Source: Defluviitaleaceae bacterium
Lineage (GTDB): Bacteria; Bacillota; Clostridia; Lachnospirales; UBA5962
DNA: 32,533 nt
Direction of reading: 5' to 3'
Assembly: GCA_009778165.1 (NCBI GenBank)
Contig: WRKF01000174.1
Location: forward strand, 1 to 32,533
Each line of letters begins with the position of its first letter. The first letter of the stretch is position 1. The translations under genes were made by a program, and so were the position numbers. Shown here in pieces: positions 1 to 32,533 of the stretch. Below the pieces are notes generated by a model. That model saw nothing but the letters and a program-made list of their open reading frames with translations, did not search any database and was not told the DNA's origin.

Positions 1-690
1 TGCCATCCCAATCTCCTCCTGTTCCTCACAAATATTTGTGATTATTTCCTTATCCTCAATATCTTTTCCCGTGATAACTGCAAGCCATTTTGCAAGCATG
101 GAATCTTGCGTTTCACCTTTTCCGATACCGCCTGTTTCGTTGATGGTTTTTACAAATTTTTTAATGTCGATATAGTGAAGTTCTAAAGCGTCCGAAAAAT
201 TTGTTTTATCATCTATATCCATAATCTTGCAACACTTATGGATTTTTTGACTTTCATCATCGTCCATTGAGCCGTTTACAAAAGCTACACAAATAACCGG
301 CGGCTGTGTGGAATATTTTTCGCCTTCCTTTATTTCTTCGCCGTAAGTCCTCGCCCATGAGCGTATGGTTTTATATTTAAGGTCGTCTATATCGTAAAGG
401 TGCATTTCTATTAGTATTATCGAACCATCATCAATTTGCGCCCTTATATCCAATACAGACAATTTATCATCTTTTGAGTGTTTTTCCAAGTAAGGATTTA
501 CAACCGTGAGAGATTTTATTTTGCGTGGAAATTTTTTGTTAGCAAATATGGCATTAAGCAAGGAAATCAAAAACAAGGTATCGCCCGAACCAAAAATCAG
601 CTTAAAAACATAGTCCACACGCAAGTCCATTAGTTTGGAAAAGTCAATTATCAAAGACCGGTGCCTATTTTTGCTCTTTGTGTTTCCCAT
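1..690 (-). CDS. Rpn/PDDEXK_2-family putative nuclease (partial, 3' end outside window)
   Basis: The reading frame runs leftward from an ATG at 690 and is open for 230 codons to the window edge, so the C-terminus is missing. A G-rich ribosome binding site (AGGGGGG) lies about 10 nt upstream of this ATG. Residues 21-35 (MDLRVDYVFKLIFGS) match the usual opening of PDDEXK_2/Rpn proteins. The nuclease core is visible as D81 in VLDIRAQ and E95 in LIEMHL. Family members (recombination-promoting nucleases, often annotated as putative transposases) cleave DNA and occur in many divergent copies in clostridia. The usual E-x-Q/K is E-M-H here, which may affect catalysis. The family call is fairly sure; activity is inferred. 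Confidence 0.8.
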   Translation of the reverse strand, partial: MGNTKSKNRHRSLIIDFSKLMDLRVDYVFKLIFGSGDTLFLISLLNAIFANKKFPRKIKSLTVVNPYLEKHSKDDKLSVLDIRAQIDDGSIILIEMHLYDIDDLKYKTIRSWARTYGEEIKEGEKYSTQPPVICVAFVNGSMDDDESQKIHKCCKIMDIDDKTNFSDALELHYIDIKKFVKTINETGGIGKGETQDSMLAKWLAVITGKDIEDKEIITNICEEQEEIGMA

Positions 691-740
691 CTTAGTTTAC
701 CGCCCCCCTTTCAGATTTGGCTTGCGGAATTTTTTAATCC

Positions 741-768
741 CACTACATTCATTACACTACATTCATTA
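741..768. repeat. Two tandem copies of a 14-bp repeat
   Basis: CACTACATTCATTA occurs twice in exact head-to-tail order (741-754 and 755-768). The second copy runs into the -10 box of the Rpn-gene promoter, so the repeat covers the expected transcription start. It could be an operator pair or slippage; the sequence does not decide. Confidence 0.6.
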
Positions 769-793
769 TATGATACTTTGTTCGATTTTTCAA
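765..793 (-). promoter_or_regulatory. Promoter of the Rpn-type gene
   Basis: On the minus strand TTGAAA (788-793) and TATAAT (765-770) are separated by 17 nt and point at the gene starting at 690. This is a near-consensus sigma-A promoter with a roughly 70-nt leader. Confidence 0.6.
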
Positions 794-923
794 GACTGTT
801 TACAAATTTTGTTTTATGTGGTACAATACATTTTGTAGCGTTATAACATTAGTAACGTTAATAGTCGGTATGGTTGTTTCAGTTGAAAATTTGTCGACGT
901 TTTTTAGCTGAAGATATTCCGTG

Positions 924-953
924 TTGGCTCTAAGTAACTACAATAACTATATT
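924..953 (+). promoter_or_regulatory. Candidate promoter of the TPP-riboswitch operon
   Basis: TTGGCT (924-929) and TATATT (948-953) are 18 nt apart and end about 11 nt before the riboswitch aptamer. Both boxes deviate from consensus, so position is the main support. Confidence 0.4.
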
Positions 954-963
954 AACTATATTT

Positions 964-1046
964 TCGGGAGCTTGTGATAACAGGCTGAGAGGAAGAGCAA
1001 AAACTCTTCGACCGTACCTGATTTGGATAATGCCAACGTAGGGATT
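964..1046 (+). ncRNA. TPP riboswitch (THI element)
   Basis: Conserved aptamer blocks are present in order: CGGGAGC, then AGGCTGAGAGG, then GACCGTACCTGATTTGGATAATGCCAACGTAGGGA (1010-1044). These are the thiamine pyrophosphate-binding core sequences of the THI element. A strong terminator follows at 1082-1116, so ligand binding should stop transcription before the transporter genes. The operon downstream encodes thiamine/HMP-type uptake proteins, which fits. Confidence 0.95.
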
Positions 1047-1060
1047 ATATTCGCTTTTTA

Positions 1061-1078
1061 GCTTTTTAGCCAAAAAGC
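1061..1078 (+). other. Hairpin between TPP aptamer and terminator
   Basis: GCTTTTT and AAAAAGC can form a 7-bp stem around a 4-nt loop between the aptamer and the terminator. It is a candidate part of the expression platform. No T-run follows. Confidence 0.4.
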
Positions 1079-1081
1079 ACA

Positions 1082-1116
1082 ATAACTCCATGTTATGGCA
1101 TGGGGTATTTTTTTTT
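1082..1116 (+). terminator. Rho-independent terminator of the TPP riboswitch
   Basis: ATAACTCCATG pairs with CATGGGGTAT (one bulged A and one T-G pair) around a 6-nt loop. Nine T residues follow directly (1108-1116). It lies between the aptamer and the first gene, as in transcription-terminating TPP switches. Confidence 0.85.
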
Positions 1117-1202
1117 AGCATCAAACAAAATCAATCAAATCAATCAAATCTAACAAATTTTTGGTTACCGAGTTGGGTATATTACTGAAAGGCGGGTATA
1201 TT

Positions 1203-1508
1203 ATGAGCAACCACAAATGCAGTATAGCGATACAAATATTGCCCATGGGCGATGGTGAAATAAGTGTAGGTATTGTAACCAAAATAATAGAATACATACA
1301 AGCCTGTGGACTAACATATGAAGTGGGACCTTTTGAAACCACAATAGAGGGTGAACTTGAAGAGCTGATGGAAATCGTAAAAACTTGCCAAACTTTAGCT
1401 ATAAAAGAAGGTGCAAGCAATGTAATGTCCTATGTTAAAATCTTTTATAACCCCGGGGGGGTGTTAACAATTGAAGAAAAGACAAAAAAGTTTAGAACAA
1501 CACCGTAA
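1203..1508 (+). CDS. Thiamine-binding protein of the MTH1187/YkoF-like family
   Basis: The protein has 101 residues from an ATG at 1203, preceded by AAGGCGGG; a start further upstream would lie in leader RNA. The sequence (IAIQILPMG at the N-terminus, VGPFETTIEGELEELMEIV in the middle, and a C-terminal conserved NVMSYVKIF) matches the small ferredoxin-like-fold MTH1187/YqgV family. Relatives such as YkoF bind thiamine or its pyrimidine part. It is cytoplasmic, with no signal peptide. Its position directly after a TPP riboswitch and overlapping the permease gene (1471-1508) supports a role with thiamine or precursor uptake, as ligand buffer or transporter accessory. The exact ligand is inferred. 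Confidence 0.8.
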   Translation: MSNHKCSIAIQILPMGDGEISVGIVTKIIEYIQACGLTYEVGPFETTIEGELEELMEIVKTCQTLAIKEGASNVMSYVKIFYNPGGVLTIEEKTKKFRTTP

Positions 1509-2253
1509 ACCCATAACTACATTTAATATTCCTTCCATGTGGTTAATTTTTGGTGTGGTGGCATTGTGGCAGGCAGTTTCGTTATTTGGGATTGTTGATG
1601 CTTTTGTGCTGCCACCCCCCACTTCCGTTATTAACGCGCTTATAAACGACATGGAGCTATTGTTTTACCACGGTCGTTACACTTTGTTTAACGCAATGTT
1701 GGGGTTGTTTATCAGCATTGTATTGGGTTGCTTTACCGCCATTGTTATGGATAGATTTGCGTGGTTTAGCAGAGCTTTTTACCCCATCTTGGTACTTAGC
1801 CAAACTGTGCCGTATATTGCAATCGCACCTCTTTTGGTGCTGTGGTTTGGCCACGGCTCAACATCACAGCTCATACTAATCACTTTGGTGTGCTTTTTTC
1901 CCGTTACCGTCGGCATGTACGACGGTCTTAGTAATATAAAAGAAGAGTATTTATGGGTTCTTAGTGTAATGGGAGGCACTTACACAAAAGGGCTTGTTTT
2001 TGTGAAAATCCCCCTTGCCGCACCAAGTTTTTTTTCCGGTGCAAAAATTGCGACCACATACTGCTTTGTGGGTGCCGTTATTGCGGAATGGTTGGGTGGC
2101 ACAAGAGGGTTGGGGGTATATATGACCCGAGTGCGCCGAACGTTTGAGTTCGACAAAATGTTTGCTGTTATTTTTGTAATAGTTTTCATCAGTATTGTTG
2201 CGATCGGGGTTTTAAAACTTATAGAAAGAAAGGTGATAAAAGATGTTATATAG
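1471..2253 (+). CDS. thiX: ABC transporter permease, ThiX-like (thiamine precursor uptake)
   Basis: The protein has 260 residues and about six hydrophobic segments, of the binding-protein-dependent permease type (SsuC/ThiX/TauC group). The cytoplasmic coupling loop shows the EAA-type pattern around residues 165-195 (LWVLSVMGGTYTKGLVFVKIPLAAPSFF is the stretch at about 162-189). A TTG start at 1471 is chosen because GGGGGGGTG lies just upstream; the next ATG would remove 21 residues. The gene overlaps the preceding one by 38 nt and the next by 11 nt, so all three are probably translated together. The family transports varied substrates; the TPP riboswitch and the ThiY-like neighbour point to HMP-type pyrimidine. 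No ATPase gene accompanies it. Confidence 0.85.
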   Translation: MKKRQKSLEQHRKPITTFNIPSMWLIFGVVALWQAVSLFGIVDAFVLPPPTSVINALINDMELLFYHGRYTLFNAMLGLFISIVLGCFTAIVMDRFAWFSRAFYPILVLSQTVPYIAIAPLLVLWFGHGSTSQLILITLVCFFPVTVGMYDGLSNIKEEYLWVLSVMGGTYTKGLVFVKIPLAAPSFFSGAKIATTYCFVGAVIAEWLGGTRGLGVYMTRVRRTFEFDKMFAVIFVIVFISIVAIGVLKLIERKVIKDVI

Positions 2254-3202
2254 ATTCTTCGGTATATTGGTTTTGGGATTTGTTGTTGCTGCTTGTGCTA
2301 CACCAAATACAGACAATTACCTTGAAAATGTGGTTCTTGTGCTAGACTGGACTCCCAACACAAACCACACCGGTTTTTTTGTTGCAATTGATCGAGGCTA
2401 TTTTGAAGCCGAAGGGTTGGCTGTAGAAGTGATACAGCCCTTTGAAGATGGCTCAATCACCCTTGTTGCTGCGGGACACGCTCAGTTTGGCATATCTTTT
2501 CAAGAAGAGGTGGTAGTTGCGGCAAACGCATCTGTACCACTGCCTGTTGTTGCCATTGCCGCACTTGTACAAGACAACACCAGCGGTGTATTATCTCTTG
2601 CAGAGCATGGTATAACGTCCTTTGCAGAGCTAGAGGGACGTACTTTTGGTAGTTGGATGATCCCCATATACGACGAAATTATCCGCGAAGCCATTCGTAT
2701 GGACGGTGGCAACCCCGACCTCGTGGAGTTTGTGCCTAACATGGCTCTGGACACAATAACCGCAATAACTTTGGAGTTCGATGCCACATGGGTTTTTGAA
2801 GGCTGGGACAGGGTAATCGCCGATATGCAAGGCATAGCCACAAATTTTTTAGCTCTTAGGGATATAAGCCCTATATTTAACTATTACACTCCCGTGTTAA
2901 TAACCCACACAGGCAGTGTTCACGACCCGACAACCCAAGCGTTTTTGCGAGCAAGCCGACGTGGTTTCGAGTTTGCACAAAACAACCCGACAGAGGCAGC
3001 TCATATACTGCATAACCACGCCCCGGAAATGGATATAGACATATTGCTAGCATCTCAGCAGTTTTTGAGCCAAGTCTATTTTCACGACACCTGGGGCTAC
3101 ATAAACGAAGAGCGTTGGATGGGGTTCTTTAATTGGATGCAAGAAAATGGCTTTATAGCCGAAGACGCAGAAAACAGTGGTTTTTATATGACCGATTTTT
3201 AG
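2243..3202 (+). CDS. thiY: ThiY-like substrate-binding lipoprotein (NMT1/THI5 family)
   Basis: The protein has 319 residues. It begins with a short lipoprotein signal ending in the lipobox VVAAC, so Cys18 is the predicted lipidated residue. The mature part opens with VLVLDWTPNTNHTGFFVAIDRGYFEAEG, spanning about residues 31-58, which is the hallmark of NMT1/THI5-like periplasmic-type binding proteins for pyrimidine precursors of thiamine. Length is normal. The ATG at 2243 lies inside the end of the permease gene. It should bind its ligand outside the membrane and hand it to the permease at 1471. The call rests on the motif plus the TPP riboswitch. Confidence 0.87.
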   Translation: MLYRFFGILVLGFVVAACATPNTDNYLENVVLVLDWTPNTNHTGFFVAIDRGYFEAEGLAVEVIQPFEDGSITLVAAGHAQFGISFQEEVVVAANASVPLPVVAIAALVQDNTSGVLSLAEHGITSFAELEGRTFGSWMIPIYDEIIREAIRMDGGNPDLVEFVPNMALDTITAITLEFDATWVFEGWDRVIADMQGIATNFLALRDISPIFNYYTPVLITHTGSVHDPTTQAFLRASRRGFEFAQNNPTEAAHILHNHAPEMDIDILLASQQFLSQVYFHDTWGYINEERWMGFFNWMQENGFIAEDAENSGFYMTDF

Positions 3203-3223
3203 GTTAAAGTGTTATAAATTGCC

Positions 3224-3346
3224 GGTTGTGTCATGAACCAAAATGGGGTCAAGGGGTTAGCCCTTGCGGGGCGGGCTGGTCGCAATCTACGATTGTTGCT
3301 CGCCCATGCAACCTTGGGCAGCACCCCACGGTTTTATGACACAACC
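3224..3346. repeat. Hairpin element with 11-bp terminal inverted repeats, probable bidirectional terminator
   Basis: GGTTGTGTCAT (3224-3234) is perfectly complementary to ATGACACAACC (3336-3346). Inside are further complementary blocks: AATGGGGT with ACCCCAC, and a CAAT/ATTG stem near 3284-3296. The right-hand 24 nt (3323-3346) recur in inverted orientation at 7850-7873. The element fills the gap between the convergent thiY and ABC exporter genes. A transcription-terminator role is likely by position; a small mobile repeat is the alternative. Confidence 0.7.
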
Positions 3347-3357
3347 AAATCACTCTT

Positions 3358-5046
3358 TCACTGCATTTTACCATTCTCCAGTCTTACCACAATATCTGCG
3401 TCAGCCACACTTTCCAAATTGTGCGTGCTGATTAAAATGGTGTGAGTTTTCCTAAGAGATTTTATTGTGTTTAGTATTTGCTTTTCTGTTTCTTTATCTA
3501 AAGATGCGGTTATTTCGTCAAAAACCAGGACAGGAGCTTTTTTGATAAGGGCTCGTGCTATAGCGACACGTTGCTTTTCTCCTCCGGATAGACCGTCGCC
3601 TTTTTCGCCGCACAGTGTGTCATATTTTTCCGGTAGGTTTTCAATAAAGTCGTGTGCCAATGCAGCCTTTGCTGCCTCTACAATATCTTCATCTTTTATT
3701 TTTTCATCGGAAGCTCCCATGGCTCCCATGGAAATATTCTCTTTAACGCTAATATTAAACAAATTGCAGTTTTGATCTACATATGCAAAATGCTTACGCC
3801 AGCTTTTTGTGCTAACATCGTTAAAAGAGATGTCCCCCAACGTAATCCCCAAATCTTCCCTTTCATACATACCAATGATTGTACGCAACAATGTGGATTT
3901 TCCGCTACCCGAATCCCCGACAAATGCCACCATTTGGTTCTCTCTGATATCTAAGTTTATATTTTGCAAAGCTGCGGCTTCTGTATCGGCATAATAAAAG
4001 TTGAGATTTTTTATACGAATGTCATAACCTTTAGCTACAGCATCAGTTTTTGTTTTTTGGGGATTATTTTTTTCTGCTTCTAAAACAGCAAAAACACGTT
4101 TTGCTCCTGCAATATGCGGTTGCAAACGGGCATATATCTCACCCAAACTTGATATAGAATGTGTTAAAGTAGAGCTCATGGTAAAAACAAAAGCTACAGT
4201 GGCAAAATCTATGTATCCATTAGCGGCAAGCCAGCTACCAAAACCAAATACTGTCATTATAGTGAGCCAACCTTGAACAGTGTTAAAAATATTTTGCCCC
4301 ATGCGTATTATCCCCTCTTTAAAGTTAAGGGTTTGAATACGGCTGTTATCAGTATCAAATGCAACCAAAGTTTGCGGTTGCATGTTATAAGCCCTTATTG
4401 CAATTGCACCGGCAAATATATTGCTTGTAGATTTTACAGCATGTTCATTGGCTTCCAAAGTTTTTTTGCCAATTGTTGCTAGGGGTTCAGTATAGCGATT
4501 CTGCATAAAAAAGCCTAAAATACCCACTACTATACAGGCTATACCCAATCGCCAATCTGCAATAAATATGGCTATAGAAGAACCTACAATAGCAAAAACG
4601 GCGGATATAAGGCGCATTAACGCCGTTTCAAACACTCCCAAAGCAGCATCGGCATCTGTGTTAAGAGAGGCGATTCCTTCTCCGCTATGAGCAGAATCTT
4701 CCGGGCTAATTTTTACAAATAAACGAAAAAGACGCTTTTTTAGATCCAGTGTGGCACGTTCAATAACTATAATATTTATATATATCCCAACAATTAATAC
4801 AGCAATAAAAATACCTATCATGGTGGCTAATGTGATGCCTGCTGATACAACAGCATCTGAATTTTGTGATATGATTGCCGCCATCAGATTTTCGGAAAAA
4901 ATGGCAATTATAAGAGGAAATACAAACCCCTGGGAGCTGTAAATAATTTGGCTTATCGCATATCCAAACTTATATGGTTTCATGAAGGTAAACATTTTAA
5001 AAAAATATCTGTTATCGCCTTCTGTAAGTTTTTTAAAAAGATTCAT
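3358..5046 (-). CDS. ABC exporter half-transporter, subunit 2 of a heterodimer
   Basis: The protein has 562 residues: an N-terminal six-helix exporter membrane domain (about 20-310) and a C-terminal ATPase domain. Walker A is GDSGSGKST (near residue 377), the signature is LSGGEKQR, Walker B is VLVFDEITASLD with the catalytic Glu intact, and the switch His lies in ISTHNL. The start at 5046 (MNLFKK) is preferred: it follows the stop of the upstream gene by one nucleotide and has AGGCAAGGTG upstream. An earlier in-frame ATG at 5091 would overlap that gene. With its neighbour it should form a heterodimeric exporter for a drug, lipid or peptide. The substrate is not evident from sequence. Confidence 0.88.
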   Translation of the reverse strand: MNLFKKLTEGDNRYFFKMFTFMKPYKFGYAISQIIYSSQGFVFPLIIAIFSENLMAAIISQNSDAVVSAGITLATMIGIFIAVLIVGIYINIIVIERATLDLKKRLFRLFVKISPEDSAHSGEGIASLNTDADAALGVFETALMRLISAVFAIVGSSIAIFIADWRLGIACIVVGILGFFMQNRYTEPLATIGKKTLEANEHAVKSTSNIFAGAIAIRAYNMQPQTLVAFDTDNSRIQTLNFKEGIIRMGQNIFNTVQGWLTIMTVFGFGSWLAANGYIDFATVAFVFTMSSTLTHSISSLGEIYARLQPHIAGAKRVFAVLEAEKNNPQKTKTDAVAKGYDIRIKNLNFYYADTEAAALQNINLDIRENQMVAFVGDSGSGKSTLLRTIIGMYEREDLGITLGDISFNDVSTKSWRKHFAYVDQNCNLFNISVKENISMGAMGASDEKIKDEDIVEAAKAALAHDFIENLPEKYDTLCGEKGDGLSGGEKQRVAIARALIKKAPVLVFDEITASLDKETEKQILNTIKSLRKTHTILISTHNLESVADADIVVRLENGKMQ

Positions 5047-5047
5047 A

Positions 5048-6754
5048 TTACGCACCTTGCCTTTCTTCGTAAAATTTCCTATAAATCTCACTATTTTTGA
5101 TTAGCTCTCCGTGGCTGCCAATAGCACAAACCTTGCCTTTATCCATCACTATAATTGTATCGCAAACAGCTATTGCACTATGGCGGTGTGCCACCATTAT
5201 TACAGTTTTTTTCGATTGTTTGAAGGTGTCTAAAACTGTGCTTTCTGTTTCGAGGTCTAATGCAGACGTGGCTTCGTCAAGCAAGATAATGGGTGCGTTT
5301 TTGTATAAAGCTCTTGCTATTGCTATACGCTGACGCTGTCCTCCGGAAATATTGTCAGCACCTTCTTTTAATGTGCTGGAAAATTTGTCCGGCAAACTAT
5401 TGATAAAATCAAGTATATGGGCGTTAGAGCAGGCTTTTTCAAGGCGGGGCATATCGGTTATTTCTGCCTCCAATGTTATATTCTGACCAATACTTTCGGG
5501 GAAAAGGAAAGTGTTTTGCGGCACGTATGAGAAAAATTCACGCATTTGTGCTTTTTTTGTTTTTGTATCACCATTTATGCTAATACTTCCCTCCGTTGGC
5601 TCATATAACCCAAGTAATATTTTAAGTAATGTAGACTTTCCTGAACCGCTACTACCCACAATTGCAATTTTGCTACCGGCAGGTATGTTAAAACTTATAT
5701 CAGTTAGAGCCGGTTCACCGCTTTCTCCGTAAGCAAAACTCACATTTTCAAACTTGACGCAAACATCGGAAACGCTAGAATAATCAGCGGTGTCCATCTC
5801 CTCTAATGGTTTTGCGGTGGCATCATTAAAACGCTGTGCACTACCTGCCCACCGCCGCAGCTCTCCCAGGCTTTGACCCAAGGTGGAAACAGTAGCCAAA
5901 ATAATCGTCATTGTCGTAACAAAAGCGACAAATTCCGCGAGGGTTATATTGCCGTCAATAACAGATATTGCAAACACAGAAAAAACAACGATTACAGGCA
6001 CAAACAACAAAAATGAAGACAACGCAATCATGACCGCCAGCACTTTTGCTATTCTTAAAATAATTGCAAAATATTTGTTGTAAGCCGTCAAATAGCGTTC
6101 TTCTAAAACACCTTCCAATGAATATGCGGTTATGGTAGATAGGTTTTGAAGGGAATCGTTAAAAATGGCGTTATACTTCGCTTTTTCTTCGGAAGATTTA
6201 ACCGAAAGTTTTTGGATTGGTGCAGATATGAGAGCCAAAAGAAGCATTACAACCACCGCTCCAATAAATAAAAACAATGTAAAGAGAGGGCTGATTAACA
6301 ACATAAAACTAAGCGCGCCAATAAAACTTATGATATTGGTTACTAAACCTAATATGCCGGAGGATACAAAAGTCCTCGTTTGTGGAATGTCGTTTGAAAA
6401 AATAGATAAATTTTCGCCGCTGGCAGATTTTTCGACTTCTGCAAAAGGTACTTTCAAAAAGTAGTTAATAAAAGAATGGCGTAGTTTGTAACCTGCATTG
6501 GCGGAAAATCGAGCCATAAAAAAATCGGCTGCAGCACTTGCCAATATTCTTACAAAAAAAATGGCTGTAACGATTCCTAAAAGCCAAACAATAAGATCTG
6601 TCTGTCCATCTACCGCTGCTTGGCTCACATCTCCAAGAAAGCGGTTAGAAACAATTAGCCCAAAAATGCCAATAATGGCAGCTACTATATAAAACAGCAT
6701 AAAACCACGGTAGCGCAACTGGGCTTTTTTTAGGGTAGTGAAAAGTGTTTTCAT
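5048..6754 (-). CDS. ABC exporter half-transporter, subunit 1 of a heterodimer
   Basis: The protein has 568 residues with the same architecture as its partner: transmembrane domain at about 15-300, then the ATPase. Walker A is GSSGSGKST (near residue 367), the signature is ISGGQRQR, Walker B is IILLDEATSALD, and the switch His lies in VAHRHS. Both subunits keep a full set of catalytic motifs, so there is no obviously degenerate site as in some heterodimers. The ATG at 6754 is preceded by AAAGGAAT. It is first in a two-gene operon with its own promoter at 6831-6859. No dedicated regulator or peptide substrate gene was seen nearby. Confidence 0.88.
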   Translation of the reverse strand: MKTLFTTLKKAQLRYRGFMLFYIVAAIIGIFGLIVSNRFLGDVSQAAVDGQTDLIVWLLGIVTAIFFVRILASAAADFFMARFSANAGYKLRHSFINYFLKVPFAEVEKSASGENLSIFSNDIPQTRTFVSSGILGLVTNIISFIGALSFMLLISPLFTLFLFIGAVVVMLLLALISAPIQKLSVKSSEEKAKYNAIFNDSLQNLSTITAYSLEGVLEERYLTAYNKYFAIILRIAKVLAVMIALSSFLLFVPVIVVFSVFAISVIDGNITLAEFVAFVTTMTIILATVSTLGQSLGELRRWAGSAQRFNDATAKPLEEMDTADYSSVSDVCVKFENVSFAYGESGEPALTDISFNIPAGSKIAIVGSSGSGKSTLLKILLGLYEPTEGSISINGDTKTKKAQMREFFSYVPQNTFLFPESIGQNITLEAEITDMPRLEKACSNAHILDFINSLPDKFSSTLKEGADNISGGQRQRIAIARALYKNAPIILLDEATSALDLETESTVLDTFKQSKKTVIMVAHRHSAIAVCDTIIVMDKGKVCAIGSHGELIKNSEIYRKFYEERQGA

Positions 6755-6792
6755 TCTATAATTCCTTTCTTTTTGTAATCTTATGAAATTAC

Positions 6793-6821
6793 ATTTGGAT
6801 GTTATTTGGAGTTTATTTGGA
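6793..6821. repeat. Three phased ATTTGGA repeats (TCCAAAT in the mRNA sense)
   Basis: ATTTGGA occurs at 6793-6799, 6804-6810 and 6815-6821, with an exact 11-bp period, close to one helical turn. The array lies in the leader of the ABC exporter operon, between its -10 box and its start codon. It could be a regulator-binding array. Confidence 0.6.
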
Positions 6822-6830
6822 AGCCATTAT

Positions 6831-6859
6831 AGTATACATTATATTTTTGGGCATGTCAA
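6831..6859 (-). promoter_or_regulatory. Promoter of the ABC exporter operon
   Basis: On the minus strand a perfect TTGACA (6854-6859) and TATACT (6831-6836) are separated by 17 nt, about 75 nt upstream of the start codon at 6754. Confidence 0.75.
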
Positions 6860-6909
6860 GCCTGCCCGATTTCCAGGGAAAACGTATGAAACATGCGTTT
6901 GGCGTGGTC

Positions 6910-6938
6910 TTGACTTTTCTATAAATGTACGATATAAT
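6910..6938 (+). promoter_or_regulatory. Promoter of the FMN riboswitch-ribU unit
   Basis: TTGACT (6910-6915) and TATAAT (6933-6938) are 17 nt apart and end 12 nt before the first conserved riboswitch block. It is a near-consensus vegetative promoter, divergent from the ABC exporter promoter. Confidence 0.8.
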
Positions 6939-6948
6939 GCTTTCGTAT

Positions 6949-7100
6949 AACTTCAGGGCAGGGTGAAACTCCCGACCGGCGGTAACAGTCCGCGACCATC
7001 TTAATCTACGTTATATGCCTTATATTAAGATGCCGATTCGGTGCAATTCCGAAACCGACAGTGAAGCGTATTAAACGCTAAGTCTGGATGGAAGAAGATG
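6949..7100 (+). ncRNA. FMN riboswitch (RFN element)
   Basis: The conserved blocks are present in order: CTTCAGGGCAGGGTGAAA, then CCGACCGGCGGTA, then AGTCCGCGA. A variable stem follows (CATCTTAA with TTAAGATG), then GATTCGGTGCAATTCCG, AAACCGACAGT and AGTCTGGATGGAAGAAG. This is the FMN-sensing aptamer. Together with the terminator at 7131-7163 it should repress ribU when FMN is plentiful. Confidence 0.97.
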
Positions 7101-7130
7101 ATACGCATCTTCGTGCAGTTTGACTGCTTT

Positions 7131-7163
7131 GCCCTGTTCATCTATGGATACAGGGTTTTTTTT
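7131..7163 (+). terminator. Rho-independent terminator of the FMN riboswitch
   Basis: CCCTGT (7132-7137) pairs with ACAGGG (7150-7155) and is followed by eight T residues. It lies between the aptamer and the ribU ribosome binding site. A second GGCCCTG at 7164-7170 could compete for pairing. Confidence 0.8.
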
Positions 7164-7188
7164 GGCCCTGAAAAAGGAGAACAGATTT

Positions 7189-7803
7189 ATGGAGACAAAA
7201 AAAATGGCAACAGTAGTAATGATAAGAGCGGCTCTACTGGGTTCGTTAGGTGCGGTGCTAATGCAATTCAGCGTATCCATACCTATATTCCCCGGCTTTT
7301 TATCATTAGATGTAAGCGATCTGCCGGCATTAATAGGTGCCATTACTACAGGGCCGATAACGGCTTTGCTTGCAACTTTTGTTAAAAATGTGGTGGATCC
7401 AATCATTTTTGGTACTAACACAGGTGGTATCGGGAATTTCGCAAACTTTATGATGGGTTCTGCCCTCGTGGTTCCAATAGGGATTATATACCAAAAAAGA
7501 AAAACGCCGGGAGGCTATTTTTTAGGCGGTATAGTGGGCATACTTGCGATGGTTGTGGTGGCAGCTCTCACAAACTATTTTATACTTATCCCCTTATTCT
7601 CAACACTGTTTATGCCAATGGAAACCATTATCGCAATCGCTAATGCAATAAACAGCAATGTTACCGATATATTTACTTTAATAATTTTAGCAATAGTACC
7701 CTTTAACCTATTAAAGGGCAGTATAGTGGTTGCATTGGGATATGCAATTTACAGAGCATTAAAACCGGCATTACAGCAACTACAAATAAGGCGTAATGCG
7801 TAG
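7189..7803 (+). CDS. ribU: Riboflavin ECF transporter S component RibU
   Basis: The protein has 204 residues and about six hydrophobic segments, typical in length and pattern for RibU-type ECF substrate-binding membrane proteins. The N-terminal part (MIRAALLGSLGAVLMQF, then IPIFPGFLSLDVSDLPALIG) carries the family pattern. The start at 7189 follows AAAAAGGAGA by a normal distance; an upstream in-frame start would fall in the riboswitch terminator. It captures riboflavin in the membrane and needs the shared ECF T and A subunits, which must be encoded elsewhere. The FMN riboswitch directly upstream gives very strong support. Confidence 0.95.
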   Translation: METKKMATVVMIRAALLGSLGAVLMQFSVSIPIFPGFLSLDVSDLPALIGAITTGPITALLATFVKNVVDPIIFGTNTGGIGNFANFMMGSALVVPIGIIYQKRKTPGGYFLGGIVGILAMVVVAALTNYFILIPLFSTLFMPMETIIAIANAINSNVTDIFTLIILAIVPFNLLKGSIVVALGYAIYRALKPALQQLQIRRNA

Positions 7804-7841
7804 TTTAAGCTCCTTCCCTATATAATCACTTATAATTACTC

Positions 7842-7900
7842 ACTTTTTTGGTTGTGTCATAAAACCGTGGGGTTCTACTTGCGTATGACACAACCAAAAA
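7842..7900. terminator. Bidirectional hairpin terminator between ribU and the CNNM-type gene
   Basis: GGTTGTGTCAT (7850-7860) pairs perfectly with ATGACACAACC (7885-7895). The stem is flanked by a T-run on the left and an A-run on the right, so it can terminate transcription both ways between two convergent genes. The left arm and adjoining loop (7850-7873) are a 24-nt inverted match to the right end of the element at 3224-3346. Confidence 0.8.
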
Positions 7901-7904
7901 AAGT

Positions 7905-9227
7905 CTACTCTTCCTCTTGCACATTTGTTTCCATTTTTCTCACTATTAGCTCCTGTATACGCTTTTCGTAAACCCCCCTAACCTTAAACAACACCCCTTC
8001 GTGTTCAATTTCCAACTCCTCATCATTTGTTGGTATACGCCCAATCTGCCCTACAACAAAGCCGCCCAGGGTGTCGTATTCTTCCGTTGGCAATGATATG
8101 TTCAGCTCCTCGTTAACATACTCCAAATTGGTCGTGCCATGTATAACATAAGTAGAATCGTTTATTTTGTCTATTTCCGGAGTTTCCTCCTCGTCGTATT
8201 CGTCAAAAATAGAGCCCATAACCTCTTCTATCAAATCCTCCATCGTTACAATACCCTGTGTCCCCCCGTATTCATCTATTATGATAGAAAAGTGGAATTT
8301 GTTCTTTTTCATTTCTTCAAAGAGCTGATTAATTTTTTTAGAGGAGGGCACAAAATAAGGTTCTCGCAAAAGGGGCTGTATGTTTATTTCGTTATTTTGC
8401 GGTATTTCTATTATGTGCTGCATCAAATCTTTTATATGTAACACACCAACTATATTGTCTATGTTATCCCTATAAACAGGTATGCGGGAGTGGTTTTCGT
8501 TCAACACTTTCATTATGTCTTCGTAGCTGTCTTCTATATCCAGAGATATAATATCTGTCCTGTGGGTTGCGACCTCCTCCGCCGTTTTATCATCAAAGGC
8601 AAATATATTTTTTATCATTTCCTTTTCGCCTTCATCTATATTGCCCAAATCGCCGCCTTCGTCTACCATCATTTGAATATCCTCTTCAGTTGCATATTCC
8701 GCACCGGTATTCTCCTTTATCTTTAATACCCTCATAATCAAGAGGGAAGATTTTGAAAAAACAAAAGCAAAAGGCGAAAATATCTTGCAAAAAATAACAA
8801 GGGGTTTTATCATTATGTATGCTATTTTTTCTGAATAATCCAAAGCTACTTTTTTTGGTATTGTATCTGCAAGAATAATACTAAAATAGCTCAAAACTAT
8901 TGTAATAACAACTACCGCAATATTTTCTACTGTGGACGGTGATAAAGTGTCATTAAAAGAGAGAATCCAATTGGATATAGGCTGCGAAAACACAATACCA
9001 CTATAAGTACCAATCAAAAGCCCTAGCACTGTATAGCTAATAGCTATTGTAGGCAAAAATGTATCAGTGTTGTCCAACACATTTTTAATAAGAGCGGCTT
9101 TTTTGTCGCCATCCTCTGCCTTGCGGCGTATTTTTAACTTGTTTACAGAAAGCACAGCAAGCTCCGCCCCTGTAAAAATGCCGTTCAAAATTATTAAAAA
9201 CAAAATAATAAAAATATCTGTTAACAT
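7905..9227 (-). CDS. CNNM/CorC-type membrane protein (HlyC/CorC family)
   Basis: The protein has 440 residues in the standard order for this family. An N-terminal DUF21/CNNM membrane domain (about 1-190) carries several helices. A CBS pair follows (about 205-330, with SRIPVYRDNIDNIVGVLHIKDL at 242-263), then IDEYGGTQGIVTMEDLIEE at about 313-331 and a C-terminal CorC/HlyC transporter-associated domain. Members are linked to Mg2+ or other cation export or homeostasis; the old name hemolysin is misleading. The ATG at 9227 has GAGAGGATTA upstream. It lies 176 nt downstream of the phosphatidyltransferase gene. The ion is not determined by sequence. Confidence 0.9.
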   Translation of the reverse strand: MLTDIFIILFLIILNGIFTGAELAVLSVNKLKIRRKAEDGDKKAALIKNVLDNTDTFLPTIAISYTVLGLLIGTYSGIVFSQPISNWILSFNDTLSPSTVENIAVVVITIVLSYFSIILADTIPKKVALDYSEKIAYIMIKPLVIFCKIFSPFAFVFSKSSLLIMRVLKIKENTGAEYATEEDIQMMVDEGGDLGNIDEGEKEMIKNIFAFDDKTAEEVATHRTDIISLDIEDSYEDIMKVLNENHSRIPVYRDNIDNIVGVLHIKDLMQHIIEIPQNNEINIQPLLREPYFVPSSKKINQLFEEMKKNKFHFSIIIDEYGGTQGIVTMEDLIEEVMGSIFDEYDEEETPEIDKINDSTYVIHGTTNLEYVNEELNISLPTEEYDTLGGFVVGQIGRIPTNDEELEIEHEGVLFKVRGVYEKRIQELIVRKMETNVQEEE

Positions 9228-9403
9228 TAATCCTCTCTAATCCTCTCCTTGAGAGCCTGTTCAGAGTCTCCATAGTTTAGCGATTTTTAGGTTAAATAGT
9301 CTATATTAACTTTTTAGAAAATTGTGAGCAAGTTCATTTCTTGCCCACACCTTCGATTAACTTTGGTTTAAAAAATGACGAGAAAAAGTTAAGTTGCTAT
9401 ACA

Positions 9404-9952
9404 CTAACTATCTCGTTTTGCAAAAAGCAACCCTTTCACATCCCTTTTTGGCACTTTGCTAAAAAAGTTAATTAGCATTTCCTCCATAAAGGCTACAGAT
9501 GCTATTATTATGAGTACAGACAAAAGCAGATTTAACTCCACCATTATGTACATTAAGGGAAACAGAAAGAGGGCAAAAGCGGCAAATTTGTTGGCATATG
9601 TGTGCAACAATATAATTTCCTTGTGGCGTATATAACCAATAATAATCGCCGAAAACTTCATTCCCAAAACCACGGCTATCATTATCAAAAACATCAAAGA
9701 TATATCAAGCACAGGTACAATCCTAAACAGCACTACCACGGCAAACAGCAAATCTGCTATTCCATCCAAATTCGCCCCCAAAGATGTGGTGGTGTTTGTA
9801 CGCCGCGCCAAAGGACCATCTATCATATCGGTAATACCCGCAATCGTGTATATTACCAAAAACTCTAAAGAAAAAGGTACAAGCACCAGCAACGGCAAAC
9901 ACATCAATATCCTCGCCACAGAAAGCACATTGGGTAAATATTTTTTAATCAT
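9404..9952 (-). CDS. CDP-alcohol phosphatidyltransferase
   Basis: The protein has 182 residues with several membrane segments. The catalytic signature DG-x2-AR-x8-G-x3-D-x3-D is complete in DGPLARRTNTTTSLGANLDG and the following IAD. Such enzymes transfer a phosphatidyl group from CDP-diacylglycerol to an alcohol such as glycerol phosphate or inositol phosphate, at the membrane. The start at 9952 (MIKKYLPN) is chosen because GGAGG precedes it and it follows the upstream stop by one nucleotide. A longer frame reaches 10003 but overlaps the AI-2E-family gene. PgsA-like is the nearest general idea; the acceptor alcohol is not clear. Confidence 0.88.
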   Translation of the reverse strand: MIKKYLPNVLSVARILMCLPLLVLVPFSLEFLVIYTIAGITDMIDGPLARRTNTTTSLGANLDGIADLLFAVVVLFRIVPVLDISLMFLIMIAVVLGMKFSAIIIGYIRHKEIILLHTYANKFAAFALFLFPLMYIMVELNLLLSVLIIIASVAFMEEMLINFFSKVPKRDVKGLLFAKRDS

Positions 9953-9953
9953 T

Positions 9954-11234
9954 CTATGTATCCTCCATTTCTCCTTTTCTGATACGGTTTTTGTGATTAG
10001 CATAACGCTCTATAAACCGCATAACAAAAATTTTTATAATAGCAATAACAGGCACAATAAGCAACATGCCCAAAATACCAAACAGACTGCCCGCAATGGT
10101 CAAAGACAGCATTACAACAGGTGCGCTAAGTTTTACTCCATGCCCAACAAGCCTTGGCACTATAAACATTGTGTCTATTTGCTGAATAACAATAATGGCG
10201 ATGGCAGCATACAGGGCGTTTATAGGCTCACCCAAAATAAGCTCAAAACCCACACTTAACACAAAAGCCATAATACCGCCAAAATACGGTATGAGGTTAA
10301 AAATAGCAGTTAATATGCCAATTGGAACAGCCATCTCCACACCTATTATGGAAAGGGTAATACCAATAAGAGTCCCCAGTATTATACCATCCAAAATAAG
10401 CCCGCGAATATAGCCTGAAAAAACGTGATGTACATCACTTAAAAACACGTTAATAACATGCTTTATTTTTTTAGGTAAAAATATATCGACCAGTCCAGCA
10501 ATCTGCCGCTTTAACCTTGCCTTGTGGTTCATAAAATAAAACGCAACCACCAACGATATAAAAAAGTTCAAAAACCATGCCCCGGTAGCCACAACAGTTG
10601 TAAAAAAAGTGCTTATCCAGCCCAAAACGGACTCCTCTAACAACAACACAAAAGAGGAAATAGATGCAGCCGCCAACTCCAAAATATCCCACTCTGCCAA
10701 CAGCTCTATTTCGTTTAAATTTACAATGAATACGTTGAGCGTGTCCATGGTGTTGTTGACCATTTGAACCAAACCGTCTATCGCTCCTCCCCCTCCCTCT
10801 GCCGGGGTAAAACTGCTTATTAGCAGGCGTATTATTACAAATATCGCAAAAAATATAGTAATATACGTTAACAGTGCCCCTGCAAATCGGGTTTTAAATG
10901 GAGGTTTTTCCTTTTTCTTTTTCAGGAAATTTATTTTAATGTTGTTTTTTTGAAGCCAGGGCAAAACCAGGTTCATTTTAAAATTATCATAATATTTTTG
11001 GTAAATATCTACAACGGGGTCAAACAAATACGCTATGGTAAAGGCGATAATGAGAGGGGAAAACAGCGAAAGCAACCGCCCCAGCCCATAAAAAATATTG
11101 CCTATTATTGCCCAAATATCAGCTATTATGTAACCTACGGCATCTACCAGGCTTATTATTATATAGGTTACAACCAATGTGAAAACCACGTGTAAACATA
11201 TTTTCAAATAATTTTTATCCCAAGGTAATTTCAA
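9954..11234 (-). CDS. AI-2E family transporter (UPF0118/YtvI-like membrane protein)
   Basis: The protein has 426 residues with roughly eight hydrophobic segments. The C-terminal half, with GILTAIFNLIPYFGGIMAF and later IDTMFIVPRLVGHGVKLSAP, is the conserved core of the AI-2E family. A charged stretch rich in Lys (about 100-115, KKKKEKPPFKTR) separates the first helices from the rest. Members export small molecules or ions, and some are Na+/H+ antiporters; autoinducer transport is proven for few. It lies 31 nt after pepD and directly abuts the phosphatidyltransferase gene, suggesting co-transcription. Confidence 0.88.
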   Translation of the reverse strand: MKLPWDKNYLKICLHVVFTLVVTYIIISLVDAVGYIIADIWAIIGNIFYGLGRLLSLFSPLIIAFTIAYLFDPVVDIYQKYYDNFKMNLVLPWLQKNNIKINFLKKKKEKPPFKTRFAGALLTYITIFFAIFVIIRLLISSFTPAEGGGGAIDGLVQMVNNTMDTLNVFIVNLNEIELLAEWDILELAAASISSFVLLLEESVLGWISTFFTTVVATGAWFLNFFISLVVAFYFMNHKARLKRQIAGLVDIFLPKKIKHVINVFLSDVHHVFSGYIRGLILDGIILGTLIGITLSIIGVEMAVPIGILTAIFNLIPYFGGIMAFVLSVGFELILGEPINALYAAIAIIVIQQIDTMFIVPRLVGHGVKLSAPVVMLSLTIAGSLFGILGMLLIVPVIAIIKIFVMRFIERYANHKNRIRKGEMEDT

Positions 11235-11265
11235 TTACGACCTCGCTATATCACTTTTTCAAATA

Positions 11266-12711
11266 TTAATTTATTGCTTCAAGCACTTTCAGCAAAAACT
11301 CATACACCCGTTTAGAAGAGGAAATACTAAGTTGCTCCTGGGGTGTATGCAGATTGTAGTTGTTTGGACCAAAAGAAATAATGTCCAAATGGGGCATTTT
11401 TGTGCTTAGTATACCGCACTCCAAGCCACCGTGGGTACTGGTTACAAGGGGATCCTTTCCGTATATTTGCTTATACACAGCTACGCAAATATCCCGTAAA
11501 GGAGAATCTTCTCTGTATTCCCAGCCATCATAAGAGGATAACGTAATGTACTCCCCATTGCAAACCTCGGCTACATATTGCATCTGCGCTTGCATATAAT
11601 CTCTAATGCTTAAAATATTGCTACGGGTCAAACAAGATATAGTTACTGTGTTATCTTTTGTGAACACCACACCGATGTTGGAAGAAGCCATTGTGTTACC
11701 GGCTTTTGTAGCACTAACAAGCCCTAAAGGAGCTATCATTAACGCCTTTATTATATTTTTGGTGCTAGCCGGAGAAAACGCTTGTTTTAACGTTTCTACC
11801 TCTTGAGCATAAACTTTTAGCTCGGGTTCCCATTCCCAATATTCTTTTTTTAGATCCTCTTGCATTTTTTCTATTATTACACTCACAATAGATTTTTTGT
11901 CAGCAGGAAAAGACACAAGGGCATATGCCTCTCGCGGAATGGCGTTGTCTTTTGCCCCACCTTCTATATGGGAAAGCAAAATATTATCATTTTCAAAAAT
12001 TTTGTGTAAGACTCTTGCCAAAACTCTGTTGGAATTAGCAAGACCTTTGTGAATATCACCGCCGGAATGGCCACCTGCCAAGCCCTTAACATGAACTTCA
12101 CAAGTAATATAATCGGCAGGAATAGGAATATTTCCTGTAGATATTTCTATTGTATGGCGAATACCACCGGAGCAGCTTGTTGTAAACTCCCCTTCTTCGG
12201 CGGTATCTAAATTTATCATATATTTGTAATCGGTAAATAACGACGGATCCACTGCCCTTGCACCGCTCATGCCGGACTCTTCGTTTGTGGTGATTAACGC
12301 CGCCAGCTTTGGGTGGCTATAGCTTCCATCCAAAATAGCAAGGCTCATCGCCACACCAATGCCGTTATCTGCACCCAGGGTAGTATCCGTTGCTTTTATC
12401 AAATCCCCATCTATATACAATTGTAGCGGGTCCTTAGAAAAATCGTGGGTCACACCGGCGTTTTTTTCGCAAACCATATCCATATGGGTTTGCAATATTA
12501 CTGCCGGAGCGTTTTCGTAACCGGGGCTAGCAGCCTTCGTTATTATTACATTGTTTTCTGTGTCCTGCACAACAGTCAAGTTCCGTTCCTTTGCCCATTT
12601 TACAAGCCAGTCAGACACTTGCTTTTCTTCCAAAGAACCTCGGGGTATTGAACTAATTTGCTCAAAAATATAAAAAACAGATTGTGGTTCAAGCGATTTT
12701 AATATATTCAT
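11266..12711 (-). CDS. pepD: Aminoacyl-histidine dipeptidase PepD (M20 family)
   Basis: The protein has 481 residues, full length for PepD/beta-Ala-His dipeptidase. Metal ligands and catalytic residues are visible: H76 and D78 in QTHMDMV, D115 in LGADNGIG, E144-E145 in TTNEESG, an Asp in INLDTAEEG, and the C-terminal His in STHGGLECG. It should hydrolyse Xaa-His and other dipeptides in the cytoplasm using two metal ions. The ATG at 12711 is preceded by GGGAAGAGG. A promoter is seen at 12771-12799, so this gene probably heads a leftward operon with the AI-2E-family and phosphatidyltransferase genes. Confidence 0.93.
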   Translation of the reverse strand: MNILKSLEPQSVFYIFEQISSIPRGSLEEKQVSDWLVKWAKERNLTVVQDTENNVIITKAASPGYENAPAVILQTHMDMVCEKNAGVTHDFSKDPLQLYIDGDLIKATDTTLGADNGIGVAMSLAILDGSYSHPKLAALITTNEESGMSGARAVDPSLFTDYKYMINLDTAEEGEFTTSCSGGIRHTIEISTGNIPIPADYITCEVHVKGLAGGHSGGDIHKGLANSNRVLARVLHKIFENDNILLSHIEGGAKDNAIPREAYALVSFPADKKSIVSVIIEKMQEDLKKEYWEWEPELKVYAQEVETLKQAFSPASTKNIIKALMIAPLGLVSATKAGNTMASSNIGVVFTKDNTVTISCLTRSNILSIRDYMQAQMQYVAEVCNGEYITLSSYDGWEYREDSPLRDICVAVYKQIYGKDPLVTSTHGGLECGILSTKMPHLDIISFGPNNYNLHTPQEQLSISSSKRVYEFLLKVLEAIN

Positions 12712-12770
12712 AAATGTACCTCTTCCCTACTTTTTTTAAAACCTTCTTAAAGTTAAACTACCATACCTAA

Positions 12771-12799
12771 ACTATACAACAAAATCTTAATTTAAGCAA
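12771..12799 (-). promoter_or_regulatory. Promoter of pepD
   Basis: On the minus strand TTGCTT (12794-12799) and TATAGT (12771-12776) are separated by 17 nt, about 60 nt upstream of the pepD start. Confidence 0.65.
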
Positions 12800-12809
12800 C
12801 CCCCCCTTT

Positions 12810-12846
12810 GTGAGTGTGTAACCAAAAAAAGTTGTTACCCCACTCA
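12810..12846. repeat. Inverted repeat upstream of the pepD promoter
   Basis: GTGAGTG (12810-12816) pairs with CACTCAC (12840-12846), and GTAAC pairs with GTTAC closer to the loop. A poly-A loop lies between. It sits just outside the pepD -35 box, in the divergent region, so it could be an operator or a hairpin. No T-run follows on the plus strand. Confidence 0.5.
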
Positions 12847-12864
12847 CACCAGGACATTTTCCAT

Positions 12865-12893
12865 TTGTTTTATTACCAAGAATACTGTATAAT
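12865..12893 (+). promoter_or_regulatory. Candidate rightward promoter with long leader
   Basis: TTGTTT (12865-12870) and TATAAT (12888-12893) are 17 nt apart. The next gene starts at 13243, so a transcript would carry a leader of about 340 nt containing the dispersed repeat at 12938-13076. No other clear promoter is seen before that gene. Confidence 0.5.
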
Positions 12894-12937
12894 GAGGTTA
12901 TCTTTCTAATCGCAAGATTTTTTCTAATTATAAAGTA

Positions 12938-13076
12938 TCACATAGAGTCACACATCGGGGGTGACATTGAGAGTTTCATAGTTCGCATTAGAATAATATT
13001 TCCAACTAAGACTTTTCAGCATTATTCGCACTTAATCCATGAATTTTAAAAGCAGATTTATCAACTTTTTTCCTAC
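12938..13076. repeat. Dispersed repeat, copy A
   Basis: This region aligns with 20610-20756: both begin TCACATAGAGT, share an exact 23-bp block (12971-12993 and 20631-20653), and end with a similar AATCCAT...TTAAAA...TCAACTTTTTT...CTAC stretch. The middle parts differ. Together with promoter elements it fills most of the 530-nt gap between pepD and the next gene. No gene or known RNA was recognised. Confidence 0.7.
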
Positions 13077-13242
13077 GCCCTTATGTTCACGCTTTTGCCC
13101 TGAAAATTTCCGTACACAACTATATACAACAAAAAGCAAAGATGTTATAATTATACCGTAAATGAAAAGCTAATTTGCTATAACTTTTCCGCAGTCATAG
13201 GGATGTAAAAGGATATAATAAGGATATGAATTGGAGGTAATT

Positions 13243-14238
13243 TTGTCATTGCAAGAAAATAAGGAAATCATTTTAAACAAAAATTTTAAGGTTCACAACA
13301 GAAAAGCGGTTTTGGCTACTATAAGATTTAAAGAGAGAACCTGCGAGGTACTCACCGTACATGATTATCCCGCACGCGTCTACGAGCCATTGGAAAATAA
13401 AGAGGACATGTACAAACTAACACGACGAGAATATCTAAAAAAAAGTTTGTTCTTTCCATTGTCAATTTTTATCAGCAAAATTATTGTGCATGATCACACC
13501 ATTGTCTGCCACTCCAATAGCACAATTCCCTTATCTGAAACGGAGTGGGAAAATTTGCAAAACAGTGGCGTAGATCTTTCTGTTTTAGGGCAAACAGACA
13601 TATCAAAACTGTCCTTGAGTATAAACAAGTTTTCTCAAAAATCCCTTCCGCTCGGAATAGATTTGACAAAAACTGCTATGACTATAAAAACAAAGCATTT
13701 GCACCACTGCTACATGCACATTGGTCTACCACTGACGCTAAAACTAAAAGAACCCCTGCCCAACGAACGCTTATCTTTTTTCGACGAATATGTAGGGTGT
13801 AACCGTTATTTTTATGTAAATAGTATACGATACTATGACCCAACGGCAGAATATGATGAAAATGCACAAACTTATAACGAAACACTCCCGGCAGACAAAA
13901 AAATTAGTGATGCAGAATTAGCTCAAAACAGAGAAATATTTATAAATACCCTAGCAGAGCAGTTCCCGGCAGACGCCGATGTTTATTTACTGGAATATGA
14001 ATCGGAAGACAATATGGATCTCATGTTTTATGAAAGTGGTTATCTAAACAAAAAAGTCAACGACTCGGATTCTTTTTCTAGTTTTTGGATGGCACTTTAT
14101 CCACAAGATACGGAAGCTCCAAATGGTTTTCGTCCTAGACAGTGCCACATAGCCCTGCCTAAAAACACCCCTGCTGAATTATCAATAGAGCTTTTTTCGG
14201 GGCGTATAGAACTAGATGGGGAAACTATAGAATTATGA
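13243..14238 (+). CDS. Protein of unknown function coupled to an ABC-2 exporter
   Basis: The protein has 331 residues from TTG at 13243, chosen because a strong GGAGG lies 5 nt upstream; no ATG is well placed. I do not recognise a family. It has no signal peptide. One moderately hydrophobic stretch is SLFFPLSIFISKIIV (about residues 65-79). The second half is acidic and rich in aromatic residues, with YFYVNSIRYYDPTAEYDE near 190-207 and many Asp/Glu. The stop overlaps the ATG of the ABC ATPase gene (ATGA), so the two are probably translationally coupled. It may serve the exporter or be its cargo-handling partner; this is inference only. Confidence 0.75.
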   Translation: MSLQENKEIILNKNFKVHNRKAVLATIRFKERTCEVLTVHDYPARVYEPLENKEDMYKLTRREYLKKSLFFPLSIFISKIIVHDHTIVCHSNSTIPLSETEWENLQNSGVDLSVLGQTDISKLSLSINKFSQKSLPLGIDLTKTAMTIKTKHLHHCYMHIGLPLTLKLKEPLPNERLSFFDEYVGCNRYFYVNSIRYYDPTAEYDENAQTYNETLPADKKISDAELAQNREIFINTLAEQFPADADVYLLEYESEDNMDLMFYESGYLNKKVNDSDSFSSFWMALYPQDTEAPNGFRPRQCHIALPKNTPAELSIELFSGRIELDGETIEL

Positions 14239-15077
14239 CAAAAATGATAGAAATTGAAAATTTACAAAAAAATTATGGCGATATAGCCGCAGTAAAGAAC
14301 GTTAATATATCCGTTAACGAAGGTGTTCTTTTTGCTTTTTTAGGTACAAACGGTGCCGGAAAAACGACAACGATAGATATACTAAACACATTTTTAAAAC
14401 CAAACGGCGGCAGAGTAGTTATAAACGGGTATGAGCTAGGTAAACAAGATGATAAAATACGCAGTTCCATCGGCATGGTGTTTCAGCATACGTACTTGGA
14501 TTGGCAACTGACTGTCGAGGAGAATTTGAGATACCGTGCAGGGTTTTATAAGATTAATATAAAAGAAGCAGTGGACAGAGTAGTAAAAATTTGCAACCTT
14601 TCCGATATTATAAACAGGCGATTTGAAAACCTAAGCGGAGGGCAAAAACGGCGTGCAGAGGTTGCCCGCGCTCTGCTAAACACGCCCCGACTTCTTTTTT
14701 TGGACGAACCCACAACGGGGCTGGACCCACAAGCCAGGGCAGACCTTTGGGCTACCCTTCGTAACCTACAAAAAGAAGGGATGACAATATTTTTAACAAC
14801 GCATTATATGGAAGAAGCGGCAGATGCGGACTATATCTCTATAATAAAAAAGGGAGAAATAATCACCGAAGGCACACCGACGTATTTGCGTGAAAAATAT
14901 ACAAAAGACAAGCTAATAGTAAATCACACAAACGACAAAACAGAGGTTTTGAACCTAGACAGCAAACAAGCGCTGGAATACTTGAACTCTTTGACAACCA
15001 TGCAAAGTTTTGAGTATGTGCGGGGTACTTTAGACGATATGTTTATGGAGGTTAACAAGGATGATACACTTAGCTAA
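14235..15077 (+). CDS. ABC-2 type exporter, ATP-binding protein
   Basis: The protein has 280 residues. Motifs in order are Walker A GTNGAGKTT (near residue 36), the Q-loop in VFQHTYLDW, signature LSGGQKRR, Walker B LLFLDEPTTGLDP and the switch His in TTHYMEEA. A short C-terminal extension follows, ending in YVRGTLDDMFMEV, as in DrrA/NodI-type drug exporter ATPases. It should power the permease encoded next, whose start overlaps its 3' end by 17 nt. ATG at 14235 is used; a second Met three codons later is possible. Confidence 0.92.
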   Translation: MTKMIEIENLQKNYGDIAAVKNVNISVNEGVLFAFLGTNGAGKTTTIDILNTFLKPNGGRVVINGYELGKQDDKIRSSIGMVFQHTYLDWQLTVEENLRYRAGFYKINIKEAVDRVVKICNLSDIINRRFENLSGGQKRRAEVARALLNTPRLLFLDEPTTGLDPQARADLWATLRNLQKEGMTIFLTTHYMEEAADADYISIIKKGEIITEGTPTYLREKYTKDKLIVNHTNDKTEVLNLDSKQALEYLNSLTTMQSFEYVRGTLDDMFMEVNKDDTLS

Positions 15078-15864
15078 ACGAAATATCAGAATATTTTTTC
15101 GTGACCGTGCAAGGGTGTTTTTTTCCTGCCTTTCCATACTTATAGTTATCGGCATCTATTTTTTGTTTTTGGGTAATGCCCTACAAACAGACCAAACCCC
15201 TGCCTCGATGGTAGATGCGTGGATGATAGCGGGTATAATGGCTATTTCCCCGCTAACAGTCAGTGTCGGAACTCTCGGGTCTATGGTTTACGACCGCCAC
15301 ACAAAAATCTTTCGTGATTTTTATATCAGCCCGCTAAAAAGACGTGAAATTGTTTGCAGTTATATACTTAGCACAGTTTTTATATGTTTTACAATTAGTT
15401 TGATTGGTTTTGGTGCTATGCAAATTTTTGTGGGAGGGTTTGCTACTGCCACAGAATATCTTATGGTGCTTGGGCTTATTGTTCTTACATCCCTTGCCAG
15501 CACTGCCATCATGTTATTTATTGCAAGCCTTTTCAAAAGCTACAATGCGTATGGTGCCGTTACCTCTGTTGTTGGTGTCCTTACCGGGTTTTTGGCAGGA
15601 GCTTTTATGCCGATTGGTAACTTCCCTGCCGGGGTGCGGTTCATTGTCTTTTTGTTTCCGATAAGCCACGCTGCCGCACTGTTTAGACAAGTTATTGTTC
15701 CAGGTGTCAATCACATCCCGGCAGAATACCAGACTCACCTAGGCATTCACCTTTCCTTTGGCGGATCTGTTGTAGAGCCTTGGGTAAATATTGCTGTTTT
15801 GGTGGGGACACTTGTGGTATTTAGCGCACTTGCAGTATGGTCTGTTTCAAAAAAGGAGAATTAA
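15061..15864 (+). CDS. ABC-2 type exporter, permease
   Basis: The protein has 267 residues and six hydrophobic segments. It starts MIHLAKRNIRIFFRDRARVFF, the usual amphipathic opening of ABC-2 permeases, and contains the mid-protein stretch GFLAGAFMPIGNFPAGVRF (about residues 178-196) typical of the family. The ribosome binding site GGAGG lies within the ATPase gene. With the ATPase it forms a DrrAB-like exporter, probably for a drug, lipid or polysaccharide. Substrate is unknown. Confidence 0.9.
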   Translation: MIHLAKRNIRIFFRDRARVFFSCLSILIVIGIYFLFLGNALQTDQTPASMVDAWMIAGIMAISPLTVSVGTLGSMVYDRHTKIFRDFYISPLKRREIVCSYILSTVFICFTISLIGFGAMQIFVGGFATATEYLMVLGLIVLTSLASTAIMLFIASLFKSYNAYGAVTSVVGVLTGFLAGAFMPIGNFPAGVRFIVFLFPISHAAALFRQVIVPGVNHIPAEYQTHLGIHLSFGGSVVEPWVNIAVLVGTLVVFSALAVWSVSKKEN

Positions 15865-15875
15865 AGAGGTTACTA

Positions 15876-16628
15876 ATGGATCAGTTTTCACGTACGCAAA
15901 TGCTTTTTGGCAAAGAGGGGATGAAGCGGCTTTTTTGCAGTCATGTGGCAGTTTTTGGCGTTGGTGGAGTAGGAGGATTTGCAATAGAGGGCCTGGCTCG
16001 TAGCGGAGTCGGCAAAATATCTATTTTTGACGACGACAATATTTGCCTGACAAATATTAATCGACAGATAATGGCAACTAGCCAAAATGTTGGTAACAAC
16101 AAAGTAGACGAAATGAAACTGCGTGTTATGAGCATAAACCCAAAGGCAACTGTAAATGCCCATCTGTGCTTTTACGACAAAGATACACATGTTGATTTAA
16201 CCCAATATGATTATATAATAGATGCTGTAGATACAGTGAGTTCTAAATTGCTGTTGGTAGAGCGTGCAAAAGATTGTGCTGTGCCAATAATAAGCTGTAT
16301 GGGAACAGGCAACAAACTAGACCCTACCAGGTTTTTGGTTGCTGATATTTTTGAAACAAAAATTTGCCCATTAGCAAAAGTTATGAGAAAAGAGTTGCGT
16401 CGCCGTGGTATAAAAGAGCTAAAAGTAGTATATTCTCAAGAGTTGCCAATGGAGCCGGACGACAACCAAGGAGAGCTAAGTTGCAAACGCAACTGTATTT
16501 GCCCCCAGGGAGCGGCGGCACACTGCACATTTCGCCGCCAAGTGCCGGGTAGCGTTTCCTTTGTGCCTTCTGTCGCCGGAATGATTCTTGCAGGAGAGGT
16601 AATAAAGCAAATATTAGACAAGCTCTAA
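15876..16628 (+). CDS. tcdA: tRNA threonylcarbamoyladenosine dehydratase TcdA (CsdL), ThiF/E1-like
   Basis: The protein has 250 residues. The nucleotide-binding loop is FGVGGVGG (about 27-34), followed by D52/D54, the NINRQI arginine at 63, and the C-terminal region with CPQGAAAHCTF and GSVSFVPSVAG typical of TcdA. The enzyme uses ATP to close t6A in tRNAs into its cyclic form ct6A, in the cytoplasm. The start at 15876 (MDQFSRT) has AAAGAGG upstream and lies 11 nt after the permease stop; an upstream alternative overlaps the permease gene. It lies in the operon with the ABC-2 genes, probably without functional link. Confidence 0.9.
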   Translation: MDQFSRTQMLFGKEGMKRLFCSHVAVFGVGGVGGFAIEGLARSGVGKISIFDDDNICLTNINRQIMATSQNVGNNKVDEMKLRVMSINPKATVNAHLCFYDKDTHVDLTQYDYIIDAVDTVSSKLLLVERAKDCAVPIISCMGTGNKLDPTRFLVADIFETKICPLAKVMRKELRRRGIKELKVVYSQELPMEPDDNQGELSCKRNCICPQGAAAHCTFRRQVPGSVSFVPSVAGMILAGEVIKQILDKL

Positions 16629-16640
16629 AAGGGGGAAAAT

Positions 16641-17510
16641 ATGTCCGACGATAGATTTCGTGTCACATCCACAATGCGTGATTTAAATCAAAAGCTAAAA
16701 ATAAAAATAGAAGATGATAAGGCAGAAAAAATATACTGGTACATAAAATTTAATTTGGTGCTTGACAAAGCCAGCGTAACGAATAAGACAATGCACGTTA
16801 TGGATACAGAAGGGTATATAATGCGTACATATATTGCTTACGATACATACCGCAATCTTATCGTTGTATCCCCAATGGACACATATGTGGAAAACAAATA
16901 TTATATTTTGAGCATATCTACGGAGGTAAGGAGCGAAAAGGGGCAAAACCTGAGAAGAGCAATACATATTATGTTTATGCTGATAAACAACAGAATATCT
17001 CGTTATGAGATTTTGAGAGCCACCGCAAAGCTACCGGATCCGCGACCGCGACCGGAAAATTATGACCATGTTGTGAAAGGGTTGCAAATTGCTGCTGCTA
17101 CTGTTGCTGCTACAGCCGCCGCTGCCGCTGTTGCCACCCCACCTCCGGGTCCCACCCAAAGAGAGGCAGATCCGCCCCCGCCGGTAGATCCACCAAAACC
17201 CACGCTCCCCATGCAAAGCCTAAATCTCAAACTGGGTATGGTGATTGCTTCACTTCCCATTTTGGGTATTGGTTTTTTCACAAACTTTGTACCTATGTTT
17301 TTTCTTGGAGTTCTAATGTTTGTTTTGGGGTTATTTATAATGGTTAGAGAACTCATTAAAATCAAGTCTAAAATTTACTATAATTTAGGTGCTTATCGAT
17401 TTAACAAAGAAAAGTATGGAAAATCCATGCAATTGCTGGAGAAATCTTATAATATAGACCGCAACAACTACGCAAGAAATGCTCTGCGTAAAGTACGGCA
17501 CTATGTTTAA
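16641..17510 (+). CDS. Membrane protein with SbsA-Ig-like domain and Ala/Pro linker, function unknown
   Basis: The protein has 289 residues from ATG at 16641, after AAAGGGGGAAAAT. Residues about 30-105 resemble a bacterial SbsA-type Ig-like domain: FNLVLDKASVTNKTMHVMD, then YILSIS and the closing VRSEKGQNL. A low-complexity linker follows: an Ala/Thr-rich stretch (about 151-166) and a Pro-rich stretch (about 167-190). Two adjacent membrane helices come next (about 200-240), then a short helical tail with a TPR-like pair (YNLGAYRFNKEKYGKSMQLL). There is no signal peptide, so the side of the membrane for the Ig-like domain is unclear. It is last in the probable operon starting at 13243. Confidence 0.8.
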   Translation: MSDDRFRVTSTMRDLNQKLKIKIEDDKAEKIYWYIKFNLVLDKASVTNKTMHVMDTEGYIMRTYIAYDTYRNLIVVSPMDTYVENKYYILSISTEVRSEKGQNLRRAIHIMFMLINNRISRYEILRATAKLPDPRPRPENYDHVVKGLQIAAATVAATAAAAAVATPPPGPTQREADPPPPVDPPKPTLPMQSLNLKLGMVIASLPILGIGFFTNFVPMFFLGVLMFVLGLFIMVRELIKIKSKIYYNLGAYRFNKEKYGKSMQLLEKSYNIDRNNYARNALRKVRHYV

Positions 17511-17585
17511 GCTGTTTGAGTTTAATCTTCAAATTACTTTTCTTACAATTTTGTTTCATTTTATCTTTGTGAGTTTATTTTGTGA

Positions 17586-17591
17586 TATAAT
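17586..17591 (+). promoter_or_regulatory. Candidate -10 box for the amidase gene
   Basis: A perfect TATAAT lies about 40 nt upstream of the amidase start. No good -35 hexamer is visible at 17 nt, so this promoter is provisional. Confidence 0.35.
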
Positions 17592-17630
17592 CTTATTAGT
17601 AAAATAAATTACACGGAGGGCTATTAAAAA

Positions 17631-19517
17631 ATGAGTTGTATTATTAAAAAATTTGAAAAAAGTGCAAAAAAATATTGTGGAGTTTTTGTTATAATGTCTA
17701 TATTGGTTTTGCAGGGCAGTAGTATGTTCGATCCCCCTGTTATAGACGACGAAGATGACGAAGCGGCGTATTATACGACATTGCCGGTGATAGAAGATGG
17801 CTATTACGGTTCTTATGACCATTACGGCTATTATGGTTATTATGCAGATGTTCAGCAGATACCTGCTGCCATACTGCCACCACTCCTGCCCACAACACCG
17901 CCGTCATACCAATGGGTCCAGGGTACGAGCTACATTACTCCCAGAGATCTTTACGGCACAACCATAACAGACGTTACACCATTTTACGAAAACAACGGCT
18001 TTGCTATACAGGCAACATCTCCCATAAGCTACGCAGAACACTTTGTGTTGGACAACAGAATTGTTATAGATATACACAATTCTGTGCCTTATGCCGATAT
18101 GGCATTTTACGGTATTTCAGACCTGGTTTACGGAGTGCGGATGGCACGCCAAAATGGCTTTACCAGAGTAGTTTTCGATATGGAGTTTGTGTCAAATTAC
18201 AATATTAGACTCAACTATGATCGGACCAGGTTATATATAGAATTTATAACCAATAACATTAGCTATATCTCTTTTCACTCTACATACTACAACGATTATA
18301 TTGTAATTGTGGGGGAAACGATGCCACCTGCTTTTAATATCGCTCAATTTTTGCAATACACATTAACGGTTACCATACCTTCGGCTATTTTTGAGCATCA
18401 ATTACAAAATTATACATTCGAAGGCAACTTTTTTAGTCATATACAAGCTCAACAAGTCGATAGCAATGTAGAAGTAGTTGCACAATTGCTAAGCGACATT
18501 AGCTATACATACACAATTTTCGGCAATATGCTGACTATAGTTATAGGACCGCCTACCCACAGGAACATTACCTTTAACAGGGCAGATTCTACAATAGCAC
18601 TTCACAATAGCGAAGAAGTGAACGTAACTTTGGAAAATATTATGGTATACCATTACTATCGAGATTTGCGTCATGTATTTATCTTGGATGGTGATTACTC
18701 TGACCATTTCGGTTACGGTACCATACAATTTTTCAGCCCCTACTCCACTTATATAGATATTGTTACGTATCAGGGTTTTACCAGCATTATAGTCAGTGGT
18801 GCAAATATCGCTTTTGCAGAGATTGGCGAAGGGATATATAGCGAGCCAGGCGAGGGATATTATGAACCAGCCTATACCACAGACGCATATGGATATGCAC
18901 AGGACGGTATCACTATCCGAACATTTTCCCCAAGAGAGGTGTATGACTATATAGTTATGCTAGATCCGGGACACGGTGGTGAGGATCCCGGGGCGATCCA
19001 TTTTGGATACCACGAGGCAGATTTGGTGCTTATCATATCTAACATGGTATATGATATGTTACGACAAAACCCACGTGTTGGAGTATTTGCTACTCGTGAA
19101 GTGGATGAGTTTGTACCATTGGTTAACAGAGCATTTTTAGCAAATAATGTGGCAGATCTGTTTGTGTCCATCCACATGAACGCTTTTTATACGACCATAC
19201 CCCATGGGACAGAAGTATACTTTTGGCCGAATTATACGGAATACCGTTTTAATATAACCCGAGAGCAGACAGCCGAAATTTTTCAAGATAACTTGTTGGC
19301 AGATTTGCACACATTTGACAGAGGTGTACGCAGGGCCAATTTTACAGTGCTACGCTACACCGAAATGCCCTCCGTTTTGCTGGAGCTAGGTTTTATGTCT
19401 AACCCAACAGATATGCAAATGTTATCAAATCCATATATGCACACAGTTATGGCACAGAGCATATACCGCTCAATAATAGATGTGTTTGAAGTTTATACAC
19501 CACCCCGACAGAATTAA
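17631..19517 (+). CDS. N-acetylmuramoyl-L-alanine amidase with AMIN-like domains
   Basis: The protein has 628 residues from ATG at 17631, preceded by GGAGGG. An N-terminal hydrophobic segment (about 15-30) is a signal or anchor. It is followed by a Tyr/Gly-rich stretch (YYGSYDHYGYYGYY, about 58-71) and a Pro-rich stretch. An AMIN-like domain covers about 100-205, with a second, weaker one at about 230-310. The C-terminal amidase_3 domain has the zinc ligands H448 (LDPGHGG), E462 (HEADL) and H515 (SIHMNA), and the catalytic E585 (LLELGFMSN). It should cleave the bond between muramic acid and the stem peptide at the cell wall. It has its own terminator. Confidence 0.92.
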   Translation: MSCIIKKFEKSAKKYCGVFVIMSILVLQGSSMFDPPVIDDEDDEAAYYTTLPVIEDGYYGSYDHYGYYGYYADVQQIPAAILPPLLPTTPPSYQWVQGTSYITPRDLYGTTITDVTPFYENNGFAIQATSPISYAEHFVLDNRIVIDIHNSVPYADMAFYGISDLVYGVRMARQNGFTRVVFDMEFVSNYNIRLNYDRTRLYIEFITNNISYISFHSTYYNDYIVIVGETMPPAFNIAQFLQYTLTVTIPSAIFEHQLQNYTFEGNFFSHIQAQQVDSNVEVVAQLLSDISYTYTIFGNMLTIVIGPPTHRNITFNRADSTIALHNSEEVNVTLENIMVYHYYRDLRHVFILDGDYSDHFGYGTIQFFSPYSTYIDIVTYQGFTSIIVSGANIAFAEIGEGIYSEPGEGYYEPAYTTDAYGYAQDGITIRTFSPREVYDYIVMLDPGHGGEDPGAIHFGYHEADLVLIISNMVYDMLRQNPRVGVFATREVDEFVPLVNRAFLANNVADLFVSIHMNAFYTTIPHGTEVYFWPNYTEYRFNITREQTAEIFQDNLLADLHTFDRGVRRANFTVLRYTEMPSVLLELGFMSNPTDMQMLSNPYMHTVMAQSIYRSIIDVFEVYTPPRQN

Positions 19518-19538
19518 AACCGGGTTAAAAAAATAAGC

Positions 19539-19574
19539 AAAAACGTTGCAATTTTTATAAATTGCAACGTTTTT
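19539..19574 (+). terminator. Rho-independent terminator after the amidase gene
   Basis: AAAAACGTTGCAAT pairs with ATTGCAACGTTTTT around an 8-nt AT loop, 22 nt after the amidase stop. The A-tract/T-tract symmetry means it could act on both strands. Confidence 0.9.
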
Positions 19575-19586
19575 ATTGTATTATAA

Positions 19587-19805
19587 ATATTCGTATTTGA
19601 TTGCTATACTCAGCGTCGTGCAAACGCTAAACACGATAAAGAAAGTTTTGAATATTGCACTGTTAAAACTAGGAAAGGAAAAAGAGAGGCTCGGAAAGCT
19701 CATGCCGCAGCCAAAGCAGCCAAAGGGGAAAGTCTAAACGGCTTTTTAAACAGAGCTATAGATGAAACTGTAGCTAGAGATAACAAAGGTGATATAAATG
19801 CGTAA
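19587..19805 (+). pseudogene. RHH (Arc-like) antitoxin reading frame without a normal start codon
   Basis: The frame is open for 72 codons and ends in a TAA inside the start of the PIN gene (8-nt overlap). Its translation resembles small ribbon-helix-helix antitoxins: HDKESFEYCTVKTRKGKREA, then HAAAKAAKGESLNGFLNRAI, then DETVARDNKG. That frame contains no ATG, GTG or TTG between the previous stop (19584-19586) and the conserved region, and no ribosome binding site is seen. Either it uses a rare start (ATA at 19587), or a start was lost or frameshifted. It is called broken with moderate confidence; the family resemblance is clear. Confidence 0.6.
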
Positions 19806-20256
19806 ACCTAAGATATACCTAGAAACAACAATGTTTAACTACTACTTTGATACAGAAAGGGAAGCACATGCTTCAACTGTAAAGCTGTTTGAAGAAATAA
19901 AAGCGGGGAAGTATGATGCTTTCACTTCCTTCTATGTAACAGATGAAATAGAAATGGCGAGTAACCCTAAAAAATCAAATATGCTTGCTTTAATTGACAA
20001 ATATAATATAAAGATTTTAAAAGCTAGTGAAGAAGCAAGACAATTAGCGGATATTTATGTTAATGAGTCTGTTATTCCTGTGAAATATCGCTATGATGGT
20101 TTACACATAGCTGTTGCAACGGTAAATAACATGCAATATATATTTAGCTTGAATTTCAGACATATTAATAAATTAAAAACAAAAGCTATGACGGGCATTA
20201 TCAATATTAGAGAGGGTTACAGCCCAATAACTATTGCAAGTCCCATGGAGGTATAA
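19798..20256 (+). CDS. PIN-domain protein, probable toxin nuclease
   Basis: The protein has 152 residues. It opens with KIYLETTMFNYYFD, where the usual first PIN Asp is Glu (E9). E50/E52 lie in TDEIEMAS and D100 in RYDGLHIA, followed by the strand ending LNFRHI, where N119 replaces the last acidic residue. This variant pattern is common in one subfamily of VapC-like PIN proteins. Such toxins cleave RNA unless bound by their antitoxin. The start overlaps the RHH-antitoxin frame and the next small gene starts 4 nt after its stop. Activity is inferred. Confidence 0.82.
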   Translation: MRKPKIYLETTMFNYYFDTEREAHASTVKLFEEIKAGKYDAFTSFYVTDEIEMASNPKKSNMLALIDKYNIKILKASEEARQLADIYVNESVIPVKYRYDGLHIAVATVNNMQYIFSLNFRHINKLKTKAMTGIINIREGYSPITIASPMEV

Positions 20257-20260
20257 AGAT

Positions 20261-20461
20261 ATGTATGAAACAACCCATTGTGAAACTGAAATTGAGGCTA
20301 TTAGGTTAAAATTGTATGAAGAAACCAAACATATGACACCGGAAGAGCATACAAAATGGAGTAATCAACGTGGCCAAAAACTCGCCGCTGAGTTCGGGTT
20401 CACCATAGTACCCTCTACTGATATGCGGGGAGCGGAAAGGGACAGAAGCGGAGAAAAATAA
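20261..20461 (+). CDS. Small conserved-looking protein paired with the PIN gene
   Basis: The protein has 66 residues from ATG at 20261, with a perfect GGAGG 9 nt upstream; that site lies inside the end of the PIN gene, so expression is linked. It is hydrophilic and probably helical (TEIEAIRLKLYEETKHMTPE), then HTKWSNQRGQKLAAEFGFTI, with a charged tail. I do not recognise a named family. It could be the antitoxin, or an accessory partner in addition to the RHH protein. Confidence 0.75.
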   Translation: MYETTHCETEIEAIRLKLYEETKHMTPEEHTKWSNQRGQKLAAEFGFTIVPSTDMRGAERDRSGEK

Positions 20462-20505
20462 TACAGAAATATAAATATTATATTCTACAATAGCAACAAT
20501 AGCAC

Positions 20506-20552
20506 AAACAAGCCTTTTTCGATGCTTCAAACACTAAAAAAGGCTTGTTTTT
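20506..20552 (+). terminator. Rho-independent terminator after the PIN cluster
   Basis: ACAAGCCTTTTT pairs with AAAAAGGCTTGT over 12 bp and is followed by five T residues. It closes the toxin-antitoxin-like cluster. Confidence 0.85.
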
Positions 20553-20609
20553 AAGGTTTTTAAAATTCCCATGATTTTACATTCGGCAAAAAAACGGCAC
20601 AAAAGAGTC

Positions 20610-20756
20610 TCACATAGAGTGTGACATAAAGAGTTTCATAGTTCGCATTAGAAAAGTATCTTTAAAAGCAATTTCTAAAGACTCAACCAAGAATTTCCGC
20701 CATTTCCCCCCTTGATCCATAATCTTAAAAACAGGTCTGTCAACTTTTTTTGCTAC
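20610..20756. repeat. Dispersed repeat, copy B
   Basis: This is a diverged copy of 12938-13076, with an exact 23-bp core (20631-20653) and similar ends. On the minus strand a frame through the core (SNANYETLYVTLYVRLF) stays open in both copies for at least 13 codons, but there is no start codon or ribosome binding site for copy B. The rest of the 500-nt gap before the next gene holds a terminator at its left end and the promoter at 20887. Confidence 0.7.
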
Positions 20757-20886
20757 ACTAAATTTATTGATTTTAATCTTCATTTTCATTATACCAACAA
20801 GATTGGAATGTTCTAAAACCCACTATCAAGCGGGCTTTAGTAGTGTCTTTTGTGGGCAAGTGCGAAATTTGTGGCTAAATAGCCCT

Positions 20887-20915
20887 TTGACGCTATATAC
20901 CTCTTGGTATATAAT
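20887..20915 (+). promoter_or_regulatory. Promoter of the condensation-domain/tetR operon
   Basis: TTGACG (20887-20892) and TATAAT (20910-20915) are separated by exactly 17 nt, about 50 nt upstream of the start at 20968. It is one of the best promoters in the window and is covered by operator-like palindromes. Confidence 0.85.
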
Positions 20916-20930
20916 ATACTTGCAGGTATA
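20896..20930. promoter_or_regulatory. Two TetR-type operator candidates over the promoter
   Basis: TATACCTCTTGGTATA (20896-20911) and TATACTTGCAGGTATA (20915-20930) are each palindromic and share TATAC....GGTATA-type half sites, with centres 19 bp apart. The first covers the spacer and the start of the -10 box, the second the transcription start. The operon encodes a TetR repressor, so autoregulation is the simple reading. Confidence 0.75.
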
Positions 20931-20967
20931 TAAAATATTAAGTGCTTATGCACAGGAGGGGCTAATC

Positions 20968-22227
20968 ATGGAAAATAAGCTGCAAAGTGAAACCGCTTAT
21001 CTGTTTTCGCCAAATATCAACGTATGCTTTAGTGTTAATATCAAGCACGGTTTTACTGTCGAATCAATTCAAATGGCGATAGATATTGTGGTCAAGCGCC
21101 ACCCTATCCTTTTAACAACCATTAGAGCAAATAATAACGGCGAATGGTTTTATGACAGCGGTGGCAAGGTTGATGTCCAATTTCTGAACGAAAAGACTAC
21201 GTTGACTGATTGGTACGCAAAAAATGACTGTATTCCGTTTCAGTGGGATAAGGGGCTTATTAAAATAGGCGTTTTTGTAGAAAGCGATTCTACCGACATA
21301 ATGATATTAGGGCATCACATCCTCGGTGACGGTTTGGGCTATTTGAATCTAATCCGAGATATTTTGTCCGCTTTAGATGGCAAATCCTTTGATAAAGCGA
21401 GCGTGTTGCCTAAAGAAAATTTTGTTAAGGATTCGGGAAAAGCCGGATTATTGATGAAATTGTTCGCAAAGTCATTAAACAAGAAGTGGGGCAAGACAGG
21501 AAAACGATTCACCTATAACGAGTACACCGAGCTTTTCCATGGTTACCGCAAAGAACTCCCGCCCGGTTTATATTTAAACAACATAGAATCTGTTGACACA
21601 ATTCGTGCTACTTGCCAAAAAGCCAGGTTGACGGTAAATGAGATTTTTGCGGCAGCGTTTGTATTCGCACTAAATAGGTTGGGGCAAAAAGAAGTGAGGC
21701 TTGGCTGTGCAGCAAGCACACGTAGCGAAATGTACCACGACGTTTCAGACGCAATGGGAAACTTCACCACAGGCATTGCTACAGTCGTTGCTTCGCCGGA
21801 AGAAGTGCCTGCGAGATTGCGTGAAAAGCTAAAAAAGCCCAAATATCGCTATCAAGTAATACATCTGCTAAGTTTACTTGACCCTTCTCTAATCTCATCG
21901 GCACCGTTCGCCGCCTATGGAGATTATGATAATATAGCGGCGAAAAAGCTCGCCACAACATTGGGCGAACAACGCACAAACAAATCCTTTGGCATTTCAA
22001 ACCTTGGGGTTCAGACACCGGGCGACTATTCATTCGGGGTAAGCGTTCAGTTTATTTGCCCCGCTTTCCCGCAGAATTTCTTAACAGTGGGACTGATAAC
22101 GATTGATAACACGGCGAAGTTTGCCCTTCGCTACAGCACATCAGATTTATCCGAGAATCAAGCCATTACCCTCTTTGATGATGCTAAAGAATATCTCGCC
22201 AAATTTATTAAGGATGGCAAGATATGA
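20968..22227 (+). CDS. Stand-alone condensation-domain (CoA-dependent acyltransferase fold) protein
   Basis: The protein has 419 residues from ATG at 20968, with AGGAGGGG upstream; a longer frame extends through the promoter and is not real. The catalytic HHxxxDG motif is intact as HHILGDG (H116, H117, D121). The later part has FGISNLGVQTPGDYSFG (near residue 350), in the position of the conserved DFG-like region of condensation and alcohol acetyltransferase proteins. There are no carrier or adenylation domains, so it is not a full NRPS module. It could join an acyl group to an alcohol or amine. It shares an operon with tetR; the substrate is unknown. Confidence 0.82.
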   Translation: MENKLQSETAYLFSPNINVCFSVNIKHGFTVESIQMAIDIVVKRHPILLTTIRANNNGEWFYDSGGKVDVQFLNEKTTLTDWYAKNDCIPFQWDKGLIKIGVFVESDSTDIMILGHHILGDGLGYLNLIRDILSALDGKSFDKASVLPKENFVKDSGKAGLLMKLFAKSLNKKWGKTGKRFTYNEYTELFHGYRKELPPGLYLNNIESVDTIRATCQKARLTVNEIFAAAFVFALNRLGQKEVRLGCAASTRSEMYHDVSDAMGNFTTGIATVVASPEEVPARLREKLKKPKYRYQVIHLLSLLDPSLISSAPFAAYGDYDNIAAKKLATTLGEQRTNKSFGISNLGVQTPGDYSFGVSVQFICPAFPQNFLTVGLITIDNTAKFALRYSTSDLSENQAITLFDDAKEYLAKFIKDGKI

Positions 22228-22817
22228 AAAACAACAGCAGAAACGACATTCTAAAATGGGCATTGACTTTGTTTTCGCAAAAGGGCTACGAAAGCACAAG
22301 CCCTAATGAAATAGTTGAAGCGGTCGGAATCACCAAGCCTACGCTATATTATTTTTTCGGTGATAAAGAGGGCTTGCTAGACAGCCTGTTAAGCGAAAAC
22401 TACACTAAACTAAATGAAACGTTAGACCGGTTGTGTACTTATGTACCCGACCCCGAAAATTACGCAAATGACGTTAATCCGCTTTTGATACGTGTAACAA
22501 AAGGGATTTTTGAATTTGCAGTCGCAAACAAAGAGTTTTATATGCTCAACATTTCACTTAACTCCGCTCCAATAGCATCAAAGTCAGCGGTAATTGCCGA
22601 AAAATACAGCTGTCGGCAACATGAAACGCTAACACAAATGTTCGCAAGCATTTCAGCCATACACAAAAATCTGGAAGGAAAAGAGGAGGCGCTTGCGTTT
22701 AGATTCATCTCTTTGCTTAATGCCCATATTATTTTGTGGTTTAGAGGTAAAGGCGATTTATCAGATACAGTCGCTGAATCTATTGTAAAAGGCTTCATGC
22801 ATGGAATCTTTTCATGA
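22224..22817 (+). CDS. TetR-family transcriptional regulator
   Basis: The protein has 197 residues. The N-terminal helix-turn-helix is typical: ILKWALTLFSQKGYESTSPN, then EIVEAVGITKPTLYYFFGDK (about residues 9-48). The C-terminal ligand domain is ordinary in length. Its ATG overlaps the stop of the condensation-domain gene (ATGA), so both are co-translated. It probably represses the operon through the palindromes at 20896-20930. The ligand is unknown, perhaps the substrate or product of the enzyme. Confidence 0.92.
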   Translation: MKNNSRNDILKWALTLFSQKGYESTSPNEIVEAVGITKPTLYYFFGDKEGLLDSLLSENYTKLNETLDRLCTYVPDPENYANDVNPLLIRVTKGIFEFAVANKEFYMLNISLNSAPIASKSAVIAEKYSCRQHETLTQMFASISAIHKNLEGKEEALAFRFISLLNAHIILWFRGKGDLSDTVAESIVKGFMHGIFS

Positions 22818-22933
22818 GTAAACCACAACATCAACCCATAATCTTACAAAGCAGTACATCAGCAGCAATAAGGTATAAAGCAAGTAGAAAGACGATGTAT
22901 AAATTGGTTAATAGGTGCGATGGAAGTATATAG
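22814..22933 (+). pseudogene. Transposase N-terminal fragment (HTH of IS481/IS3-like type)
   Basis: A 39-codon frame opens with ATG at 22814, overlapping the tetR stop, and ends in TAG. Its second half, SAAIRYKASRKTMYKLVNRC followed by DGS, resembles the helix-turn-helix opening of IS481-type transposases (pattern AARKY..SR.TVYKWV.RYDG). No DDE domain follows. It is best read as the scrap of a decayed insertion sequence rather than a working gene. Confidence 0.5.
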
Positions 22934-22970
22934 AGTTTAAAAGATAAAAAATACTGTGTTTATATATTTA

Positions 22971-23000
22971 TTGACAATGCAAATATAGGTGTGATAAATA
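22971..23000 (+). promoter_or_regulatory. Candidate promoter of the DUF3784-like gene
   Basis: A perfect TTGACA (22971-22976) is followed after 18 nt by TAAATA (22995-23000), about 100 nt upstream of the start at 23098. Confidence 0.5.
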
Positions 23001-23097
23001 AAATAGCTTTAACAGGGGTTTTAGGTAAAATTATATTTTTGCCTTTAGCAATATTAATGACCCTTAATTTCGTGGTTTTAAGGAGGTGTTTTTTACG

Positions 23098-23427
23098 ATG
23101 GGAGTCGCTATTTTTACTGGCAGTTTGGGCATTATATGCTTTACGATTGCTTTGTTAAGTTTTTTTTGTAAAGGGAAAATTATAACCAACCCATGGCTTT
23201 GGTTATCACAAGAAGAGCGGGAGCTTAAACTTGCAAAAGTAGGCAAAAAAGCTGTATACAGACAGCAGGCAATTACGTTTTTATTATGTGGCTTACTTAT
23301 GGTTTTTATAATGTGGGAATCCTTTGGACCACCTGAGCATTTTAATTGGATTGCTTTTTGGGGGTTGATTGCGGTTTCGGTAGTATATGCTATATGGAGC
23401 AGTGTTCAAATGAGCAAAAAATTTTAA
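23098..23427 (+). CDS. Small membrane protein, DUF3784-like
   Basis: The protein has 109 residues and three hydrophobic segments (about 3-23, 57-75 and 83-103). The ATG at 23098 lies 11 nt after a perfect AAGGAGG. The opening (GVAIFTGSLGIICFTIALLS) and the middle motif NPWLWLSQEERE followed by YRQQAITFLLCG fit my recollection of DUF3784 membrane proteins. Function is unknown. It stands alone between the tetR operon and the ATPase module. Confidence 0.7.
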   Translation: MGVAIFTGSLGIICFTIALLSFFCKGKIITNPWLWLSQEERELKLAKVGKKAVYRQQAITFLLCGLLMVFIMWESFGPPEHFNWIAFWGLIAVSVVYAIWSSVQMSKKF

Positions 23428-23486
23428 ACGAAAGGCAACCCAAAAAAACCAGTGAGTTTATTTTGAGAGTAGTTGAGAGTAATATT

Positions 23487-23539
23487 AAGGGCGTGTCCCG
23501 CATCTCTATACAGCAAATTAACTTTTCGTTGCCCTTTTT
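23487..23539 (+). terminator. Weak terminator candidate after the DUF3784-like gene
   Basis: AAGGGC (23487-23492) can pair with GCCCTT (23531-23536), with a small AAC/GTT hairpin inside the loop and a T-run after it. The loop is long, so this is uncertain. The remaining gap to 23786 contains the 20-bp repeat and a promoter, and no gene that I can support. Confidence 0.3.
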
Positions 23540-23653
23540 AAAATGAAATTAAGTGGAATAGCTTCCTAAATTCAACAGTTTTAGTATGAATTTAAAGGGC
23601 TAATTTAAAACGGAACTGCTATACCATGCCCGCTTGGAGAGGTTTTGAGGCTT

Positions 23654-23673
23654 GGTGAAAATTGATTTCCGTG
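23654..23673 (+). repeat. 20-bp direct repeat, copy 1 (upstream of the ATPase module)
   Basis: GGTGAAAATTGATTTCCGTG is identical to 25797-25816. It ends 17 nt before the -35 box of the module promoter. The second copy stands at nearly the same place relative to the MATE promoter. Confidence 0.9.
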
Positions 23674-23690
23674 TTTGCTACATTCTTTAT

Positions 23691-23720
23691 CTTGATTAAT
23701 TTTTGTGACCATGCTATAAT
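23691..23720 (+). promoter_or_regulatory. Promoter of the ATPase-nuclease module
   Basis: TTGATT (23691-23696) and TATAAT (23715-23720) are 18 nt apart, about 65 nt upstream of the ATPase start. Confidence 0.65.
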
Positions 23721-23785
23721 CAGAACAAGCAAAATTAGAGAAAAAAGCTTTTGATACTGTTCTTTCGATTTTTGAGGGATAACTT

Positions 23786-25078
23786 ATGACTATAAAAATA
23801 GAAAACCTTGGAAAAATTAAAATAGCCAATATAGATATAAAAGGCATAGCCGTTATAGCGGGGTTAAACAATACTGGCAAAAGTACAGTAAGTAAAACTC
23901 TATTTTGTGTTATTAATAATTTTTATAATACAAATAAAACTATAGAAACTATTAAAAAAACGATGTTTCATAGAGAGATAAGGAGGCTTAATCTCAGAAT
24001 CATTGAATCGAATAAATCATTTTATTATTTTGGCTATGATACATATTCAGAGGCACTTGATGCCCCCAATAAAATATACAGTTTGTTTAACAAAGGGTCT
24101 ACTCTTACAAAAGAAACCTTATGGGAGTATATACAAAGCGATGCACCTAAGTTTGAAAGTGGTACACTGGAGATAGGTAATGAAAATAGCTTGTATACAT
24201 GCGTGTCAGAATTGACGAAAATATATGAATTATCTGACGTTTTTTTGCTTTCTGAAAATCTTTCGACATATTTAAACCACGAATTTGCACAGCAGATAAA
24301 TAATATATATTTGCCTGATTGTATTGCGAAGATAAACTTTAATACAGGGAAATCTGATACAGAGATTACGATAAACGACAATAATGTTCAAAACATTTCA
24401 ACTGTAATTGACACTGAAAAACAAGCTATTTACATAGATACCCCTTATGTTTTGGACAGCATATATCCAGGGTATGCGGAAGCCCGTTTTTTTACAAACA
24501 AATTTTCGCATAGAGAGTTGCTTACCGACTTTCTCAATAACAGTAAAAACCCTAACGTTGGAGAAACGCTATTTTTGAAAAATAGGCTTGATAAAGTTTT
24601 TCAGAAATTGCAAGAAGTAATACCGGGTAAAATTTTGCAACAAACAAACCATTTTTTCTACATGGAAAAAAAGGGATCTTCTGAAGGTATAAAATTGAAA
24701 AATTTGTCATCCGGCTTAAAAACTTTTGCTATGTTCAAAAAACTACTGGACAATGGCTCCCTTGAAGAAGGCGGAACACTGATATTGGACGAACCTGAAG
24801 TGCATCTGCACCCAGAGTGGCAACTGGTTTTTGCAGAGGTTATTGTTTTACTTCAAAAAGAGCTAGGTATGCATATACTTATAAACACTCATAGCCCTTA
24901 TTTTTTAGATGCACTTGATGTGTATTCTAAAAAGCATAACATATGTGAAATAACTAAATACTATTTGGCGGAAGAAGCTGATAATGGTGTTGAAATACAT
25001 AACGTTACAGGAAATTTAGAGCAAATATACAAAAAAATGGCCGCCCCATTGCAGAAGCTAGATAACGGGGGTGAATAA
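23786..25078 (+). CDS. ABC/SMC-class AAA ATPase of a putative two-gene defence module
   Basis: The protein has 430 residues. Walker A is GLNNTGKST (26-34), the signature-like motif is LSSGLKTF (307-314), Walker B is LILDEPEVHLHPE (D335, E336), and the switch region is INTHSPYF (H369). This is the AAA_15/AAA_21 (OLD/RecF-like) layout, with a divergent insert between the two halves. There is no Toprim domain, unlike OLD itself. Similar ATPases pair with nucleases in defence systems such as Septu, Gabija and PARIS. The next gene starts 2 nt after its stop and encodes a predicted nuclease. Function as sensor or regulator of that partner is inferred. Confidence 0.85.
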   Translation: MTIKIENLGKIKIANIDIKGIAVIAGLNNTGKSTVSKTLFCVINNFYNTNKTIETIKKTMFHREIRRLNLRIIESNKSFYYFGYDTYSEALDAPNKIYSLFNKGSTLTKETLWEYIQSDAPKFESGTLEIGNENSLYTCVSELTKIYELSDVFLLSENLSTYLNHEFAQQINNIYLPDCIAKINFNTGKSDTEITINDNNVQNISTVIDTEKQAIYIDTPYVLDSIYPGYAEARFFTNKFSHRELLTDFLNNSKNPNVGETLFLKNRLDKVFQKLQEVIPGKILQQTNHFFYMEKKGSSEGIKLKNLSSGLKTFAMFKKLLDNGSLEEGGTLILDEPEVHLHPEWQLVFAEVIVLLQKELGMHILINTHSPYFLDALDVYSKKHNICEITKYYLAEEADNGVEIHNVTGNLEQIYKKMAAPLQKLDNGGE

Positions 25079-25080
25079 AT

Positions 25081-25686
25081 TTGGTTGATTTCAAAAAAAC
25101 TTTAATGGACATTTCGTTTGATGATGCCAACAAGGAATATTTGAGCAACTCTAAATTAGAAGTTATACACTTCGATTATCTTACTGAAAAACACATAGCA
25201 GGGTTAGGTTGTTCGGAAAAAATCTCATCAACAGATGCTTTGTTTTGTTGTAATCTTAAAAACGAAAATTATTTAATAGAATTTAAAAACGGCAAAATAG
25301 CCAGAGATGAAAAAGAAAACAAGGCGATTAAAAAAAATCTGGCAGCCAAAATTGTTTATAGTCTTTTGACGTATATGCAGCTGTTTAAAAAAGATTTGTC
25401 TCATGTTAAAGAGCACCTAATATACATATTAGTGTACAATGAGGAAAAAAACAAAGCAAATCAAAAAACCAGAACTTCTGTTTCAGAATCATTAAATAGT
25501 CATAAGTTTTGGATGGAGGATAGAGCTAAAATAGGAATCGCTGGAATCAAGGCTAATTTAAATGATTTTGAAAAATTGTATTTTAAAAAGGTTTACACAA
25601 TAACAGAAACGGAATTTCAAACACAGTTTGTTGATATATGGGAAAACACATCGTTTTGCACTTTACAAGTTTCTTGTGCTGATTGA
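25081..25686 (+). CDS. Predicted PD-(D/E)XK nuclease partner of the ATPase
   Basis: The protein has 201 residues from TTG at 25081, with CGGGGGTG about 8 nt upstream. The stretch STDALFCCNLKNENYLIEFK gives D52, E67 and K69 in the spacing and strand context of a PD-(D/E)XK active site, followed by NGKIARDEKENKA. After it come an alpha-helical region (KKNLAAKIVYSLLTYMQLF) and a predicted strand (EHLIYILVY). I do not recognise a named family. Likely role: DNA or RNA cleaving effector controlled by the ATPase. A terminator follows, so the two genes form a closed unit. Confidence 0.7.
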   Translation: MVDFKKTLMDISFDDANKEYLSNSKLEVIHFDYLTEKHIAGLGCSEKISSTDALFCCNLKNENYLIEFKNGKIARDEKENKAIKKNLAAKIVYSLLTYMQLFKKDLSHVKEHLIYILVYNEEKNKANQKTRTSVSESLNSHKFWMEDRAKIGIAGIKANLNDFEKLYFKKVYTITETEFQTQFVDIWENTSFCTLQVSCAD

Positions 25687-25712
25687 TATTTTCTTCTGTA
25701 ATAAACGCAAAA

Positions 25713-25757
25713 GCCCCCTATTCTTTGCATTTTACAAAGGCTATAGGGGGTGTTTTA
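25713..25757 (+). terminator. Rho-independent terminator of the ATPase-nuclease module
   Basis: CCCCCTAT (25714-25721) pairs with ATAGGGGG (25743-25750), with an inner CTTTG/CAAAG stem. TGTTTT follows. It lies 27 nt after the nuclease stop. Confidence 0.8.
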
Positions 25758-25796
25758 AGCTTTATATATAACATGCAATATTTCCTCACATGTGCC

Positions 25797-25816
25797 GGTG
25801 AAAATTGATTTCCGTG
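25797..25816 (+). repeat. 20-bp direct repeat, copy 2 (upstream of the MATE gene)
   Basis: This copy is identical to 23654-23673 and in the same orientation. It ends 18 nt before the -35 box of the MATE promoter. The flanking bases on both sides differ between the two copies. Confidence 0.9.
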
Positions 25817-25834
25817 ATTTTTTACCGAAACCTA

Positions 25835-25864
25835 TTGACAAATAATATAGTCTTGAGTTATAAT
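25835..25864 (+). promoter_or_regulatory. Promoter of the MATE-marR operon
   Basis: A perfect TTGACA (25835-25840) and TATAAT (25859-25864) are 18 nt apart, about 50 nt upstream of the MATE start. Confidence 0.8.
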
Positions 25865-25881
25865 AGTAATAAATCAAGACT

Positions 25882-25895
25882 GTCCAATATTGGAC
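25882..25895. promoter_or_regulatory. Palindromic operator candidate for the MarR regulator
   Basis: GTCCAATATTGGAC is a perfect 14-bp palindrome. It lies about 17 nt downstream of the -10 box and just before the MATE ribosome binding site. The operon's second gene encodes a MarR-type regulator, whose family typically binds such palindromes. A bound dimer here would block the transcription start region. Confidence 0.65.
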
Positions 25896-25913
25896 TGTCA
25901 ACAGGAGGAGATT

Positions 25914-27320
25914 ATGCCAAAAAATCACATTAAGAACACCAAACATGCAACTGTTTTCAAAGCCGCAAAAGAGCAATCCAACAAGGCGGCCGAAAGTATC
26001 ACAAAAACCCCGACATGGAAACACCTTCTGAAATTCTCATTCCCAACAATTATATCTATGTTGATAATGGGTACATTCGGAATAGTGAACGGCATTTTTG
26101 TTTCAAGGCTTATTAACCCTATAGCGTTAGCTGCCGTAAGCGTTGTTTTTCCGTTCCTTTCGTTTGCACTTGCTATCGGCTTTATGCTGGGCGTGGGCGG
26201 CAATGCCATGATTGCAAAGAAAATCGGAGAAGGGAAAGAAAAAGAAGGCAGGCAAAATTTTAGCCTTATCACACTTGTGGCGGTAATAGTGGCGGGCGTT
26301 GCCATGCTTGTTGGGCTGCTATTCCCCGACTTGATCCTTAACATTTTGGGTGTTGATGATTTTGTCCGTGGCATGGCATTAGACTATTTAAGACCGCTTT
26401 TGTGGTTCATGCCAACCACAATACTCGGCATTATTTTCCAACAATTCTTGATTACGGTTGGCAAGGCACACTATGGGGCAATAACAGCCTTGTTAGGCGG
26501 CATTACAAGCACGGCGTTAAACTTTGTATTCATTTACTTGCTGGATATGGGTATGCAAGGTGCGGCTCTTGCAACAAGCATCGGATACACTCTCCCCGCA
26601 ATTGTGGGTTTAGGATACTTTACATTCATTAGAAGCGGCAAGTTATATTTTGTCATGCCAAGACTTGATTTTCGGGCATTGGGCAGAACTTGTATAAATG
26701 GTGCTTCTGAAATGGTTACAATGCTTGCGGGGAGCATTACGGCTGTGCTGATGAATAACATTCTGCTAGACTTAGGCGGTGCAGAAGCACAGGCAGCAGC
26801 AGGTATAATGTTCGCAGGTTTGGGGATATTCTCAGCTCTGTTTGTAGGCTATTCCTCAGGGGTTGCGCCAATAATCAGTTACAATTTCGGCAAAGGCGAT
26901 ACAGACAATCTAAAGAAAGTATTCTCTAACAGCTTGCGATTGATAGGCGTTTTATCAACACTTGCAATGGCCTTGGCATTCATCTTTACGGACTTGCTTA
27001 TCAGCATTTATGATGTGCCTGTAGGTATACCCATGCACGAGATGGCAAGAACAGGGTTTAGAATTTTAGCCGCCGGGTTTGTACTTATGGGCTTTAACTC
27101 CTTTGCATCAATGTTCTTTACTGCACTAAACAACGGAGTGGTGTCCTCGATACTCTCCCTGTTCAGAACACTAATCTTCGTTTTCATTACATTTTTGACC
27201 CTGCCGGTAATCTTTGGCCTAAACGGTGCTTGGGCGGCAATTCCGGCGGCAGAGGTTTTAGCAATTATTATGACCGTGCTTTTCTTCAAAGTGATGAAGA
27301 AAAAATATAAGTATGCGTAA
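25914..27320 (+). CDS. MATE-family multidrug efflux transporter
   Basis: The protein has 468 residues and about twelve membrane segments in two similar halves, a normal length for MATE. The opening WKHLLKFSFPTIISMLIMGT followed by FGIVNGIFVSRL and the repeat-like second half beginning near INGASEMVTMLAGSITAVLM match the family. It exports drugs or metabolites driven by Na+ or H+. The start at 25914 has GGAGGAG upstream; a longer frame begins inside the operator. It is co-transcribed with the MarR-type gene, 14 nt apart, so expression is probably ligand-induced. Confidence 0.92.
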   Translation: MPKNHIKNTKHATVFKAAKEQSNKAAESITKTPTWKHLLKFSFPTIISMLIMGTFGIVNGIFVSRLINPIALAAVSVVFPFLSFALAIGFMLGVGGNAMIAKKIGEGKEKEGRQNFSLITLVAVIVAGVAMLVGLLFPDLILNILGVDDFVRGMALDYLRPLLWFMPTTILGIIFQQFLITVGKAHYGAITALLGGITSTALNFVFIYLLDMGMQGAALATSIGYTLPAIVGLGYFTFIRSGKLYFVMPRLDFRALGRTCINGASEMVTMLAGSITAVLMNNILLDLGGAEAQAAAGIMFAGLGIFSALFVGYSSGVAPIISYNFGKGDTDNLKKVFSNSLRLIGVLSTLAMALAFIFTDLLISIYDVPVGIPMHEMARTGFRILAAGFVLMGFNSFASMFFTALNNGVVSSILSLFRTLIFVFITFLTLPVIFGLNGAWAAIPAAEVLAIIMTVLFFKVMKKKYKYA

Positions 27321-27334
27321 GAAAGGGGTAAAAT

Positions 27335-27781
27335 ATGGACAACGATACTAAAAAAGCGTTATTTTCCGCACTAAAGGAAACGTGGCACAAGATGAATAGC
27401 CAATTTGACCTTTATGCAAAAGCGGTGGGAGTGAATTTTACAACTATTATTATCTTGCAATTTTTGTACGAGGCAACGGAAATTTATACCCAAAAAGACA
27501 TATGTGAAAAACTTGGCCTGCCAAAGCAGCTTGTAAATGCCATAATAAAATCTTTTTGGGAGCAAGGGTTTGTAAAGCTAAAAGAAGCCAAAGACCGAAG
27601 AAATAAGGATATACTTATAACAGACAAAGGGAAAGAGTATGCCGTATCGGTACTGAAACCCCTAGAAGATGCCGAATCTGCCGCATGGGATAACTTCACC
27701 GATGAAGAATTGACTGCGTTTGTCAGAGTATTGGAAAAGTATGTAGTGTCATTTGAGAGGGAGCTAAAAGAGCTTAAATAG
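27335..27781 (+). CDS. MarR-family transcriptional regulator
   Basis: The protein has 148 residues. The winged helix is visible in YTQKDICEKLGLPKQLVNAI (recognition region), followed by KEAKDRRNKDILITDKGKEY (wing), with helical dimer regions on both sides. It follows the MATE gene closely and has GAAAGGGG before its ATG. It most likely represses the operon through the palindrome at 25882-25895 and releases it on binding a small molecule. The link is inference from gene order. Confidence 0.88.
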   Translation: MDNDTKKALFSALKETWHKMNSQFDLYAKAVGVNFTTIIILQFLYEATEIYTQKDICEKLGLPKQLVNAIIKSFWEQGFVKLKEAKDRRNKDILITDKGKEYAVSVLKPLEDAESAAWDNFTDEELTAFVRVLEKYVVSFERELKELK

Positions 27782-27910
27782 CTTTGTTTACTCGTCGGAA
27801 TTGTAAGAAACAAAATCCACAAGATGATGTTGGCAAAACAGCTAACCCCTTTCAATTATCGGCTAATTACTTCTCGAATCGTTCAAACCAAAAGAAAATT
27901 TACATTAATC

Positions 27911-27939
27911 TTGCTATATTTAAAAAAATGCTGTATAAT
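27911..27939 (+). promoter_or_regulatory. Promoter of the UvrD-like helicase gene
   Basis: TTGCTA (27911-27916) and TATAAT (27934-27939) are 17 nt apart, about 70 nt upstream of the helicase ATG. Confidence 0.7.
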
Positions 27940-28011
27940 TTTGAAAAGATATTGATGTTAAAAAAATAAGGTTTTGTGCATATTACTAATTTCAAAAACC
28001 AAGGGTGAAAA

Positions 28012-29817
28012 ATGAACCAAATTAGCCTAAATGAAGGGCAACGTTGTGCAAAATTCCATAAAGAAGGGCCAATGATGGTTATAGCAGGACCCGGCAGTGG
28101 AAAAACAACTGTAATTACTCACAGAGTAAAGTATTTGATAGAAAATGGTATAGACCCCAACAACATTTTAGTAATAACCTATACAAAAGCAGCCGCAACT
28201 CACATGGAACAACGTTATACAACCATTGGAGGGAAAGGCAATGTTACATTTTCTACATTTCACAGTCTTTTTTTTAGGATATTGCGCCGACACACAAACA
28301 TTACTACCAACAATTTATTAATAGAAGATGCACGCACGGCAGTGCTAAAGTCTATACTAAAAGACCTTGATATAGACTGGGATGAAGAAACATTACAATC
28401 TGTATCATTAGAAATATCCCTAATAAACAACGACTTGTTGGACATAGATTTTTATAAGTCTTTGGCTATACAAGAAGCCGAGTTTAGGGTACTTTTTAAA
28501 ACGTACAAAACCTATAAAGAAGAACATGACAAAATAGATTTTGATGACATGTTAACAAAATGTTATGATTTACTTCTTTCCGACGAAAAAATTAAAGTGC
28601 AATGGCAACAAAAGTATAAGTATATAATGATAGACGAGTTCCAAGATATTAACAAAATACAATATCACTTAATTAAATTATTGTGCGAAACAAACAAAAA
28701 TATTTATATAGTAGGTGATGATGACCAAAGTATTTACAAATTTAGAGGTGCAAGGCCTCAGTTTTTGTTGAATTTTCCAAAAGATTTTGAAGGCACTGCC
28801 ACCGCCGTGTTGGATATAAATTATCGCAGCAGTGATCAAATTATAAAACTATCTAACAATATAATTAAGCACAATGACCTGCGATACAAAAAAATTATAA
28901 AAGGCACAAACCGCCAAGGGGATTTCCCTATTTTAATAAAAACGGAGAATATAGACCAAGAAGCTGTCTACATAGCCAAAAAAATACGCCAACTAAATAT
29001 CGAGTTAGATGAAATATGTGTGGTTTACCGAACCAATATACAATCTCGTGCCTTGATAGACGCTTTTTCCATATTAAATATACCCTATAAGTCAAAAGAG
29101 GAAATGCCCGTTATATATGAGCATTTCGTTGCAAAAGATATACTTGCATACTTGCAACTGGCTCTTGACAAAAATAACAATGATGCTTTGGAGCGGATAG
29201 TGAACAAGCCAAAACGCTATATAAACAAAGGGATTATTGCAAATTTAAAAGGGAAACCCTGTTTAATTGACGAATTGTGTAAAAGCCGCCATATCAAACA
29301 TTGGCAAAGAAAGCCCATAGAGGAGCTGGTTTTTCATCTTTCTAAATTGAAGAAGATGAGTCCCGTTTCTTCTATCAAATATATAAGAAAAGTTATAGAC
29401 TACAATAGTTATATAAAAGAATACGCTGCTTTCAAAAAAATAGGGCATAAAGGCTTATATGAGGTTTTAAGTGAGCTTACAGAATCTTCTAAAAATTTTA
29501 AAACTGTACAAGATTTTCTTACTCATGCAGAAAATTTTGTTAAAAATAAAAACAACCAACAAGACACCGGTGTGCAGCTTAGCACAATGCACGGTGTAAA
29601 GGGGCTTGAATATAAAGTGGTTTTTGTAATATCCTGTGTAGAAAGCCTCATCCCTCATGAGAGGAGTCACACAAAAGAAGATATAGAAGAAGAAAGGCGA
29701 TTGTTTTACGTGGCAGTGACCAGAGCAAAAGACATGTTGTATCTGTCTATCGTTAAAACACGTTACGAAGAAGAGGTAAAACCTACAAGATTTTTATCTC
29801 ATTCACTAAATTTGTAG
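28012..29817 (+). CDS. UvrD/PcrA-like superfamily 1A DNA helicase
   Basis: The protein has 601 residues. It shows a Q-motif (LNEGQ), Walker A GPGSGKTT (26-33), motif II MIDEFQD (near 206-212), motif III GDDDQSIYKFRGA (235-247), motif V TMHGVKGLEYKVV (about 525) and motif VI VAVTRAKDMLYL near the C-terminus. It is clearly shorter than PcrA/UvrD (about 720 residues or more), with a reduced 2B region and no C-terminal tail. It should unwind DNA 3' to 5' using ATP. It lies next to the accessory region, but it stands alone with its own promoter, so a housekeeping repair role is as likely as a defence role. Confidence 0.9.
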   Translation: MNQISLNEGQRCAKFHKEGPMMVIAGPGSGKTTVITHRVKYLIENGIDPNNILVITYTKAAATHMEQRYTTIGGKGNVTFSTFHSLFFRILRRHTNITTNNLLIEDARTAVLKSILKDLDIDWDEETLQSVSLEISLINNDLLDIDFYKSLAIQEAEFRVLFKTYKTYKEEHDKIDFDDMLTKCYDLLLSDEKIKVQWQQKYKYIMIDEFQDINKIQYHLIKLLCETNKNIYIVGDDDQSIYKFRGARPQFLLNFPKDFEGTATAVLDINYRSSDQIIKLSNNIIKHNDLRYKKIIKGTNRQGDFPILIKTENIDQEAVYIAKKIRQLNIELDEICVVYRTNIQSRALIDAFSILNIPYKSKEEMPVIYEHFVAKDILAYLQLALDKNNNDALERIVNKPKRYINKGIIANLKGKPCLIDELCKSRHIKHWQRKPIEELVFHLSKLKKMSPVSSIKYIRKVIDYNSYIKEYAAFKKIGHKGLYEVLSELTESSKNFKTVQDFLTHAENFVKNKNNQQDTGVQLSTMHGVKGLEYKVVFVISCVESLIPHERSHTKEDIEEERRLFYVAVTRAKDMLYLSIVKTRYEEEVKPTRFLSHSLNL

Positions 29818-29929
29818 TTATATGGTGGTTGGTTGTAAATTTACGCCAACCACAGCATAATTAACATAGCTAATGATAACTAATAATATTGTTTATATCA
29901 AACCCTGTTTTGGAAAGGTATGGTGAAAA

Positions 29930-30040
29930 ATGAGCAGTCCACACAAGAAAAGACGTTGGGCAAAAATAATAGCTATAGCTTTAGTAGTTATAATGCTAGG
30001 AGGTCCAATGATAGGCTTTATAATAGCACTGTTTGCGTAA
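29930..30040 (+). CDS. 36-residue membrane peptide
   Basis: The frame starts at ATG 29930 after GGAAAGG (spacing about 12 nt). It has a Lys/Arg-rich start (HKKRRWAK) and one membrane helix (IIAIALVVIMLGGPMIGFIIALF). Layout and size resemble short single-pass proteins such as Prli42-like peptides, but I cannot confirm the family. Composition and topology signals favour a real gene. The remaining DNA between the helicase and the gene at 30144 holds this frame and a stem-loop. Confidence 0.6.
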   Translation: MSSPHKKRRWAKIIAIALVVIMLGGPMIGFIIALFA

Positions 30041-30043
30041 GTA

Positions 30044-30112
30044 TTGCAACCGGAGGTTATAGCACTTTTCCCTGAAACCAACAAAAGTGCTAAATTGTGA
30101 TACTTGTTGCAA
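30044..30112 (+). other. Nested stem-loop in the leader of the acidic membrane protein gene
   Basis: TAGCACTTTT (30060-30069) pairs perfectly with AAAAGTGCTA (30083-30092). An outer TTGCAAC (30044-30050) can pair with GTTGCAA (30106-30112). No T-run follows, so this is not a standard terminator. It could be an mRNA-stabilising or regulatory fold just before the GTG start. Confidence 0.5.
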
Positions 30113-30143
30113 AAACACAAACATATAGAAAAGGAGGTCTAAA

Positions 30144-32198
30144 GTGAACGAAGACGAATTAAGAGAAGCATTGGATGAACTTGGACTGGAAGGACAGGAA
30201 GAACAAAACGAATCGGAAGCAAGCAATGCTTCCCTTGAAACGGAAGGGGGGGAAGACGGGGAAGATGCCGAAGATTTGTTGGGGCAATTGGAAAACGCAT
30301 TAATGCTCGACAATGACGAAGCAATGGCAGACATCATGAATGAGCTTACCGGAAGAACGACGGAAGAAGAAGCCGATATTGCAGAAGATGTTGTCGCCCA
30401 AGAACCTTTGGAAGAAAACGTTGCAGCAGAAGAAACTTTGGCTGAAGATGTGTTAACGCAAGAAGAACCACCACAGGAAGAACCGGCTCAAGAAGTAGCA
30501 GATGCTACAGCCGATGTAGCCGATACTGTTTCAGCAGAAGAGGAACAGGATCCTTATGATAGTAACCAACCTCTGACAGATGAAGATCTGGCTGCTATTT
30601 TGCGTGAGCTGGGTGCAGATACAGACGACCCCGTTATAGAGAGTATGTCGGCAACCTCAAACCTAGACACACCACCGTTGGAGCAAGAAGCAGACGCTGA
30701 ACCGGATCTATCTGAACAAGAGCAGCCACCGGAGCAGCCGAGTCTTGAAGATCTTGAGCCTCCCAAAACATCAAAATTTAAAGTCCCAAATTTGGATCGC
30801 ATGAACAAATTTGCAACCAAAAAAGTTGCCATTAGTTTGGCTGCTGCCATTTTGATATTTTCGGTAATTGGCGTTGTTGCCGCCATGGTACTCACACCAA
30901 CATTGCCACCTTTAGACATGGCAGAAGAAGGTCAAAGACCAATAGTGGTTAGCCAAGGAACTATAGGTGCCGGTGGTGCAAACTTCATATTTGTATCTGA
31001 ACAAAGAGGCACGGGTAGCAGTAACTTCTTTATGTCACGCATGTTAATAGACCACTTTGCTACTGTGTTCTATTTTGGTAACACAATATCATGGGAAAAC
31101 TATGCTGTACAGTTAATTGACGATCAAGGCAGACAATACCCTCTCTCCATCAGACATTTCAGACATGCTGTAGGCGACAGGCTTTCCTTTGAGCCAATCC
31201 ATACAGATGCCCGCGGGGTTCTGCTAACTATAGTCAATATACACACAGGAGATGAGGTTGCGTTTCCAATAGAGTTCTATGGTATATTGCACCGTATGCC
31301 GTCGTTCCACTTAAACACCCGCCATAGCAGTATACTGGGCGAATCCGTCCTGACCGTAACCGGAGGCAGGTTTGCAGCGAGCGGCAGCAGTGTTTTTTAC
31401 GAATTGGTATACGACTATAGCGGCTTTAGTTTTGAAAACATATTTTTAAACCAAGGGGTCTCCGCTCACGCTTTCTATGATCACCAAACTTTTGATATAG
31501 GAGACAACCGTATTTTGGGACGCATCGACTTCGAACCAATCGGCACCGGTGGGATCGATCTTAACCTTATGTTTTCCAACACATTTATTACATACTCAAT
31601 AAACCAAAGCATGAATGTGCAAGGGCTTTTGGCAAACATAATAGAAAACCAAATACGCATGCCTATTGGCCAAAACACACTTGTGTTGGAACGGTTGGGC
31701 AGGTTTGGTGCCGACTTCATTCTGGTGTTGCACGGTATGGACTACGAGGGTATGCGGCAAGAAACACGCATAGATGCCACTTTGCACGTAACCGATTCAA
31801 CGGGACACAGTGTGTCGCTTAATGCAAATGTCACTTCGGGACCGTTCGGAACAGATGTAATGTTCCCGGTAACGGCAACCCCACCGGGTACATCTTTAGA
31901 AAGCGTTGTTTTGGAACTTAGAACTGTCTTTTTTGGGGGCGATAATTTTAGTATAACTATCCCAAACCAAAATTTGGAAAGCACCCCTCACTTTATGGAT
32001 ATTCAAGTGTTAGAACAGGGGCGGGAGTTGGTTCTTGCCGGAGGCCACGAACGAGCTGAAGTTATTACCTATGCTATTGACAATTTTGACTTTACCGCTA
32101 TATATAGAGCGATAACCGGTAATGTGTTGGTAGACTATTTGGTAACGGCATATCGTGCAGATATAGGGTGGCACTTTACTACACATAGGTTAAACTAG
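30144..32198 (+). CDS. Large acidic single-pass membrane protein, function unknown
   Basis: The protein has 684 residues from GTG at 30144, with a perfect AAAGGAGG just upstream. Residues 1-205 are extremely acidic and probably disordered, with helical motifs at both ends: EDELREALDELGLEG near the start and DEDLAAILRELGADTDD near 148-164. A short basic region and one membrane helix (about 229-252) follow. The remaining 430 residues are probably beta-rich and extracellular, with possible Ig-like repeats. There is no signal peptide, so the acidic part should be cytoplasmic. I recognise no family. Two small genes follow on the same strand. Confidence 0.82.
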   Translation: MNEDELREALDELGLEGQEEQNESEASNASLETEGGEDGEDAEDLLGQLENALMLDNDEAMADIMNELTGRTTEEEADIAEDVVAQEPLEENVAAEETLAEDVLTQEEPPQEEPAQEVADATADVADTVSAEEEQDPYDSNQPLTDEDLAAILRELGADTDDPVIESMSATSNLDTPPLEQEADAEPDLSEQEQPPEQPSLEDLEPPKTSKFKVPNLDRMNKFATKKVAISLAAAILIFSVIGVVAAMVLTPTLPPLDMAEEGQRPIVVSQGTIGAGGANFIFVSEQRGTGSSNFFMSRMLIDHFATVFYFGNTISWENYAVQLIDDQGRQYPLSIRHFRHAVGDRLSFEPIHTDARGVLLTIVNIHTGDEVAFPIEFYGILHRMPSFHLNTRHSSILGESVLTVTGGRFAASGSSVFYELVYDYSGFSFENIFLNQGVSAHAFYDHQTFDIGDNRILGRIDFEPIGTGGIDLNLMFSNTFITYSINQSMNVQGLLANIIENQIRMPIGQNTLVLERLGRFGADFILVLHGMDYEGMRQETRIDATLHVTDSTGHSVSLNANVTSGPFGTDVMFPVTATPPGTSLESVVLELRTVFFGGDNFSITIPNQNLESTPHFMDIQVLEQGRELVLAGGHERAEVITYAIDNFDFTAIYRAITGNVLVDYLVTAYRADIGWHFTTHRLN

Positions 32199-32237
32199 CC
32201 CAAAATATCCATTATGGGTTAAAAAGGGAGGAAAACC

Positions 32238-32420
32238 ATGGCTACAGAAACGAGGGTGGCCCAAAAAGATAAGCTGTATAGTTTGCTAATCGTTAAAAAA
32301 GCATACGAAGATGCCGATATTGAGGTTTTGGACACTTTAACACAAACTATACAGTACGCCAAAGCCGTTATGGAACCGGAAGATGTGGCATATATAGAAA
32401 AACACGTAGCAGAGCTGTAA
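32238..32420 (+). CDS. Small 60-residue protein, function unknown
   Basis: The frame starts at ATG 32238, after GGGAGGAAAACC. It is hydrophilic and predicted helical (LYSLLIVKKAYEDADIEVLD, then TLTQTIQYAKAVMEPEDVAY). I recognise no family. It lies 39 nt after the acidic membrane protein gene and 36 nt before the next start, so it is probably in the same operon. Confidence 0.7.
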   Translation: MATETRVAQKDKLYSLLIVKKAYEDADIEVLDTLTQTIQYAKAVMEPEDVAYIEKHVAEL

Positions 32421-32456
32421 TGACCGCAATAAAAACCAATAAAAGGAGAACCTAAT

Positions 32457-32533
32457 ATGAGCCTATTCAATAAAAAACCTACCCTTATACCGATGCCTGA
32501 ACCGGAGACCTTCCGATTCCGTTTCGGGGGGGG
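32457..32533 (+). CDS. Start of a gene cut by the window edge
   Basis: ATG at 32457 follows AAAAGGAGAA at normal spacing. About 25 codons are visible, reading MSLFNKKPTLIPMPEPETF, then FRFGG at the edge. The product cannot be identified. Confidence 0.6.
   Translation, partial: MSLFNKKPTLIPMPEPETFRFRFGG

Follow-up and report, generated by a model that had tools for sequence, protein, structure and literature searches.

The window analyzed here, a stretch of 32,533 nucleotides from a Defluviitaleaceae bacterium, carries two overlapping genes on its plus strand. The first, cond (20968–22227), encodes a stand-alone, condensation-fold acyltransferase-like protein of 419 residues (P0002) with an intact HHILGDG motif, and its start codon, ATG at 20968, has AGGAGG upstream. 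The second, tetR (22224–22817), encodes a TetR-family repressor of 197 residues (P0001) with the recognition helix GITKPTLYYFF. The stop of cond and the start of tetR overlap by 4 nt (22224–22227). On the same strand, a −35 box TTGACG (20887–20892) is followed after 17 nt by a −10 box TATAAT (20910–20915), an arrangement shared by 23 promoters of the TetR subfamily described below. Two palindromes, to which no strand is assigned, lie on this promoter. The predicted operator 1 (site 1, TATACCTCTTGGTATA, 20896–20911) occupies the promoter spacer, like the operators of its relatives, and shares 2 nt with the −10 box. The putative operator 2 (site 2, TATACTTGCAGGTATA, 20915–20930) overlaps it by 1 nt and covers the expected +1 position; one of its half-sites is perfect, and the other has a single substitution. 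The palindrome centers, 20903.5 and 20922.5, are 19 bp apart, a spacing that would set two dimers about 1.8 turns apart. The first-pass annotation had described twin palindromes with this spacing on a 17-nt-spaced promoter, and both were found there.

P0001 matches the TetR_N domain (PF00440) with 55 bits (E-value 6.7e-15), against a curated cut-off of 24. A TetR profile (A1), built from 16 homologs with P0001 as its first row, retrieved 25 members at E-values of at most 1e-28 from 392 genomes of the order, a count that includes the window's genome. Since 16 of these 25, among them the truncated copy of G479, supplied the rows of A1, the scores of those 16 are partly high by construction; the nine members outside A1 (G489, G544, G616, G625, G640, G660, G689, G696 and G702) score from 1.0e-74 to 4.4e-53. 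The weakest full-length member lies at 4.4e-53 and the best non-window match among 348 sampled genomes of the phylum at 2.0e-24, and the subfamily is therefore sharply bounded. The score of the window TetR (5.2e-75, with P0001 itself in A1), its pairwise identities of 39–44% with the TetRs of G352, G408, G465, G418 and G472, and its place in the tree indicate that it belongs to this subfamily. The nearest TetR to that of the window, 62% identical to P0001, occurs in WRBD01000001.1, a contig of a Defluviitaleaceae MAG (G479, loci L035/L136); it lacks about the first 55 residues and has lost the DNA-binding domain. The related-locus search returned a single relative for P0001 and none for P0002. 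NCBI places the Defluviitaleaceae within the Lachnospirales, which, judged by this one relative, would be the order of the subfamily. The six other genomes listed from the window's family gave no match, at the thresholds used, to either of two profiles, one of them A1; hence no close ortholog of the locus is present in these six. Lateral acquisition of the locus is therefore possible. In the literature searched, which left subscription journals mostly outside its reach so that absence is unproven, we found no publication on a TetR–GH13 or TetR–cond module of this subfamily or on its name, and no mention of the exact operator TATACCGTTCGGTATA.

The palindrome accompanies the subfamily closely. 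The first-pass annotation had proposed a comparative search at orthologous operons, and this search was positive: the exact motif TATAC-N6-GTATA is present in the operon promoter of 23 of the 24 full-length members. In 22 of the 25 members, no more than 450 bp separate the site from the tetR match; that of the window is located 1.3 kb upstream of tetR, before cond, as tetR comes second in its operon. Only two of the 25 members lack the site, the truncated G479 and G465. The family form can be written as TTGaca-17-TATAAT, with TATACC-N4-GGTATA in the spacer. In G472, the other cond-linked case, the promoter is TTGACT-17-TATAAT and the operator has the identical offset. The spacer measures 17 nt in 21 of the 23 operator-bearing promoters and 18 nt in two, and all 23 have hexamers with at most 3 of 12 mismatches to TTGACA/TATAAT; these hexamer scores depend in part on the site, since the promoter was taken as the best one within a small range around it and the TATA of the operator is also part of the −10 box. 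An extra site between tetR and the GH13 gene was observed at six loci (G432, G391, G352, G303, G408 and G301), and in three of them an outer end of this internal site reads CATACC or GGTATG.

The recognition helix is conserved to the same extent, as [IV]TKP[TS][LM]Y occurs in 23 of the 24 full-length members. The sole exception is G465, whose helix reads VGKPMVYYYF and whose promoter spacer holds a changed operator, TTTACCGAGCGGTAGG; the two changes together count as one event only. At 43 control loci with other TetR genes, no site was present within 450 bp of tetR. These controls comprise the 29 non-window loci listed from the phylum sample, which contained many more matches, and 14 of the non-subfamily matches from the order; one of them (L099) has no tblastn match to P0001 and was positioned by the search itself. 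A KPTLYYYF helix was found in two of the 43 control TetRs. One of these (L065, in G433) belongs to a MATE–tetR operon whose promoter carries twin sites, 1.4 kb upstream of tetR, and the sequence of the other (L064, in G471) starts inside the preceding gene, so that its promoter lies outside the data compared. It is thus conceivable that another repressor binds the palindromes in trans and that tetR is a mere neighbor, given that the G433 operon combines this operator with a TetR from outside the subfamily. However, the operator travels with this particular subfamily in nearly all of its full-length members, and in G465 it changes along with the helix; we therefore consider such a trans-acting repressor quite improbable. 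Because of the promoter conservation throughout the subfamily, the coupled exception in helix and operator, and the negative control loci, site 1 is very probably the operator for autorepression. The autorepression through the palindrome predicted in the first-pass annotation thus receives strong support from comparative sequence analysis, and the outcome named there as refuting it, loss of the palindromes at orthologous loci whose recognition helices are conserved, did not occur.

A search of 156 genomes with the pattern TTGACN{4,7}TATACCN4GGTATA gave 11 matches, eight at subfamily operons and three inside dnaJ, versus none for the reversed control. This search tests precision rather than recall, because the pattern was derived from the family, the eight operons were already known, and five of the 13 subfamily members in the sample were missed, such as those with TTGCNA promoters in G331, G400 and G416. 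The perfect TATACC-N4-GGTATA inside dnaJ occurs in four genomes (at 2560 of L005 in the window's own genome, and in L174–L176), which serves as a warning of false positives.

Another explanation would treat the palindromes as RNA hairpins, a terminator, or chance products of an AT-rich promoter, and the region is indeed AT-rich with TATA repeats. However, site 1 precedes the position where transcription is expected to start and would therefore not be transcribed from this promoter, and over the palindromes every Rfam family stays below its gathering score. Moreover, the arms are conserved, the centers are freer, and the place between the −35 and −10 boxes is fixed in divergent genomes, as fits a protein-binding site. 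This explanation is very improbable. The RNA-family reading received no support; the only Rfam matches in the window were FMN and TPP riboswitches elsewhere (6945–7103 and 954–1061, respectively, on the plus strand).

The status of site 2 is less clear. Sites 1 and 2 are the only exact TATAC-N6-GTATA matches in the whole window. At least one exact match occurred in 3 of 5000 dinucleotide shuffles of the intergenic region 20257–20967 and two in none, and a same-armed pair of any 5-6-5 dyads 16–40 bp apart occurred in one of 5000 such shuffles. With up to two mismatches allowed, the window contains 28 matches, against a shuffle mean of 20.08 (sd 4.79), and five of 100 shuffles reached 28. The proposal in the first-pass annotation that two dimers bind the promoter is no more than plausible. 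Given site 1, the exact arms of site 2 arose within 20912–20967 in just 12 of 20000 shuffles, and site 2 is unlikely to be a chance feature. On the other hand, under an operator matrix built from 22 primary operators of other genomes, site 2 scores 1.37 and ranks eighth in the window, while site 1 scores 19.69 and the primary operators of the family 18.62–27.29; and none of the orthologous promoters examined has a tandem pair like sites 1 and 2. The alternative, that only operator 1 works and operator 2 is an accident of the TATA-rich start region, draws on this low score and on the missing tandem pairs. It also gains from the second sites of the relatives, which lie elsewhere, in the tetR–GH13 gap of the six loci mentioned above, and from the frequency with which any 5-6-5 dyad arises in 20912–20967 given site 1 (1815 of 20000 shuffles). 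Against it stand the rarity of the exact arms, the similar layout of the MATE–tetR operon in G433, whose second site likewise has one substitution, and the internal site of G352 with a comparable substitution. We give this alternative slightly less than an even chance. Site 2, rarer than chance yet degenerate and with no counterpart in the orthologs, is plausible as a candidate operator only.

Our survey of the window's own genome, a draft of 189 contigs that is 91.2% complete, suggests that the TetR acts locally. Ten exact TATAC-N6-GTATA sites were found, and since the reversed control also gave ten, the motif is not enriched genome-wide; the window's pair are the only two of the ten that share a contig. 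With at most one mismatch, there are 24 sites versus 20 in the control. Outside the window there are 22, of which 18 fall within ORFs of at least 100 residues and four are intergenic, with promoter-like pairs carrying 3 to 5 of 12 mismatches. Because the site count is close to that of the control and 18 of the 22 outside sites lie in ORFs, a genome-wide regulon is unsupported and the regulator appears to be local. One intergenic site, TATACCATATTGTATA at C99:2911–2926 (G000, position 1312 of L157), shows 3 of 12 mismatches in its promoter-like pair, equal to the weakest promoter in the family, and is a possible second regulatory target. The other perfect TATACC-N4-GGTATA of this genome is on contig C135, inside dnaJ.

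The partner enzyme of the window belongs to the condensation superfamily. P0002 matches PF00668 with 39.7 bits (E-value 3.4e-10; gathering score 30.6), and Condensation is its only Pfam domain. No adenylation or carrier domain was found in P0002 by Pfam or in the neighboring ORFs read by eye, which speaks against an NRPS condensation domain. The HHxxxDG motif is present at all 12 cond-family loci checked, the window's included and the broken copy of G479 left out. A single-sequence structure model of P0002 was unusable (mean pLDDT 36.3), and a plasmid search gave no match to P0002. Among the relatives of cond, the copy in G485 lacks the palindrome, and reading 14.3 kb there by eye revealed no TetR; that in G410 is cut off by the end of its contig. 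In G479, cond contains an in-frame TAG and the truncated TetR lies about 50 kb away; joint decay of the two genes is compatible with this single case from an 80%-complete genome. Flavodoxin- or FMN-reductase-like ORFs lie close to the relatives L149 and L153, and at L145 (G314, 1138–2811) the condensation-fold domain shares one ORF with a flavodoxin-like N-terminus (by eye). By eye, TetR-like genes also adjoin, or lie near, the more distant condensation-fold relatives L149 and L152.

Elsewhere in the subfamily, the usual partner gene is different. The 1.5-kb flanks of tetR contain a GH13 alpha-amylase-like match in 22 of the 25 members (those of G689 and G696 resting on weak 25% matches), cond in two, and neither in one (G479); ORF order was read for 14 order-mate loci. 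The partner in G352 (P0003) resembles alpha-glycosidase, neopullulanase and cyclomaltodextrinase structures. No GH13 gene adjoins the window tetR, which has cond instead, and the best GH13-like matches of the draft genome are distant and on other contigs (E-values 3.0e-12 and 1.9e-11). In the TetR tree, the window row pairs with the truncated G479 (100/99), and G472 pairs with the GH13-linked G418 (100/99). Moreover, the gene order is opposite, cond–tetR in the window and tetR–cond in G472. A single clade of the two cond-linked TetRs and G479 was rejected by the AU test (p-AU 0.0011), this group having been named after the tree was viewed. Two separate TetR–cond associations fit these relationships best; one old association, with GH13 regained later, is a less favored possibility.

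Taken together, the observed positions, conservation, linkage and tree lead us to infer a simple circuit. The TetR, as a dimer, would bind operator 1 in the promoter spacer and block RNA polymerase, so that the whole cond–tetR operon, tetR included, would be repressed until a small ligand releases the protein. A weaker second contact may come from operator 2, which covers the start site. The enzyme slot of this circuit, normally taken by GH13, holds the condensation-fold protein in the window genome and in one other of those searched. We regard this account as a whole as the best explanation, with a probability of roughly 0.87. The link drawn in the first-pass annotation between the acyltransferase-fold enzyme and a sensed small molecule is a conjecture, and the usual partner of the regulator is a GH13 gene, not cond. 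More speculatively, a portable cassette of TetR and promoter-operator may have twice exchanged GH13 for the same condensation-fold family, with both enzymes acting on the class of molecule that is sensed, for instance a glycosidic or sugar-like compound hydrolyzed by one and acylated by the other; we consider this extension unlikely.

Our analysis now proposes an operator that can be put to the test, for a TetR subfamily whose name we did not find in the part of the literature open to us, and a correspondence between the KP[TS][LM]Y helix and TATACC-N4-GGTATA. The locus would also provide a natural case in which an enzyme of unrelated fold has taken over the partner position, with the sensor and its operator retained. 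Since the sensor is shared, the substrate of the condensation-fold enzyme could be approached by identifying the ligand that releases the repressor.

TetR, AcrR and QacR are local autorepressors with a TetR_N domain, a palindromic operator over the promoter, and the regulator gene beside or in the target operon. The window system resembles them in its TetR_N domain, the palindrome over the promoter and the regulator in its own operon; it differs in its operator, TATACC-N4-GGTATA, in its partner enzyme, and in having no efflux pump. The twin TATAC-N6-GTATA sites of the G433 MATE–tetR operon (L137, 3910–3967) are alike in layout, by eye, with the first located in the spacer, the second beyond the −10 box, and TetR encoded second, but the G433 TetR lies outside the subfamily (helix VKKPTLYYYF), its partner is an efflux protein, and the centers are 27 bp apart. 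With stand-alone condensation-superfamily acyltransferases (PF00668; PapA5-type, 8s6l; AATase, PF07247), P0002 shares HHxxxDG, a length of about 420 residues and the absence of adenylation and carrier domains, although its sequence similarity to them is only distant. Compared with the TetR–GH13 cassette of 22 genomes, the TetR subfamily, the operator and its position in the promoter are the same, whereas in the window cond precedes tetR and a single promoter carries both palindromes. The kind of circuit is ordinary, and the exchange of the partner gene is what is unusual.
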